Assembly (NCBI GenBank): GCA_040754395.1
Contig: JBFMCL010000021.1
Coordinates: 1-60,580 of the forward strand
Source: Nitrospirota bacterium
Lineage (GTDB): Bacteria; Nitrospirota; Thermodesulfovibrionia; Thermodesulfovibrionales; SM23-35
Length of the DNA stretch: 60,580 bases
Direction of reading: 5' to 3'
Made by a program: the position numbers and the translations under genes. This document shows, one piece after another, positions 1-60,580 of this stretch. Under the pieces are notes generated by a model. That model did no database searches. It was given only the letters and a program-made list of their open reading frames with translations, and had not been told where the DNA came from. Every line of letters starts with the position of its first letter. The stretch's first letter is position 1.

Positions 1-96
1 CAGGCGGCCTGGCGTATTGCCGTCGAGGCCTGGCTGAATAAGAAAGGTTTTGTAACCGTGACCCTGAATGGAAAAGTGTTACCCAGTTTTTTCTGA
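1..96 (+). CDS. 3' end of an unidentified protein (partial)
   Basis: Frame 1 is open from the left edge to a TGA at 94-96 and gives about 31 residues ending GKVLPSFF. It overlaps the likely start of the next gene at 68. No family is recognisable from so short a tail. It may be the true end of an upstream gene in the same island, or chance. Confidence 0.3.
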   Translation, partial: QAAWRIAVEAWLNKKGFVTVTLNGKVLPSFF

Positions 97-766
97 TTTC
101 GGTATCATTAACTCATGGCGTGCACAACTATTAGAGCTTAAGGATTTGATTCATAGTGGCTTGCCGACATTCGATTACCACTTCTTTGAACTTTCCTCAT
201 TTTTGCGGAATAAAGATTCAGTTCATAAGATCTACCAACAATATGATGGGCATGTAGTTATAAGGGTAATCCCTACCGATAGCCAATATCAACGGTTAAC
301 CATAATTGACAAAACATTAGAAGATTGTTATCGGCTATTGGCAAAAAAGATAGAAGATAAAGCTATGCCTTATTACAATGTGGTAATCAATGAATATGAC
401 CCAGCCCAATATGCTGGAGTTATTATTTCTTGGCCGGAACGACTTATTATCGAAATGGTTGCCGATGTAGATTTGGAAAAGTTATCGCATAGCCGAATTG
501 TGCCATGGCATGCTGAATTTGCAGAACATTTCCCATATTCTTTTCGAAAAATGATTTACAATGAAAATATCAATCATGACATAAAAGAGATAATGTGGGG
601 CGTTATTAAGTCCATTTCTTCTGTTGAGTATGACGGCTATTCAATTCCGCGTTTTATCCCAATGGTCGGGGATTTTGAATTCGTCATATCAAAAAGGAGT
701 GGAACCTTGAGATTCGTGGACTATAAAAATGTTTGGTGGAAATTATTTAGGAGTTCAGGGAAATAA
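68..766 (+). CDS. Hypothetical protein, 232 aa
   Basis: I do not recognise this protein. It has no signal peptide, no membrane segment and no cysteine cluster, so it is probably cytosolic. It is rich in aromatic residues (several WP, YY and FP pairs), and its C-terminus is basic and aromatic (KNVWWKLF). The start at 68 has no strong ribosome binding site. The gene is AT-rich like the restriction-modification/DarTG operon it converges on, so it probably belongs to the same island. An immunity or antitoxin role is possible but only a guess from position. Confidence 0.6.
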   Translation: MEKCYPVFSDFGIINSWRAQLLELKDLIHSGLPTFDYHFFELSSFLRNKDSVHKIYQQYDGHVVIRVIPTDSQYQRLTIIDKTLEDCYRLLAKKIEDKAMPYYNVVINEYDPAQYAGVIISWPERLIIEMVADVDLEKLSHSRIVPWHAEFAEHFPYSFRKMIYNENINHDIKEIMWGVIKSISSVEYDGYSIPRFIPMVGDFEFVISKRSGTLRFVDYKNVWWKLFRSSGK

Positions 767-911
767 GTCCTTTGGGGAAAGTATGGGGTCGGCCGGAATA
801 CTCAGCTCAGCCCTGATAATTCCCAAAAGAAACACACAGAATATTCAACTTATACAGAAGAGTTTAGTACTGTGAGAAGTTATTCCATGAAGTCCAACGT
901 GTCAGAGTGTT

Positions 912-2036
912 CTAAACAAACACTTCTTCTGCAACAGGCAAGTCTTTGCTGGATCTGACTGAGATTAATCCAAAAGAAGCCAGATTACGGATTGTTTTTG
1001 CCACTTCAGATTTGTCATAGGAAGGTCTTCTTCTTTGTTTCCATTCCATAACCTCATTTAAAACATCACCTTCAGATGGCATTTCTTTATGATCTTTTTG
1101 ATACGATTTCGCTGCAAAATGTACTGTTGAAGCAAGTTCTGCTTGATGTGTTGTATTTATTCTAAGGAATAGATCAGTAAGTCGTTCAATGATAGGTTGC
1201 GCTTGATGAATCTCTTCTCGATATAGCTTTAATGCATCATCAAAAGTCGGCCCGGGCCGGACACTGAACATTCTCCCAAGCTGTTCCTCTTTAATCAGAC
1301 CATTATTAACAAGTTTGGTTATCTTGAATTTCAGATCTGCTGCAAAAGGGCCGAAACTACCACGGGAATAACTCAATCCGGTTTTCAATCCTAATTCAGT
1401 TGCAAAATATGCGATCTTTTGGAACATTGTTCTGCCTATTGGCCAATGATAGGGTTCATTTTCGATTCTCGCAAGAACCTCAACAATCGCTATCAATCCG
1501 GGCTCAATTTTGTTGTTGATTGATCTGCCTGATATGACTGCCTGTTCGACATCTCTTGAAAGGAACTCCGGCGTAAGTTCTTCAGGCGAAGTTCCGAGTG
1601 GAGCATACAGTTCCACGGGAATATCAAGTTTTTTCATATGCCTGTATAAAGTCGGGCCGACAATTTTCCATTCAAGCTGTCCATGTCCACAACCAAGTGG
1701 CGGTAAAGCAATAGATGTAATACCCCACTCTTTATAATGCTGTTCAAAAAAATTTAAGCCTCTTACTATATCTGATATGTTAGAAACCGAACGCCAGTGT
1801 TCCTTTGTAGGGAAATTTAATATCCATGGAGCGGTAAGTTTCTTGTATAGATAGGGCTCACCAAGTTTTACCTTGCCTTCAGCACATCGCTTAACATAGT
1901 CTTCGAACATATCAGGGAAACGCTTTTTAAATTCAAGGGCAATCCCTTTGCCCATTATGCCGACAGTATTTACTGTATTTACCAGTGTCTGACACTTAGA
2001 CTCGAATAAATCACCAACCAAAACGTTTACCATCAT
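912..2036 (-). CDS. darG: DarG-type macrodomain antitoxin
   Basis: DarG enzymes remove ADP-ribose that DarT attaches to single-stranded DNA and also bind the toxin. Residues 1-150 form a macrodomain, visible as VLVGDLFESKCQTLVNTVN followed by GIMGKGIALEFKKRFP and the ALPPLGCGHG loop that binds the ribose diphosphate. Residues 180-374 form a helical C-terminal domain like the toxin-binding half of DarG. The 374-aa length is close to the family norm. The gene starts four bases after the darT stop, so the two are probably translated together from the upstream restriction-modification promoter. Toxin first and antitoxin second is the usual DarTG order. The gene is intact. Confidence 0.9.
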   Translation of the reverse strand: MMVNVLVGDLFESKCQTLVNTVNTVGIMGKGIALEFKKRFPDMFEDYVKRCAEGKVKLGEPYLYKKLTAPWILNFPTKEHWRSVSNISDIVRGLNFFEQHYKEWGITSIALPPLGCGHGQLEWKIVGPTLYRHMKKLDIPVELYAPLGTSPEELTPEFLSRDVEQAVISGRSINNKIEPGLIAIVEVLARIENEPYHWPIGRTMFQKIAYFATELGLKTGLSYSRGSFGPFAADLKFKITKLVNNGLIKEEQLGRMFSVRPGPTFDDALKLYREEIHQAQPIIERLTDLFLRINTTHQAELASTVHFAAKSYQKDHKEMPSEGDVLNEVMEWKQRRRPSYDKSEVAKTIRNLASFGLISVRSSKDLPVAEEVFV

Positions 2037-2040
2037 ATCC

Positions 2041-2643
2041 TCATTGGAAAAACAAATCCGGATTAACAGTGATTATAAATTCCGGTTTAATTTCATTGAT
2101 TATATCATAAAGATTTATTTTGCTCTCTTCGCATGAAACATATGCACCAAGAATATAATCTGTTGGCACCTTATCAGGCACTAAGACTTCTGAGCACTTT
2201 ATCGAAGCATGACGGAATTTTTCTATTGGATCATCGTGAGTCCAATACCTTGCAAATACACGCTCTCTGTCAATTACCCTTAAACCTTCTGATACTCTAT
2301 AAAACCTGACGTAATCACTCGAAGCATTTCCGTCTGTAATTACCACCTGAGGTAAATTGTAAATATCCTTGTTCACTTTAACTACACATAATTCTCTATG
2401 AAAATCCTTTCTTTTAAACATCATGGGGTTTCTTGCATGAAAATAGAGATTTACATATTGATGTAATGGCCGTCCACCGGGAACAACCACCTTTTTGCGT
2501 CGTTCCTGAATTTCATCCATAGCAACAGACTGATGAGGAATTTTCTCTGCCCTCTTGTGAGACAGGATGCCCATCGTACAAATAGATCCCATATTCCTAA
2601 GCGGGGTAATGTAGTGAAGTTCTTCTAAGTCCTCAAAGGTCAC
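2041..2643 (-). CDS. darT: DarT-type DNA ADP-ribosyltransferase toxin
   Basis: DarT enzymes (DUF4433) transfer ADP-ribose from NAD+ to a base in single-stranded DNA, which blocks replication; DarTG pairs are known phage-defence modules. The N-terminus YITPLRNMGSICTMGILSH matches the family opening with its NAD-contacting His and Arg region. RPLHQYVNLYFHARNPMM is the conserved central strand-loop. The glutamate in KCSEVLVPDKVP is the expected catalytic Glu. At 200 aa it is of normal length and looks active. It lies 22 bases downstream of the restriction helicase and 4 bases before darG, so the pair is wired into the restriction-modification operon. Confidence 0.88.
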   Translation of the reverse strand: MTFEDLEELHYITPLRNMGSICTMGILSHKRAEKIPHQSVAMDEIQERRKKVVVPGGRPLHQYVNLYFHARNPMMFKRKDFHRELCVVKVNKDIYNLPQVVITDGNASSDYVRFYRVSEGLRVIDRERVFARYWTHDDPIEKFRHASIKCSEVLVPDKVPTDYILGAYVSCEESKINLYDIINEIKPEFIITVNPDLFFQ

Positions 2644-2665
2644 TGAATATTTTTACCCGTCCTTT

Positions 2666-5458
2666 TTATCGTTCTACTGCCTTTTCAATAATCCCCGCTA
2701 CGTCAGCAGGATCTTTGGATACAGCCCATTGCCATTTACCAAACCCGCCGTGAGCATTAACTGCCCGAACCCATTCATCCAAAAAATTTCGCTTTGTTTT
2801 GTCTTTTGGAGCATCCTTCCCTTTTGTTTCAAGAACAAGATAATCACCTGTTTTTAAGCGGATTATAAAATCGGGACGGTACTTGTGAACTATACCTTCA
2901 AAGACATAAAGAACTTCAAAGCCAAGGTGATCGTTCTTCACCCATGCTGAGATATTTGAATTCCGGTCAAGTTCAAATGATTCGCTCGCTTCCCATGTGC
3001 TATCAAATACACAGAAATTGATATGAGATCTTTTTGTATGTGCGCAAGGCTTACCTGTATACCATGTACGCATGTCTCCAGTTGAGCGGATAGGATTGTC
3101 TGTGTCAAATATAGGCTCAAGCGACTCTGTATTTTCGCATCTGATTTCTTCCCAGATATGTTGAACTGTTTTAGACATATTTAAAAGTATTAAAATCCTA
3201 TGTCTAATCTCCTCCTGATAAAAAAGAGGTGGATTGATCCTGATTTTATCAGATGCGATAAATTGCTCAACAATCCTGATGAGCTGTGCAAGAAGAAATT
3301 CTTTGTTTCCACTCCAGGTCGGCTTCATCTGGTCATATATGTCCCTTGCGGTCTCAAAGATGATTTTTTGCATTCTGAACTCCTTACCTAAGTCCTCAAG
3401 GTCTATTTCGGATATTTTTGTAATATCGGGCTTCCCATCTATAATAGGAGCCATTTCAACTAGTCTTGCAGTGTCATACGCATTCAATTCAATTGGTTTC
3501 ACCTTGTCAATGTCCAGCTTTAGCACAGGTTTATATGAATGGTTAATGCGGATAATATTGGGCCATTTAATTTCATATTGCTGTTTTTCTTTGACAGGCT
3601 CTATCTTAGTCTTTGGTGATGGCGGAGGCGGCGGTGGGCCATCTGTAGATTCATGAGGCAGAAACGTAAAAGGCACTCCAAATATGTTTACATATTCTGC
3701 ATCGAATAAACCGGTTTTTGGATTAACTTCATAAGAGGTTCTCCTCAACCCCCTGCCCACAACCTGTTCACAAAGCAATTGGCTTGAAAATGCACGAAGA
3801 CCCATTATATGTGTAACCGTCTTTGCATCCCATCCCTCAGAAAGCATACCAACAGAAATCACTTTCTGGATGCGCTCTCCTTCTTTTCCAGTCTGTCCGA
3901 CTGTATCAACAGTTCTTCTTAAAATTTCTGCTTGCTCTTTCTTGGAAAGCTTTTTTACAGGCTCCTCGTTTTGATCTTCCTCGTCAGTAATTTGTTCGAT
4001 AGGGCTAACCTCTTCTTGTGATTCAGCTATTTCGAGAACCTTTGAATCTATGTGCAGTATTTGTTCAGGAATGCACAGTTCATCAATTCGAATCTTTTTA
4101 TGTTCAAATGCATAGTGTACTCTTGCAGCGGTCTCAGTCCTGTTAGCGACGGTTATCATTACAGGTGGTGTAGGGAATTCAGAATTCTCCCATTTTTTTG
4201 CTGTTTCAAGCCAGTCCTTGCCGAGAAGGTAATAACCATTTATGACAAGATCCGGTAGTGTTTCATGTTCCTCAGCCTTTCTGCTTAAGTCATCTTTGAC
4301 ATCAGGGTCATTGTAAATATGATAAAGGCGCGATTTGTAATCCTTTGTTAGCTTTCCATCGTCTCTGACAACAACACGCGGTGTTTTTACCAGACCTGAT
4401 TCTATTGCATCATTGAGACCAAAATCGCTTATAATCCAATCAAACAAAGCCTCTTCAGAACTCTTTTTTCCTGAAGGCGCAAAGGGAGTTGCTGAAAAAT
4501 CATAACAGTTTAATATTCCTCTTGTTTTATGAATTCTATCCAGCCCACCTATCCATTTTGTTGCTTCCTCGATATCTTCTTTACTGACTCCTTTAATCTT
4601 TGATTCAGCAGGAATGCGCCATGCGTGATGGGCTTCGTCATTTATAACAACAATATTTTGTGCTCTGGCTATTTCTCCCAATACTTCACAGACATATGCC
4701 TCATTGCTTTTTACACCTCTTTTATCAACGCTCTTTTTCTTTGCTAATTTCTCTTCTGTTTCCCAGTTTAGTGCATGCCAGTTTCTGATAAGCACCTTTC
4801 CCTGACGAAGTTTGTCCAGCAATGCCACAGGGATTATATTGAATTCCTCATAATAATTGTTTTTACCTGAAGGCAGTAAAACCTGAAGGCGACTTTTAAC
4901 AGTTAATCCGGGAGCTACAACAAAGATATTTTTTGAAAATCTCGTATCCTGCGGATAGGTTATTTTGTTTAATACCTGCCATGCTATCAGCATGGCCATA
5001 ACAATGGTTTTGCCGGACCCTGTTGCCATCTTTGAACAAAGTCTTCTAAATTCTCCTCCGTCTGAAGGAATTTCTATGCCTACTTTTTCAGAATCAGGCG
5101 CTTCATTAAGCCATATGATGGTTTCGATTGCTTCTAACTGACAGAAGAAAAATCGTTTGAATTCCCTTTCTTCTGAATTATGCCAGTGTTCAAGAAGCCG
5201 TTTTGTGATGCCCGTTACGCCTGCATATCCTGATTCGCGCCATGCTTTGACGCGTGGACGGATTTTATTTACAATGGGGATTTCTATGAATATGCCGGGA
5301 TCATCAAATGCTCTAGAACTTTCAGATGCGATTACATATCCGGCAGGACGTCTGCCTTCTTTGAGAGAAAATGTGCGGGTCTCCCTATCATAACTCCAGT
5401 AATGTTTTGGTTCTTCATAAGGAGAATTGATAATAAGCTGATCAATTGTGGTCTTCAT
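2666..5458 (-). CDS. res: Type III-like restriction helicase-nuclease (Res)
   Basis: This 930-aa superfamily-2 helicase fused to a nuclease is the translocating and cleaving subunit of a Type III-like restriction system. Walker A is MATGSGKT near residue 145. Motif II is NDEAH (about 273), motif III is DFSATPF (about 325), and motifs V-VI lie in VISVGMLSEGWDAKTV and EQVVGRGLRRTSY (about 535-580). Near residues 860-885, YRPDFIIRLK and LVLETKGKD give a PD-(D/E)XK nuclease core. Its ATG overlaps the mod stop by four bases (ATGA), so translation is coupled. Two acidic and proline-rich linkers (around residues 470-500 and 605-625) separate domains. All key residues are present. Confidence 0.88.
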   Translation of the reverse strand: MKTTIDQLIINSPYEEPKHYWSYDRETRTFSLKEGRRPAGYVIASESSRAFDDPGIFIEIPIVNKIRPRVKAWRESGYAGVTGITKRLLEHWHNSEEREFKRFFFCQLEAIETIIWLNEAPDSEKVGIEIPSDGGEFRRLCSKMATGSGKTIVMAMLIAWQVLNKITYPQDTRFSKNIFVVAPGLTVKSRLQVLLPSGKNNYYEEFNIIPVALLDKLRQGKVLIRNWHALNWETEEKLAKKKSVDKRGVKSNEAYVCEVLGEIARAQNIVVINDEAHHAWRIPAESKIKGVSKEDIEEATKWIGGLDRIHKTRGILNCYDFSATPFAPSGKKSSEEALFDWIISDFGLNDAIESGLVKTPRVVVRDDGKLTKDYKSRLYHIYNDPDVKDDLSRKAEEHETLPDLVINGYYLLGKDWLETAKKWENSEFPTPPVMITVANRTETAARVHYAFEHKKIRIDELCIPEQILHIDSKVLEIAESQEEVSPIEQITDEEDQNEEPVKKLSKKEQAEILRRTVDTVGQTGKEGERIQKVISVGMLSEGWDAKTVTHIMGLRAFSSQLLCEQVVGRGLRRTSYEVNPKTGLFDAEYVNIFGVPFTFLPHESTDGPPPPPPSPKTKIEPVKEKQQYEIKWPNIIRINHSYKPVLKLDIDKVKPIELNAYDTARLVEMAPIIDGKPDITKISEIDLEDLGKEFRMQKIIFETARDIYDQMKPTWSGNKEFLLAQLIRIVEQFIASDKIRINPPLFYQEEIRHRILILLNMSKTVQHIWEEIRCENTESLEPIFDTDNPIRSTGDMRTWYTGKPCAHTKRSHINFCVFDSTWEASESFELDRNSNISAWVKNDHLGFEVLYVFEGIVHKYRPDFIIRLKTGDYLVLETKGKDAPKDKTKRNFLDEWVRAVNAHGGFGKWQWAVSKDPADVAGIIEKAVER

Positions 5459-8055
5459 TTATCAATTTCTATAATCTTCAGACTCTCGATCCCTCTATCA
5501 TCCACAATCTTTACTGCAATGCGCTGATGATCTCCTGGCTCAAAGGGCAATGAAACATTTCCCCGATATGCTTCAATCAATTCTTCGTCAATTTCTGCCT
5601 TAAGGTTTTTTGCAAGCCTTGACCATCCGTCCTTCTCTCCTGCCATCGGGAAAAATACCTGCCTTGGGAAAAGGCTTCTGCCGTCGTAATCAGTGTCCAG
5701 CATCCACATGGCGATCCTGTCAGTACCGCCTGATTCGATGTTCCCTGTCTTTGTGTTGTAATAATCAAAACCAAGAACTTCAATTTTATATAAAATAGTC
5801 TTGTCCTCTTTGGATTTCTTAGTTTTGCTTTCCTTCTTAGGCACGACTTCGACCAGTTTCACATCGGGCTGTCCCATAAGCCAGAAGCTTTCATTACTTG
5901 CTCGCTTCTTTTTGAGGTCATCAGTTAGCAAATCCGTGTTCATCTGGACTTTAAGCAAAGTCACACCCGGCCAGTTTGTCTCATCAATGTCTTTTGCAGC
6001 CTCAGGATCGAATTGGAAGGATGCGAAGACAATAATTTTTGGTTTTGGCACAAGTTTCTGTGCTTCTTCAATCGCAAGCGCAACCTGTCGCTGCTCTAAC
6101 GGCGCATGTTCAGGGCCAAAAGAAATAACTGCTCGCTCCGGCTGCCCGTACGATGCCCGCTTTTCACCTACTCTATCCGCGCCCAAATCATTCGGCTTTG
6201 TTTCCGCATCTGCATGAAGCCAGCGAGTGCCCGGTAGAGGTTCAACACGTGAGAAAAAGATGTATTGATTGTTTTTCCCTCGAATTCCGCATTTTAATAA
6301 TTCATCTCTCCATTCATTCTGTCGCAAGGTTTCGCCAGAGCGGACAACTGATTCGTCAGATGCTGGAATCTCTTCAATTTCAGATAGTGGCGTTACAATC
6401 GGCGCAGGCACAGCCTCTACGGTAAATGGCCCCGTAACTCTTGCCAGCGAATTATCCACAAAAGGCTGGTCATAAAGCGTCTCCTGTCCAGCTGGCTCAT
6501 TTTGTGCAATCGAACCAAGAGTAATATGAGGTACAGTTTTATACCTAAAACCACTCCCCACACCCTCAGCAGGATGTGCAAGCTCATAATAATCAAAAAG
6601 CGCAGTCATCAACCTCTGTTTTGCAAGCGTAGTTGAAACACGGGATGTATCACATGTTACCCAACGTCTTCCCCACTGCTCGGCAACATAAGCAGTCGTG
6701 CCTGAACCACAAGTGGGATCAAGAACTAAATCGCCCGGATCTGTAGACATAAGCATGCATCTCTGAACAACAATAGGATTTGTTTCCACTGCATACCGTT
6801 TTGTTTCTGTAAAACCACCTGCAGTATACGGCCAAAGGTTTGCCATTTCCGTAACAGGGTAATCATCAAAAAAGAGCACATAGTACAATTTATCTCCTAA
6901 CACAATAAGGCGGCGCTTTTCTGCAAGCCGTTTCATGCCAGACTCATTGGTTTTCCAACTTTTGCCTTCGGTTGGCATAAATGTTTTTCCGTTAAACTCA
7001 AATGGAAATACACAGGTAGCAGTACGACCCGTGGACGATAAATCAAGTCTTCTAAATATGCGACAACCCTTTGGCAAATTCGCTGGATTGTTTTTTTCTT
7101 CACTTGACATTTTTCTTCTTGTGCCATCTGATAATTCAATAAAAATGAATTCGGTGTTGTCGCTAAGTTGTCGTGGTTCATAAAGTTTCCTAAACTTGAC
7201 ATGCTTTTTATCTTTGGCGTACCAAATTAAATAATCACAAATACCTGCTAATCCAGATGTACCAAGCGGAATTTTAGTCTTGAAAGGAATGATTGAAAAG
7301 AAGTTTTTCATCCCAAAAACCTCATCCATCAATTCTTTAACATGGTGCACATTTTCGTCCGAAATTTGCACGAAGACACTTCCGCTTTCGTGGAGAAGTT
7401 CTCTTGCAAGAAGTAATCTGTCTCTCAGGTATGTTAAATATGAATGAATGCCAAGCTCCCATGTATCCCTGAATGCCTTTATCATCTCAGGTTCCTGTGT
7501 CAAATCTTCATCCTTGCCGTCCTTAACATCACGCTTATTTACAAAAGGCTGAAAATTGCTACCGTATTTGATACCGTAAGGCGGGTCAAAGTAGATCATC
7601 TGCACCTGTCCTGCAAGCCCTTCCTTTTCGATAAGGGAATTCATAACAAGCAGGGAATCACCAGCAATCAGACGGTTAGACCAGTTATGTTTATGCTTGT
7701 AAAATTCTATCGCATCCCGCAGGGGAGGATTCTCTTCGGGAGACTCGAAAAGAGAGCCCTGAACAAACCCATTTCCATTTTTTTTCTTTCTTACTGCCTG
7801 AATGATTGTTCGTGGATCAATCCTTTCATGGACATGAAGGGAAACTGTCTGTACTTCAAAAGATGCATGTTCAGCCTTGCCAGCCCATTGTAAAGAAGGG
7901 TCTAAATGCGGATCATAGGCATATTTCTTTTTCCCGGCTTCTTTATCAGTCTCAGGAGTGACAAGTCCAACCGGAGGATTATTCAGCCTCTCTTTTCCCT
8001 TATGATCATATTGCTCAATTGGCTTCTTATCTGACTTCTTTTTTCCCCTTGCCAT
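5455..8055 (-). CDS. mod: Type III-like DNA methyltransferase (Mod)
   Basis: This is an N6-adenine or N4-cytosine DNA methyltransferase that protects host sites and would form a complex with Res. The catalytic motif IV DPPYGIKYGS comes first (about residue 157) and the SAM-binding motif DPTCGSGTTAYVAE comes later (about 465). This is the beta-class order of Type III Mod proteins. The region between probably holds target recognition. The C-terminal 350 residues are an accessory extension, and the 866-aa length exceeds most Mod proteins (about 600-680). I chose ATG at 8055 over the in-frame TTG at 8070 because GGGGAG sits seven bases upstream of it. It is the first gene of the mod-res-darT-darG operon. 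Confidence 0.85.
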   Translation of the reverse strand: MARGKKKSDKKPIEQYDHKGKERLNNPPVGLVTPETDKEAGKKKYAYDPHLDPSLQWAGKAEHASFEVQTVSLHVHERIDPRTIIQAVRKKKNGNGFVQGSLFESPEENPPLRDAIEFYKHKHNWSNRLIAGDSLLVMNSLIEKEGLAGQVQMIYFDPPYGIKYGSNFQPFVNKRDVKDGKDEDLTQEPEMIKAFRDTWELGIHSYLTYLRDRLLLARELLHESGSVFVQISDENVHHVKELMDEVFGMKNFFSIIPFKTKIPLGTSGLAGICDYLIWYAKDKKHVKFRKLYEPRQLSDNTEFIFIELSDGTRRKMSSEEKNNPANLPKGCRIFRRLDLSSTGRTATCVFPFEFNGKTFMPTEGKSWKTNESGMKRLAEKRRLIVLGDKLYYVLFFDDYPVTEMANLWPYTAGGFTETKRYAVETNPIVVQRCMLMSTDPGDLVLDPTCGSGTTAYVAEQWGRRWVTCDTSRVSTTLAKQRLMTALFDYYELAHPAEGVGSGFRYKTVPHITLGSIAQNEPAGQETLYDQPFVDNSLARVTGPFTVEAVPAPIVTPLSEIEEIPASDESVVRSGETLRQNEWRDELLKCGIRGKNNQYIFFSRVEPLPGTRWLHADAETKPNDLGADRVGEKRASYGQPERAVISFGPEHAPLEQRQVALAIEEAQKLVPKPKIIVFASFQFDPEAAKDIDETNWPGVTLLKVQMNTDLLTDDLKKKRASNESFWLMGQPDVKLVEVVPKKESKTKKSKEDKTILYKIEVLGFDYYNTKTGNIESGGTDRIAMWMLDTDYDGRSLFPRQVFFPMAGEKDGWSRLAKNLKAEIDEELIEAYRGNVSLPFEPGDHQRIAVKIVDDRGIESLKIIEIDK

Positions 8056-8181
8056 TATTAATCTCCCCAAATTTCTCTAAATAATATTATTTTAATCAAC
8101 TTATTTCAATATGTACAAAAAAGCGCGAATATTCAGGGGCTTGGCCGAGGCTCGCGGTGCTTATTACAAATTACAGCGCAA

Positions 8182-8212
8182 AGGGACATAATGGGGACAA
8201 TAGGGACATTTT
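8182..8212 (+). repeat. GGGACA iteron-like cluster, island 1 terminus
   Basis: Three closely spaced copies of GGGACA (the middle one GGGGACA) lie in 31 bases, about 125 bases past the mod start. A near-identical cluster lies at the same relative place in the second island (51387-51418). It may bind an integrase, excisionase or replication protein; that is inferred from the shared position only. Confidence 0.6.
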
Positions 8213-8362
8213 TGAACACTCAAGGAATACGCCAAATGCACCAAGAAATGCCCTGATGATTTATCAGATTACCCGTCATAAACCCGTCAAACCCGTCACA
8301 ACAGGGCCACCAAAGGGGTAGTAGCGCAAATTGGTCGTTCTTCAAAAAGCAACTCTTCATTG

Positions 8363-8485
8363 CTGTAGTAAAATTGTAGTAGTCTTCTGCGTTTTATGCA
8401 GATTTGTCGGCAATAGCCGGAATATAGAGAAATGCTTTTTATGCTTACTAATCAAAGTGTTACGCTGAAACCATTGCCAGTAGCC
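8363..8485. repeat. 123-bp terminal repeat, copy 1
   Basis: This segment matches 51424-51546 over its full 123 bases with five substitutions and no gaps (about 96% identity). It opens with an internal repeat, TGTAGTA twice around AAAT. The other copy ends 25 bases before the att site of the tRNA-Leu element, and this one ends about 30 bases before a tRNA 3'-end fragment. The sequence is therefore best read as the conserved att-distal terminus of a family of integrative elements. Confidence 0.85.
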
Positions 8486-8516
8486 ACTTTGCAAAAATTG
8501 CCTCTTAAGTGTACCT

Positions 8517-8557
8517 AAACCTGGTGCCGCAGGTTCGATTCCTGCAGGGGGTACCAT
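8517..8557 (+). other. tRNA 3'-end fragment, probable att site of island 1
   Basis: The stretch contains a perfect T-arm (GCAGG, loop TTCGATT, CCTGC) followed by a seven-base acceptor strand, a discriminator A and CCA. No anticodon or D arm precedes it, so it is not a functional tRNA. Such 3' tRNA pieces are classic integration footprints. The parent tRNA would lie at the island's other end, outside the window. The amino-acid identity cannot be read. Confidence 0.65.
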
Positions 8558-8628
8558 CCTTCTTCCTTTTAAATCAATAAGTTACAGATGGGTTCCTTAA
8601 TCCCGAATGCCTTCGGGATTCAATCCCT

Positions 8629-8641
8629 CAGGGGGTACCAT
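8629..8641 (+). repeat. Second copy of the tRNA 3' terminus (13 bp)
   Basis: CAGGGGGTACCAT at 8545-8557 recurs exactly here, 84 bases downstream, preceded by a degenerate T-arm-like sequence (CGGGATTCAATCCC). It may be a remnant of an earlier integration or part of a decayed tRNA. Confidence 0.5.
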
Positions 8642-8819
8642 ATTTTTCAAGGACTTAATTTTTCTCGTCTTTTTTTAATCCCCGAATATACTTCTGCGAC
8701 CGTAGATTCTAAGTGGAATCAATTTTGATACAGTTGACACAGAATACATGAGAATAGAGAGAAAATCTCGGTTGAAATGGGAATGACACGGTCTTATGTC
8801 TAATGTTGAGACCTGACCC

Positions 8820-9999
8820 CTAGTCGTTCTGCCCGGGAGAAGGAAGCGTCATGAGGACTTTTGTCCCTTTTCCGAGGACAGGCTGGATATCGAGTCTGCC
8901 GTAATTTCTCTTGACTGCGAGGTGTGCAATTGCGAGCCCGAACCCGCTTCCAAAATACTTGGTCGAATAGAAAGGGGAAAAGAGCTTTTCCGGATCTGCG
9001 AGTGTTATCGGGATACCGGTATTGAATATCTCGATCTGCATGCGGTTGGGAAGGAGGGGATTTGTTGCAGATGAGATTCTTATATGCGGGTTGGCCGGAT
9101 CGACCGCTTCGAGGCTGTTCTGCAGAAGATGAAAAAACAGGGCGTCCATATCCGCGGGATCACCAAGAATGAAAGGAGCGGTTTTCTCAAGTGCAGTGTC
9201 GATCCTGATATCCCCGGCGCTTTTTTTCATGTTGAGGCGTCCCACAGTCTTCTGGATGAGTTCTTCAAGCAGAATCGGTTCAAGGTGCATTGCCCTCCGG
9301 GACATTTCGATGAACGTCTTTGTATCCGCGACCATCCCCTCACAGACAGCGCTATCCGAGATCAGGGTCTCGTAGATATCGTATGAAGGGTCATGAGGGT
9401 GAATCTTTTTTTTTCAGCCGCCGGACATTCCCTCCGATGGTCGTAATCTTGTTCCTCACACGGTCGGCAACGCCCTTAATGATTTCCATATCGCACCGCG
9501 CGTGCGCTTCGATATATGCGTCCGTCTCGATCAGGATGCAGAAGTCCAGGAGCCTGCCGACGGCCCGGGAGACTCCCTCCATCTTCTCAAGGGGTATTCC
9601 GGACAGGATGACCCGTTCGCAGAACTGCCGGGTTATCGAGAACCCGAGGTTCGAAAACCTCTGGTCAAGGTTGACTTCGACATGCCGTATGCCGATTTTC
9701 CAGAGATAGCTCAGGAATTCATCATCAAGTTTGCCCTGAAAGAGGATTTCGAACCAGTCTGCCCATGCTTTCTTGAGAGAACCGGGGACTTCATAGTGCG
9801 TCAGAAATATTCCCGTTTCAGGGATATGCACAAAGAAATCGTATAGGTAATCAGCGAAGGCCTCTTTTGCACGGACAAAGATTTCCCTGAACGGTGCAAT
9901 TGCCCGCAAGTCGCTCTCGTCCAGACCGAGCTTCTCCCTGAAAAAATGCAGCTTCTGATATGGCACAGAAAGCATCGCAGATCTTCTCCTGTACTCCAC
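8820..9999 (-). pseudogene. Globin-coupled sensor histidine-kinase-like gene with a -1/+1 frameshift
   Basis: Two open frames join into one protein if a run of nine A (minus strand, near 9408) is read with one base fewer. The N-terminal half (9391-9999) is a protoglobin-type sensor; IGIRHVEVNLDQRF carries the likely proximal haem histidine. The C-terminal half (8820-9335) is a GHKL ATPase domain with an N-box (LLQNSLEAVD) and a G2 box (GSGFGLAIA). The joining frame continues sensibly through KKIHPHDPSYD. Where a kinase H-box would read HEIRNPL, this protein has DRVRNKI, so the phospho-accepting His is missing. The G1 box is also degenerate (NTGIPI). It may be a decayed kinase, a pseudokinase, or a base-call error in the homopolymer. 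Start: ATG at 9999, or Met9. Confidence 0.75.
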
Positions 10000-10276
10000 T
10001 GAGTGAAGTTATGATAAATCTACCTCTTCTGAAAACGCATGTCAAATGCCGAACCGGGCAAAAGCAGCAAATGTGCTGTTTCCCCTGAAAAATCTCAGGC
10101 ACGCACTGGGGATTTCCTGTATATTCTCACCTGTGAGAATGGTTTTGCATGAAATGAGAACGGGGATGCATCTGTTCGGGCAGAAAACCCCTGTCCCGGG
10201 CCGGTTTCGGCGTATCTTCATGAATGGCACGCATATTGCGAAAAAAGGAATAAATCTGCGTGAAAGGTGTACGACA

Positions 10277-11110
10277 GTGGACAAAAGAAGGCATCAGAGG
10301 TTCATCAAAAGGCTTACGGCGAGGTTCGTGATCAGGAATGAAACCTTTACCGGAATTTCGAGCGATATTTCAGAAAATGGTATTTTTATCCGGACGACGC
10401 GCGGTTGTCCTGTCAACACCCCGGTTGATATCATGCTGTTGATGCCGGACAACCGTGTCTCCGTGCTCAAGGGCATTGTCAGAAGGACAACGCGTACGCC
10501 GATTGCATCGATGAAAAACGGAATGGGTATCGAGATCATGGAGAAAGACACGCTATTCATGAATCTCGTGCAATCACTTAACACCGCATCAGCACTGAGC
10601 GCAGCCGGCACTCCTCCGGAGCCGGGAATGCCAATGTCCCCTGAGGCAGGGGATCACAGCCGGAAGGCAACAGACACGGAGAGAAGGCGGCACAGAAGGG
10701 TAGCGGTCGGGCATTTGCAGATCAGCGGGGAAATCCCGAATGCCCGGAAGATTGACATTCTCAATATCTGTCCGGACGGCCTTTCTGCAAAAGCAGACAT
10801 GAGGCTGAATATCGGGAATAACTATCTTCTTAAAATAGCGTACAAGGAAAAAGAGTTATCAGTGAGGGCATCGGTTATATGGTCTCTTATCGTTGACCTG
10901 AGGAAAGACCACACTGACAACATTGTCCCGGTGTATTCTGCAGGCATGCAGTTCAATGGGGTGTCCGTTGAGCAAATGCAGGAGCTGATAAAGCTTATCG
11001 AAGACCAGGAAGAGGCAGGCAGATCACGGAGTGCCATGCCTTTCCCGCACGATGAATTTATTGATTTGAACGAACATTTCAGTGAACTCTTCGAGGAGTT
11101 TGCCAGGTGA
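10277..11110 (+). CDS. Tandem PilZ-domain protein
   Basis: PilZ domains commonly bind cyclic di-GMP. This protein has two. The first begins at DKRRHQRF and continues through SDISENGIFI; the second begins at ERRRHRRV and continues through DILNICPDGLSAKAD. Each opening has the basic RxxxR-type c-di-GMP motif. The second lacks the full DxSxxG (it reads NICPDGL), so it may be structural. I chose GTG at 10277 because GAAAGG lies nine bases upstream and the residues encoded earlier in the frame are not PilZ-like. It is transcribed divergently from the globin-kinase gene about 280 bases away. The predicted product has 277 aa, is cytosolic, and has no enzymatic output domain. Confidence 0.8.
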   Translation: MDKRRHQRFIKRLTARFVIRNETFTGISSDISENGIFIRTTRGCPVNTPVDIMLLMPDNRVSVLKGIVRRTTRTPIASMKNGMGIEIMEKDTLFMNLVQSLNTASALSAAGTPPEPGMPMSPEAGDHSRKATDTERRRHRRVAVGHLQISGEIPNARKIDILNICPDGLSAKADMRLNIGNNYLLKIAYKEKELSVRASVIWSLIVDLRKDHTDNIVPVYSAGMQFNGVSVEQMQELIKLIEDQEEAGRSRSAMPFPHDEFIDLNEHFSELFEEFAR

Positions 11111-11183
11111 TCTGCTGATGTCGACCTTGTCTCCGGGAAGGAACAGAAGACTGTCCCGGATGATGTCAGGACAGGGTTCCCCA

Positions 11184-11864
11184 TCAGGAATCTGATTTCA
11201 TTCCTTCGCGTTTTGCCCTTGTCATGTCCGCTCCCCTGAGTGTTGCCTGTCTCAGATCCGCATTCGACAGGTCGGCAGCGATGAGCGCAGTTTCCAGAAG
11301 ACTTGCTTCTCTCAGGTCAGCCGAGACAAGAGTCGCGCCATTCATGTCTGTACCGTGCAGCATTGCCCCGCGCAGGTCCGCATGGGAAAGGTCAGCGCCT
11401 ATCATGCTTGAAGCGCGGGCATTCGTGTTCCGGATCACGGCATGCACCATCCTTGCCAGCACCGCTTCCGTCATCTGGATATTCGCCCCTGAAAGGTCCG
11501 CCTTTTCAAAGTTTGCGGATGAGATTCTTGAATTGGTAAAGTCCGCGTCCTTCAGGTTCGCTCCTGAAAAATCAGCTCCGAGGAATGAGGAGAAGGTGAG
11601 GTCAGACTTCTCCAGATTTGCCCTGCTGAAGCGTGCACCGATGAAATTCGCACTGCTCAGATTGCTGCCGGACATATCCGTATCATCAAAATCCGACATG
11701 CTCGCATTTACCCCGCTCAGGTTCGCACCCTTCAGGACTGATCCCTTAAACCGCATGGCGATCAGGTCAAGCTTGCTCAGGTTGACCCCTGACAGATCAT
11801 ATCCCGAAGCATTGCCCTTTGTTTTCGACAACTCTATTACCTGCTGCCTGGAAAGTTTTTCCAT
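11184..11864 (-). CDS. Pentapeptide-repeat protein
   Basis: From about residue 20 to the C-terminus the sequence follows the A(D/N)LXX pentapeptide pattern (ANLSG, ADFSG, ADLSN, ADLRE and similar), about 38 repeats. This predicts a right-handed quadrilateral beta-helix. Such proteins vary widely in role: some mimic DNA to protect gyrase, others are scaffolds, and nothing here decides between them. ATG at 11864 is chosen because AGGAGG sits seven bases upstream; longer versions of the frame run into unrelated sequence. The product has about 226 aa with no signal peptide. The gene is divergent from the response regulator and convergent with the PilZ gene. Confidence 0.85.
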   Translation of the reverse strand: MEKLSRQQVIELSKTKGNASGYDLSGVNLSKLDLIAMRFKGSVLKGANLSGVNASMSDFDDTDMSGSNLSSANFIGARFSRANLEKSDLTFSSFLGADFSGANLKDADFTNSRISSANFEKADLSGANIQMTEAVLARMVHAVIRNTNARASSMIGADLSHADLRGAMLHGTDMNGATLVSADLREASLLETALIAADLSNADLRQATLRGADMTRAKREGMKSDS

Positions 11865-12084
11865 GTTTTCCCTCCTGTTGTGTATTCGGCCTGGTCCCTG
11901 CCGGCTGCGGTTGCCCCGAACAGGCTCCTGTGTTTTTATGTACGGATGATAATAGTCTATCAAATGTCCGGCATGAAACCGAATCTCTTCTTCCCTATCC
12001 CGGGGCAGTCCATTATAATTAAATAGAAAAGGTGGCGTAAGGAAGACGTGAGTATTGTGCATGCAATGATTCAGGAGAGACGCG

Positions 12085-12783
12085 GTGCCGGATGAGAGAA
12101 TCCTGATCGTTGAGGACGAAAAAAAGATTTCCGATATTGTGCTTTCGTATCTTGAGCGGGAGGGGTTTCGTGCAACAGTCGCTGATACGGGAGCGTCTGC
12201 GATCAGCAGGATTAAGGATGGATACGACCTGGTGATTCTCGATCTCATGCTTCCCGATATGGATGGCGAGGAGATCTGCGCCTCGATACGGGAAATGTCC
12301 GATGTCCCCATTATCATGCTCACCGCAAAGAGTACAGAGGACGACAGGGTAAAGGGACTCGGCATCGGTGCGGATGACTATGTAGTAAAACCGTTCAGTC
12401 CGAAAGAACTGGTAGCGAGGGTTAAGGCGCATCTGAGAAGGTCTGCGGGTACCCAGACCAGGATGCTTTCATTCAATAACGGCGCGCTTACCATCGATGT
12501 TGCGTCACGGGAAGTGAGAAAGCAGCACATTCCGGTGCCGCTGACGAATACCGAATTCAAAATACTTCTCAGTATCGCCGAGAAACCGCAGGTAGTGTTC
12601 AACAGGCTTCAGCTCATCACTATTGTCCAGGGATTTGACTTTGAAGGATTCGACCGTGTGGTGGACGCACATATAAAAAACATACGGCAGAAGTTAGAGG
12701 ATAATCCCCGCAGGCCCCTCTTCATCAGGACCATTTACGGAAGCGGATACAAGTTCATCGGCATCCCTGATGCACAACCATGA
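12085..12783 (+). CDS. OmpR/PhoB-family response regulator
   Basis: A receiver domain occupies residues 1-120: acidic pair VEDE near residue 10, phosphorylatable Asp in VILDLMLPDMDG (about 52), and conserved Lys in VVKPF (about 103). A winged-helix DNA-binding domain fills residues 130-230 and ends with the typical TIYGSGYKF. It starts with GTG at 12085 behind AGGAGA. Its stop overlaps the kinase ATG by four bases, so the two form a coupled pair. The metal-efflux operon lies about 750 bases downstream on the same strand, so this may be its regulator, in the manner of CusR. That link is inferred from position alone. Confidence 0.9.
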   Translation: MPDERILIVEDEKKISDIVLSYLEREGFRATVADTGASAISRIKDGYDLVILDLMLPDMDGEEICASIREMSDVPIIMLTAKSTEDDRVKGLGIGADDYVVKPFSPKELVARVKAHLRRSAGTQTRMLSFNNGALTIDVASREVRKQHIPVPLTNTEFKILLSIAEKPQVVFNRLQLITIVQGFDFEGFDRVVDAHIKNIRQKLEDNPRRPLFIRTIYGSGYKFIGIPDAQP

Positions 12784-14123
12784 AGACGAAGATCTTTTCG
12801 GCATTTCTCCTCATCATCTTCACCGCGCTGATTTCGAACTTCATTTTCGAATGGCTCATCATCAGGGATTTTGAAAATTATGTCAGCAAGGTGACCGAAG
12901 ACCAGGTTTACTGGATCAAGACATCTGCTGAAAGCAGCTATGACGGTCATTGGAATCACGCCATGCTGTCCGAGACGATCCACTGGGCAATGATGATGGG
13001 TTTGGATGCAAAGGTTCTTGACAGTTCGGGCAGGGAGATCATCGCGTCCCACCACATTATCGATTCGCTCCACGATATCATGAAACACCGTATGGAGGAG
13101 CTTTTTCATATCCACAGGACAAATGAACCGTTCAGGGAAAAGCCGCTGTATCAGGATGAAAAAGTAATCGGAGTGCTTGCATGGAGACCGTTTCAGAAGC
13201 AGGAGCTGGCGGAAAAGGAAGCGGTGTTCAAACGGAGAACGCAATATTTCCTCGTCATTTCTTTTCTGATCGCAGGGGTCGGTGCCCTGGTTATCGCGGT
13301 GTACCTCAGCAGGTATCTGTCACACCCGGTTACAGAACTGAGGGGAGTTGCAGAGAAAATAGCGCGGGGAGATTTCGGGGCAAGGACCGCGGTCAGATCA
13401 AAGGACGAAGTCGGAAGACTTGCGGAGGTTTTCAATACCATGGCTGAGTCACTCGACCGTGAGGAGAAGATACGGCAAAAGCTGATGTCCAATATTGCGC
13501 ATGAACTGAGGACCCCGCTCACGATCATGAAAACCCAGGTTGAGGCGATGGCAGACGGAGTCGTGGAAGACAAGGCAAAGGGGCTTGATACTGTTGCCGG
13601 TGAAATTGAAAAACTGACGAAGCTTGTGGAAGGAATCGAGGACATCACCTCTGCCGAGGCGAGTTTCTTCAGGAGGGCACAGGAGATAGAGATCAATCTG
13701 AAAGAATTCCTTCACGGAATTGCAGATGAGCTGCTGCCTGTGTTCCGGGAGAAGAGCCTTTTTCTCCAGATCGTGGACGCCGAAGCGGTGCATGTCACAA
13801 CCGACCCCGAGAAACTTGAGAGGATAGTCAGGAACATTCTCTCAAATGCGCTCAAGTTTACCGGAGAGGGTGGAGTAACAATCAGGTATGGCGTGCGCGG
13901 GGTCAAACGGTATATTTCGATAAAGGATACGGGCAGAGGGATACCGGAGAAGGAACTGCCGCGCATCTTCACCCGTTTTTACAAGTCCGAGCAACCGGGG
14001 ACCCGTGGGCTTGGACTGGGTCTTGCCATCGTAAAAGAGCTGGCCGATATCATGGGAGGGGAGATCACCGTTGCCAGCAGGGTGAATGAGGGCGCGGAAT
14101 TCACGGTCTTTTTACCAGGGTAA
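12780..14123 (+). CDS. Membrane sensor histidine kinase
   Basis: The protein has an N-terminal membrane segment (residues 4-22), a periplasmic domain of about 130 residues, and a second segment (about 156-178). A HAMP linker (SHPVTELRGVAEKIARGDFG), a HisKA domain with H-box NIAHELRTPLTI (about 238-249) and a HATPase domain follow. The ATPase has an N-box (NILSNALKF), G1 (DTGRGIP) and G2 (GLGLGLAIV), so it looks active. The 447-aa length is typical of BaeS/CusS kinases. The periplasmic domain contains many His and Met residues (for example NHAMLSETIHWAMMMG), which would suit metal sensing but does not prove it. It partners the overlapping response regulator. Confidence 0.9.
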   Translation: MKTKIFSAFLLIIFTALISNFIFEWLIIRDFENYVSKVTEDQVYWIKTSAESSYDGHWNHAMLSETIHWAMMMGLDAKVLDSSGREIIASHHIIDSLHDIMKHRMEELFHIHRTNEPFREKPLYQDEKVIGVLAWRPFQKQELAEKEAVFKRRTQYFLVISFLIAGVGALVIAVYLSRYLSHPVTELRGVAEKIARGDFGARTAVRSKDEVGRLAEVFNTMAESLDREEKIRQKLMSNIAHELRTPLTIMKTQVEAMADGVVEDKAKGLDTVAGEIEKLTKLVEGIEDITSAEASFFRRAQEIEINLKEFLHGIADELLPVFREKSLFLQIVDAEAVHVTTDPEKLERIVRNILSNALKFTGEGGVTIRYGVRGVKRYISIKDTGRGIPEKELPRIFTRFYKSEQPGTRGLGLGLAIVKELADIMGGEITVASRVNEGAEFTVFLPG

Positions 14124-14285
14124 AGAAGGGATGTGAATCTGCCTCTCTGTCGGGTATGCTGTATTTCCGGTATCTGCGTTTTTTATGGCTCTGAAGATAT
14201 GGATGATATTGAAGATTTTTATGGCAATCGTGTATAGTGATTCAGGAGGATGCAATTCCACTGCAGCAGAAAATGAATAGTGTGA

Positions 14286-14561
14286 ATGGTATTCATGGAT
14301 AAAAGAAGACACAGGCGCGATTTTACCACTACGATAGCGGAATACTCCTTCACGCATCAGCATCACGGGGATGTCTTTGACGGTATCATCGTCAATATCA
14401 GCGAATCCGGGTTATGTCTTCTTACCACGACCTTCCTCTCTCAGGGACAGGAAATAATCATCAGAAACGGCGCCCTTGTAGCATCGCGGAAGGCAAACGT
14501 GCGATGGGCCGAAAGATACAGGGATGCCTATTACAGGGCAGGACTGGAGTTCTCCCGGTAG
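14286..14561 (+). CDS. Small single PilZ-domain protein
   Basis: This 91-aa protein is one PilZ domain. It opens with DKRRHRRDF (basic RxxxR-type ligand motif), continues with NISESGLCL (the N/DxSxxG motif), and ends in a beta-barrel strand YRAGLEFSR. It would act as a cytosolic c-di-GMP receptor, perhaps binding a partner. Met at 14295 is an alternative start that would fit the usual N-terminus; neither start has a strong ribosome binding site. It stands alone between the two-component pair and the efflux operon. Confidence 0.78.
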   Translation: MVFMDKRRHRRDFTTTIAEYSFTHQHHGDVFDGIIVNISESGLCLLTTTFLSQGQEIIIRNGALVASRKANVRWAERYRDAYYRAGLEFSR

Positions 14562-14874
14562 CCTGATTTTCAACAGATTCCCTGCGTCCATTGATGAGGA
14601 AACACTGAAAAACACTCTTCCGGAGTTTTGTACACCCTGCATGTAATTTCCCGGAAGACGCTTCACCCCTGCCGTTTTGCGCCTTCTGCGTTATGACGTA
14701 ACCACATCCGGAATGTTTCTCCTTTCATATTTTATTCACAATTCCCTGCTATCGTAGTGGAAAGGTTGCAGAAATACAGGAAAGGAGATAGAGTGTGTAC
14801 AGGGGACAAGGAACATATCCCGGGACAGCCGGGGAGCTTTTCAGAAAACAGTCAGCATACGCGAGGAGGTACAG
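14562..14874. other. Intergenic upstream of metal-efflux operon
   Basis: These 313 bases have no convincing gene; the open frames over 14757-14972 lack family features and a ribosome binding site. The stretch probably holds the efflux promoter and operator. A strong GAGGAGG lies just before the next start at 14875. I could not identify a clear -35/-10 pair. Confidence 0.5.
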
Positions 14875-15264
14875 ATGAAACGTTTGATTTTGTGCGCTAT
14901 CATTTTTTTGCTCATCGGAAGCATTGCCTATGCAAAAGGCATGGAGATCAACAAGAAAACAGGAGGCTATGATGTCAGGGTGTATCTCGAGAAAGATCCT
15001 CCGGTTATCGGTGACAACCAGATAACCGTAACGATCAAAGATGCAGCCGGCAAAGTAGTGACCGATGCAAAGGTCCGCGTTGATTACTCGATGCCCGCGA
15101 TGCCGGGAATGCCGCCGATGAACTATAAGACCGATGCAGCAGTACAGGGCAATGAATACCGTGCGACCATGAAACTTTCGATGTCCGGACCATGGAACAT
15201 TGCGGTGAAGATTACCCGCGGCAGCAAGAGAGCAACGGTGAAGTTCAATATTGATGTGCGCTAA
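14875..15264 (+). CDS. FixH/YtkA-like periplasmic protein of the efflux operon
   Basis: An N-terminal signal peptide (residues 1-20, cleavage after AYA) is followed by an immunoglobulin-like FixH/YtkA domain. A methionine-rich loop, MPAMPGMPPMNY, resembles the Cu(I)/Ag(I)-binding loops of periplasmic metal carriers, so a chaperone role for the CusCBA-like pump is likely (inference). GAGGAGG precedes the ATG at normal spacing. It is the first gene of the operon and lies 13 bases before the chosen start of the outer-membrane factor. The 129-aa length is normal for the family. Confidence 0.75.
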   Translation: MKRLILCAIIFLLIGSIAYAKGMEINKKTGGYDVRVYLEKDPPVIGDNQITVTIKDAAGKVVTDAKVRVDYSMPAMPGMPPMNYKTDAAVQGNEYRATMKLSMSGPWNIAVKITRGSKRATVKFNIDVR

Positions 15265-15277
15265 AAAAGGGGGGATA

Positions 15278-16606
15278 ATGCGTGTTAGGGCGCTGCGTGG
15301 TTCAGCAATGGCTGCCGGAAACATGCGGGTTTCCCATGCCCTGATACCCCTGCTCATTCTGCTTAGTGTTATCCTCTGCGCTCCCCGGACTCTCTCTGCC
15401 GGGGAGGTGAGGCTGGATGACCTATTGCGGGAGGCGCTGGAACACAGCCCTCAGATACTTTCTGCGGAGGCTCATGCCGCGGCCGCGTACTACAGGATAC
15501 CGCAGTCCGCAAGCCTTCCTGACCCGATGTTCATGCTCGGTTATCAGAACGAAGGGTTCGAACGATACATGTACGGCAAATCACCGGATGCACAGTGGAT
15601 GTTCTCACTTTCGCAGATGTTCCCGTTTCCCGGAAAACTGCCGCTCAGGGAGACCATGACCACAAGGGAGTCAGAGGCGCTGCGCGCGTCGAGCGGTTCA
15701 ATCAGGCTGAAGACGATTGCGCGGATAAAGGAACTGTTTTTCCAGCTGTTTCTTGCGTATAAACTGACAGACCTGGTAGAAGAGAAAAGCACCCTGTTTT
15801 TGCGGATTGAGGAAGCTGCGGTTTCCCGGTATGCGACCGGGATGGGGTCCCAGCAGGAGGTGCTGATGGCGCAGACGGAGAAATTCATGCTTCTTGAACG
15901 GGAAGAGATGCTGCATCAGAAGATACAGGCGCTCGAGGCGATGCTGAACAGGGAAACAGGCCGGACGACCGGCCTCCCACTCGGAAGGCCTTCGGAACCG
16001 TCTCTGACAGAATTCGTGTTCAGCATTGAAGAGCTTCTTGCCATGGCGCAGGAAAAATCTCCCGATATACGGATGAGAGAAAGAATGGTTGCCGCTGCAG
16101 AGACAAAAGTGCTGATCGCAGAAAAGGAGTACTATCCGGATTTCACCCTGACCGCAAACCTGTCCGAACGAAGACATCTTGATGATATGTGGAGCCTGAC
16201 CACTGCGGTCAGCATCCCGGTATTCTACCGGACGAAACAGAAACAGGCGGTGCATGAATCAGAGGCTTTCCTTGCGGAGGCAAGGAGCGCGCTGGACTCC
16301 ATGAAGCTGGAAATATCCTCGGAGATCAGGGACAATCACTCCATGCTGAAGACAGCGCAAAAGCTCATGGATCTGTACCGGAACGGCCTGCTCCCGAAAG
16401 CCTATCAGGATTTCGAGCTTGCACTTGCCGGGTACCGTACAGGGAAAACCGATACCCTCACCGTTATTTCAAGACTGAAGTCCGTGATCGACTTCGAAAC
16501 ATCCTACTGGGAACAGTTCATCGGCAGGGAAAGGGCAATCGCACGGCTTGAGGCACTGGCAGGAATTACCGATATTCCGGAGCTTTCAGCGTCGCGCAAG
16601 GAGTAG
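15278..16606 (+). CDS. cusC: TolC/CusC-family outer-membrane efflux protein
   Basis: The outer-membrane channel of a tripartite efflux system. A signal peptide at residues about 12-41 ends in TLSAGE. Two long helical halves follow, each with the family pattern of long amphipathic helices (ARIKELFFQLFLAYKLTDL; SEIRDNHSMLKTAQKLMDL) and conserved PD turns (LPDPMFMLGYQNEG; EYYPDFTLTAN). ATG at 15278 is chosen because AAGGGGGG precedes it; the frame is open to 15251, overlapping the previous gene. Length about 442 aa, typical for CzcC/CusC. The partners cusB and cusA follow. Confidence 0.85.
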   Translation: MRVRALRGSAMAAGNMRVSHALIPLLILLSVILCAPRTLSAGEVRLDDLLREALEHSPQILSAEAHAAAAYYRIPQSASLPDPMFMLGYQNEGFERYMYGKSPDAQWMFSLSQMFPFPGKLPLRETMTTRESEALRASSGSIRLKTIARIKELFFQLFLAYKLTDLVEEKSTLFLRIEEAAVSRYATGMGSQQEVLMAQTEKFMLLEREEMLHQKIQALEAMLNRETGRTTGLPLGRPSEPSLTEFVFSIEELLAMAQEKSPDIRMRERMVAAAETKVLIAEKEYYPDFTLTANLSERRHLDDMWSLTTAVSIPVFYRTKQKQAVHESEAFLAEARSALDSMKLEISSEIRDNHSMLKTAQKLMDLYRNGLLPKAYQDFELALAGYRTGKTDTLTVISRLKSVIDFETSYWEQFIGRERAIARLEALAGITDIPELSASRKE

Positions 16607-16663
16607 CCCTATGCCGTGTGCATGTCAAGCAGGTATGTGCAGACAACCAAAAAGGGGAAAGAA

Positions 16664-17881
16664 ATGAACAAGAAGATCGCTTTCCTTGCTGTTGTGGGAG
16701 GTATTGTTCTCGCTGTCCTGTTCTTTTCACGTGATACCTGGATGAAGACAACCGGACAGCCCGGGGTTCCTGCAGGCGCTGTTGCCGGCTCACAGGCTGC
16801 GCCGGAAACGCATGTGCACGGTACGGGAGCCGGAGAGCCGGCGACGGAACCTCAGACAGAGGAAGAAGAACCCCCGGAGATCGAGATACCCCCCGAGAAG
16901 CAGCAGCTTATCGGCGTCAGAACCATCGAGGTCTCCAGAAAGCCGCTCGAGGAAACCATACGCACTGTCGGCATCGTCGAGTACGATGAGAGAAAACTTG
17001 CAACGGTCAGCACGAAGTTCGAGGGCTGGATCGAAAGGCTTTATGTGGACTATACCGGAAAATATGTGAAAAAAGGAGATCCTCTTGCAGGGATCTACAG
17101 CCCCGAACTCTTCTCCACGCAACAGGAATTTCTCAATCTCCTCAGGTGGTCGCGGCAGGGAAGGGAAATACAGGACAAGACTGTGAGCGATATGCTTGAG
17201 AGGGATGCCCGGACAATCGTCGAAGCAGCCCGGCAGCGGCTCAGGCTGTGGGACATCTCTGAGGAGCAGATCCGCACAATAGAACAGACGGGGGAACCCA
17301 TGAGAACACTCATCATCCAGAGCCCGGTAAGCGGATACGTTGTCCAGAAAACCGCACTCATGGGAATGCGTGTCATGCCGGGAGAAAGGCTGTTTGAGAT
17401 CGCCGACCTTTCGACGGTATGGATACTTTCAGATATTTTTGAATATGAACTGCCGCTTGTCAGGGTGGGACAAGTCGCAAAAATCAGTCTGAGCTATTTC
17501 CCTGACAGGGAGTTTTCCTCGAAGATAGAGTATATCTATCCTACAATCGCGGGGGAGACCAAGTCCGCAAAGGTACGGTTCACGGTCCCGAATCCCGGGG
17601 GACGGCTCAAGCCACAGATGTTCACCAATGTAGCGGTAAAGATTCCTCTCGGCATGAGGCTTTCGATTCCCGAAGACGCGATCATTGATACAGGTACGAA
17701 GCAGGTCGTATATGTGGATAAGGGGGAAGGCTATTTCGAACCGCGCGTGATTTCCACCGGAATAAGGGCAGGTGGCATGGCAGAGGTTCTGAAGGGACTG
17801 GAGGCCGGTGAAAAGGTTGCCACGTCCGCTGCGTTCCTGATCGATTCGGAAGCAAAGCTGAAAGGTGTTGTCCAGGAATGA
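16664..17881 (+). CDS. cusB: RND efflux periplasmic adaptor (CusB-like)
   Basis: The membrane-fusion protein links the inner-membrane pump to the outer-membrane channel. ATG at 16664 follows AAGGGGAAAG and opens a membrane anchor (residues 5-21). A His/Met/Pro-rich linker (HVHGTG) and an acidic stretch (EEEEPPEIEI) follow, then the barrel-sandwich/lipoyl half (GWIERLYVDYTGKYVKKGDPL), a helical hairpin (residues about 150-205), the second lipoyl half (IIQSPVSGYVVQKTALMGMRV) and the beta-barrel and membrane-proximal domains. Length 405 aa, as expected for CusB. Its stop overlaps the cusA ATG. Confidence 0.87.
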   Translation: MNKKIAFLAVVGGIVLAVLFFSRDTWMKTTGQPGVPAGAVAGSQAAPETHVHGTGAGEPATEPQTEEEEPPEIEIPPEKQQLIGVRTIEVSRKPLEETIRTVGIVEYDERKLATVSTKFEGWIERLYVDYTGKYVKKGDPLAGIYSPELFSTQQEFLNLLRWSRQGREIQDKTVSDMLERDARTIVEAARQRLRLWDISEEQIRTIEQTGEPMRTLIIQSPVSGYVVQKTALMGMRVMPGERLFEIADLSTVWILSDIFEYELPLVRVGQVAKISLSYFPDREFSSKIEYIYPTIAGETKSAKVRFTVPNPGGRLKPQMFTNVAVKIPLGMRLSIPEDAIIDTGTKQVVYVDKGEGYFEPRVISTGIRAGGMAEVLKGLEAGEKVATSAAFLIDSEAKLKGVVQE

Positions 17882-20800
17882 TCACAAAGATCATCGAATT
17901 CAGCGCGAGGAACAAATTCGTCGTCTTCCTCCTGGTATTCTTTCTGATCGGGTGGGGATACTGGTCCCTCAAAAAGACGCCGCTCGACGCCATTCCTGAC
18001 CTGAGCGACACCCAGGTCATCATATTTGCTGAATGGCCCGGCAGGAGCCCTGACCTCATCGAAGACCAGATAACCTATCCGATTACCTCAACACTCCTTG
18101 CCGCGCCCGAAGTCCAGGTTGTCCGGGGATTTTCATTTTTCGGAAGCTCATTCATCTATGTCATATTCAGGGAAGGCACCGACATCTACTGGGCGAGGAG
18201 CAGGATTCTCGAATACCTCCAGTCGGTGAAAAACAAGATCCCGGGTGATGTCAATCCCGTGCTCGGACCCGATGCAACGAGTGTAGGGTGGGGGTTTACC
18301 TATGCGGTTACGGATGAGACAGGCGGACATACGCTGGCAGACCTGCGTTCGATCCAGGATTATCACATAAAACTTGCGCTCGAGAGCGTGCCGGGAGTTT
18401 CACAGGTCGCAAGCGTAGGCGGCTTTGTCAGGCAATACCAGGTCGTGCTTGACCCGAACAAGCTGCTGGCATACAACATTCCCTTGCCCCGCATCATTGA
18501 GGCGGTACGGAAGAGCAATCAGGATGTGGAAGGAAGGGTCCTGGAATTCTCAGGCGTCGAATATATGGTGCGCGGTAAGGGGTATATTAAAAACCTTGAT
18601 GACCTGAAGAACATCCCGGTCGGGTCAACCGTATCCGGTACCCCGGTATATCTGAAAAATGTCGCCCGCATCCAGCTCGGACCCGAGATACGGAGGGGGC
18701 TGGCAGATCTTGACGGAAAGGGAGAGGTAGCAGGCGGCATCGTGGTAGTCCGATTCGGAGAGAACGTCCTGAACGTTCTCGAGAGGGTGAAGGCGAAGAT
18801 CAAAAAGGACATAGAGCCGGGACTGCCCGAAGGAGTCAAGATCATCACCACCTACGACCGCTCTGATCTCATCCACCGGTCGATCGACACGCTCAGGGAC
18901 GAGATACTGAAACTCTCTCTTGCGGTCAGCGTGGTCTGTGCGGTGTTCCTCTTCCATCTGCCGAGCGCCCTGGTTGTCATCCTTACGCTTCCGGCTGCGA
19001 TCATCATCTCGTTCATCTGCATGTACTATCTCGGGGTTACCTCGAACATCATGAGCCTGAGCGGTATCGCGATCGCGATCGGCGCGATGGTCGATGCATC
19101 TATCATCATGGTCGAGAATGCGCATAAAAAACTCGAGGAGTGGGAAGCGCACGGCAGGGAGGGAAGCAGGGTCAATGTGATTATCGAAGCGGCCAAGGAG
19201 GTCGGCCCCTCGCTGTTTTTTTCCCTGCTGGTGATTACCATCGCATTCCTCCCGGTCTTCACGCTTCAGGCACAAGCAGGAAGGCTCTTCAAACCGTTGG
19301 CCTACACCAAGACATTCGCGATGCTCTTTTCCTCCCTGCTTGCGATCACGCTTACCCCTGTATTGATGACGCTCTTTATTAGGGGAAGGATAAGGCCGGA
19401 GGAGAAGAACCCCATCAGTCATTTCCTTCAGAAGATCTATGAGCCGGTTGCCCTGCTGTCGCTGAAGTTCAGGAAGACCGTCATTATCGCTGCGTTATGC
19501 GTCATGGCGATCACCGCATATCCTTTTCTGAAACTCGGGTCGGAGTTCATGCCTCCCCTGTACGAAGGGTCTCTTTTCTACATGCCGGTGACTGTCCCCG
19601 GTGCGTCCATTACAGAGGTATCACGCCTCCTGCAGCTCCAGGACAGGATACTGAAAGACATCCCTGAGGTTGCCCAGGTGTTCGGCAAGGCCGGAAGGGC
19701 AGAGACCGCAACAGACCCCGCCCCCCTAGAGATGTTCGAGACTGTCATCAACCTCAAGCCTGAGTCAGAATGGAGGCCGGGCATGACCGTGGAAAAGCTG
19801 AAGTTCGAAATGAACGAAGCACTTACGATTCCGGGTGTCGCAAATTCCTTTACCATGCCGATTAAGGCACGCATTGACATGCTGTCCACCGGCATCAGGA
19901 CGCCGGCAGGGGTGAAGGTAATGGGGCCGGACCTGAAGGAACTTGAGCGGCTCGGTATCGAGATAGAGAATGCGGTCAGGGATGTGCCGGGAACACGGAG
20001 CGTTTACGCAGAGCGGGTCACTACAGGATATTTCTTCGATATCACCGTGAAAAGAGAGGAAGCGGCACGGTACGGGCTGACTGTCAGCGATGTGCAGGAG
20101 GTGGTCCAGTCTGCAATGGGAGGGATGAATATCACCACCACTGTTGAGGCGCGCGAGCGGTATCCCGTCAATATAAGGTACTTCAGGGACCTCAGGGACA
20201 ATGTGCAGGGCATCCGGAGGATCCTTGTCCCGGCGATGCCTCCCGGCATGGCGTCTTCCGGCATGGAGGACACCCCGTTCGGCCTGTCCAGCATGTCGGT
20301 TCAGCCGCGGCCCTTTACCGGCAGGGTGATTCAGGTGCCTCTCGGCGAACTTGTGGATATCAGCATTGTGCGGGGCCCTACCATGATCAAGAGCGAAGAG
20401 GGGCTTCTCGCATCATATGTGTATATCGATTTTTCTGACAGGGATATCGGCAGCTATGTCGAAGAGGCAAAACAGAAGGTTTCTTCCCTTGAAATGCCTG
20501 AAGGATACCGTCTCGAATGGAGCGGTGAATACGAATACCTCATGAAAACCCATGAGCGGCTCAAAATCGTGATCCCCCTCACGATATTCATTATTTTCGT
20601 GCTTATCTATTTCAATACAAAATCGGTCACGAAAACGTTCATCGTCCTCCTTGCGGTGCCGTTCTCTCTCGTCGGATCGTTCTGGCTTCTGTATCTTCTC
20701 GGATACAACATGAGCATCGCGGTGTGGGTCGGGATCATCGCCCTTGCGGGGCTCGATGCGGAAACGGGCGTTGTCATGCTCCTCTACCTTGAACTCGCCT

Positions 20801-21108
20801 ATGAGAAATGGCGCAAAGGGGGGAGACTGAACAGCCTTCACGACCTGAAAGACGCGGTCATGCATGGCGCAGTGAAGAGGATCAGGCCGAAGATCATGAC
20901 GGTCAGCGTTATCCTTGCAGGGCTTGTCCCGATAATGTTCAGCCACGGGACGGGTGCAGACGTAATGAAGAGGATCGCAGCCCCCATGGTCGGCGGAGTT
21001 GTCTCATCAACGGTCCTTGAGCTGATCATCTATCCTGTCATTTTCATCATCTGGAAGGAACGGCAGATGCGCAGGGCATCTGAAAGCCGGTCAGTGACTG
21101 CTGCATAA
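17878..21108 (+). CDS. cusA: CusA-like heavy-metal RND efflux pump
   Basis: A proton-driven inner-membrane pump of 1076 aa with twelve predicted membrane helices: one at residues 15-35, a bundle near 340-545, and a second bundle near 885-1065. Two large periplasmic loops separate them. The helix-4 signature GAMVDASIIMVENAHKKLEEW is the form seen in Cu(I)/Ag(I) pumps rather than the divalent form of CzcA. Methionine clusters in the second periplasmic loop (MPPGMASSGMEDT) fit a soft-metal substrate. The ATG overlaps the cusB stop (ATGA). It ends the operon; regulation by the upstream two-component pair is plausible. Confidence 0.9.
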   Translation: MITKIIEFSARNKFVVFLLVFFLIGWGYWSLKKTPLDAIPDLSDTQVIIFAEWPGRSPDLIEDQITYPITSTLLAAPEVQVVRGFSFFGSSFIYVIFREGTDIYWARSRILEYLQSVKNKIPGDVNPVLGPDATSVGWGFTYAVTDETGGHTLADLRSIQDYHIKLALESVPGVSQVASVGGFVRQYQVVLDPNKLLAYNIPLPRIIEAVRKSNQDVEGRVLEFSGVEYMVRGKGYIKNLDDLKNIPVGSTVSGTPVYLKNVARIQLGPEIRRGLADLDGKGEVAGGIVVVRFGENVLNVLERVKAKIKKDIEPGLPEGVKIITTYDRSDLIHRSIDTLRDEILKLSLAVSVVCAVFLFHLPSALVVILTLPAAIIISFICMYYLGVTSNIMSLSGIAIAIGAMVDASIIMVENAHKKLEEWEAHGREGSRVNVIIEAAKEVGPSLFFSLLVITIAFLPVFTLQAQAGRLFKPLAYTKTFAMLFSSLLAITLTPVLMTLFIRGRIRPEEKNPISHFLQKIYEPVALLSLKFRKTVIIAALCVMAITAYPFLKLGSEFMPPLYEGSLFYMPVTVPGASITEVSRLLQLQDRILKDIPEVAQVFGKAGRAETATDPAPLEMFETVINLKPESEWRPGMTVEKLKFEMNEALTIPGVANSFTMPIKARIDMLSTGIRTPAGVKVMGPDLKELERLGIEIENAVRDVPGTRSVYAERVTTGYFFDITVKREEAARYGLTVSDVQEVVQSAMGGMNITTTVEARERYPVNIRYFRDLRDNVQGIRRILVPAMPPGMASSGMEDTPFGLSSMSVQPRPFTGRVIQVPLGELVDISIVRGPTMIKSEEGLLASYVYIDFSDRDIGSYVEEAKQKVSSLEMPEGYRLEWSGEYEYLMKTHERLKIVIPLTIFIIFVLIYFNTKSVTKTFIVLLAVPFSLVGSFWLLYLLGYNMSIAVWVGIIALAGLDAETGVVMLLYLELAYEKWRKGGRLNSLHDLKDAVMHGAVKRIRPKIMTVSVILAGLVPIMFSHGTGADVMKRIAAPMVGGVVSSTVLELIIYPVIFIIWKERQMRRASESRSVTAA

Positions 21109-21274
21109 CCGCGGTCTTCCTCATTCTTCACGGGATGCAGTGGTTTTGCTATAATTTTTTTGCGGGATGGCATATGCCACAATGCCATCGAAATCAGTTG
21201 GAATTGAGGTACATGAGGGGAGTGAAACATATGAGAAAATTCATGAAGAGTAATTCTTCCAGAAATGCTGCCGT

Positions 21275-22426
21275 ATGAAAAAGCCTGCTGAATTGCTGTT
21301 CCTCGTGCTGTTCATTCTCTTGTTCCCGATACTGCTGGCAGCCTGCTCTCAGATTGTGGGAGGAAAACCGCAGACCGTCAAAGACACATTCTTGCCTGAC
21401 GGCGACCGCGTGAATGTGGAAGTCTGGGTAGAGCACCTCGAGATACCCTGGTCCCTCATATTCCTCCCTGACGGAAGAGCGCTGGTCAGTGAGAGGCCGG
21501 GAAGGATAAGGCTCATAAAAAACGGGAAGATGCAGGAAAGGGCGTATGCGAAGATCGCGGTTGTCCATACCGGAGAGGCGGGGCTGCTGGGGCTTGCGCT
21601 CCATCCCAAATTTCCGGGACAGCCGTATGTCTATGCATATCACACATATGAACAAGACAGCGACCGTCGTAATCGGGTGGTGAGACTGCGGGACAAGGGA
21701 GACAGGGCGATATTTGACAGGGTGATATTCGATGGCATACCCGGCGGCAAGTTCCACGATGGCGGAAGGATCGCGTTCGGTCCTGACGGCATGCTGTATG
21801 TCACCACCGGAGAGATTTTTCAGGGAGAACTCGCGCAGGACCTCAACTCACTCGGGGGGAAGATTCTCCGGATTACACCGGAGGGAGGTATCCCGGGCGA
21901 CAACCCTTTTGCGAATTCACCGGTTTACTCCTACGGCCACAGAAATCCGCAGGGTCTCGCATGGCAGCCCGGAACAGACTGGCTGTTCGAGTCAGAGCAC
22001 GGACCTTCGGGTGAGTCAGGACGTTTCGCGCATGACGAGATCAATGTTATTGTAAAAGGTGGCAATTACGGATGGCCCGATGTTATCGGTGCGCCCGGTG
22101 AAAAGCCGTTTGTCGATCCGGTTGTGGTCTGGAAGGATACCACGCCTCCTTCGGGAATGACCTTTTACCGTGCTTCCCTTCTGCCGCATCTCCGGGGGAA
22201 TCTTTTTGTAGCGACTCTGAGGAGCGAATCTCTCATCAGAATCCTTTTTGATAACGGCCGGAGTGTGCATGCGATAGAGAGATGGTTCACGGAAAAGTTC
22301 GGAAGAATACGGGATGTGGTGGAAGGGCCGGACGGAGCACTCTACTTCATGACGAACAACAGAGACGGCAGAGGGAGTCCGCGAAAAGGTGATGATAAAA
22401 TATACCGCATCGTTCCGAAAGAATAG
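21275..22426 (+). CDS. PQQ-dependent sugar dehydrogenase-like lipoprotein
   Basis: Soluble glucose/sorbosone-type dehydrogenase with a six-bladed propeller. A lipoprotein signal (residues 1-24, lipobox LAAC) anchors it outside the inner membrane. Family motifs include EIPWSLIFLPDGRALVSERPG, GLLGLALHP, the HDGGRIAFGPDG metal/PQQ loop, YGHRNPQGLAW and the SEHGPSG loop. The 383-aa length is usual. It would oxidise an aldose or similar sugar and pass electrons to the respiratory chain; the substrate is unknown. PQQ synthesis genes are not in the window. It stands alone downstream of cusA. Confidence 0.83.
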   Translation: MKKPAELLFLVLFILLFPILLAACSQIVGGKPQTVKDTFLPDGDRVNVEVWVEHLEIPWSLIFLPDGRALVSERPGRIRLIKNGKMQERAYAKIAVVHTGEAGLLGLALHPKFPGQPYVYAYHTYEQDSDRRNRVVRLRDKGDRAIFDRVIFDGIPGGKFHDGGRIAFGPDGMLYVTTGEIFQGELAQDLNSLGGKILRITPEGGIPGDNPFANSPVYSYGHRNPQGLAWQPGTDWLFESEHGPSGESGRFAHDEINVIVKGGNYGWPDVIGAPGEKPFVDPVVVWKDTTPPSGMTFYRASLLPHLRGNLFVATLRSESLIRILFDNGRSVHAIERWFTEKFGRIRDVVEGPDGALYFMTNNRDGRGSPRKGDDKIYRIVPKE

Positions 22427-22507
22427 GAACGGTCTGTTTCACAAATAGTTCAGGTTTTGGCTTCTTGAGACGATATGAGAATATCGCTCACCGACATATT
22501 TCTCCGA

Positions 22508-23032
22508 TCAATACTCATACTCGGTTCTGCCTTCGCCGCCTTCCTCTTCAGGGTTCTCTCCCTCAACAATTACGAGCGTCAGTCCGCAATCCGCACACTC
22601 ATTGTCACCGGCATCCACCGGGGAACCACAGGCCGGGCACTTGCCCTGTTTGGCCAGTTCATGGGAAGCGCGGAGTTCCGGATGGATTTCCATGTAGTAT
22701 TCTGTCACGCACTCCTGTGCCATGTGGAAGTCCTCCTCTGATACTATCAGACGGCATTTCGGACTGCAGCCCCTCTTGCAGTTGGCATCGGAAATGATCG
22801 CGCATGCGATGCCGGATTTGATGAGCACGTTGTACAGTTCACCTAACCATTTCAGGTCACCCTCCCTGACCACGACTGCGTGTTCAATGGCCTTTGCTGT
22901 CAGCCGCTTCCTTTCCTCCTGTGCGATTCTGTGCTCCTCGTGCAAAAGGAGCGCTCGGCCGCAATCCGCGCATTTCTCGATATGCGGCATGTATTCCATT
23001 TCGCACTCAGGGCATATCTTATTCCGGTTCAT
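22508..23032 (-). CDS. Zinc-ribbon protein with a DUF2007-like core
   Basis: Two double-cysteine zinc ribbons flank a central domain: CPECEMEYMPHIEKCADCG at the N-terminus and CPACGSPVDAGDNECADCG near residue 135. The middle (residues 50-115) resembles the ligand-binding-like DUF2007 fold (LYNVLIKSGIACAII) with an extra cysteine set (CKRGCSPKC). The C-terminus is acidic. Its role is unknown. It is the third gene of a short operon with the cupin and PLD-like genes, starting eight bases past the cupin stop. Confidence 0.7.
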   Translation of the reverse strand: MNRNKICPECEMEYMPHIEKCADCGRALLLHEEHRIAQEERKRLTAKAIEHAVVVREGDLKWLGELYNVLIKSGIACAIISDANCKRGCSPKCRLIVSEEDFHMAQECVTEYYMEIHPELRASHELAKQGKCPACGSPVDAGDNECADCGLTLVIVEGENPEEEGGEGRTEYEY

Positions 23033-23040
23033 GGGCCGGA

Positions 23041-23397
23041 TCAGGGACTATTTTTTTTCTTGTGCGGATCATTTTTCACGACAAAATAAAGCAGTTCTGT
23101 CTCTTCGAGTATTTCGTCGAAGGAATGGGAATCGCCGGGTTCGGCATACATCAGATTCCCTTTTGCAATAATGACTTCTTCGCCGTTTACTGTCATGGAC
23201 GCCTTGCCGCGGATGCAATACATGACCTCGTACTCCTGGTGATGGGTATGTGCCGACACAGTAAATCCCGGCTGGAGAATGATGTGGCTGACATGCGTGA
23301 CACAGGGCAATGTCCCGCGCGTGATAACCCTCTTTTTCAGCTGCGGGTCATGGCTTACCGGCTCAAAAAGGGTTTCATTGAGGGAGAAGAGTTTCAT
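23041..23397 (-). CDS. Cupin-domain protein
   Basis: A single small beta-barrel cupin of 118 aa. Motif 1 is HTHHQEYEVMYCIRGKASM with the metal-binding His/His/Glu; motif 2 is GNLMYAEPGDSHSFDE with the fourth His ligand. Its enzymatic or sensory function cannot be assigned. The ATG overlaps the stop of the upstream PLD-like gene by four bases, so the two are coupled. Confidence 0.8.
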   Translation of the reverse strand: MKLFSLNETLFEPVSHDPQLKKRVITRGTLPCVTHVSHIILQPGFTVSAHTHHQEYEVMYCIRGKASMTVNGEEVIIAKGNLMYAEPGDSHSFDEILEETELLYFVVKNDPHKKKNSP

Positions 23398-24071
23398 TTG
23401 GTTTCCGCGGCGATTTTCTCGAGCTCTTCTTCGCTGATCTGGAGTTCCTGCGCAAGGACTTTCCGCGACGCCCCGGAATGCTGTATAACTTCCCTGATAT
23501 AGTCTTCGTGGCCGATATTATCCTGCCAGCAACGATCGAAATATTCTTTCAGTATTGCGGCGAGTCCTTCGGATGGTATGCGGTAGCCCTTTCTCGTGGC
23601 CTCTTTTTCTCCGGTGCTTTCCGGCATGCCGATTACCACGATCCTGTCGTCGACGACAATATATCGGAAGTCATGCACAATGGCGCACGTGCTGTACCGT
23701 ATCTCCGCCCCCGCCTTACGGTATGTATGGCCGCAGCTGATCCGGTCGTGGAATTTGGGGATGATGTACTTTACGCGAATCCCGTCCTTGGAAAGCCGTT
23801 CGATATTGTTCACGATGGCGCGCGTCCTCTTCGTATCTTCACCTGTCGGCCTTCTGCCGGTAATAAATCCGACCACTTCGTCTTTTGCATCGAGCATTGC
23901 GTCCATGACCGCAAGGAAGTATTCCTGCCGCGTCAGTACCTTTGTGGTCCTTTCGACTTCGAGCAGGAGGTTCCTCCGTCCCCTTCCTTCCCTGATGCTG
24001 AACAGAAGGAGAATGATCGTGAACCCGAGCAGCAGGGATTCGAGGATGAACAGTATGGTCTCTATGGTCAT
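23394..24071 (-). CDS. Membrane-anchored PLD/TrmB-C-like protein
   Basis: One N-terminal membrane helix (residues 5-24) is followed by a cytosolic domain resembling the phospholipase-D-like fold found in TrmB-type regulators (MDAMLDAKDEVVGFITGR; GIRVKYIIP; RYIVVDDRIVVIGMPES). No HxK catalytic pair is visible, so it is probably a binding rather than a hydrolytic domain. The C-terminus (residues about 195-225) is helix-turn-helix-like (SRKVLAQELQISEEELEKI). It is the first gene of the operon with the cupin and zinc-ribbon genes. A membrane-tethered sensor is a reasonable guess. Confidence 0.6.
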   Translation of the reverse strand: MTIETILFILESLLLGFTIILLLFSIREGRGRRNLLLEVERTTKVLTRQEYFLAVMDAMLDAKDEVVGFITGRRPTGEDTKRTRAIVNNIERLSKDGIRVKYIIPKFHDRISCGHTYRKAGAEIRYSTCAIVHDFRYIVVDDRIVVIGMPESTGEKEATRKGYRIPSEGLAAILKEYFDRCWQDNIGHEDYIREVIQHSGASRKVLAQELQISEEELEKIAAETK

Positions 24072-24266
24072 GGCATCACGTATGCAAAAAGGATATCACA
24101 AAACCCTTTTGAATTGAATAGCAGGCATATTATTATACGGGACTTTTGCTTGCTCTGTGCGAAAAATTCGGAGTCATGAATGGTCTGGATTAAGGCAGCC
24201 TCCGGACAGGCATACATGCCAGTGACGAGCTGTGAATGAAAAAATGTGATGGCTGAGGACGTGTGC

Positions 24267-25601
24267 TTATTTGTCCTTAAATTCAACGTTCAGTAAATGC
24301 GTCGAGCAGGAGATGCAGGGATCATACGAGCGCACCAGCATCTCGACCGCGAGGGTAATCTCCTCTTCGCTCCTGTTAAGGATCTCCGGGACCAGCTTCA
24401 TCATGTCATGTTCGATATTGCCGGTGTTCTGGTTTGTCGGGATGATGCAGTTGGCATCGGTAATCGTCCCCTGTGCATCTGTCTGGTAATGGTGGAACAG
24501 GATTCCCCTCGGGACTTCGACCGCGCCTACTCCGCTTCCAGCGCGGACGGGTATTCTGTGCTGCTCGTTCAGGCCGACCACGATCTCCTCATCATACCTG
24601 AGGGAGGTCTGCTGCAGCCCTTCGACGATCGCAATCGCCTCCTCAAGGCAGTGAACGCTCTCAACGAGCTGCGCGGTGGTGTTGAGATAGGGGTTAATGC
24701 ATTTCGGCTTCAGCCCGATCGCATGCGCGACTTCCTTTGCCTTTGGATGGAGTTTTTCCGAGTTCAGGTTGAATCTGGCGAGGGCTCCGACCGCATAGGA
24801 ATCCCTGCTGAGTTTTGCGTGTTTTGCGGAGGAAGGGGGAACGATGAATTCATTCGTGATTTTCCTGTATTCCTGCTTCGGCATTCTCACGCCGTCTGTT
24901 GAACCGATATCGCCCATCAGCAGCGGATATTCGTCATCGTCGCTCACAAGGGCAACGTATTCGGTATCACGTTCAAATGCAGGGAATTTCAGGGTTGCTG
25001 CGAGTGCTACGGTAGCATCCATGTCAGGTCTCATCCCCCTGAGCATTCCGAGCATTGCGTCCAGATCCTTTTGCCGCGGAAGCTTTGTGAAGCCACCAAC
25101 GATTGCAGAGATGGGATGCACGTGCCGGCCGACGAGGATATCGCAGAAGTCGTTGCAGGTCTTCTTCATCCGCAAAGCCCTCCGCACGACCTCATTGTGG
25201 CTGCTGATAAGCGGGACAAAACTTTTCACTCCCAGAAGGTCAGGCGCGACCAGCAGATAGATGTGAAGGATGTGGCTGTCGAGCATTTCGAGATGCAGAA
25301 GCAGTTTCCTCAGGGTGATTGTCTGCGGGGTCGGTGTGACGCCGAGGGCGTCTTCTGCTGCCTGGATCGAGGCGAGGGAGTGCCCGCACGCGCAGATGCC
25401 GCAGATCCTGCTGGTGATGTGCTGGGCTTCGAAGATCGAACGTCCGCGAAGCATCCCCTCGAAAAACCGCGGAGCTTCGACAATATCAAGCCGGCAGGTC
25501 TCGAGCCTGCCTTCCTTTACATTGATGACGATATTTCCGTGCCCCTCCACTCTTGTGAGGTATTCGACGCTGACATTGATATTCTTGCCCATATTACTCA
25601 A
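24267..25601 (-). CDS. hydA: [NiFe] hydrogenase large (alpha) subunit, group 3-like
   Basis: The catalytic subunit oxidises or produces H2 at a Ni-Fe site. Both ligand pairs are present: RICGICACGH (about residues 64-73) and DPCISCSTH at the C-terminus. Nine residues follow the final His (LLNVEFKDK), presumably the peptide removed by a maturation protease, so the enzyme needs Hyp/endopeptidase genes from elsewhere. Length 444 aa. It lies last in a four-gene operon in the order beta-gamma-delta-alpha, the order of archaeal and bacterial NAD(P)-linked sulfhydrogenases (group 3b). It overlaps the delta gene by eight bases. Confidence 0.88.
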   Translation of the reverse strand: MSNMGKNINVSVEYLTRVEGHGNIVINVKEGRLETCRLDIVEAPRFFEGMLRGRSIFEAQHITSRICGICACGHSLASIQAAEDALGVTPTPQTITLRKLLLHLEMLDSHILHIYLLVAPDLLGVKSFVPLISSHNEVVRRALRMKKTCNDFCDILVGRHVHPISAIVGGFTKLPRQKDLDAMLGMLRGMRPDMDATVALAATLKFPAFERDTEYVALVSDDDEYPLLMGDIGSTDGVRMPKQEYRKITNEFIVPPSSAKHAKLSRDSYAVGALARFNLNSEKLHPKAKEVAHAIGLKPKCINPYLNTTAQLVESVHCLEEAIAIVEGLQQTSLRYDEEIVVGLNEQHRIPVRAGSGVGAVEVPRGILFHHYQTDAQGTITDANCIIPTNQNTGNIEHDMMKLVPEILNRSEEEITLAVEMLVRSYDPCISCSTHLLNVEFKDK

Positions 25602-26334
25602 GCTCCCTGCATTTGTTGTACATGTGCATTTTGTTCACAATCATATCCACCGGGATTTTATACTTTTCGATTACGTCCCTTGCGCCTTTTTCGTTCGGAT
25701 TGCTGACCATGCCCCGGCAACCATAGCAGATATTGCCGTTGTTGATGCACCATGAATTGCACCCTGCCTTTGTGACAGGGCCGAGACAGGTGACGTTCCT
25801 TTCATACATGCAGACATTCTCGTTCAGTTTGCATTCGACACAGACAGGGTAATCAGGCACGTAATACGGAATGCCCTGCAGAACTGCCTTCAGCACCGTG
25901 ACAAATTCAGGGATGTAGACCGGGCAGCCGTTGACGAAATAATCGACCTTCACGACCTGGTGGACCGCCCTCGTCAGTTCTGTCGGAAAGAACCGGGCGC
26001 TGTCCCCGTAGACGTATTTCTGGATGTCGTTCAGGCTGAAGTTGTTCTTCATGCCGTTTACCCCGCCGATTGTCGCGCAGGATCCGTAGGCGATGAGAAT
26101 CTTCGCCTTCTTCCGTATCTGCTGTATCCGTTCCGTTGCGTGAGAATTGGTAATGCTGCCTTCTATGATGGCGATGTCCAGTGCCTTGCCCCATTGTTCC
26201 GACATCACCTCTCTCCATTCGAGCACATCGACCGCTCCGAGCACATCCAGTACAGATTCTCCCATGTTTGCGATCTGGAGCTGACAGCCCTCGCAACAGG
26301 CAAAATCGAAAATCCCGACTTTTGGTTTCTTCAT
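25594..26334 (-). CDS. hydD: [NiFe] hydrogenase small (delta) subunit
   Basis: This subunit carries electrons from the Ni-Fe site through Fe-S clusters. The proximal cluster ligands are visible as FACCEGCQ (residues 12-19), GSCATIGG and NGCPV. A cysteine-rich C-terminal half (CVECKLNENVC; CLGPVTKAGCN; CINNGNICYGC) would hold further 4Fe-4S clusters, as in group 3 enzymes. There is no twin-arginine signal, so the enzyme is cytoplasmic. Length 246 aa. One base separates it from the gamma gene. Confidence 0.88.
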   Translation of the reverse strand: MKKPKVGIFDFACCEGCQLQIANMGESVLDVLGAVDVLEWREVMSEQWGKALDIAIIEGSITNSHATERIQQIRKKAKILIAYGSCATIGGVNGMKNNFSLNDIQKYVYGDSARFFPTELTRAVHQVVKVDYFVNGCPVYIPEFVTVLKAVLQGIPYYVPDYPVCVECKLNENVCMYERNVTCLGPVTKAGCNSWCINNGNICYGCRGMVSNPNEKGARDVIEKYKIPVDMIVNKMHMYNKCRELE

Positions 26335-26335
26335 G

Positions 26336-27172
26336 CTAAAAAGCCTCGCTCAGGTTTTTAATACGTTCATAGTTGAAAACCGGTCCATTCTGACAGACAT
26401 AAAGGTTCTGAATCTGGCACCTCCCGCATTTTCCGTTCCCGCATTTCATGTTGCGTTCGAATGACAGGAGAATCTGACGTTCGGGAATTCCCTTTGCCAG
26501 AAGCTCCTTGATTACAAAGTTGTACATAACCGGAGGACCGACTACCGCTGCAAAGGTTCTCTGCGGGTCAAGGTCAACGCCGGGTATTAGGGTTGTGATA
26601 AGCCCGACATTTCCGGCCCAGTCAGGGTCTGCGCGATCGACAGTGCAGGCATAGTAAAGGTCCGCACGGCTGTTCCACTCGTCGAGCTCATCGCTGAAAA
26701 GCAGTTCCTTCGGCTCTTTGCACCCGAGAAGGATGTGGATCTTTCCGAAGTCGCGGCGGTTGTCGATGACATACTTGATCAGAGACCTGAGCGGGGCGAT
26801 CCCCAGTCCTCCTGCGACGATCAGCAGGTCGTTTCCCTCGAGTATCTGAATCGGGAAGCCCTGTCCGTACGGTCCCCGTATCCCTATTTCACTCCCTGCC
26901 TTCAGCTTGTGAAGGGATCTGGTGACTTTCCCGACCGCTCTGACACAGATATCAAAAGATTCGCGCTTGGTCGGAGATGAACTGACGGATATGGGAACTT
27001 CCCCGATACCGAGAAGCGAGATCATGACGAACTGGCCCGGCTCATGGTCAAGCAGTTCACCATCAGCGAGGGCTATCTCGAAGAACTTTTCGTTCGCCGT
27101 CAGCTTTTTCGTATGAAGGATTTTTGCCTTTCGCAGCCTGTAGGCGGAATCTTTTATAACCACTTTTTCCAT
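26336..27172 (-). CDS. hydG: Hydrogenase gamma subunit (FAD/NAD(P)-binding, 2Fe-2S)
   Basis: A ferredoxin-NADP reductase-like diaphorase that passes electrons between H2-derived clusters and NAD(P). The FAD-binding barrel comes first (PGQFVMISLLG; SVSSSPT), then the nucleotide domain (LLIVAGGLGIAPLRSLI), and a C-terminal 2Fe-2S motif CGNGKCGRCQIQNLYVC. The last feature is shared with dihydroorotate dehydrogenase PyrK and sulfhydrogenase gamma subunits. Length 278 aa. It overlaps the beta gene by 19 bases. Confidence 0.87.
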   Translation of the reverse strand: MEKVVIKDSAYRLRKAKILHTKKLTANEKFFEIALADGELLDHEPGQFVMISLLGIGEVPISVSSSPTKRESFDICVRAVGKVTRSLHKLKAGSEIGIRGPYGQGFPIQILEGNDLLIVAGGLGIAPLRSLIKYVIDNRRDFGKIHILLGCKEPKELLFSDELDEWNSRADLYYACTVDRADPDWAGNVGLITTLIPGVDLDPQRTFAAVVGPPVMYNFVIKELLAKGIPERQILLSFERNMKCGNGKCGRCQIQNLYVCQNGPVFNYERIKNLSEAF

Positions 27173-28221
27173 ACTCTGTCCTCGCTCTCCTTTATCAGTT
27201 CGTTGAGGGTCTCCTTAAGGCTGATGTCCGCCATGCAGGTACGCGTACATCTCCCGCACCCGGTGCAGAAGAACCGTGCAAAGCGGTCAACAGGATACCT
27301 GAACTTGCGGTAATACCTGTGCCTCTGCCGTGCAGCGCGTTCTTTCCGGAAATTCATGCCTCCGGCTACCCGTGCGAACGGCTCAAGCTGGCAGGAATCC
27401 CACACGCGATATCTGATACCGTGTTTCAGGCTGAGGTCAAGTTCATCCCTGATGTCGAAACAGTAGCAGGTCGGGCAGACGTTCGTGCAGTTGCCGCACG
27501 CAAGACACCGCTCATCAAGCTCTTTCCATACACGCGCCCTGAACGATCTGTCGAACATCTCCGGGATCTGCCTGCTGTCAACAGGGACTTCATTGTTGAA
27601 TATCTTTCTTTTCTGCGTTCTCATCTTTTTCAGCTCATTGATATGTGAGCTGTCCGCCTTTTCGAAAGTTCCGGCGGCCCCGACGATCATGTCTCCTGCC
27701 TGGGTCTTCACATGAACGATAAAAAATTCTCCAAGGTCCGTGAAAAAAATATCGTATCCCCCTCCCGGAAAGCTTGCGTTCACAAGGTGGCAGTTTGCGT
27801 ACTGGTCGCAGTATTCATTGCATTCCAGTCCGATAAGGGCGATCTGGTTTTTCCGTGTAAGGTAGTTCTGGTCTCTGGGACGCTCTGAAAAAACCATATT
27901 CAGGCACTGGATTCCGGCAAGGTCGCAGGTATGGGCTCCGAATATTGTCACCGGCTCGCATTCGACCACCGCATTTACCACTCCCTTTCTGCCTGTGCTG
28001 AATTCCAGGAGCGTCTCACGCTGCGGCATGAAGAATTTCTTCAGCGGGAGGATTGTGGGGATATAACGGAGTGCGATTTCGCCGGCCGAGGTTACTGCTT
28101 CAAAGGCAAAGTTGTTGAAGCCTTTCGGAACCGGGGCTACCAGTTTCCCCACTTCAGATACGGACCGGACAAAATCATGAAACCGCTCCTTTTTCAGTAT
28201 CAGATAGTGCAGATCTTCCAT
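27154..28221 (-). CDS. hydB: Hydrogenase beta subunit (4Fe-4S dicluster)
   Basis: The Fe-S subunit of the group-3b-type complex, 355 aa. Two 4Fe-4S motifs lie at the C-terminus (CLACGNCTNVCPTC and FCTGCGRCTRTC). Upstream cysteines around HTCDLAGI and LECNEYCDQYANC fit the family's other ligands. It is the first gene of the operon, with a perfect 30-bp palindrome 70 bases upstream. The complex may also reduce sulfur or polysulfide in some relatives; that activity cannot be read from sequence. Confidence 0.86.
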   Translation of the reverse strand: MEDLHYLILKKERFHDFVRSVSEVGKLVAPVPKGFNNFAFEAVTSAGEIALRYIPTILPLKKFFMPQRETLLEFSTGRKGVVNAVVECEPVTIFGAHTCDLAGIQCLNMVFSERPRDQNYLTRKNQIALIGLECNEYCDQYANCHLVNASFPGGGYDIFFTDLGEFFIVHVKTQAGDMIVGAAGTFEKADSSHINELKKMRTQKRKIFNNEVPVDSRQIPEMFDRSFRARVWKELDERCLACGNCTNVCPTCYCFDIRDELDLSLKHGIRYRVWDSCQLEPFARVAGGMNFRKERAARQRHRYYRKFRYPVDRFARFFCTGCGRCTRTCMADISLKETLNELIKESEDRVWKKWL

Positions 28222-28290
28222 GGCATCCTCTTCATAATATTGAAATGTGTTCTGCTTCCGGATCTGGCGTTCTGGTTTTTTTGTCGCCAG

Positions 28291-28320
28291 ACGTATACGG
28301 CAATCGATTGCCGTATACGT
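28291..28320. promoter_or_regulatory. Perfect 30-bp palindrome upstream of hydB
   Basis: ACGTATACGGCAATC is followed immediately by its exact reverse complement, with no loop base. Neither strand has a proper T-run directly after it, so a terminator is unlikely. The position, 70 bases before hydB and between two minus-strand genes, suggests a dimeric regulator's operator. Confidence 0.6.
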
Positions 28321-28439
28321 TTAATTTAAGGATTTTACGGTGTCCGTGTCAACCGAAAGCCGTAATTTTCAGCAATCGTAAAACTACAATTTAAGGGCGC
28401 GGCAGCAAAAAACCGCACAATTTCTCTGCAAATATGCGG

Positions 28440-28688
28440 TCAGAGTCTGACATTATCCGCATTGTCATCATAGTTCTGCCCTATTACACTCTGCGCGGTT
28501 TCTTCATCGCTTTCTCTTACCAGTACCTTTATTTCTCCCATTTTTCCGATATTTACCGGATACGGGGAGACCTTTGCAGACCTCAGTATCACAGGGATGC
28601 CGCCGCTCTCAAGAAGATCCCGTATCATTTCCGCTTCAAGGTGATCGTAGGTAACGAAGATCTCAACCCATTGTTCATTCTTTGGCAT
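28440..28688 (-). CDS. DUF2007 small protein
   Basis: An 82-aa protein with the DUF2007 pattern: VEIFVTYDHLEAEMIRDLLESGGIPV followed by a short loop and IKVLVRESDEETAQSVI. The fold resembles PII-like signal-transducing domains. Its ligand and role are unknown. It lies between the accessory ATPase and the hydrogenase operon on the same strand, 218 bases before hydB. Confidence 0.75.
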   Translation of the reverse strand: MPKNEQWVEIFVTYDHLEAEMIRDLLESGGIPVILRSAKVSPYPVNIGKMGEIKVLVRESDEETAQSVIGQNYDDNADNVRL

Positions 28689-28709
28689 ATTATAGTTTAA
28701 CCGAAAACA

Positions 28710-29987
28710 TCATGGATTATAAGTATTTTCTCTGATGCTCCAATGTTTCCAGTAGGGTATCGCCTCAATAAAAAAGTTACCGTTCCTGAATCTCGTTTCA
28801 GTGTCCAGGGTGATAAGCAGAGCTTTATCGAGCTTATTTTTTTCAAGAAATTTGAAAAGAGTTTTAATGTCGCCTCTGTCTATTTTTGCCTTGATTTTGA
28901 TTTCTACAGGCAGCAGCGTCTTTTTACCGGCATAGATGATATCGATCTGCTCCTTCTGGGGAGTCTTCAGAAAGAATCGTGCATTAAGGCTGTTTACGAA
29001 ATATTGCTCTATGACCGATGACAATTCGGCCTGAGGATTCATCGCCAGGGTAAACGCCGTGTTGGAGGGATAGAGTCTCTTTATCTTCTTCTCGCTGGTA
29101 AGGAGGTTCCGTGAGTAATTGTAAAGCTTCTGCAGGAAAAGGGCATATTCCAGGTATGAAATATAGTTTGCAATCGTCCGCTGGTCAACGTTAAGGTCAT
29201 TGCCCAGGTTCTTGTAATCAAGATAAAAACCAGGCCGCGATGCAGTAAGAATTAGCAATTTCATGAGCAGTTCGGACAGGTCAAGTTTGAATGTCTGTGG
29301 AATATCCACAAAGATGACCCTCTCAAGAAGGCTTTCTTTCAGATACTTTCTGCGCACAGGCTCATCCATATCAAGAGCCTCAATAAACCCGCCGGTCTTC
29401 AGGAATACAGCCATATGCTTCTTCAGGTCCTTCTCGAATATCTTTTCCCTGTGCCTATCTATCGAAACTTCTTGAAAATCAAGGTACTCCTCAAAATCCA
29501 AAGGGCTGATCATAAAATCAAAGAACCTTCCCGCCAGGCTTTCCCTTGTGCCCTGCCACATAGTTATCTGTGCCGAGCCTGTCAGAAAGATCTTCAGTTT
29601 TGGATTTGCATCGTAGAGGAGTTTAACCTTCGATGACCATCCATTGAGTTTCTGTATCTCGTCGAGGAATATATATGCCTTCTTTTTTGAGATATCGTCT
29701 TGGAGCACCTCTGCTTCATACTGTTTGATGATATCTTCAAGGTCATACCTCATCTCATCGAATGAAAAATATAAGATAGTGTAGGGATTCGTGTGCTTTT
29801 CAATAAGCGCTTGGATAATCTGATACATGAGGGTTGTCTTTCCCACTCTTCTCACCCCGGTGAAAAGCACGATTTGTCGCTTGTCTATATGCCTTGCGAT
29901 CTCCTCGAATATTTTTCTTTTTCTTCCGGTAAGATCCGGGGATACTTCCCCTGTCTTCCACCACGGGTTAAAATCCTGTAATTCCAT
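28710..29987 (-). CDS. AAA_14/DUF4143-family ATPase
   Basis: The P-loop ATPase domain has Walker A TGVRRVGKTTL (about residues 43-53), Walker B YIFLDEIQKL (about 105) and a sensor motif IFLTGSAQIT. After a winged-helix-like stretch, a DUF4143 C-terminal half ends in a PD-(D/E)XK-like fold (EQIDIIYAGKKTLLPVEIKIKAK, about residues 345-367), with a plausible E-x-K core. This family is common in archaea and anaerobes and its role is unsettled; mobility or defence is suspected. The gene is AT-rich compared with the hydrogenase genes and lies just outside the tRNA-Leu element, so it may be an older acquisition. Confidence 0.75.
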   Translation of the reverse strand: MELQDFNPWWKTGEVSPDLTGRKRKIFEEIARHIDKRQIVLFTGVRRVGKTTLMYQIIQALIEKHTNPYTILYFSFDEMRYDLEDIIKQYEAEVLQDDISKKKAYIFLDEIQKLNGWSSKVKLLYDANPKLKIFLTGSAQITMWQGTRESLAGRFFDFMISPLDFEEYLDFQEVSIDRHREKIFEKDLKKHMAVFLKTGGFIEALDMDEPVRRKYLKESLLERVIFVDIPQTFKLDLSELLMKLLILTASRPGFYLDYKNLGNDLNVDQRTIANYISYLEYALFLQKLYNYSRNLLTSEKKIKRLYPSNTAFTLAMNPQAELSSVIEQYFVNSLNARFFLKTPQKEQIDIIYAGKKTLLPVEIKIKAKIDRGDIKTLFKFLEKNKLDKALLITLDTETRFRNGNFFIEAIPYWKHWSIRENTYNP

Positions 29988-30153
29988 CTACTCTCCAATA
30001 CCACTGATATTAAATTTCAATTACATTATAGTGTTATTGTTAGACAATTGCAAGGCGATCGGATATGCAGGTCAGTGTATACAAAACGGGGATAATTTCT
30101 CAAAATGACGCGAAGGAGTCAAAAGACGGTGAAGCATAACCCCTTGATTTGTA

Positions 30154-30240
30154 TGGTGCCGGTGGTGGGAGTTGAACCCACACGGAGTTGCCCCCACCGG
30201 ATTTTGAGTCCGGCGCGTCTGCCAATTCCACCACACCGGC
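30154..30240 (-). tRNA. tRNA-Leu(CAA)
   Basis: The minus strand reads a full 87-base class II tRNA: acceptor GCCGGTG pairing with CACCGGC, D arm with GGCAGACGC, anticodon loop CTCAAAA (anticodon CAA, codon TTG), a long variable arm (GGTGGGGGCAACTCC), T arm GTGGGTTCAACTCCCAC, and encoded CCA. Its 5' half (30201-30240) is part of the duplicated att core, so this half came with the element and was restored exactly. Its transcription may now depend on the element, because the integrase gene lies 34 bases upstream in the same direction. Confidence 0.95.
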
Positions 30241-30241
30241 A
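30201..30241. repeat. Integrative element att site, left copy (41-bp direct repeat)
   Basis: These 41 bases recur exactly at 51572-51612. They cover the tRNA-Leu anticodon loop, D arm and 5' acceptor plus one base. Integrases of this kind often use the anticodon-loop symmetry as crossover region. The next bases outside differ on both sides, so the repeat boundaries are sharp. Confidence 0.93.
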
Positions 30242-30274
30242 ACTATTGATATTAAAGGATTTCCGGACGTTTGG

Positions 30275-31285
30275 TCAAATAGCACCTGAGCTGACTGTAG
30301 TAGAATTGTCGTAGTTTCTGTCCAGAACGTCTATGCTCGACCTCAAACTTTCAGGGTAATGATGAGCATATCTCATTGTCATGTTAATGGTCTTATGACC
30401 GAGGAGCTCCTTTATTCTGTAAAAGTCCACACCTGCCTGAACTAACCGGGTTGCAAAGGTATGGCGGAGATCGTGGAAATGGAAGTCCTTAATGCCTGCT
30501 TTTTCAAGGGTCATATCGAATGCGGCCCGAAGACTTCTTACAGAAATGGGGAAAACCTTCCCTGAGATGTTCAGAACCTTGATGCCCTTGAGGACGTCAC
30601 AAAGGGTACTTGATAGAGGGATAGACCTTTTCTCTCCATTCTTCGATTTATGGACGGTCAGCAGTTTTCGCTGAAAGTCTATATCCTGCCATTGCAGATT
30701 TAGTATCTCTCCTCTTCTCATGCCAGTATGGAGGGCTGTAACGAGCAATGATCTTAACCAATTCGGATTAGTCGCAGCAGACAAAAGTTTTTGTTCCTCA
30801 GCAAGAGATAACCAGCGGTCTCTTGCATTACTGTTACCAATGGAGAAAGACAAGTCTGCGGCGGGGTTCTCCTTAATCCACTTCCATTCGCGACGTGCAA
30901 CGTTGAACATTCGCCTTAGCAATGAAAGTTCCTGATATATGGTTGCAGGCTTAACAACCTTCAGGCGGCTCTCTCTGTAATCAGAAATCATCTCTGTAGT
31001 GATATCAGCAAGCGTGAAATGTCCAAATGCAGGCAGTAGCCTTTTGAATGTGGTTTCATCTCTTAGCCTTTGGTATTTTTGTTTGTACTTTTCTACCATA
31101 TCAGCCAGCGTTAAGGTCTTTGCCCTTTGCCCTTCAAAATAACTACCGTCAATAATCTCACTGACGATCTTTGCAAATCTTTCCTCGGCAACCCTCTTGA
31201 CACTTGTTTCAAGGCTCCTCTCAATCCGTTTTCCCCTGTATTGCTTAATCATCCAGTAGACTTTGCCTTTTTTGTAGATGCCCAT
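30275..31285 (-). CDS. int: Tyrosine recombinase (element integrase)
   Basis: A 336-aa phage-type integrase next to the att site, which catalyses insertion into tRNA-Leu. The SAM-like core-binding domain (residues about 55-145) is followed by the catalytic domain with Arg in HTGMRRGEIL, His-x-x-Arg in FHDLRHTFATRL, GH in ELLGHKT and the Tyr nucleophile in MRYAHH. All catalytic residues are present. The last codons overlap a TGTAGTA-type motif (near 30296) that also opens the repeat at the other end, likely an arm-type binding site. Confidence 0.93.
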   Translation of the reverse strand: MGIYKKGKVYWMIKQYRGKRIERSLETSVKRVAEERFAKIVSEIIDGSYFEGQRAKTLTLADMVEKYKQKYQRLRDETTFKRLLPAFGHFTLADITTEMISDYRESRLKVVKPATIYQELSLLRRMFNVARREWKWIKENPAADLSFSIGNSNARDRWLSLAEEQKLLSAATNPNWLRSLLVTALHTGMRRGEILNLQWQDIDFQRKLLTVHKSKNGEKRSIPLSSTLCDVLKGIKVLNISGKVFPISVRSLRAAFDMTLEKAGIKDFHFHDLRHTFATRLVQAGVDFYRIKELLGHKTINMTMRYAHHYPESLRSSIDVLDRNYDNSTTVSSGAI

Positions 31286-31290
31286 AAACT

Positions 31291-31563
31291 CTATCCTCCC
31301 TTCCGGGCACCGGCAACAGTTCCAGCACCCGAATTATACCTTTTTGCCGTTTCCTCTTTCCAGAACTGCAGCCAGGCATGAACTTCATCTGAATCGAAGC
31401 GAAGAAGGGCTTTCCGCCCTGTTCCAATTTTTATGGATGGGATATGTCCGAGTTCAGCCCAGCTATAAATGGTCTTCGGTGAGCAGCAGATGATTTTTGC
31501 AACCTGCTCGGCTGTGAGAAGTTTTCCAGTGGTGCGCTCCTGGGGGCGAATAGAATTATTCAA
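31291..31563 (-). CDS. Excisionase-like helix-turn-helix protein
   Basis: A 90-aa protein with a MerR-like/HTH_17 DNA-binding domain: LLTAEQVAKIICCSPKTIYSWAELG followed by the wing IPSIKIGTGRKALLRFD and the DEVHAWL tail. It sits five bases upstream of the integrase in the same direction and overlaps the preceding gene by four bases. It would direct excision or regulate int. Confidence 0.8.
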   Translation of the reverse strand: MNNSIRPQERTTGKLLTAEQVAKIICCSPKTIYSWAELGHIPSIKIGTGRKALLRFDSDEVHAWLQFWKEETAKRYNSGAGTVAGARKGG

Positions 31564-32474
31564 CTTTCCCCCCTTGGCGGGGTCTTGCTCCCGATTTTTG
31601 GTATGTCCTTTGTCCCGCCTATGCGCAGTTGATTTACAAAATTTCGTACCTCCTCAAGGCTGGGACCATCTTCCTGAGTATGATTTTTCTCTTTGCGTTT
31701 TGCCTTTTCGTGTTTCCTCTGATCCTCCTCTTCCTCCTTCGAAGTGTACCCCTTAGGGGCCTCCATGCCTTCCATGACAAGGAATTTGAAATGACCTGCA
31801 GGATTTGAAATAGGCTGAGATCCCGGATGATACTGTTTTGCTATTTTCCTTGCAGTCTCAAATACATGAGAGAATCCTTTTTCAGTAATCAGGTCAGAGA
31901 TCAACCTGTCGGTTATGCCTTCGTAAGAAATGTTGATAGTAGACAGGATGTCTCTGACTTTTTTTGTCTCTATTTCAGAAACAACAACAGACTCTGTTGT
32001 TGTAATTTTAGGATTGTTATAGTTATATGTTTGTTGCTGTCCGAATTTTTCGGATAGGGCCTGTCCAGATAATTCGGATACCCTGTCCGGTTTTTTCGGA
32101 TAGGTCGGACGCTTTCTACCGGGATAATAGCTATTATCGTCAGAAAAGAAAATGGAATAACATTTCTGCGTCTGCCTCACATAGAGGGTCTTGTCTTTCC
32201 TCTGAAAGGTCCTGATAAGATCATGCGCCCGGAGTTTCTTGATCCTGGCGGATATGGTGTCTTTCTCTCTGATGCGCAGGATCGGCATCTCTTCGATCAG
32301 ATGCGTATAGTTGATACGGGTGTACTCCTGATGGTCGATAATAATCCGGTCGGCCCTGGGTGCGACACACCATCCGTGAATATAATCCAGAATGGCAAGA
32401 TCGGTTATGTCGAGCTTTCCGCAAAGTCCCATTCTGTGATATGCGAGCTGGTTGATGTATATGGTATATTTCAT
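31560..32474 (-). CDS. Replication-initiator-like winged-helix protein
   Basis: A 304-aa protein whose N-terminal 110 residues look like a winged-helix DNA-binding domain (LDITDLAILDYIHGWC; ISARIKKLRAHDLIRTFQRKDKTLYV), as in replication initiators and phage helix-turn-helix replisome organisers. The middle is low-complexity, and the C-terminus (residues 230-304) is charged and disordered. It lacks a primase or helicase motif. It is the first gene after a strong terminator and heads the repA-like/xis/int block. A role in element replication or copy control is an inference. Confidence 0.55.
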   Translation of the reverse strand: MKYTIYINQLAYHRMGLCGKLDITDLAILDYIHGWCVAPRADRIIIDHQEYTRINYTHLIEEMPILRIREKDTISARIKKLRAHDLIRTFQRKDKTLYVRQTQKCYSIFFSDDNSYYPGRKRPTYPKKPDRVSELSGQALSEKFGQQQTYNYNNPKITTTESVVVSEIETKKVRDILSTINISYEGITDRLISDLITEKGFSHVFETARKIAKQYHPGSQPISNPAGHFKFLVMEGMEAPKGYTSKEEEEDQRKHEKAKRKEKNHTQEDGPSLEEVRNFVNQLRIGGTKDIPKIGSKTPPRGES

Positions 32475-32502
32475 TCCGTATCTCTCAAAAGTTCCGTCCG
32501 AA

Positions 32503-32553
32503 ATAAAAAAGCCAGGATAGAGTGAGGCACTGCCTCAATTCTCTACCCTGGCT
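32503..32553 (-). terminator. Rho-independent terminator of the mobilization operon
   Basis: Read on the minus strand, a long stem (AGCCAGGGTAGAG pairing with CTCTATCCTGGCT, one mismatch) encloses a second stem (TGAGGCA with TGCCTCA) and is followed at once by six T. It ends transcription of the mob genes just before the replication/integration genes. Confidence 0.85.
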
Positions 32554-32610
32554 TCGCTACTTTAACCCTGCGCTTTGCTTTTGGTTAATCGCTAACTTAC
32601 GGGTATTTTC

Positions 32611-32793
32611 TTAGAGTAAGACTAATCTGCCTTTTTCTGTGACTTTAAGATGCCAGATAATCTCCTTACCTTTATTGTCCTTCCCTTTTATCGGGATGAG
32701 TCTCGGTCTGCTGAGATCAATGTCTATCTCGATGACATTATGATCAATTCTTAGCTTTGATGTTCTTTTATCAGTATTATCTGAGTAATTCAT
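32611..32793 (-). CDS. Small hypothetical protein, 60 aa
   Basis: ATG at 32793 begins inside the last 17 bases of the coupling-protein gene, suggesting translational coupling. The product is a basic, beta-rich protein (SKLRIDHNVIEIDIDLSRPRLI; KEIIWHLKVTEKGRLVLL) without a recognised family. It is the last gene before the terminator, so it belongs to the mobilization transcript. Confidence 0.6.
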   Translation of the reverse strand: MNYSDNTDKRTSKLRIDHNVIEIDIDLSRPRLIPIKGKDNKGKEIIWHLKVTEKGRLVLL

Positions 32794-34522
32794 CCAGTAC
32801 CAGTTCCTCTTCTGTGTCCTGTTTTTTCTCGATGGCAATCTCCGGAATGTTTCTCGGTATCATTGAATTTCTGTCGGGCTGGGTAAAGATATTCAGGGAA
32901 ATCTGAGTGACCGGATATTCCCCTATGGAGACATACCCCTTGAGGGCTTCCATTCCCTTGAGTTCTGATGGGAGTATGATCCTGCTTATCTTCTGTTGTT
33001 CGCTGAAATTATATCCGTCTCTGATGCTTCTTGCGCCTGCTGATAGTGTCCTTACCTGTTGTACGTGCTCTTGTTCCCCAAATGCCCGGCTAAGATATTC
33101 TGTTGTGTTTGGGTCATTGATCCTGAATATGACTTTTGTATTCGTCTGATTGAAAATCGAATAGGCATCAGGGCCATAGGTTTTTTTGACCTGTTCAAAG
33201 TCCTGCGCTCCAATGACGGGACAACTTCCCCTGTCCCGTCCTTCAGCCAAAAGCCGCTGAAGCGTCTCAAGTTTCATCAAAGAGGGAAATTCATCAATGA
33301 TGAACCAGAACCTGAAACTCCTGTTGATCTGTCTGGTTAAGAATTCTCTGAATGCAAGGTCAAAGAAAAGGGTATAGTATGTCTTAAAGGCTTCCTCAGT
33401 GGCGGTTCTGTTCACTATGAAAAGTCTGCCGGTACCAGTTCTGATAAATTCCTTTATCGAAAAATCGCCGTCGTGGTAGAAATGCCTTTGCACAAGGGCA
33501 TTGGAAAACTGTGAGACAACCGACATTATCGAGTTGGCGGTATTGTTATCCTTCGCTATGTACCCTTCAACCCTTGGATCGTGCTTAAGGAGGTTATAGA
33601 GCTTTTCCCTGTTGCATCCGTTCACAAAGAGGAAGTCTATAAGCGCCTTATTCGATGCCTTGCCGGTTTCCCATAAAAGAGTGAAAATCGCATGGAATAT
33701 ATCTCGTGCCGCCTGATACCAGAATGCGGCCTTGGGGTCTGGAGGGAGAGGAATCATTGAATTGACTATATTGTCGATGTCTTCCTTTTCCCCGATCTCC
33801 TGAAAGATATTCCACCTGATTGTCCTTTCATCCTTGGGATCAAGCAATAAATCCTTTCCCTGTTCAAAAAAGAGCGGGTAGAATTCGGGCTTTCGGTCAT
33901 AGATGACAGCCGGATCGCCGGTGATTTGCGGAATAAGGTGCTTCAGGAATGTTGATTTCCCGGACCCAGGAGAGCCGAAAAGAAACATGCCCATATTCTC
34001 AAAAGATATCGGGAATCTGACTCTCTCCTTCCCGAATATAATTCGGGAGTTCTTGATAGCCGAATTTATCCTTTGAGGCGATACCAATGATGCCCCTCTC
34101 AGGAACTTCTCGTCTTTCCGGGAAATGTCCTTTTTAAAGAGTATTGTTAAAACCAACCCCATGAAAAAAGCAGAAACGGCAGATGAGAACAACATATCAA
34201 AAACAGCCTTATGTTTTACTATGGCAATCCATTGATCTTTTAAAAGCTCTTCCTCCGGGTTTTCCGGGACGCCGGTAAATGTCTTATGGAATGAGTCCTT
34301 AATGAAAAGACTTGGGGGATATTGTTTCATGACAGCGCGGTAAATATAAAATCTCTGGTGTGAGAATACATTGTAAGGCTGTAACCCGTTGTCTGATCTT
34401 ATGCCTGCCCAGGTGAGACCGACAAAGGCTATGCAGGCAAGGACAAAAAACCAGATAAGAATTATCTGGGCGTGTTTCTTCAGGAACTTCAGCCTTGTTG
34501 CCAGTTCTTCGAAACTTCTCAG
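32777..34522 (-). CDS. TraD/VirD4-type coupling ATPase with a probable CTG start
   Basis: The coupling protein drives relaxase-bound DNA into a conjugation channel. Walker A is FGSPGSGKSTF, Walker B FWFIIDEFPSL, and a late conserved motif is VIGAQDFEQV. Two membrane helices are predicted, one in the extension (LIWFFVLACIAFVGLTWAG) and one at MLFSSAVSAFFMGLVLTIL. The first ATG (34330) would lose the first helix. The frame stays open upstream with no ATG, GTG or TTG, but a CTG at 34522 overlaps the relaxase TGA (CTGA) and has GGAGG seven bases before it. I therefore extend to 34522 (581 aa). No channel genes are present, so the element must borrow a host or helper transfer system. Confidence 0.8.
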   Translation of the reverse strand: MRSFEELATRLKFLKKHAQIILIWFFVLACIAFVGLTWAGIRSDNGLQPYNVFSHQRFYIYRAVMKQYPPSLFIKDSFHKTFTGVPENPEEELLKDQWIAIVKHKAVFDMLFSSAVSAFFMGLVLTILFKKDISRKDEKFLRGASLVSPQRINSAIKNSRIIFGKERVRFPISFENMGMFLFGSPGSGKSTFLKHLIPQITGDPAVIYDRKPEFYPLFFEQGKDLLLDPKDERTIRWNIFQEIGEKEDIDNIVNSMIPLPPDPKAAFWYQAARDIFHAIFTLLWETGKASNKALIDFLFVNGCNREKLYNLLKHDPRVEGYIAKDNNTANSIMSVVSQFSNALVQRHFYHDGDFSIKEFIRTGTGRLFIVNRTATEEAFKTYYTLFFDLAFREFLTRQINRSFRFWFIIDEFPSLMKLETLQRLLAEGRDRGSCPVIGAQDFEQVKKTYGPDAYSIFNQTNTKVIFRINDPNTTEYLSRAFGEQEHVQQVRTLSAGARSIRDGYNFSEQQKISRIILPSELKGMEALKGYVSIGEYPVTQISLNIFTQPDRNSMIPRNIPEIAIEKKQDTEEELVLDELLR

Positions 34523-35052
34523 GCGTGGTCCTCCAGCGGAATTTCGGAATCGATCTCAAGCTCAGAAGAGTTATCTTTCTCCATGACTTCCTCTTTACCT
34601 GTCGCAAGCTCAATAATTTGTTCCTGCTCGATTTCAAGGTCAAGCGCTTTTTCTGTTATGGATGCCAGGTCGTCTCTGTCCATCCGCAAATCTTCTTTAT
34701 CTCCCCATGCCAGAACATGAACATGTGTTCTTTCGTTGTGATCATGTATCGCATAAACATAATCAAAGCTTTTGTCTTCTTCCACCTGGTATCTCTCGAT
34801 TACGTCCCTTACCATTATTCCGATTTCTTCCTTGGACAGATCTGGTTCTTCCGGAGAAAAAATCAACCTCCGTTCCATCTCTGCCTCTTTGATTTCTTGT
34901 TTCAATTCCTTGAAAGTATCTCGCGGTAAAATATTTCCTTCTCTATCGTAGACCGGTGCATGCCCGCATCCAAAAGCCCCTTCCCGGCTGATGTAGTTGA
35001 GTGTTCCAGCGCCTTTTCCTGTGCCTTTGGAAAAACTACTCTTTACTATCAT
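34519..35052 (-). CDS. Short HUH relaxase (MobA/VirD2-like)
   Basis: The relaxase nicks oriT and leads the strand into the recipient. Near the N-terminus GTLNYISREG supplies the likely catalytic Tyr (motif I), and IHDHNERTHVHVLAWG is the His-rich metal site (motif III). At 177 aa it is only a relaxase domain with an acidic tail, lacking the C-terminal helicase or primase of longer relaxases. It overlaps the MobC-like gene upstream (17 bases) and the coupling protein downstream. Confidence 0.8.
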   Translation of the reverse strand: MIVKSSFSKGTGKGAGTLNYISREGAFGCGHAPVYDREGNILPRDTFKELKQEIKEAEMERRLIFSPEEPDLSKEEIGIMVRDVIERYQVEEDKSFDYVYAIHDHNERTHVHVLAWGDKEDLRMDRDDLASITEKALDLEIEQEQIIELATGKEEVMEKDNSSELEIDSEIPLEDHA

Positions 35053-35449
35053 CCTCTATATTCGCTTTCTCTTTTATTTTTCCTATCGCATAGTTCCACC
35101 CTTGATCAAAAACCTTTTTTGCTGTTTCGCTATCGGTTAGTTTGGCATAGGTATGAGTAGTCTGGTAGCGGCCTGCTATTGTATGCATGCCGACCTTTAA
35201 GAGCAGTGTTGCCATGCGGTTTGATTGTCTTTTGATCTCGTCTCTGGTTAACTGGAGATCTGCTTTCATTGTCTTGGCTATTGCTTCCAGGCCAAATATG
35301 TCCTCGTCCCTTTTGGAAAGTCCTATGCGTATCAGTTCATTTATCATCTTGTTCTTGCTTTTCTTTTCTGAGACAGCAGCGTCGGTTATGCGCTTGTCAA
35401 GCTTTTCATCGAGGTAGATGCTTTGATGTTTATGGTTCTTATACGGCAC
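35036..35449 (-). CDS. MobC-like relaxosome accessory protein
   Basis: GTG at 35449 is chosen because GGAGG lies six bases upstream; earlier codons overlap the previous gene in another frame. The 137-aa product opens with a ribbon-helix-helix-like segment (HQSIYLDEKLDKRITDAAVSEKKSKNKMINELIRIGL), typical of MobC/TraY accessory factors that bind oriT. The rest is helical. It overlaps both neighbouring genes. Confidence 0.7.
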   Translation of the reverse strand: MPYKNHKHQSIYLDEKLDKRITDAAVSEKKSKNKMINELIRIGLSKRDEDIFGLEAIAKTMKADLQLTRDEIKRQSNRMATLLLKVGMHTIAGRYQTTHTYAKLTDSETAKKVFDQGWNYAIGKIKEKANIEDDSKE

Positions 35450-36542
35450 CGTACACCTCCACAAACTCTTTGACCAATTCTCTCTGCACATTTTCTCTGT
35501 CCGCAAGTTTTTTTACGAGACTAACGAAGTCTTCCATTTCTTCTTCCATTAGAGAGTACGACAGGAACGCTCTATGGAGGGTGTAGTAGCCTTGTTTACG
35601 ATCTCTTAATATGGACCACGTGCCATATTCAGCCATGTTCTTTCCTGATTCAAGGATGTTTACAGCCTTGATAAGTTCATAGAGAGCGCGAGCATCGCAA
35701 TTAATAATTGTCTCTTTTCTCTGCCCTTGCCCAAAAATAAGACCGCAATTAAAAGTTCGCTTTCCAACCCTGAAAGGACCGGTACCTTCGTCCGAGAGAA
35801 AAACATGTGCCGTGACTTTTTCCCCTGGTTCCTTAAACGATTTTTCTCCGGGCACTGCTGTCACCTTGTCAAGAACAGTCGTATCGATATCCCTGATACG
35901 ACCTTCGGAGGGAATTCCTCTTCGTGCTACCCAAAATACCCATGGATTGAGAAGGCTGTTGATCTCTCCTATAGTCGCCGCGCTCAGATCAAAATCAGCT
36001 TTCTCGACGAGCGTAAACAGACACTGGGCAATATAATCTGCTGTGTAAGAGCTAACAAAGCTTTGCTTTTCGAGAGAAGAGAGCAGGGTTTTAATTTTTT
36101 CATATAGGTTTCCGTCCCTGACCGGGAAGTTCGAAACAAGGAGAGTTGTCAATTCGTCTCTATTTTTAATGTCAAGCTCCAAGAGCAGATCAAGAAGATG
36201 AACGAGTTTTCTCACCCACGGCGCCGTTGCTTTTTCGTCTTCGGCCAGATAATAAGCCTTCTGGACATAATAGAGGATAAAAAGCAGATGCGCTCTTGTG
36301 GATATCCCCTGTTCTTTCAATTTCGCCAGGGAACGTTCCGGACTGTTTTGAAGCTGCAAATATTCCTGCTGAGTAGGAGTCGGAGGCTGAAATTCAATGA
36401 CAAGCTCCGGATTGTGCCTGAGAAAGTTTAGAGAACGATTTAATAACTCTGCTACCGAAATGCGAAATCTATTTGAAATACTGTTTGTTGAAGCAGACAG
36501 CTCTTCGTCAATCCTGGAACTTATTACTTTTTTCTTGTCCAC
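35439..36542 (-). CDS. Unrecognised first protein of the mobilization operon, 367 aa
   Basis: The N-terminal 45 residues look like a ribbon-helix-helix or antitoxin-type DNA-binding stretch (KKVISSRIDEELSAS; SVAELLNRSLNFL). The remaining 320 residues are mostly helical with a short beta-rich part (about 245-280: TAHVFLSDEGTGPFRVGKRTFNCGLIF). I recognise no family. It is the promoter-proximal gene next to the probable oriT region, so it may bind oriT or regulate the operon. Confidence 0.65.
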   Translation of the reverse strand: MDKKKVISSRIDEELSASTNSISNRFRISVAELLNRSLNFLRHNPELVIEFQPPTPTQQEYLQLQNSPERSLAKLKEQGISTRAHLLFILYYVQKAYYLAEDEKATAPWVRKLVHLLDLLLELDIKNRDELTTLLVSNFPVRDGNLYEKIKTLLSSLEKQSFVSSYTADYIAQCLFTLVEKADFDLSAATIGEINSLLNPWVFWVARRGIPSEGRIRDIDTTVLDKVTAVPGEKSFKEPGEKVTAHVFLSDEGTGPFRVGKRTFNCGLIFGQGQRKETIINCDARALYELIKAVNILESGKNMAEYGTWSILRDRKQGYYTLHRAFLSYSLMEEEMEDFVSLVKKLADRENVQRELVKEFVEVYGAV

Positions 36543-37427
36543 ATTACATAGCCTTTCTTTTTAATAAATTGTAAGTGTTTTAATACATAATTATCAAGAA
36601 AAAAATGGTAGCGTACCCATTTTTTTATTAACACTCCCATAAAAGTATTATAAATCAGTTAGTTAAATATATTTTTAAAGCAAAATACGCTACGTTCTTT
36701 AACTTGCCCTTTATACTACCGATAGACCTAACCGGTAGAAAAAACCTTTTTTTGTCAGGGAGTCCCTGGAGGGGCGGACGGGAACAACATAATTCTGTGC
36801 GCAAGCGCAGTATTATGTTGTGTGGTGGGCGGGGTGTTTGAGCGATAGCGGAATAACCTGGCGGTGGCTTTTGATAATCTGGCGCGAACTTGCCATTTCA
36901 GCAAGATCAGTGAGCAGATTATGAAAAGACATTGCCAGACTCCTTATAGAGGTTTTTTCCCTTTCCTTCCGGGGAAGGAGAGGGATGCACTTTGTCGGAG
37001 TGAGCGGAGACAATGTGCGGGAGAGGATGGGATACGATAGATTATGACCGAGCTTTACTCATGTCTACGAGCAAAACGCAGCATATAAAATTGCGAGTAG
37101 TAACATGAGTTAAGTGAGGCTGTGGAGGGACGGACACGAGCAGCATCCTCCCCCTTGAGGTTCTTCCCCCCTTTGGGAGTTCCTTAAATGGAGGGGGAGC
37201 CCGGAAGGGGGGTGTCCAGAGGGGGGAAGGATCGGCGGGGGAGGGCTGTCATACTCCATAGTGAGTCATTTTTGATTGGAAAGTTCAGGTTCTTATCCGG
37301 GGAGATCTGTTCGATAGACGACAGGATGATCATGAGAGCAGTCCGGAAAAGTTTCAGCCGGTTGACAAAGGAACCAGGCATATCCGCGACCGCAAATCCC
37401 AGAGATTAAGCAACAGGCGGCGGGGGA
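36543..37427. other. Long intergenic region, probable oriT and mob promoter
   Basis: These 885 bases have no credible gene. From left to right they hold an AT-rich stretch upstream of the mob operon, an inverted repeat CTACCG/CGGTAG (36716-36738) followed by A and T runs, a hairpin CAGGGA-G-TCCCTG (36756-36768), a large inverted repeat (36784-36821), and GC-rich purine-rich sequence to 37240. A motif GGAGGGRCGGAC occurs at 36768-36779 and again at 37125-37136. Position beside the relaxosome genes makes this the best oriT candidate. Confidence 0.5.
36784..36821. repeat. Inverted repeat, oriT candidate
   Basis: ACAACATAAT is matched by ATTATGTTGT 18 bases later, with an inner weaker pairing CTGTGCGC/GCGCAG. 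Inverted repeats next to a nick site are typical for relaxase recognition. The nick base cannot be assigned. Confidence 0.5.
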
Positions 37428-38441
37428 TTATTCAATGTCATAAAAGAATTGCAAAGGGCTCAGAAGATTACTTTTAATCTTCCATGGCATAATCACTCTA
37501 CGCGTGCCACCTTGTACGACGTAGTTCTTCTTTCGGCGTGTCAGGTTTATCGAGTGCAAGAGATAAAGCGCCATATTACTCGAATTCTTGCGAGCAAAGG
37601 CAACTTCGTTCGGTGTAAGGATTATTCTTGAAGCTGGAAGCTGGGAGCCTTTGACTTCCACAAAAAGTTCTCTTTTATTCTTACAGCAATAGAGGTCATA
37701 GGATTTTGTTGACGAAACATCAGTAACGATATAACCCTCATTCTTAAAATAATTCATCGCTGAGAGCATTGCATGATTCTCGATCATTTTCCTTGCTTTT
37801 GAGTCGGATTGTACACCCTGAGCTAAGGCAAGAGCCATTTCCTTCTCGAAGATTTCCTCGATTTCAGGCTGAGCCTCTGCTTCAGGATTTAAAACCAAGT
37901 TAGGACCTGAATATGTGTTTATAAAATCGAGCACTTTGAGCAACCATTTCGATTGTCTGGGCTCACCAAAAGTATCTAGAGCAAAAAAAACATTTGACTG
38001 ACCGGGCGCGTTTTGCCCACGGGGAATAACACATGTTCTTCGATATGTAGGCAGCAAGACAGCATTTTTACTCTGCGTCTCTGCATAATGCCACCATGGT
38101 CTTTTTGCCCACTGTGAATACACTGTCGCGTTTCTGTACCAACCCACGACTACCTGTCCTTTTGAATCATGGCGTGGATCTCTGGCGAAGAAAATCAATA
38201 AAACCTTCTTTAGTGACTCGCCGGAGGCTGACGGGTCTATGCGGCTCAAAGTTAGTTCTTCCGCGTTCATTGCAATTGCAAATGATCCATAGACTGTCCC
38301 TGAGCAGATTTTGAAATTATTAAACTCTCCGCCTATCTTTCGCAGGTTATATTTTCCGCCACCGATGGGGCGTTCATCTCCTGGCTTTGAGCCAGTGTAA
38401 TATTTCATCCATCCGATTCTGACCATGAGTATTCTTTCCAT
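37428..38441 (-). CDS. DUF3883 (NO VEIN C-terminal-like) putative nuclease or modified-DNA factor
   Basis: The C-terminal region (residues about 235-300) matches the DUF3883 restriction-endonuclease-like pattern: YDLYCCKNKRELFVEVKGS, with D and E-V-K as possible metal residues, then ILTPNEVAFARKNS. The N-terminal 190 residues (VRIGWMKYYTGSKPGDE; IGGGKYN) recur next to DUF3883 in defence proteins as I remember them and may read modified DNA (inference). I chose ATG at 38441, six bases after GGGGG; an earlier ATG at 38447 overlaps the livF stop (ATGA). It is thus coupled to the transporter ATPase gene and ends the nine-gene operon. Confidence 0.7.
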   Translation of the reverse strand: MERILMVRIGWMKYYTGSKPGDERPIGGGKYNLRKIGGEFNNFKICSGTVYGSFAIAMNAEELTLSRIDPSASGESLKKVLLIFFARDPRHDSKGQVVVGWYRNATVYSQWAKRPWWHYAETQSKNAVLLPTYRRTCVIPRGQNAPGQSNVFFALDTFGEPRQSKWLLKVLDFINTYSGPNLVLNPEAEAQPEIEEIFEKEMALALAQGVQSDSKARKMIENHAMLSAMNYFKNEGYIVTDVSSTKSYDLYCCKNKRELFVEVKGSQLPASRIILTPNEVAFARKNSSNMALYLLHSINLTRRKKNYVVQGGTRRVIMPWKIKSNLLSPLQFFYDIE

Positions 38442-38443
38442 AT

Positions 38444-39145
38444 TCATCCCCCAAGAAATGCTTTCTTCACTTCCTCACTCTTTAGAAGGTTCTCTCCTGT
38501 GTCTTCCATGAATATGCTGCCGATCTTAAATACATATCCCCTATGAGCAATTTCGAGGGCCATGCGTGCGTTCTGCTCGACGAGTAATACACTTGTGCCC
38601 GATTTATTAATCTCAATCAGCTTGTCGAAGATTATATCTACATATGATGGTGAAAGCCCTATCGACGGTTCATCGGCAAGAAGCAGCTTTGGTTTCTGCA
38701 TCAATGCACGGCCTAGGGCAAGGAGCTGCTGTTCACCGGTAGAAAGCACTCCAGCCTTTTGATTCCTTTTGTCCTTCAACGAAGGAAATAGGTCAAGGAT
38801 CTTCTCTATTTCAGCTTTAGTCGTACTATTATTTTGCTGAAAGGCTCCCATCTCAAGGTTTTCGATTACAGTCATGGACTGAAATAGCCTTCTGCCTTCC
38901 GGGACAAGGGAGATTCCTTTAGCAACATGTTCATCGGGTCTCAATCCCTTGATATTCTCACCGTTAAAAAAGATTTCTCCAGTTTTCCATTCAACCATTC
39001 CAAATACAGCTTTAAGCGCTGTTGATTTGCCAGCGCCATTCGGCCCGATCATTGCCACGATCTCACCGGCATTGACTGCGAAAGACACATTTTCTATAGC
39101 TTTCACAGATCCGTAATATACGCTTATGTTCTTTGCTTCAAGCAC
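38444..39145 (-). CDS. livF: LivF-like ABC transporter ATPase
   Basis: Second ATPase of a branched-chain-amino-acid-type importer. Walker A is GPNGAGKST, signature [15 protein letters not shown], Walker [14 protein letters not shown], and the switch His is replaced by the family's [12 protein letters not shown] at 39145 is chosen because GAGGAG lies five bases upstream and the product then begins at the usual LivF N-terminus ([11 protein letters not shown]). It overlaps livG by eight bases and the DUF3883 gene at its stop. Length 233 aa, normal. Confidence 0.85.
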
Positions 39146-39908
39146 TTCTTCTCCTCTTTCCCATATATGCATCAAGCACAGCCTCATTATTTTGGATCTC
39201 TGCAGGTGTGCCTTCGGCTATCTTCTTCCCGTGATTAAGCACTATGACCTTATCAGAGATGTCCATGACGACCTTCATGTTGTGCTCGATAAAGAGAATT
39301 GTCTTGCCTTTGCTCTTGAGGTCCTTGATGATTTCACGTATTTTCGGGATCGTATTGGGAAATACCCCTGCTGTGGGTTCATCAAAGAGATAGCATTCTG
39401 ATTCTGTTCCGAGGGTGCGTGCAAATTCCAGGAGCCTTCTTTGCCCGTGGGAGAGACCTTCAGCGAGATCATCTTTCTTTGCTTCCAACCCAACAAGCCT
39501 CAGTAGGTCCATCGCCCTCTCAGTGTATTCCCTATCTGATTCAAACATGGCCGAGGTTTTGAATAGAGCATCCCAAAGAGTTTCCCCTCTGTGATATTTG
39601 ATTCCAAGGAGAACATTTTCAAGAACGGTCATCTGCGGAAAAAGCCTGATGTTCTGGAATGTCCTGCCGATTCCCAGGTTAAATATTTTGTGAGGGGCGA
39701 TACGAGTGATCTCTTTGGATTTGAAATGGATGCTGCCGGAAGTCGGGCGATAGAAGCCGGTGACGAGATTGAAAGTGACCGTCTTGCCGGAACCGTTCGG
39801 CCCAATCAAGGCCGTGACAGTTCCCTTCTCGACCTCGAAGGAAAGATCATCAACAGCTTTTATTCCGTCAAAGCTCTTCGATACGTTTTGTACCTGGAGT
39901 ATTTCCAT
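39138..39908 (-). CDS. livG: LivG-like ABC transporter ATPase
   Basis: First ATPase of the importer, 256 aa. Walker A is GPNGSGKT, then the Q-loop near [19 protein letters not shown], signature [15 protein letters not shown], Walker [15 protein letters not shown], and switch [12 protein letters not shown]. It begins one base before the livM stop region and partners LivF on the cytoplasmic face. No damaging changes are visible. Confidence 0.87.
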
Positions 39909-40778
39909 CTACTTGAACTTGTATTCTCCGATTATCCCCTGCGGTCTCTTGAGCATTAATACAATCAAAAGAAGGCCATATATCATCTGCCTGAGGGGAG
40001 CCGCAACAGAACTCGGCATGCCCAGAAAACGCAGCATCTCCGGAAAGATCACAAGGACCAGAGCGCCGATAAAGGAACCCTTTACGCTTCCCATCCCACC
40101 GAAAACGACCATGAGTAGAACCGCGATAGACTCCATAACTGTAAAACTTGAAGGATCGATAAACGTTATGTAGTGAGCGTAAAGACTCCCTGCAATTCCG
40201 GCAAGGAAAGCCCCGATCACAAAGACAGTAAGTTTATACCTATTGACGTTTGTTCCTATTGAGAGACTTGCAATCTCATCGTCCCGGATGCTTCTGAGAA
40301 TCCTTCCGAAGGGAGAATGCACGATCCGGTTAATGACGACTCCTGTTAGACCAACGAAAAATATTACAAGGATAAGATAAGTCCAGAGTGGCTGAAGCTC
40401 GAATCCGAACACTGAGAACTTTGGAATGCCCGGCAAACCCATCGGCCCCCTCGTGAGATCGACCCAATTCTTTGAGACTGAATAAACGATTACACCAAAA
40501 CCGAATGTGGCAAGGGCAAGGTAATCGCCTTTAAGCCTAATTGATGGAATGCCTATGATTAGTCCGATGATGGATGCAAAGCAGGCACCGATTACGAGGC
40601 CGAGCCAGGGAGATACGCCGTAATTTAAAGCGAGAAGGCTTGATGTATATGCGCCAACGCATGCAAAAGCAATATGCCCCAACGCAGGAAGGCCGGTATA
40701 ACCGACAATCAGGTTAAGGCTGAGGGCCAGTATTATATAAATCCCTGAGATAATCAGTATATGAATAAAATATTCCAT
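39909..40778 (-). CDS. livM: LivM-like ABC transporter permease
   Basis: Inner-membrane permease of 289 aa with about eight membrane helices. Family motifs include LSLNLIVGYTGLPALGHIAF near the N-terminus and the ATPase-contact loop SPFGRILRSIRDDEIASLSIGTNVNRYKL. It directly follows livH with no gap and directly precedes livG. Its partner permease is frameshifted, which matters for whether the transporter works. Confidence 0.87.
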   Translation of the reverse strand: MEYFIHILIISGIYIILALSLNLIVGYTGLPALGHIAFACVGAYTSSLLALNYGVSPWLGLVIGACFASIIGLIIGIPSIRLKGDYLALATFGFGVIVYSVSKNWVDLTRGPMGLPGIPKFSVFGFELQPLWTYLILVIFFVGLTGVVINRIVHSPFGRILRSIRDDEIASLSIGTNVNRYKLTVFVIGAFLAGIAGSLYAHYITFIDPSSFTVMESIAVLLMVVFGGMGSVKGSFIGALVLVIFPEMLRFLGMPSSVAAPLRQMIYGLLLIVLMLKRPQGIIGEYKFK

Positions 40779-41674
40779 CTAAAGCTTTTCCCTGTTATTT
40801 TTCTTCCCCAAAATCCCTTCAGGCCTGAATAGAAGAAAAAGTATGAGTACTGCAAATGCGATTGTGTCTTTCCAGCCCGCTTGGATCTTCCAGATTCCAA
40901 GATTCTCAATAATGCCGAGGAAGAAGCCTCCGAGCAACGCTCCTGGGATACTCCCGATACCTCCTATGATTGAGGCGATAATCCCTTTGAGTATTGCGTT
41001 CAGGCCCATAGTTGGTTCAATGTTCGTCTCAAGAGAGATTAGGCCGCCCGCCATTCCCGCAAGGGCAGAGCCGATACCGAAGGCATAGAGGATGACCTTT
41101 TCGGGATAAATGCCTGATACGCTCGCACCAATATGATCATCCGCCACCGCCTTGATTGCCTTTCCCATTTTCGTTTTGTCCACGATAAGCCAGAGTACCC
41201 CGAAAAAGATTATTGAGGAAGCGAGTATCAGTATTTGTGTCGGCGTGATAACCGCTGAGAATATCTGATAGCCTTCAACAACAGGCCCGGTTCTTAGGGT
41301 AAGTATCTGTGCACCGTAGAGAAGCTGAAGGAGATTCTGAATGAAGATGAATACACCGAAAGAGGCTATGAGAAAGACAAGGCCGGGAGCGTTATTATTT
41401 CTTAAAGGGAAATAAACGAGCCTGTCAATGGCTATGCCGAGAACGGCGGCAAGGGTCGAGGCAAAAAAAAAGAGAGGATTGGATTAATCCCCAAAGATAT
41501 CGATAAGCTGTAGGCGAAATAAGCTCCGGCTGTATAGACTACGCCGTGGGCGAAGTGAAAGAAACGGACTGTCTTATAGATGATTGAAAAGCCAAGAGCA
41601 AGCAGGGCGTAAATGCTTCCAGAAATAATGCCGTTTAATAATAGTTGCCTAATCATGCCCTTATCGCTTACCAA
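40779..41674 (-). pseudogene. livH: LivH-like permease, frameshifted at a T9 homopolymer
   Basis: The N-terminal part (41432-41674) reads LLNGIISGSIYALLALGFSIIYK, the usual LivH opening, and then runs out of frame. The rest continues in another frame through DRLVYFPLRNNNAPGLVFL to KMGKAIKAVADDHIGASVSGI and a normal C-terminus at 40779. The frames join if the run of nine T (minus strand, 41463-41471) had ten. No other damage is visible, so this is either a recent lesion, a phase-variable or slippage site, or a base-call error. Start ATG at 41674 overlaps the radical SAM stop; ATG at 41656 is an alternative. Confidence 0.85.
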
Positions 41675-42857
41675 TAGCTAAGTGATTGTCTCTGCAAAGA
41701 CGCAGCGCGTCAGCTTTCTTGGCATCTATGTCTCCAAATGCCCACTTCATTCTAGTGTGTAGACCAGTTTTCTCAGCTCTCTCACGATGCAACCCAATAT
41801 CGAAGTCGAAAGTAGGAAATTGATACCCTTTTCGGCCAAGAGAATAGCCACCAGGTATCGTCGAACAATTAAATGTGAACAAAGCCCCACCACCTGCACT
41901 TAGTCTGACACATAAGTCCCATGACTCGCGCGTATTAACAAAAGGGAGTGAAAGAGGGTCAAATAAGCATTGAATAGCAGTGCAAAACAAAAATTCATCA
42001 TCCGTGGGGATATGACAAGTTTCTCGTATGACAGCACCTTCCGATGCTTTTAAGCGTGGGATGCCAATGATTGGGGATTTCATATCATAATGATTCCTGA
42101 GATATTCTTGATGGAAAAGCAACATAGCCCAATCTTTCCGCCAATCGGCAAGACCCGATAATACTCCGAGGCCAATATGCTCCACTCCAGCCGTTAACAT
42201 TCGTTCGTAGGCATCGATTCGAAATTCAAAATTACTTTTCTTAGAAGTTCCAGGATGCATCTGTCGATAAGTATCGACATCATAAGTTTCTTGCCAAAGC
42301 ACTATGAAATCTATTCCCGCAGACTTCAGCAAACGATATTCATCAACCGTAAATGGCTCGGCATTCAGCCCAATGAGACCACCCCCAGAAGTTTCTAAAG
42401 TTTTTCTTACTAACTCGATATGCCTGCATATAGTATCAATCCCGAAACTGTGGTCTGCAGAATAGACCAATTCAATTGTTCGGAAACCTTTCTCCTCCAT
42501 AAGAAACAGAGTTTCTTTAAGAAGTTCCTCGTCACTAAGTCGATGACGATCTACTTGTATATGATTTCCTAACCTATAATTGCAATATAGGCACTGCTCA
42601 GTACAAATGCTCGTCACATAGAGGGGAACAACAGCAAAAATGGCATTGCTAAATAAGGATGCTTTAAGCAATTTTGCTTTTCCCACGATAGATTGAAATT
42701 GACCAACCGAGAGTGAAGGATCAAGTGTCAACAGGGTAGCCGCTTCTTCAGCGCTATATCTGCGGCACTCGTCTGTAATACCGAAAGGTTCTGAAATCGG
42801 CTTCGTGAGAACCTCCAGCATTCGAGACCATTCAATCCTATGACTGTCTGAAAACAT
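41661..42857 (-). CDS. ThiH/HydG/NosL-like radical SAM enzyme
   Basis: A 398-aa radical SAM protein with the cluster motif CTEQCLYC (Cys85, 89, 92). The ThiH-type core is clear: RLSDEELLKETLFLMEEKGF, then AEPFTVDEYRLLKSAGID and LWQETYDVDTYRQMHP, and IGLGVLSGLADWRKD. ThiH, HydG and NosL cleave the side chain or backbone of tyrosine or tryptophan using a 5'-deoxyadenosyl radical, so an aromatic amino acid is the likely substrate class (inference). It is not thiH itself: no thiamin genes are near. It lies between a methyltransferase gene and livH, which it overlaps by 14 bases. Confidence 0.8.
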   Translation of the reverse strand: MFSDSHRIEWSRMLEVLTKPISEPFGITDECRRYSAEEAATLLTLDPSLSVGQFQSIVGKAKLLKASLFSNAIFAVVPLYVTSICTEQCLYCNYRLGNHIQVDRHRLSDEELLKETLFLMEEKGFRTIELVYSADHSFGIDTICRHIELVRKTLETSGGGLIGLNAEPFTVDEYRLLKSAGIDFIVLWQETYDVDTYRQMHPGTSKKSNFEFRIDAYERMLTAGVEHIGLGVLSGLADWRKDWAMLLFHQEYLRNHYDMKSPIIGIPRLKASEGAVIRETCHIPTDDEFLFCTAIQCLFDPLSLPFVNTRESWDLCVRLSAGGGALFTFNCSTIPGGYSLGRKGYQFPTFDFDIGLHRERAEKTGLHTRMKWAFGDIDAKKADALRLCRDNHLAIGKR

Positions 42858-42869
42858 AAGGATGACTCA

Positions 42870-43658
42870 TTACTCCTTACGAGCAACAATAACACCTATC
42901 AGTGAGAAAACAGGATTAGGATAATAACTAATATCACTAAAACCTGCGGTTAGAAGATGTGCTTCTGTTTGCTCAAGTGTTTCAAAATAGTCCCTTGCTC
43001 CGTTAATCGCCATTTTCATAGTCGACACAAGACCAGGATCTTGACCATTGCCACAAAGCAAGTCATATTGATCTTGCGTTAATATTTTGCGTTTTAGGCT
43101 TTCTCTGGCCTCAGCAAGAAAGTATTCGTACAATTCTGATATCTGTTGCCTGCGCAACTCATCCGTACCATTTGATCTTTTCTGATTATCAACGAACATT
43201 TCAGAAATAATGAGCATCCCTCGGTGATTCAGCGACTGAAACAACTTATCGTAAACATACTGTTTATCAGCATATTCTATGTCTTCAAGGACGAAGCCGC
43301 ATTGGATACAGTCCCAATAATTCTCACCAAAAGGTGGTGGTAGTTGTTGAAGGTCAAGTTGTCTAAAAAATAATCTATCGTGAAATCTTGCTAAGTCAGG
43401 TTGAGATAAAACATCGATTCCAACTTCTCCAACAATATCGATGCCGACTATTTGGGACCAGTGATCAAGGACGCCTTCACGTGCAAAAAAAGCCAATTCA
43501 TCACCATAGGCTGTCCCGATAGAAAGACATGCCCCATATAGATTATAAGCAGAGACAGCGTGTCTTATGATGGAACTCTGAAGGCCTCGCTGAGATGTAA
43601 TTGATTCTAAAACTCCCGCGTAACGAAAGCCTGGATATAACAATGACTTGCCTATCAT
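42870..43658 (-). CDS. Class I SAM-dependent methyltransferase-like protein
   Basis: The 262-aa protein shows the SAM-binding motif I as LSIGTAYGDELAFFA (about residues 45-59), the acidic end of strand 2 as VGIDIVGE, and a later strand WDCIQCGFVLEDIEY. The substrate is unknown, but a small molecule is more likely than DNA because there is no DPPY-type motif. The ATG overlaps the nucleosidase-fusion stop by four bases, and the radical SAM gene follows 12 bases later, so the three enzymes are probably made together. Confidence 0.7.
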   Translation of the reverse strand: MIGKSLLYPGFRYAGVLESITSQRGLQSSIIRHAVSAYNLYGACLSIGTAYGDELAFFAREGVLDHWSQIVGIDIVGEVGIDVLSQPDLARFHDRLFFRQLDLQQLPPPFGENYWDCIQCGFVLEDIEYADKQYVYDKLFQSLNHRGMLIISEMFVDNQKRSNGTDELRRQQISELYEYFLAEARESLKRKILTQDQYDLLCGNGQDPGLVSTMKMAINGARDYFETLEQTEAHLLTAGFSDISYYPNPVFSLIGVIVARKE

Positions 43659-45262
43659 ACATACCCTCGTTTTTCAAAAACTCGTTTCGCTTCCGACTCT
43701 AATAAAGGCAATTCCTTAAAGGGGACAAGATTTCCGTCCCCCATCTTTCTAAAGAACAAATCGCGCAACCCCAATAATTGACTTTTTATGACTGGATCGT
43801 TAAGGTCGCTCATAATCAATGTGTGCGATTCATCATAGTAGTCAAGAAGAATTCTATCGCCTATAATCACGTAGTCGGTCAAGAAAAGGCCTTCTTTCTT
43901 GACTGACTCAAGATCGCGGCGACCAATGCCCCAACAGCGAACACCACGATTGACTTCAGTAAAGAGCTCCCAATAGTGAGGTTCCAACTTCTTAGCCCAA
44001 TTATTCTCCTCATCTTCTTCCTCTGTTGAACCGTCCAACAGCAAAATCCTAAAACACTTATCATAATATTCTCTTGCCACATTACCAAACGTCCTAAAGT
44101 GTCCGAAGTGATCGAGTGTCCAATCTTTAAGTCTTTTGTTAGTTTTTGGCTCGTTATTTTTTTCATATATAAATCTTTTTCTTGTCATTTCATAGAGCAT
44201 TATTGGGTCATACGCACAAACAGTAAAGAATAAACATCCCCCGAAATCTTTAGAAGTCACAATCTTGTCCAAAATGTGCTCAGCAATTGCCGAATAGTGC
44301 TCAGGTTGAATGGAATATAAAATACCTGAGCAGTCAGTATTAGGCCTGTGATTTTCCATATGAGCCGGCAATAGACGCATCGCACATGTCGGGATTTTTT
44401 TTGTAAAAGATTGAATCAAGGCGCGTGCAAACGAAGCCGCAGCATCAGCAGCATACTCCCTCCAAAGATGCCGAGTGGATTCCTGTTTTTCACTATCTTC
44501 AGCATCTATGAGGTCTGATATACCCTTTATAACAAAAAAACGAGGCGTCCATTTACCCGCTGAATAACGATCAAGAAGTAGACCAGCAACGGCGCCAGCT
44601 TCCATATCGGCTGCAACCATTCGAGGAAATTTCTTTAAGACTTCGTCCAGTTTGGGATTGTTTTTTAAATCGTCAATTATTTGGTCAGTAGAAACGAGTT
44701 CTTCAAAATACACTGTTGATTTTGCATTGCCAGGTGGATTCTTGGCGATAAGGGACTTCCAAGAATCAATTCTCTGACCGCGACTTTCTTCTGCTATCAA
44801 TCCCCTCCATGTATCGTTCTTGTCCAACTCAGAAGCAGCGTGGAATAAACCAGTATCAGGTTGAAGAACAGGATTTTCACGGAGGTGATCATTACTTATT
44901 GGCCCGTGCTTTACAATTTTACTAACTATTAGATCGCCAAGTTTGATGCTTTCTTCGGAATCCTTATCTCCTCGCCGCCCTCCTGCTATGCCAAGGATCA
45001 GAATATATGATGGATATAGGGTGTCGCAAATCTTTGTAGCTGTTAGGATAGCTTGTTGAATTCCTGACTTATCATCAAAGCTAACATGTGCAACGTAAAT
45101 TCTTTCATTATCACTCTCTCCTTCGACTACTCCCCATCTATATTCGAAATCTTTTTCTTTCCCAATTTTGTTTAATCCAAACTTAACGAGCGTACTGAAA
45201 GCTTCCGCTTTGTTTACAGTAAAGATTACAACATCTATTCTAATCGGATTAATTCTATCCAT
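43655..45262 (-). CDS. MTA/SAH-nucleosidase-like (PNP_UDP_1) domain fused to an unknown C-terminal domain
   Basis: Residues 1-275 are a nucleoside phosphorylase/nucleosidase fold. LGIAGGRRGD is the phosphate or ribose loop, MVAADMEAGAVAG carries the ribose-binding Met-Glu pair (Glu221) and VIKGISDLID holds the catalytic Asp250; Glu20 matches the N-terminal Glu of MTA/SAH nucleosidases. Residues 290-535 (about 245 aa) are a second domain I do not recognise, with an acidic insert (STEEEDEENN). Two roles fit: recycling of 5'-deoxyadenosine and S-adenosylhomocysteine from the neighbouring enzymes, or a nucleotide-depleting defence effector. It starts 12 bases after the LivK-like gene. Confidence 0.75.
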   Translation of the reverse strand: MDRINPIRIDVVIFTVNKAEAFSTLVKFGLNKIGKEKDFEYRWGVVEGESDNERIYVAHVSFDDKSGIQQAILTATKICDTLYPSYILILGIAGGRRGDKDSEESIKLGDLIVSKIVKHGPISNDHLRENPVLQPDTGLFHAASELDKNDTWRGLIAEESRGQRIDSWKSLIAKNPPGNAKSTVYFEELVSTDQIIDDLKNNPKLDEVLKKFPRMVAADMEAGAVAGLLLDRYSAGKWTPRFFVIKGISDLIDAEDSEKQESTRHLWREYAADAAASFARALIQSFTKKIPTCAMRLLPAHMENHRPNTDCSGILYSIQPEHYSAIAEHILDKIVTSKDFGGCLFFTVCAYDPIMLYEMTRKRFIYEKNNEPKTNKRLKDWTLDHFGHFRTFGNVAREYYDKCFRILLLDGSTEEEDEENNWAKKLEPHYWELFTEVNRGVRCWGIGRRDLESVKKEGLFLTDYVIIGDRILLDYYDESHTLIMSDLNDPVIKSQLLGLRDLFFRKMGDGNLVPFKELPLLESEAKRVFEKRGYV

Positions 45263-45274
45263 TAAAATTCCAGC

Positions 45275-46417
45275 TTATTTAAAATCTACAAATCTCCCAT
45301 CATGAACGGTTAAAAGGCGAAGTGGCTTAACGACATCGCCATTATGTTCGAAAGTCACTTTCCCTCCAGGTCCTTCATAATCTTTAACCATGAAAAAACC
45401 ATTTCGAATTTGATCCACCGATGAACCACCCCCGAGTTCAATGGCTCTCACTAAAACATGCAGCGAGTCATAACCTTGGGCTGCAAAGACATCAGGTTCG
45501 GTGCCATATTTAGATTTAAAAGCCTGAACGAATTCTTGGATTACACGGTCACTACTGCTTTTATCATATGTTGGATATGTAAAAACCGCACCCTCAGCCC
45601 CTTGACCAGCCAACTCCAAGAGGGCTGGATCGTTGAGGCTATTAACTCCGAGAAATCGAGTCTTGAATCCCAACTCGCGAGCTTGTCTGAGAAGAATTGA
45701 AACCTCCTTCACGTAACCTGGTATGTAAACAGCTTCAGGCCTAGTGCCTCTTATTTTCACAAGTTGAGAGCGCAAGTCGGTTGCCCCTTGCGCATAACTT
45801 TCATATCCTACGATTGAACCGCCAAGTTTCTCAAATTCGCGCTTAAACACGTCCGCGATTCCTTGACCATACGCGGCATCTACAAATAGAATTGCTACCC
45901 GTCTAAGACCGAGATTCTTGTAGGCAACATTTGCCATTACTTGTCCGTCATAATTATCTGAAGGCCAGAGCCTAAAGAAATACTTCGTATTATTTGTTAA
46001 GGTCGCTTTTGTTGCTGTAGGTGAAAGTAAGATAATCTTTTCCTTTTCTGTAATAGGGATAATTGGTTCAGCAGTAGAACTCATAGCACCGCCAATAATA
46101 ATTCTCACTTTATCCGTACTGGTTAACTTGTTGAGGGCAGAGACTGATGTAGCTGGATTCCCTTGGTCATCTTCATAAATGACATGTAATTTTGTCATTC
46201 TTACTTGCTTCATAATCTCTTCAAGTGCTAAATCCATTCCCTTCTTTATGGCCTGCCCGTAAACACCAGCATCGCCCGTCAAAGGTAAAATCGCCCCTAT
46301 TTTTATCTCCTTCTCCTCTTTCTTTGTACACCCGAAAGAAAAGAACATTGCCGATGTTATGATGATTGAAATTATTACAATGACTGCTGAGGCCGGTTTA
46401 TGATTAATTCTATTCAT
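45275..46417 (-). CDS. livK: LivK-like substrate-binding lipoprotein
   Basis: A type I periplasmic binding protein, 380 aa. The signal sequence ends in the lipobox SFGC (Cys30), so it is lipid-anchored. The family pattern follows: KIGAILPLTGDAGVYGQAIKKG, EDDQGNPATSVSALNKL, IIGGAMSSTAEPI and SPTATKATLTNN. It would capture the ligand for LivHMGF; the ligand may be a branched or aromatic amino acid or another small molecule. ATG at 46417 has GGAGG six bases upstream, and a good promoter lies 33-62 bases upstream. It is the first gene of the nine-gene operon. Confidence 0.88.
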   Translation of the reverse strand: MNRINHKPASAVIVIISIIITSAMFFSFGCTKKEEKEIKIGAILPLTGDAGVYGQAIKKGMDLALEEIMKQVRMTKLHVIYEDDQGNPATSVSALNKLTSTDKVRIIIGGAMSSTAEPIIPITEKEKIILLSPTATKATLTNNTKYFFRLWPSDNYDGQVMANVAYKNLGLRRVAILFVDAAYGQGIADVFKREFEKLGGSIVGYESYAQGATDLRSQLVKIRGTRPEAVYIPGYVKEVSILLRQARELGFKTRFLGVNSLNDPALLELAGQGAEGAVFTYPTYDKSSSDRVIQEFVQAFKSKYGTEPDVFAAQGYDSLHVLVRAIELGGGSSVDQIRNGFFMVKDYEGPGGKVTFEHNGDVVKPLRLLTVHDGRFVDFK

Positions 46418-46449
46418 GGATTTCCTCCAACATATGAATTGTTAGCAAA

Positions 46450-46479
46450 ATTATATAGATTTTCACTATAGTTGTGCAA
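46450..46479 (-). promoter_or_regulatory. Promoter of the livK-led operon
   Basis: On the minus strand, TTGCAC (46474-46479) and TATAAT (46450-46455) are 18 bases apart, a good sigma-70-type pair. The start site would fall near 46443, giving a leader of about 25 bases with GGAGG before the ATG. Confidence 0.7.
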
Positions 46480-46678
46480 CAATGAAATTATAAGGGAAGG
46501 TTTTGAAAATAAACAAAAACTTTATGACTTGCGATTAGGAGGTGCACCAGTTTAAATGAAATGTACCATTATAGGCATAACAAAGAGCTAACCGACTGGC
46601 AACTATGCAGCCACAGAATTTCCAAGCAATACCGCTAAATTCCTCCTGAGTGGTTGGAACCCTTTGAGGACAGATTAG

Positions 46679-47671
46679 TCATTGCGTAGTATGCTTTCGG
46701 TATATTTGATCTAGTTCATCGGTATCATAGTCAAGAAGATATGCGCCACCATGTTTCTTAACTCTCAGAGGGCCTTCACTTGTAATCTTCTGGACGGTTA
46801 GTAGAATCTTGAAAATAGTTTTTCCACTTTCTCGAAATAAGAAATAATTCGCGTAATAATCCGACTGCAAAGTTAGGGGAAAGTCAGAAAAATTTGCTGT
46901 AGGCATATCATCATAAACTGGACGCGACAGATAATTTATCGTTCTTCCGTCATGATACCTTCCGTGCAATGCCTCTTGGATAATTGAGTATTCACCCATG
47001 CAGTTGTGTTTAATAATAATCGGTGTCTGCTCTAAGCAACCAGTACCTTTATGAGAATCCCAAAAATAATCCCAACCAATATAAGCTATTGACCTGACAT
47101 ATCTAAACCGCCCTTTTAAAAAAATCAATATATCATACGACGCACCGAAACTAAGATCCCAACTCTTACGGTATAGGCTTTCTTCAAATCGCGCATGCGC
47201 GACTTCATTTATAACGGAAAGGACAGCTTCCTCTTCAACTGGAAGCGCTGAACCGCCACTATTCCATTCTCGTTTTCGTAGACTTTCAAAGTATTCTTCG
47301 CCAGAGCCTTCGAAGAAATGGTCATTATAGAAGATTTCTTTTGGGTATAAGCAATTCCAGAGAAAACAATAGGGCTCTTTGTCGATAACCCATCCAATGA
47401 AATTCGTATGCAGGCTTCCGAAATCACCAACTTCATGCATCTTGAAAAAATGTTCTACAGATTCTTTGGTAACTCTTTTGTTGGAATAAGCCTTTTTTAA
47501 CGCAGTAATCACCTCTTTTGCGACGACACTGTAACCTGTCCAGCCAACAGCGAAATTGTTATTAATGACATATACTTTCTTCCTAAGTGATCGAAGCCCG
47601 CCTTTTGAAAGCGCCATGTCTCCTATCAGAACTGGAATACCTTTATGCCTGTATGCTGCAATCAGCGTCAT
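46679..47671 (-). CDS. Putative Ntn-hydrolase (proteasome-beta/HslV-like) protein
   Basis: The 330-aa protein opens MTLIAAYRHKGIPVLIGDMALS and continues RKKVYVINNNFAVGWTGYS. After Met removal the pattern is Thr1, Asp17 and Lys30/31, close to Thr1, Asp17 and Lys33 of HslV and proteasome beta subunits, with the following Gly-rich turn also in place. Residues beyond about 200 are not part of that fold and are unrecognised. A threonine-type peptidase or amidohydrolase is therefore suggested, but only from local motifs. No ATPase partner is adjacent. It follows the HEPN-like gene after 28 bases, so the two may form a pair. Confidence 0.5.
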   Translation of the reverse strand: MTLIAAYRHKGIPVLIGDMALSKGGLRSLRKKVYVINNNFAVGWTGYSVVAKEVITALKKAYSNKRVTKESVEHFFKMHEVGDFGSLHTNFIGWVIDKEPYCFLWNCLYPKEIFYNDHFFEGSGEEYFESLRKREWNSGGSALPVEEEAVLSVINEVAHARFEESLYRKSWDLSFGASYDILIFLKGRFRYVRSIAYIGWDYFWDSHKGTGCLEQTPIIIKHNCMGEYSIIQEALHGRYHDGRTINYLSRPVYDDMPTANFSDFPLTLQSDYYANYFLFRESGKTIFKILLTVQKITSEGPLRVKKHGGAYLLDYDTDELDQIYRKHTTQ

Positions 47672-47699
47672 TATTTGTTAATCCTGCTTCCCTCAGTCA

Positions 47700-48239
47700 T
47701 CAGACACCGGGGTGTCGCCTGACGGGCTCGCTGGCCTCAATCTTCTTGCTGATTGCCCGTAAGGTGTCGCAAAGTGAAGTCACTTCGGAAACGTATGTCT
47801 CCACGTCAAATCCGTGAATGTCCGGCCAAGATTGCCCTTTCAAGTTGAGATGGTATCGTAGATGCTGGTCAAATGGTTGTTCATCTTGAATCTTTTGTTC
47901 AATATCAGCTGCTGAAAAACCAAGGTAGGCTGGAATAAATGGAATAACGAAGTGTAAGTTAGGGTCTGGGTTGAGGCTTTCGTACTTAGTTTGGAGTGGT
48001 CTTAGAGAATGACCTTTAGGGCATATTCCGCCGTTCCTTCTGCCTATCCCGAATTTCAAAAAGAGTTCAACGCCGTGATAAGCAAGTGACATGATAACCT
48101 TTGCGTGATGAAAGGTATCAGGGAGTGCACCCGCCTTCATGTCCTTGCATAGATTTATGCTTGCGTCAAGATGCGCCAACCCAAGCTCAAGACATAGAGA
48201 CGGTGCATCAAGATGTTGAATCTGCCAACTTCCAATCAT
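47700..48239 (-). CDS. HEPN-like protein
   Basis: A 179-aa helical protein. The segment MSLAYHGVELFLKFGI followed by KGHSLRPLQTKY resembles the E-L-x-LK ... GHxL pattern of HEPN-domain proteins found in toxin and abortive-infection systems. A canonical R-x4-6-H RNase motif is not clear, so it may bind rather than cut nucleic acid. It lies in the element's defence-type cargo just upstream of the Ntn-hydrolase-like gene. Confidence 0.5.
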   Translation of the reverse strand: MIGSWQIQHLDAPSLCLELGLAHLDASINLCKDMKAGALPDTFHHAKVIMSLAYHGVELFLKFGIGRRNGGICPKGHSLRPLQTKYESLNPDPNLHFVIPFIPAYLGFSAADIEQKIQDEQPFDQHLRYHLNLKGQSWPDIHGFDVETYVSEVTSLCDTLRAISKKIEASEPVRRHPGV

Positions 48240-48293
48240 CTTGTCACCATTTTTAAATACGATAGGGTTATTCCCTTCGCCTTGAATAATTTC

Positions 48294-49100
48294 TTAGCCC
48301 TCATAAGGTTTTGTAGTCCGGCACTTGGGATATCTTGAACAGCCCCAAAACTTTTGACCGATATTCGAGCCTTTTCCTGCGGTTCTCAGCACCATTTCAC
48401 TGCCGCATTGTGGACAAACAAGAGATGCCTTTGAGACAGGCAGCGCTGCTTTGTGATCAGGCTGAACGTTTTTAATGAATTCCAATAGTTGAGAACCTTC
48501 GACCAGATCGATGGGTTTGTTTGCTGCGAAATTCCTTGCTTCCTGAGTAAAGAAACCAGAAGTCATTAAAATTGACTTATTTGCATTTTGTGAAGTCTGA
48601 ACGCCATATAATTCTCGAACTTTGTCAACGCCGACTTTAATATTCCGCCATTGTTTGCATTGAACAAGGATCAATTCGCCGTTCTTTTTCAACGTCAAAT
48701 CGATGCCACCATCAGGACCAGCAATGGCATTTTCATATACAGTATATCCTTGTCTCCGGTAAGCTTCCCCAACCAATTCTTCAAATTCCTTCCAGTTTAA
48801 ATTACGAACAGTATCAATAGATTCCTGCCTGTCCAGGAGCTTACGCTTGCGCCAGGAATTAATTGCCGAAATGGGAGCAGGGATTAATAAAACCAGTGCA
48901 ATTATCGGAGCAAGTGAGGGCGCGGCGTTAGCCAGTCCTTTGAAAAGCATATATGTCGTGTCTGTAGGCCCCTTTTGCTGAAGTTCTATTGAGGGAATGA
49001 AGTATTTGAGAATAAGATATGAAATGCCGGATAACGCAACACTAACCCACCACGGAAAGAGAGCCAACAGGTCGAGAATTGAATCATTTTTTCTTGCCAT
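48294..49100 (-). CDS. Membrane-anchored Mrr-family restriction endonuclease with topoisomerase zinc finger
   Basis: Two N-terminal membrane helices (residues about 13-33 and 55-80) are followed by an Mrr-type PD-(D/E)XK domain: NWKEFEELVGEAYRRQGYTV, then GPDGGIDLTLKKNGELILVQCKQW with catalytic D and Q-C-K. The C-terminus carries a C4 topoisomerase-type zinc finger (CPQCGSEMVLR ... FWGCSRYPKC). Mrr proteins usually cut modified DNA; anchoring at the membrane suggests action on entering DNA (inference). It is 268 aa and lies beside the restriction-modification pair. Confidence 0.85.
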   Translation of the reverse strand: MARKNDSILDLLALFPWWVSVALSGISYLILKYFIPSIELQQKGPTDTTYMLFKGLANAAPSLAPIIALVLLIPAPISAINSWRKRKLLDRQESIDTVRNLNWKEFEELVGEAYRRQGYTVYENAIAGPDGGIDLTLKKNGELILVQCKQWRNIKVGVDKVRELYGVQTSQNANKSILMTSGFFTQEARNFAANKPIDLVEGSQLLEFIKNVQPDHKAALPVSKASLVCPQCGSEMVLRTAGKGSNIGQKFWGCSRYPKCRTTKPYEG

Positions 49101-49122
49101 TAATTTGTCTGTATTGCCGAAC

Positions 49123-49917
49123 TTAATCAGCAGAACGCAGACTGTATTTCTTTAAATCTTCAGGGGAAAGCTCTTCAGGTGGCACAAGCCTATAGTGCTT
49201 CTCTGAGACTATGACGATTCCGGCTTCGGAATCTTCCAGTTCAAAAATAGCTATGATGTTGTCCCGCATGAATTGTGCAGCAATTAACTTACATATCAGA
49301 TTAGGAAATTTTGCGAGGCAGACTGCCAAGTCCTGTTCAAATTGCACAATTCCAAGCTTGTCTGTCCCGCCTTTAGCTTGAACCGGGAGAACGTAGTGTG
49401 CTCCTCTCTTATCAATCCCGATATAAATTTCATCTGTTTCCACCTGGCCTATCTGGGGAGCTGTTGTTCTTAGGTGGTTCTGCAAAGAATAACAGGTCAG
49501 GCCGGTGAAGATATCAACTAATCGATTGTAGCGGATCTTTGCCAACAATGCCTGTTCATCGTTCAAAGCATATTTTTCTATGACTCCAGGTGTAGCGTCC
49601 GGTATCTTAATTTCAGCAAGTTTTGGATTTGGGGTAATGCTGGCAATGGCCGCCAATTCAAAGACATACTTGGCGGTTCCTGCCGGTCTGATTACCCATG
49701 ATGCATTCTCCGGAGCTTTTGCCAGAATCGATTGAGGCAAGTCTGAACGATACCGGAAAGAATAAATGAGATCGCCTATGTTTTTTGGCAGTTTTATTCC
49801 GAGTTTTTTCGCTGCCTCGATTATATCTGATCTCTGGAAAGGTACCCTTGACGCACCTTCAGAGTAATGTTTGAAAAATATTGCTTCAATAATCTGAACA
49901 TAACGGTTCTTCTTCAT
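49123..49917 (-). CDS. Putative Type II restriction endonuclease
   Basis: Paired with the adjacent DNA methyltransferase. ATG at 49917 is chosen because AGGAG lies five bases upstream; an earlier ATG at 49938 overlaps the methyltransferase. Around residues 160-185, VETDEIYIGIDKRGAHYVLPVQAKGG gives a D ... (E/Q)-A-K PD-(D/E)XK-like core. The N-terminal 60 residues look like a winged-helix or recognition domain. Cleavage specificity cannot be read. Length 264 aa, normal for this class. Confidence 0.7.
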   Translation of the reverse strand: MKKNRYVQIIEAIFFKHYSEGASRVPFQRSDIIEAAKKLGIKLPKNIGDLIYSFRYRSDLPQSILAKAPENASWVIRPAGTAKYVFELAAIASITPNPKLAEIKIPDATPGVIEKYALNDEQALLAKIRYNRLVDIFTGLTCYSLQNHLRTTAPQIGQVETDEIYIGIDKRGAHYVLPVQAKGGTDKLGIVQFEQDLAVCLAKFPNLICKLIAAQFMRDNIIAIFELEDSEAGIVIVSEKHYRLVPPEELSPEDLKKYSLRSAD

Positions 49918-49925
49918 GCAGTCTC

Positions 49926-51260
49926 CTATCCGGGCCAACGCAGGATAACAACCTCTTCTCTTAATTGAGCTGAAGTTGCAGTAGCAAATCTCGTGCGGAA
50001 CAACTCGATTTCTGCTAACTCATATCCTAATGATTGAGCGATCTCTGCTAACAGTTCACCAGTGCGAATCATCACCTTAAAATAAGAAGCCTGATCGCCT
50101 ACAACGTAAGCCAAAAGCGCACCTTTCTTTAAGACATGACGTAGATCGGCGAAATGTTTAGCCATTCCCCCGAAATACTGAACAGTAACCCGACTGTAGA
50201 GTTTCTCGAAACCGGAAGTTTTTTTCAGTTGAATTCTTTTTCTTTCGATCATTTCAGCAAGGTTCAGGACATTTTCGTTGTTTGCAACCCATTTATCGTC
50301 TTCATCGTCTTTATAGATTCCACGGGTATTTGAACGAATCAGGGTCTTTTTGAATTTTCTCAGCTCCTCCAGATTATTTATAAATCCTAATAAGACTGAT
50401 TCCAGCCTCGTTGTTCTGGTATAGTCTTTTTCATTTGGATAGGGCGGGGATGTTATCACAAAATCAACACTGTCATGGTCAAGCATTTTGCTGATTTGAC
50501 GAGAATCGCCCAGAATTGCTTTGCATGGTGGGTACGTGTTTCCTTCGATCGAGGCAACGTCTCTCGCAATTTTATCGATTTCCCCTAACCAGGAGCTAAT
50601 AACCGGATAATCCAATTTCGATTTTCCAACTCCAACCTCCGGCCCAAATTTGAGGTTGCTTATTTTAAAAACGAGCGCGTTTGCCAGAGCTAACAAGGCA
50701 TGGTTAAAGCATGGATGATCTTTGTATCGTCTTAGGGTGTTCAACAGTCTTAGTGTCTTATGCAATGGAAGGGGGCTTATTGAGTTCGTAATAAGCAGTT
50801 TTCGGGCGTGCGCGTCGAGCGTGTTCAGATTGAGTTCCGGGATATTCCCCCCAAGAGTCGGAGCGTCTGCAATGCCTTCGGATTTGAGTTCCTCGACTGC
50901 TTCAGATGCAACTTCATGCGCCATTGCTTCAAGTTCTTCTCCCTTAATGCTCCAGTCAGTCTTTACAGAGGTTGCAAAATGTGCAAACGGGTTTGCTTCA
51001 ATGCCGATTGCGGGTATTCTGTTGAGCTTCGACTCTACTACGGTCGTGCCGGTCCCGCAGAAGGGGTCAAGGATAACTTTGCTTTCATCGATATTGAATT
51101 TACGGATGTAATGCCGGACTAAATGGGGTGGGAAAGAAAGGACAAAACGATACCAGTCATGAAACATGCTGTCATTAGGGTCAAGCTTGTTCTTCTTTCC
51201 GTTCTTAAGCTTAGTATCGTCAGGTACTTTTATTCCAGGGATTTCAATTTGTAATTGCAA
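49926..51260 (-). CDS. DNA methyltransferase of the Type II-like system
   Basis: The SAM-binding motif DPFCGTGTTVVESKL (about residue 60) precedes the catalytic motif ITSPPYPNEKDYTRT (about 265). This is the alpha-like or TRM11-like order, and SPPY is usual for N4-cytosine or N6-adenine enzymes. Length 444 aa. Its stop lies just past the endonuclease start, so the modification enzyme is made first, as protective systems require. Promoter sequence is probably in the AT-rich 51261-51340 stretch. Confidence 0.85.
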   Translation of the reverse strand: MQLQIEIPGIKVPDDTKLKNGKKNKLDPNDSMFHDWYRFVLSFPPHLVRHYIRKFNIDESKVILDPFCGTGTTVVESKLNRIPAIGIEANPFAHFATSVKTDWSIKGEELEAMAHEVASEAVEELKSEGIADAPTLGGNIPELNLNTLDAHARKLLITNSISPLPLHKTLRLLNTLRRYKDHPCFNHALLALANALVFKISNLKFGPEVGVGKSKLDYPVISSWLGEIDKIARDVASIEGNTYPPCKAILGDSRQISKMLDHDSVDFVITSPPYPNEKDYTRTTRLESVLLGFINNLEELRKFKKTLIRSNTRGIYKDDEDDKWVANNENVLNLAEMIERKRIQLKKTSGFEKLYSRVTVQYFGGMAKHFADLRHVLKKGALLAYVVGDQASYFKVMIRTGELLAEIAQSLGYELAEIELFRTRFATATSAQLREEVVILRWPG

Positions 51261-51352
51261 TTCTCTCTTCTTTCTATGCGTTTAACTTTTTGTTAATACT
51301 ACTACATTTTTAGCGAAAAACAAAACAGAAATTATGATTTCAAATCCCATAT

Positions 51353-51418
51353 GGGGACAACGGGGACATGAATTTAGTTGTAATTAAAAGGGACACAATG
51401 GGGACAATAGGGACATTT
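51353..51418 (+). repeat. GGGACA iteron-like cluster, tRNA-Leu element terminus
   Basis: At least five GGGACA units lie here (two in 51353-51369, three in 51389-51416). The three-unit block matches 8182-8212 of island 1 almost exactly. Both lie just before the 123-bp repeat, so the arrangement is conserved between the two islands. Confidence 0.65.
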
Positions 51419-51423
51419 TCTTA

Positions 51424-51546
51424 CTGTAGTAAAATTGTAGTAGTTTTATGCGTTTTATGCAGATTTGACGGCAATAGCCGGAATATATAGAAATGCTTTT
51501 TCTGCTTACTAATCAAAGTGTTACGCTGAAACCATTGCCAGTAGCC
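51424..51546. repeat. 123-bp terminal repeat, copy 2
   Basis: This is the partner of 8363-8485 (five substitutions, no gaps). Its opening motif CTGTAGTAAAATTGTAGTAG also resembles CTGTAGTAGAATTGTCGTAG at 30296-30315 in the integrase 3' end. This suggests the integrase binds related arm sites at both ends of the element. Confidence 0.85.
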
Positions 51547-51571
51547 GATTGCTGTTTTTTGTTCTGGCCAC

Positions 51572-51612
51572 ATTTTGAGTCCGGCGCGTCTGCCAATTCC
51601 ACCACACCGGCA
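51572..51612. repeat. Integrative element att site, right copy (41-bp direct repeat)
   Basis: An exact copy of 30201-30241. It is the displaced original 5' half of tRNA-Leu(CAA) and lacks the variable arm, T arm and CCA, so it is not a gene. It fixes the element's right boundary. Confidence 0.93.
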
Positions 51613-51665
51613 TGATCAGAAGTCAGCTACAGTGATCAGAAGAACAAAAAAAACGACCGATACCG

Positions 51666-51869
51666 CTACTTTTTCTGCGTGCGAATGAAATGTGCGATTG
51701 AACGGTCATAGGTGCGTTCAGCTTCTTTCGTAAAGAAGCACGCGGGAAGTTCGCCGTTCCTCCTGTGATAGTGAAGGCATTCACAGCATTTGCTTTTCCT
51801 CTCGCACGGCTCATACGTGCATGTGCAGAATTTCCTGAATTTTTCCTGAATGCATTCCATGACTTTCAA
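51666..51869 (-). CDS. DUF6485-like small cysteine-rich protein
   Basis: A 67-aa protein with cysteines spaced [21 protein letters not shown], then ELPACFF and a tail [12 protein letters not shown]. This is the pattern of the small DUF6485 family of anaerobes. It probably binds a metal, perhaps zinc or an Fe-S cluster, through the His/Cys set; no function is established. It is 38 bases downstream of mnmE on the same strand. It was the neighbour of tRNA-Leu before the element inserted. Confidence 0.75.
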
Positions 51870-51907
51870 TTGTACATTTTACATTTTGTTTTTTGCAACG
51901 AAAAGGG

Positions 51908-53302
51908 CTATTTGCCGATACAGAATTCGCTGAATATCCTGTCCAGTATATCCTCTGTTGTGATTGCTCCGACGACGGTGCCGAGATTGTCCAGGGCCGT
52001 CCTGAGCTCAAGGGCATGTATCTCAAGGGGCTGATTTTCCGTCAAGGTCTGTGCTGCCCTGCCGAGAGATGCGACTGCTTGTTCTATCGCCGTTTTATGT
52101 CTGAGATTTGTGACCACGACACCCTCCCTTTCCTCTTTCCAGTCACTCAGACAGGTGGTGAAGATTGCGTCTTTCAGTTCCTCGAGACCGTCTCCCCTTG
52201 TGGCAGAAACATCCAGCGCACGGGGAGCGGTAGCGATGAGTCGTGAAATGAGAAAATTCATGTCAGCCAATGAAGGAAGGTCGCACTTATTGAAGACGAT
52301 GATCGTGCGCTTTGGCTTTATCTTTTCAATCACCTCAATATCTTCATCAGTAAGGGGTTCACTCCGGTCAAAGACAGCGATTACAAGATCAGCGTTCTCG
52401 ATGCTCTGCAGGCTCCTTTTCACTCCTTCCTGTTCGGCGGTCTCCCTGACTTCCCTGATTCCTGCCGTATCCATGATCCTCAGGGGAAGTCCGTTGATAT
52501 TCAGATATTCCTCGATTATGTCACGCGTTGTGCCGGGGGTGTCTGTAACAATCGCCCGGTCTTTCCTGAGCAGTGCATTCAGGAGAGAAGATTTTCCGAC
52601 ATTGGGCCTTCCGATAATCGCCGTTGAAAGCCCTTCCCTGAAAAAGCGGGCTTCATCGTATGTCTTCAGCAGCTTCTCGAGTTCATCGCGGATTATGCAT
52701 ATTTCCCTGAGCAGGTCCTGTGCTGCTGCGGTTTCGATCTCATCCTCGGGGAAATCGATACAGGCTTCGACTTGGACGCATATCTCCGTCAGCCGGTCCC
52801 TCAGTCCGGTTATCTTTTCAGAAAGGCCTCCCTGCAACTGCTCAACGGCGATCCTTCTGCTTTCGTCTGTTTTTGCCCGGATGAGATCGAGCACTGCCTC
52901 TGCCTGGCTCAGATCTATCCTGCCGTTTATGAAGGCCCTTTTCGTAAACTCCCCGGGTTCTGCAAGCCGCACCCCCTGTTTCAGGACAAGGTCAAGGGTT
53001 TTCCGGACAGTGATCATGCCACCGTGGCAGTTTATCTCGACCACATCCTCTTTTGTATAGGAATGCGGGGATTTCATGACAGTCACCAGTACTTCATCCA
53101 CCTTTTCGCCGGTGAACGGGTCTCTGATGTGACCGTAGACCATGCTGTACGGTTTCACACTGCCGAGAGTGCAATTTTTTGGCGAGGAGAAGAGTTTCTC
53201 CGCAGTCCGGACCGAATGTTTTCCGCTCAGCCTCACGATGCCGATGCCTCCTTCGCCGAGCGGTGTGGAGATTGCTGCTATGGTATCTTCAGGTGAGCGC
53301 AT
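51908..53302 (-). CDS. mnmE: tRNA modification GTPase MnmE
   Basis: MnmE with MnmG installs the cmnm5/nm5 group on U34 of several tRNAs. The N-terminal tetrahydrofolate-binding domain starts DTIAAISTPLGEGGIGIVRLSG. The G domain has G1 GRPNVGKSSL (about residue 224), switch DTPGTTRD, G3 DTAG and G4 NKCD. The C-terminal FCIGK with the conserved Cys is intact. Length 464 aa, as expected. It lies downstream of yidC in the classical ribosome-protein/YidC cluster. Confidence 0.97.
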   Translation of the reverse strand: MRSPEDTIAAISTPLGEGGIGIVRLSGKHSVRTAEKLFSSPKNCTLGSVKPYSMVYGHIRDPFTGEKVDEVLVTVMKSPHSYTKEDVVEINCHGGMITVRKTLDLVLKQGVRLAEPGEFTKRAFINGRIDLSQAEAVLDLIRAKTDESRRIAVEQLQGGLSEKITGLRDRLTEICVQVEACIDFPEDEIETAAAQDLLREICIIRDELEKLLKTYDEARFFREGLSTAIIGRPNVGKSSLLNALLRKDRAIVTDTPGTTRDIIEEYLNINGLPLRIMDTAGIREVRETAEQEGVKRSLQSIENADLVIAVFDRSEPLTDEDIEVIEKIKPKRTIIVFNKCDLPSLADMNFLISRLIATAPRALDVSATRGDGLEELKDAIFTTCLSDWKEEREGVVVTNLRHKTAIEQAVASLGRAAQTLTENQPLEIHALELRTALDNLGTVVGAITTEDILDRIFSEFCIGK

Positions 53303-53346
53303 ATCCTCATGTCCTTCTGTTCGGGCAGACAGGAAAGCAGCCGATA

Positions 53347-54939
53347 TTACGACGCCTGTTCTTTCGCCATTTTCCTGTTCACGTAGAACTGCTGGGCGAT
53401 ACTGAATATGTTGTTCATGAGCCAGTAGAGGACAAGGCCTGATGCAAAATTCAGGAACAGGAACGTGAAAACGACCGGCATGAGCATCATAATTTTGTTT
53501 TGCGTGGGATCCAGGGTCGTGGGGGTCATTTTCTGCTGAATGACCATCGTGGCTCCCATGAGTATGGGCAGCGGGCCGACTGCAAATCCGCCGATGAGGG
53601 GAATTGCTGCCGGTATATGTCCGAAAAGCGAATCAGGTGCGGCAAGATCTTTTATCCAGAGCATGAAAGGCGCACCTCTGAGTTCGATCGCGATCAGAAG
53701 GATTTTATAAAGGGCAAAGAATACCGGTATCTGCAGAAGGATGGGAAGGCATCCGCCTATCGGATTGACCTTGTGCGTTTTATAAAGCTCCATTGTTTCC
53801 TTCTGCATCCGCTGAGGGTCTTTCTTGTATTTTTCCCTGAGTTCGGCCATTTTAGGCTGAATTTCCTGCATTTTCTTCATGGATTTCTGGCTCTTGTTAA
53901 TCAGCGGAATAAAAGGTATCCGCACAACGGTGGTAAGGAGCACAATCGCCCACCCATAGTTGCCGCTTACCTGGTAGAAGAACTTCAATACCCAAAAGAG
54001 AGGGACGGCAAGTATTGAGAAGAATCCGAAATCGATGATATGTTCCAGCCCGACATTCAGTGTTTTGAGGTAATCATAATCTTTAGGCCCGACATAAAGG
54101 ATAAAACTGTTTGTCCCGGACTTTCCCTGCAATGCGATAACCGGGGAGTCATTCATTTTCCATACCTTCGCCTGTTCAACGGGAGCGAGAGGAACCAGAG
54201 AAGCAAAGAAGTACTTGTCTTCCTGGGCTATCCATCTCAGACCTTCACGATAGCTTTTGGCTTCGCTCAACCCCCCGGAGTCGAATTCAATCCTGTCGCT
54301 TTCTTTGAGAAGAACAGGTCCGACATGTGTAGAGGTATCATGCTTGTCATGTATGCCGATGTCCGTTCCTATGGTTATCCAGTAATCAGGCATTCCGGAA
54401 ACTTCGTCCTTGATGTCAACCCGGTACGTGTCATGATAAAACGTATACGACCTTCTGACTGCAATGCCCTGTTCTGCATATTCGAAAACCAGCGTGCCGG
54501 TCTTGTTGTTGCTGGTAAGGAGCATGTCGCGACCGGTTACCTGGAAATTTTTTTCCGCGAATGCAAAATCGTCCTTTGAGCCTATTCCGAGAGGCGGTTC
54601 TGTGCCGGGCTTTCCGAGCAGCACCACATTCTTGCCTTCCTTGTCCTTGAAATTTTTCAGTTCATAGTATTTTATTGTTCCCCCCATGCTTGTATAGACG
54701 GCTGAATACAGATCGTTTTCGACTTTTATCTCTTTTTCATGCTGCGATAGCTGTATGTCACCGGTCAGGGGAAGCGAGGGAGGCTGTGCAGCAGTTTGCT
54801 GGCGTTCTGCCGGAACCGTCTGCTCATTTCCAGTTGCAGGCGTCTGAGGTTTCTGTGGTTCAGGCGGCATTACGAAAAACTGATATGCAAGGAGAATTAA
54901 AAATGCCAGCGCTACTGCAATAAGTGCTCTGTTTTCCAT
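53347..54939 (-). CDS. yidC: Membrane protein insertase YidC
   Basis: YidC inserts membrane proteins alone or with SecYEG. An N-terminal membrane helix (residues 7-24) is followed by the large periplasmic domain of Gram-negative YidC, then the five-helix insertase core beginning near residue 330 (YGWAIVLLTTVVRIPFIPL, with the conserved Arg in the groove). The loop MQKETMELYKTHKVNPIGGCLP is typical. Length 530 aa. The gene lies three bases downstream of yidD. Confidence 0.96.
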   Translation of the reverse strand: MENRALIAVALAFLILLAYQFFVMPPEPQKPQTPATGNEQTVPAERQQTAAQPPSLPLTGDIQLSQHEKEIKVENDLYSAVYTSMGGTIKYYELKNFKDKEGKNVVLLGKPGTEPPLGIGSKDDFAFAEKNFQVTGRDMLLTSNNKTGTLVFEYAEQGIAVRRSYTFYHDTYRVDIKDEVSGMPDYWITIGTDIGIHDKHDTSTHVGPVLLKESDRIEFDSGGLSEAKSYREGLRWIAQEDKYFFASLVPLAPVEQAKVWKMNDSPVIALQGKSGTNSFILYVGPKDYDYLKTLNVGLEHIIDFGFFSILAVPLFWVLKFFYQVSGNYGWAIVLLTTVVRIPFIPLINKSQKSMKKMQEIQPKMAELREKYKKDPQRMQKETMELYKTHKVNPIGGCLPILLQIPVFFALYKILLIAIELRGAPFMLWIKDLAAPDSLFGHIPAAIPLIGGFAVGPLPILMGATMVIQQKMTPTTLDPTQNKIMMLMPVVFTFLFLNFASGLVLYWLMNNIFSIAQQFYVNRKMAKEQAS

Positions 54940-54941
54940 GT

Positions 54942-55151
54942 CTATTTTACAGGGTCATGTCCGCCTGGGTGAAACGGATGACACCGCAATAACCTCCTGA
55001 ATGAAAGATATGATCCTTTTATGCAGCCATATCTGCTGATTGCATCCATCGAATACTGTGAACATGAGGGAGAAAACCTGCAGCTCGTGGGGAAAAGCGG
55101 CGACAGAAGATATTTATACAGCTTTAAAACTGACAGCAATGCTTTTTTCAT
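54942..55151 (-). CDS. yidD: Membrane protein insertion efficiency factor YidD
   Basis: A 69-aa protein with the family pattern YKYLLSPLFPTSCRFSPSCSQY and RRLLRCHPFHPGGHDPV. YidD aids YidC-dependent insertion. It overlaps the rnpA 3' end by 38 bases in another frame, as is common in this cluster. Confidence 0.95.
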   Translation of the reverse strand: MKKALLSVLKLYKYLLSPLFPTSCRFSPSCSQYSMDAISRYGCIKGSYLSFRRLLRCHPFHPGGHDPVK

Positions 55152-55482
55152 GCATGAACCTTGACAAATAATTTTTTATTTCAATAATGAAATCGTCTAG
55201 TCTTCCCTCAACAGAGGACCTCTTCGCAACAATCACAAAGTCGCAGCGGCATGCAGTCCCACCGAGTGCTTTTCTTATGGCCTCTCTCAGAAGTCGTTTT
55301 ATCCTGTTCCTGGTAACCGCTGTGCCGAGTTTTTTCCCAACAGACAGTCCGAGGCGGTTGAAAGCGAGACCGTTCGGTCTGGCATAGATGACGAGATATC
55401 GTGAAGCCAGGTGTTTCCCTTCCCTGAATACCAAATCAAAATCCCGTCGTTTCGTTAAGGAGCGTAAAAGGGCTTCACGCAT
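55114..55482 (-). CDS. rnpA: Ribonuclease P protein component
   Basis: The basic protein subunit of RNase P, 122 aa. The hallmark RNR region is VTRNRIKRLLREAIRK (about residues 57-72). The N-terminus (LTKRRDFDLVFREGKH) and FVIVAKR strand also fit. Its ATG overlaps the last base of the rpmH stop, and it is transcribed with rpmH and yidD. Confidence 0.95.
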   Translation of the reverse strand: MREALLRSLTKRRDFDLVFREGKHLASRYLVIYARPNGLAFNRLGLSVGKKLGTAVTRNRIKRLLREAIRKALGGTACRCDFVIVAKRSSVEGRLDDFIIEIKNYLSRFMHEKSIAVSFKAV

Positions 55483-55622
55483 TAAACAGAGAGTTTTTTG
55501 CGCCCTTTGGCCCTTCTTCTCTTGATAACCTTCTGTCCGCCTGGAGAACTCATCCTTTCGAGAAAGCCGTGAGTCTTTTTCCGCTTTTTTGTGTGTGGAT
55601 GATATGTAGTGTAAGTACCCAT
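55482..55622 (-). CDS. rpmH: Ribosomal protein L34
   Basis: A 46-aa basic protein beginning [20 protein letters not shown] and containing [20 protein letters not shown]. The C-terminal two thirds match L34, while the N-terminus differs from the usual MKRTYQP and is closer to the form [10 protein letters not shown]-like seen in some lineages. It is too short for typical gene lists. ATG at 55622 follows a consensus promoter. It heads the rnpA-yidD-yidC-mnmE operon; dnaA is not next to it. Confidence 0.93.
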
Positions 55623-55636
55623 AATTTTGAACCTAA

Positions 55637-55666
55637 ATTATAGTTTTTCGCGAAAACTAATGTCAA
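55637..55666 (-). promoter_or_regulatory. rpmH operon promoter, near-consensus sigma-70
   Basis: The minus strand reads TTGACA (55661-55666) and TATAAT (55637-55642) with an 18-base spacer. Both hexamers match consensus exactly. Transcription would start near 55630, only about eight bases before the rpmH ATG, so the mRNA leader is very short. Confidence 0.85.
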
Positions 55667-55739
55667 GTCCGGAAAGATGCCGGAACCGAACATCCCTCCG
55701 TCGCTTTACAATTGTCTCTGTCAGATGTTACATTTTTGC

Positions 55740-56123
55740 ATGAAATACGGGGAGAAAAAGATCAGGCAAGCCTCACTGGAGATATGGGATAATCCGAGTC
55801 CTGAGAGGGATTATGAAATACATATCAGTTTTCCGGAATTTACCTGCCTCTGCCCGCGTTCAGGATATCCTGATTTCGCCGCCATTCACATACGCTATAA
55901 GCCGGGAAAGCGCATTGTGGAACTGAAATCGCTGAAACTGTATCTGAATGCATTCCGTGATACACACATCTCGCATGAGGCAGCTACAAACAGGATTTAC
56001 GAAGAACTTGAAAAGAGACTGAAGCCGAAATTCCTTGAAGTAACAGGGGATTTTAACCCGCGGGGGAATGTAAAGACGCTCGTAAAGGTCTGCTCTGATC
56101 AGCAGCCGAAGGCAAAACGCTAG
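55740..56123 (+). CDS. queF: NADPH-dependent preQ0 reductase QueF
   Basis: QueF reduces the nitrile of 7-cyano-7-deazaguanine to preQ1 for queuosine synthesis. [17 protein letters not shown] contains the catalytic Cys (in CLCP) and Asp; [20 protein letters not shown] is the substrate-binding helix with the conserved Glu/Ser/Lys pattern, and GDFNPRGN the C-terminal strand. I prefer ATG at 55740 (127 aa), which gives a normal short N-terminus; the frame is open to 55677. No ribosome binding site decides the start. It is divergent from rpmH. Confidence 0.9.
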
Positions 56124-56132
56124 GTTCTGCTT

Positions 56133-56750
56133 TCAGGCTCCCCTTGCCTTTTCGATAAACAGCTGCATTTTATGGTGGTCCTTTTTCCCTTTTTCTGCTT
56201 CAATGCCGCTGCTGACATCTACACCATACGGCCTGACGCGCTGTATGGCCTGATGAATATTGTCCGGCGTGAGCCCTCCCGCAAGAATAATCCTGCCGAA
56301 CTGCTTTGCGTACATTGCAATGTCCCAGTTGAAGATCTGGCCCGTGCCGCCATATACGTTGGGAGTATAAGTATCAAGAAGGAAGGCGGAAACCCTGTCC
56401 CTGAAGTGCACAAGAGGGTCAAGGCTTTCAAGGGACTTAACCCTTATTGCTTTTATCAGCCGCCTTGAAAAATTGCATGCTTCTGGCGGTTCATTGCCAT
56501 GGAGCTGCACAACGTCTATGCCTGCTGCGGATATGGTTTTTTCTATCTGATCAAATGGTTCGTCGACAAAAACCCCGATTGTGGTAACGAATGAGGGGAG
56601 TCTTCTGATGATTTCCGCTGCATCGTCAGGTCTGATATATCGCGGGCTGCCCCGGAAAAAAACGAATCCGACGGCATCAGCTCCGAGATCGACTGCTGCC
56701 ATGGCATCGTCGAGATTCGTGATGCCGCAGATTTTAATTCTGACCTGCAT
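56133..56750 (-). CDS. trpF: Phosphoribosylanthranilate isomerase
   Basis: A TIM-barrel enzyme of tryptophan synthesis, 205 aa. The catalytic Cys lies in IKICGITNLDDA (residue 8 region) and the general acid in LLDTYTPNVYGGTG. The phosphate-binding end is LAGGLTPDNI and VDVSSGIE. It begins 12 bases after trpC, and the two act at successive steps. No other trp genes are in the window. Confidence 0.95.
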   Translation of the reverse strand: MQVRIKICGITNLDDAMAAVDLGADAVGFVFFRGSPRYIRPDDAAEIIRRLPSFVTTIGVFVDEPFDQIEKTISAAGIDVVQLHGNEPPEACNFSRRLIKAIRVKSLESLDPLVHFRDRVSAFLLDTYTPNVYGGTGQIFNWDIAMYAKQFGRIILAGGLTPDNIHQAIQRVRPYGVDVSSGIEAEKGKKDHHKMQLFIEKARGA

Positions 56751-56762
56751 AGCATCATTGTA

Positions 56763-57560
56763 TCATATCTGCGCTGTTTTCCCTGTCAGCAAGTCAATCA
56801 TGCCCGCTATGTCACGGGATTCCATGAAAGACGTGCCGACAAGCATCGCATCAATTCCTGCTTCCCCGAGTGTTCTGACATCCTCCCTTGTTTTTATCCC
56901 GCTCTCCGCCACCACAATCTTATGGGAAGGGATTTCTTTTTTCAGCATGAAGGTGGTGTTGATGTCAATCGCCAGTGTTTTCAGGTTTCTGTTATTGATG
57001 CCGATGATTTTGCAGTCTGTGGAAAGCGCGGTTTCGAGTTCCCGGTAATCATGAATCTCGAAAAGGACTGAAAGCCCGAGTTCTGCCGCAAGATGAAGGT
57101 ATTCCTTCGCCTGGTTCTTATCGAGAATTGCCGCGATCAGCAATATTGCATCCGCACCGTGAGCCCTTGACTCATAGATCTGGTATTCATTAAAAAGGAA
57201 ATCCTTTCTCAGGACAGGTCCGGAGTAGACTTTCCTGGTATCAGAAAGGAAAGAAAGGTTTCCCTGAAAGAAGTGCTCCTCAGTAAGCACAGAAACCGCA
57301 TCTACCGCCTTTTTTTCATATATCCCGGCTATTGAAAGATGGTCGAAATCCCTTCGTATGACCCCTTTCGACGGAGAAGCCTTCTTGATCTCCGCGATGA
57401 GTTTTACCGGCCCCCCGGGGGAACGCATTACCGCTGACATGAAATCCCTCGGTTTTTCATTCTCACGGATCCTGTGTTTCAGCTCGGAAACGGGCTGGCG
57501 GGATCTCACTTTGTTCAGTGCTTCCTTTTTTCTGAAGACAATGTCATCAAGAATTCCCAT
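56763..57560 (-). CDS. trpC: Indole-3-glycerol-phosphate synthase
   Basis: A TIM-barrel enzyme that closes the indole ring, 265 aa. Motifs in order are LIAEIKKASPSKGVIRRDFD (catalytic Lys), VLTEEHFFQG, VLRKDFLFNEYQIYE (catalytic Lys-Asp), GINNRNLKTL and VAESGIKTREDV. All catalytic residues are present. It precedes trpF on the same transcript. Confidence 0.96.
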   Translation of the reverse strand: MGILDDIVFRKKEALNKVRSRQPVSELKHRIRENEKPRDFMSAVMRSPGGPVKLIAEIKKASPSKGVIRRDFDHLSIAGIYEKKAVDAVSVLTEEHFFQGNLSFLSDTRKVYSGPVLRKDFLFNEYQIYESRAHGADAILLIAAILDKNQAKEYLHLAAELGLSVLFEIHDYRELETALSTDCKIIGINNRNLKTLAIDINTTFMLKKEIPSHKIVVAESGIKTREDVRTLGEAGIDAMLVGTSFMESRDIAGMIDLLTGKTAQI

Positions 57561-57618
57561 GCAGGCATTTTATCCAACTGCTGCATATTTTGTAAATTCT
57601 CCGCTTCATTTTTGCTAT

Positions 57619-57728
57619 AATCCTCACAACGATACGGGATCGAATGGCGCCACTCCCTGCAGCGTCCGTTCGTTGCTCACCTGTGGGTGATAACGCTCCG
57701 GCTGATGTCAGGGAAGGACGGAAAAAAG
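57619..57728 (+). ncRNA. Possible structured leader RNA before murJ
   Basis: A GC-rich stretch between trpC and murJ folds with several pairings: GGGA...TCCC near 57634-57656, a hairpin TCACC-TGTG-GGTGA with extended CGTT/AACG arms, and two crossing pairings, CCCTG with CAGGG and CGTCC with GGACG, which together would make a pseudoknot. TAACGCTCCGGCTGATG recalls the 3' half of fluoride (crcB) riboswitches, but the 5' half does not match. The class is not assigned. Confidence 0.35.
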
Positions 57729-57765
57729 AGCAGGCATCGGTGAAAACGAAAAAATACAGGAGTTT

Positions 57766-59352
57766 TTGCTACCGCAGATGACCCCGGGGGATGAAAAAAA
57801 GCGCATCGCAAAGGCCGCGGGGATCATGTCTTTTGCAACCCTGATCAGCCGTATCCTCGGTTACATTAAGGATATGATACTGGCGAATTTTTTTGGGGCG
57901 ACCGGGACAGCCGATACGTTTTTTGTTGCGTTCAGAATCCCGAACCTTCTCAGAGAACTGTTCGCAGAAGGTTCTATGTCCTCCGCATTTATTCCTGTCC
58001 TGACGGAATACCAGACAAAACATGGTCCGGAAAAGGCGAAGCAGCTTGTCAGGATTACCTTTACTTTTATCCTGCTTTTCGTGGGTTCGATCTGCATTCT
58101 CGGGGTTGTCTTTGCTCCCCAGATAGTCGCGGTAATTGCTCCGGGTTTTATCGATACACCGGACAAATTCTCCCTGACAGTGCTCCTTACAAGGGTGATG
58201 TTCCCGTTCCTGTTGTTCATAAGCCTTGCTGCACTTTCCATGGGCGCATTACACGTCAGGCGGACTTTCTTTGTCCCTGCGCTTGCGCCGGCAATGCTGA
58301 ACATCACGATTATCATAGTGGTGGTACTGTTTACAGCACGGATGACAGAGCCGATCCTCGCGGTGGCGATCGGTGTCGCGATAGGAGGATTCGTGCAGTT
58401 TGCGTTTCAGCTCCCGCCCTTTTTCCGGCACGGATACTCATTGAAGCCGGCATATGATTTCAGGCACGAGGGGCTGAGAAGGATGTCGATTCTCATAATG
58501 CCTGCCACGATGGGGATGGCAGTGGCGCAGATAAATATCTTCATCAGCACTATTCTTGCCTCTTTCCTTCCTGAAGGAAGCATCACGTATCTTTATTATT
58601 CGATGCGTCTTGTTCAGTTCCCTGTCGGCATATTCGGAGTGGCGATGGGAATGGCGATACTCCCGGCACTATCGGAGCATGCAGTAAACAGAGACCATGA
58701 CAGGCTGCGGGAAGATTTTTCATTTGCGTTACGGCTGCTTTTTTTCGTAACAGTCCCGGCAATGGCGGGATTGATTGCCCTGAGGGAACCCATAGTCAAT
58801 ATTCTGTTTCAGAGGGGCATGTTTGATTACGCTGCAACCGTAGGGACTGCCCAGGCACTCCTTTTTTACTCAATCGGGATATGGTCGATCGTGGGCGTGA
58901 GGATAGTTACGGCAGGCTTCTATGCCATGCAGGACACAAAGACACCGGTAAAAGTTGCGCTTGTTGCGCTGGCATCCAATGTAATCCTGAGCGTTCTGCT
59001 CATGCATCCGCTCAGGCATAACGGTCTTGCGCTCGCAAACTCACTCGCATCCGGTGTGAACTTTGTCCTTCTTTTTTTCTTTCTGAGAAAGAAGCTGGAA
59101 AGGGTTGATGCGAAACGAATCATTTCGTCTTTTGCGAAAAGCATTCTTTCCGCGTCCGTTATGGGAGTGGCAGGGTGGGCTGTCCTGCGCGGAGAGATGT
59201 GGCAGATACACGGCAATACCCTGCACAAGAGCCTGTACCTGGGCGGGACGATCGCTTTCTGTCTCGTCACATATTTTTGTCTGTGCGCTCTGCTGAAGAG
59301 CGAGGAATTTGCGTATGTCGCCGGGATGTTCAGGCAAAAATTCAGAAAATAA
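57766..59352 (+). CDS. murJ: Lipid II flippase MurJ (MviN)
   Basis: MurJ moves peptidoglycan precursor lipid II across the inner membrane. The 528-aa protein has about fourteen membrane helices and the MATE-like family motifs SRILGYIKDMILANFFG, FRIPNLLRELFAEGSMSSAFIPVL and GIFGVAMGMAILPALSEH. The TTG at 57766 lies only three bases after AGGAG and the ATG at 57778 fifteen after it, so the start is uncertain by four codons. It is followed 16 bases later by the MBL-fold gene. Confidence 0.93.
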   Translation: MLPQMTPGDEKKRIAKAAGIMSFATLISRILGYIKDMILANFFGATGTADTFFVAFRIPNLLRELFAEGSMSSAFIPVLTEYQTKHGPEKAKQLVRITFTFILLFVGSICILGVVFAPQIVAVIAPGFIDTPDKFSLTVLLTRVMFPFLLFISLAALSMGALHVRRTFFVPALAPAMLNITIIIVVVLFTARMTEPILAVAIGVAIGGFVQFAFQLPPFFRHGYSLKPAYDFRHEGLRRMSILIMPATMGMAVAQINIFISTILASFLPEGSITYLYYSMRLVQFPVGIFGVAMGMAILPALSEHAVNRDHDRLREDFSFALRLLFFVTVPAMAGLIALREPIVNILFQRGMFDYAATVGTAQALLFYSIGIWSIVGVRIVTAGFYAMQDTKTPVKVALVALASNVILSVLLMHPLRHNGLALANSLASGVNFVLLFFFLRKKLERVDAKRIISSFAKSILSASVMGVAGWAVLRGEMWQIHGNTLHKSLYLGGTIAFCLVTYFCLCALLKSEEFAYVAGMFRQKFRK

Positions 59353-59367
59353 CACAAGGGAGGAAAT

Positions 59368-59991
59368 ATGATAATCCTGAATCTGGTGGTCGGACCTCTG
59401 GAGAACAACTGTTTTATCATAGGAGATGAGAAGTCAAAGGAGTGTTTTATCGTTGACCCGGGAGATGAACCTGAAAGGATCCTTGCCATGGTGGAGGAAA
59501 AAGGACTTACGGTGAAATATATCGTGTGTACCCATGCGCATTTCGACCATATCGCTGCGGTATCGGATATCTGGAATGAAACAAGGGCAGGGATCGTGCT
59601 TCACCGTAATGAACTGGAGATATACAAAAGCGCAAAAGACCATGCCGCAATGTGGGGGTTTGAACTCGACGATCAGCCGGACCCCAGCATTCTTGTTTCC
59701 GAAGGCGATAGTATACAGGTGGGAGGCCTCAGATTCGAGGTACTGCATACGCCTGGACACAGCCCCGGAGGAATCTGCCTTTACGGTGAAGGGGTTCTCA
59801 TTACCGGAGATACGCTTTTTTCAGGTTCTGTGGGAAGAACCGACCTGCACGGAGGGAATATCGGGATGCTCAAAATGTCTTTCAGGCGCCTGATGGCATT
59901 GCCTGATGAGATTAGGGTGCTCCCGGGACACGGACCTGAGACAACTATCGGAAAAGAGAAAGTTGACAATTTCTTTTCATCTGAAATATAA
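59368..59991 (+). CDS. MBL-fold metallo-hydrolase (glyoxalase II-like)
   Basis: A 207-aa metallo-beta-lactamase-fold enzyme with the zinc motif THAHFDH (about residues 53-59), a His in TPGHSPGG, an Asp in ITGDTLF and a final His in VLPGHGPET. It resembles small glyoxalase II-like hydrolases of anaerobes that cleave thioesters; the true substrate is not known. GGAGG precedes the ATG. It follows murJ by 16 bases, so the two may be cotranscribed. Confidence 0.88.
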   Translation: MIILNLVVGPLENNCFIIGDEKSKECFIVDPGDEPERILAMVEEKGLTVKYIVCTHAHFDHIAAVSDIWNETRAGIVLHRNELEIYKSAKDHAAMWGFELDDQPDPSILVSEGDSIQVGGLRFEVLHTPGHSPGGICLYGEGVLITGDTLFSGSVGRTDLHGGNIGMLKMSFRRLMALPDEIRVLPGHGPETTIGKEKVDNFFSSEI

Positions 59992-60107
59992 TACATTTTC
60001 CTGTGAAGGAGAGATAGGATTTCTTGAAAAGAAGAGATATCATGTATTTTTAGCCGAATTTGGAATTTTATCAGTTCTATTCAGCTATAATCGCCGATAT
60101 TTCCCTA

Positions 60108-60135
60108 TTGACTAACTTTTCAAAAATGATATGCT
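60108..60135 (+). promoter_or_regulatory. Probable rRNA operon promoter
   Basis: TTGACT (60108-60113) and TATGCT (60130-60135) lie 16 bases apart, about 320 bases before 16S. The AT-rich stretch before it could be an UP element. It is the strongest promoter-like pair between the MBL gene and 16S. Confidence 0.6.
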
Positions 60136-60165
60136 AATATCAGATGAACGATAAAGAGTCTGAAA

Positions 60166-60234
60166 TGGTCTGACGAGACCAGGTAGTTCTTTGATAAAGG
60201 AAGGCTATACTACTTGGTATGGCCTTTATTTTTC
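60166..60234 (+). promoter_or_regulatory. Attenuator-like leader: alternative hairpins and intrinsic terminator
   Basis: About 25 bases after the promoter start site comes a hairpin TGGTCT-GACG-AGACCA. ACCAGGTAGT (60178-60187) can then pair with ACTACTTGGT (60209-60218). The second arm is also needed by a terminator hairpin AAGGCTATAC/GGTATGGCCTT (60201-60225) followed by TATTTTTCT. The two folds exclude each other, as in an attenuator or riboswitch platform, or the segment may be a separate short RNA of about 90 bases. Confidence 0.5.
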
Positions 60235-60452
60235 TCTGCAAATCCTTGGGGCTAAGGCGAGCTGAGGGAACACACAAAAAGAGGGAGCCGAATACTGATG
60301 TAGTGATGCATGCCCCACAAGCCTGCAAAGGCGAGGGGAAGCCTAAGCATCAGAAACGGTGCCCACGTGAAAAAAGCCTCTGAAGCTCCACCCCAGGGAT
60401 GCAGAGATGTTCTTTGAAAACTAAAAAGTAGGCGTCCAGGTAAGTTTTGAGT

Positions 60453-60580
<128 letters not shown>

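Follow-up and report, generated by a model that had tools for sequence, protein, structure and literature searches.

The window, that is, the whole 60,580-nt stretch analyzed here, is contig C21 of a Nitrospirota genome that we call G000 (other G numbers denote related genomes). It contains a 21.4-kb, putatively mobilizable element bounded by 41-nt direct repeats, whose main open reading frames lie on the minus strand and whose tyrosine integrase gene (int) stands ahead of tRNA-Leu(CAA), the sole tRNA gene found in the window by ARAGORN. The features used below are as follows.

30154..30240, minus strand: tRNA-Leu(CAA), intact, re-created at the int-proximal end of the element (ARAGORN)
30201..30241, minus strand: int-end copy of the att core, covering tRNA positions -1 to 40 (direct repeat)
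30249..30278, minus strand: predicted sigma70 promoter for tRNA-Leu(CAA), TTGACC-18-TAATAT (promoter scan, 9/12 bases)
30275..31285, minus strand: tyrosine integrase, 336 aa (Pfam Phage_integrase, 4.5e-37)
30291..30317, minus strand: putative Int arm-type site (presumed role) in the 3' end of int (27-nt repeat)
31291..31563, minus strand: excisionase-like HTH_17 protein (Pfam; PHROG 66)
32777..34330, minus strand: TrwB/TraD-like coupling protein of the element (Pfam, 1.6e-83)
34519..35052, minus strand: weak match to a MobL-type relaxase (Pfam, 8.6e-4, under the gathering score)
49123..49938, minus strand: type II restriction enzyme (PADLOC REase_II, 2.3e-117)
49926..51260, minus strand: type II methyltransferase, first gene of the element counted from its far end (Pfam; PADLOC MTase_II, 1.8e-36)
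51420..51446, minus strand: putative Int arm-type site (presumed role), far end (27-nt repeat)
51572..51612, minus strand: att core copy at the mnmE end, the displaced original tRNA 5' half (repeat and the sites of relatives)
51869..51898, minus strand: TTGCAA-18-TACAAT just after mnmE, a candidate for the native promoter that stayed behind (promoter scan)
51908..53302, minus strand: mnmE, the host gene that precedes the tRNA where the site is empty (Pfam; synteny)

The two copies of the 41-nt repeat are 100% identical and lie 21,371 nt apart, and the repeat corresponds to tRNA positions -1 to 40, reaching just past the anticodon loop, which bears out the statement of an earlier note on this DNA that the att core extends from the anticodon loop to the 5' end. 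Nucleotides 1-40 of the tRNA lie in the core, on the element side, and nt 41-87 are host DNA. The int reading frame is whole, outside the core and not split by integration; it ends at 30275, leaving the 34 nt between stop codon and tRNA that the note had counted. A tyrosine integrase adjoining an intact tRNA, with a displaced 5' tDNA fragment (51572-51612) in the same orientation and upstream of it, is the arrangement of a 5'-fragment (SIT) type element in a tRNA gene, and the uninterrupted empty site that also marks this type is found in 10 relatives. There, tRNA-Leu(CAA) sits ~100-490 nt behind mnmE and is matched from nt 1 to 84 or 87; the copies behind mnmE in G008 and G007 are 100% identical to the window's over nt 1-87. 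In G002 the gene behind mnmE is matched in two pieces, and in G000, G009, and G017 only nt 1-40 are found there, at 100% identity. Because the empty sites are whole and the occupied sites keep nt 1-40 only, the 5' half of the window's tRNA and all sequence upstream of it are element DNA, as had been proposed, and the old upstream region is indeed some 21 kb away, at the displaced half. Since the displaced end in G009 matches the window's over 193 nt at 97% identity, the core included, a near relative of the element appears to occupy the tRNA-Leu(CAA) site of that genome, which belongs to another genus. The far-end arm site lies within this match (G009 contig C62).

The 2 putative arm sites are 89% identical over 27 nt, and BLAST of both arms gives E=7e-6 over 24 nt. 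Among the mobilization genes, in a search that covered part of the element's open reading frames, the coupling-protein match is strong and the relaxase match weak and below the cut-off. The cargo comprises branched-chain amino-acid ABC transporter genes, type II restriction-modification, and an Mrr-type nuclease; methyltransferase, restriction enzyme, and nuclease together (48294-51260) form the far end, directly behind the displaced tRNA half. Downstream of the tRNA, at 28710-29987, lies an AAA_14/DUF4143 ATPase gene that matches the candidate defence family PDC-S01. A scan of IMG/VR with the window's integrase returned 9 loci, the best of which by E-value is 38% identical over residues 77-322, with one 56-residue stretch reaching 48%.

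A small open reading frame resembling the window's lies in 6 of 13 mnmE-tRNA intervals (G000, G005, G004, G017, G018, and G007), and the window's, the only one of the 6 searched, matches DUF6485 (Pfam, 1e-8). Five of 12 relatives (G016, G008, G004, G009, and G018) have, at the corresponding position, hexamers like those of the candidate native promoter just after mnmE, none of them significant alone. Near the tRNA, only 1 of the 13 native intervals has a sigma70 site with p<0.05; this is the empty site of G018, with a different sequence of its own, TTTAAA-18-TATATT (p=0.02), and the window's own native interval gives p=0.34. We infer that the native-site tRNA is cotranscribed with mnmE. The displaced native upstream region now points, at the far end, into the restriction-modification genes of the element.

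At the int end the picture is different in that a fitting site lies close by. The predicted -35 hexamer TTGACC (30278-30273) overlaps the TGA stop codon of int; after an 18-nt spacer follows the -10 hexamer TAATAT (30254-30249), and the tRNA starts 8 nt further on. The promoter scan found 7 promoter-like sites in 1.5 kb versus 2.2 in shuffles, and the site at 30278-30249 is not the top-scoring one; as a prediction it is singled out by position and not by score. The best register before the window's tRNA, TTGACC-16-TTTAAT, has p=0.003 against shuffles. All promoter p values in this work rest on sigma70 hexamer frequencies that are E. coli based. Since the predicted promoter shares bases with the int stop codon and reaches to within 8 nt of the tRNA, read-through from int would not be needed, and the tRNA is very likely transcribed from the element's own promoter, independently of int. 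The earlier note had left the choice between an element promoter and read-through from int, and had held that an int-independent promoter mapped within 30241-30275 would tell against dependence on int; the first of its options is favored by the site predicted in silico at 30278-30249, and the dependence on int is not.

Integrase loci were chosen by similarity to the window's integrase, giving 159. Twenty have int and then the tRNA on the same strand, 87 have the tRNA on the opposite strand, and 52 have no tRNA near the stop codon; 2 further loci (L188 and L192) had the int-then-tRNA layout at first and were dropped from the geometry table by the filters. For most of the 107 loci with a tRNA, the geometry is read from the layout, without a displaced half as confirmation. 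In the proximal test, which asks for a sigma70 site whose end lies 3-15 nt upstream of the tRNA, with p<0.05 versus shuffles, 11/20 int-then-tRNA loci pass versus 1/87 of opposite geometry, many of the latter being near copies (Mann-Whitney, 2e-8). When extended -10 sites are allowed, the counts are 11/20 versus 2/87, and in a wider window 13/20 versus 5/87. As a yardstick, 16 of the 43 distinct tRNA genes of G000 pass, the window's included. Passes are complete in the Leu/SeC group (6/6) and the Ala/Val group (3/3). The 9 failures comprise 3 of 4 loci of the Omnitrophota Pro/Arg group (1/4 passes), 4 of 5 of the Arg/Thr/Gly group (1/5 passes), L194, and L090. In the Arg/Thr/Gly group extended -10 sites lie farther from the tRNA, and L322, L324, and L335 pass the wide test, with L325 at p=0.06; L172 fails it. 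At L183 both hexamers are inside the int reading frame, which runs into the tRNA, and at L164 and L182 the -35 is inside it.

On a tree made by a quick method from 96 of the 107 tRNA-associated integrase loci (those without the N-terminal part being excluded), the 18 int-then-tRNA rows, 2 of them long (L183 and L247), need 4 changes, and the starred branches force 4; the direction of change was not inferred. Hence, the 20 loci are not 20 independent cases. The int-then-tRNA geometry is found in four separate groups of this tree; a fitting promoter is predicted in three, and in the fourth at one locus out of 4. Eight other int-then-tRNA loci were searched for displaced 5' halves, and 4 have one of ~40 nt that ends a few nt past the anticodon (G025 Leu-UAA, G071 Arg-CCG, G076 Arg-CCT, and G112 Arg-ACG). 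The insertions in G076 and G112, proven by the displaced half, have no significant proximal promoter. In the stretches fetched, no displaced half was found for G093, G057, and G331, and for G025 Leu(UAG) 23 nt only. G000 itself carries a second integrase of the same family, ~50% identical, in the opposite and usual geometry at tRNA-Arg(CCT) (L020; C17:71910-73072), and G017 has a near copy of this locus.

The sequence of the predicted promoter is not peculiar to the element. In G000 the layout TTTGACC...TAAAATCA is found, besides the window's tRNA, only at Leu(UAA) and Leu(UAG) among the 43 distinct tRNA genes; the former has no int found within 1.5 kb, and the latter has a broken int. Of 149 genomes of the order, 118 contain the block AAATCCTTTAAAATCA (<=1 mismatch), with a backward control giving 0 or 1 match per strand and genome. 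The tRNAs that it precedes at the examined loci are Leu(UAG), Leu(UAA), Leu(CAA), Arg(ACG), Thr(UGU), and SeC; a tRNA lies directly downstream at 14 of the 30 loci returned and none behind at the other 16. Of the 47 tRNA genes listed with this promoter type at <=3 mismatches, 34 show no sign of int within 200 nt, a single weak trace being left uncounted. We rejected the idea that elements invented the block and that past insertions left it behind, given the many copies without int across the order; these copies before tRNAs without int point instead to a host tRNA promoter type that elements carry. The element in the window thus brings a copy of this putative host promoter type to a gene that, in the empty relatives, is without the block. 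A Leu-clade integrase ahead of tRNA-SeC (L267, on contig C20 of G331), whose reading frame overlaps the first 12 nt of the tRNA, has the same promoter block.

Both hexamers are kept where int is broken at Leu(UAG) of G000 (contig C30), G017, and G025; Leu(UAA) of G017 has the same broken-int look near a contig end, and Leu(UAG) of G014 has a broken int and a weaker promoter. This set leans towards kept promoters, because the DNA query behind it contained the promoter. In G011 the promoter block is present, with 95% identity to the window over 130 nt including the tRNA, and no int was found in the 20 kb fetched. The downstream side of the tRNA is collinear between G011 and G018, which belong to the same genus, and the upstream side in G011 is unlike the mnmE side of G018, an empty site without the block.

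The best joint explanation, to which we give a probability of about 0.8, is that a tyrosine-integrase element at tRNA-Leu(CAA) supplies the 5' half of the gene together with its own sigma70-type tRNA promoter, carried in the attachment arm. As the empty and occupied sites show, an element with mobilization-type genes has recombined within the tRNA's anticodon loop region, in the rare orientation that places the 5' half on the element. The sequence of its attachment arm holds, between the int stop codon and that half, a sigma70-type promoter of the lineage's tRNA type, presumably active. Insertion would turn a tRNA located behind mnmE (with a DUF6485-like reading frame between them in some relatives) into a stand-alone gene, which would fire from the element promoter 8 nt upstream and stay expressed whether int is on or off.

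Read-through from the integrase promoter could instead be the main source of the tRNA, cut out by RNase P, as proposed for archaeal pTN3-type elements. The 34-nt gap and the absence of any listed terminator-like site on the minus strand between int stop and tRNA are in its favor, and because of that absence read-through may add to transcription; as the main source we consider it unlikely, since a fitting promoter stands at tRNA distance, this promoter is kept at several loci with int broken or not found, and such sites are rare in the opposite geometry. The block has the putative arm site (30291-30317) on one side and the core (30201-30241) on the other, a position that would also suit a sequence kept for recombination through binding of Int, Xis, or a host factor, with its likeness to a promoter secondary. 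That reading is very improbable: in other families of the order the same block precedes Leu, Arg, Thr, and SeC tRNAs that have no integrase, and other groups of the integrase family have different promoter sequences at the same place.

A separate proposal is that the element holds its host by owning the only tRNA for TTG; the earlier note had suggested that loss or regulation of the element would be costly. The search for a second tRNA-Leu(CAA) gene that the note had called for found none: among the 43 Rfam tRNA matches of G000 over the cut-off, each typed by ARAGORN, there is 1 CAA gene, in an assembly that is not fully complete, because tRNA-Phe, Ile(GAT), and Ala(UGC) are absent among the typed genes, probably through a gap around the rRNA genes, although the stated completeness is 99.96%. 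The Leu UAA, UAG, CAG, and GAG genes are each single copy. The CAA gene is single as far as found, but it is probably not the sole reader of TTG, as tRNA-Leu(UAA) is present and should read this codon by wobble. Moreover, precise excision would reunite the native 5' half with its original upstream region, some decayed relatives have kept the promoter without a working int, and TTG accounts for 47 of 755 Leu codons in 16 hand-picked reading frames outside the element. The cost-of-loss argument is weak given the restored upstream region and the probable reading of TTG by Leu(UAA), and we find the proposal scarcely credible. In 11 element reading frames the TTG share is 70/392, and it is, if anything, the element that needs tRNA-Leu(CAA) more. 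The use of TTG for Leu is ~3-fold higher in the element's reading frames (30275-51260) than in those counted outside it.

Insertions that displace a 5' tRNA fragment are a known class. Islander lists 159 such islands among 3,919 (PMC4383910), with the intact tRNA at one end and the displaced 5' fragment at the other, as here, and with an anticodon-centred crossover among its classes; the word "promoter" is absent from its main text, whereas here the source of the promoter is identified and compared across a family. Same-strand pairs with the integrase before the tRNA, the SIT shape, make up together with OD pairs <8% of 1,273 integrase-tRNA pairs (PMC2951348), a study whose available sections treat regulation of the integrase and not the source of tRNA transcription. 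There is an archaeal parallel: the att site of pTN3/TKV elements, 41 bp long, is located at the 5' half of a tRNA-Leu gene, and these elements part the tRNA from its original promoter (PMC5495485, PMC8371274), but int is split by integration there and its promoter is reported to serve the tRNA, whereas in the window int is whole and a predicted dedicated promoter overlaps its stop codon. According to PMC8371274, recombinant bacterial tRNAs keep their original promoter with very few exceptions, and the use of an integrase promoter by tRNAs of the archaeal pTN3 type is seldom met in bacteria; for the rare bacterial cases it cites Williams 2002. Islands associated with dusA likewise replace the 5' end of their target gene, with putative -35/-10 sites before and after integration, but the target is a protein gene and not a tRNA (PMC4482086). 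ICEKp1 also re-pairs promoters and genes by integration at a tRNA gene, in the reverse direction, the host tRNA promoter driving int (PMC13023037). In tRNA-dependent lysogeny the element must provide the tRNA function, from a promoter strong by reporter assay, but there the tRNA gene is brought in whole by a phage and the host's own copy is broken, whereas here one gene is rebuilt (PMC10865867); the window element carries no separate whole tRNA of the same isotype, the window having one tRNA. Among titles and the beginnings of abstracts, no published account of a dedicated element-borne promoter for a rebuilt bacterial host tRNA was found. Insertion into tRNA genes with a 5' fragment is a known rare class, and the probable carriage of a dedicated promoter is a new form of it. 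It offers an answer to how a tRNA remains expressed after an insertion on its 5' side severs the promoter: the element seems to bring a tRNA-grade promoter within its attachment arm, in a layout that recurs in separate groups of one integrase family. If this is true, mobile elements are a source of promoter change for core RNA genes. Because the predicted promoter lies between the putative arm site and the core, a much-used promoter would sit where the integrase acts, and transcription and recombination could compete there.

A broader proposal is doubtful, though possible: the attachment site would be a portable cassette of promoter and tRNA 5' half, across several Nitrospirota lineages, host tRNA promoters would have been permanently replaced by successive insertions and decays, and once the element is excised as a circle the promoter would drive its far-end genes. 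The genes that it would meet there are restriction-modification genes in the window and small gene pairs, toxin-antitoxin-like by eye, in G025 and G071. A rule that far-end genes are always co-oriented with the tRNA promoter in the circle was rejected, as it holds in 3 of 5 cases (the window, G025, and G071, but not G076 and G112). Loci with more than one apparent layer were also seen. At L143 (G014 C58:13188-13301) and L146 (G013 C29:25036-25097), a promoter and a 40-nt tRNA-Leu 5' half stand cut off, apparently by a second insertion, that is, by layered insertions at one tRNA gene. At L350 (G071 C93), just upstream of the displaced half, a reading frame resembling, by eye, an integrase C-terminus stops immediately in front of the half, which suggests an older insertion at the same tRNA-Arg(CCG).
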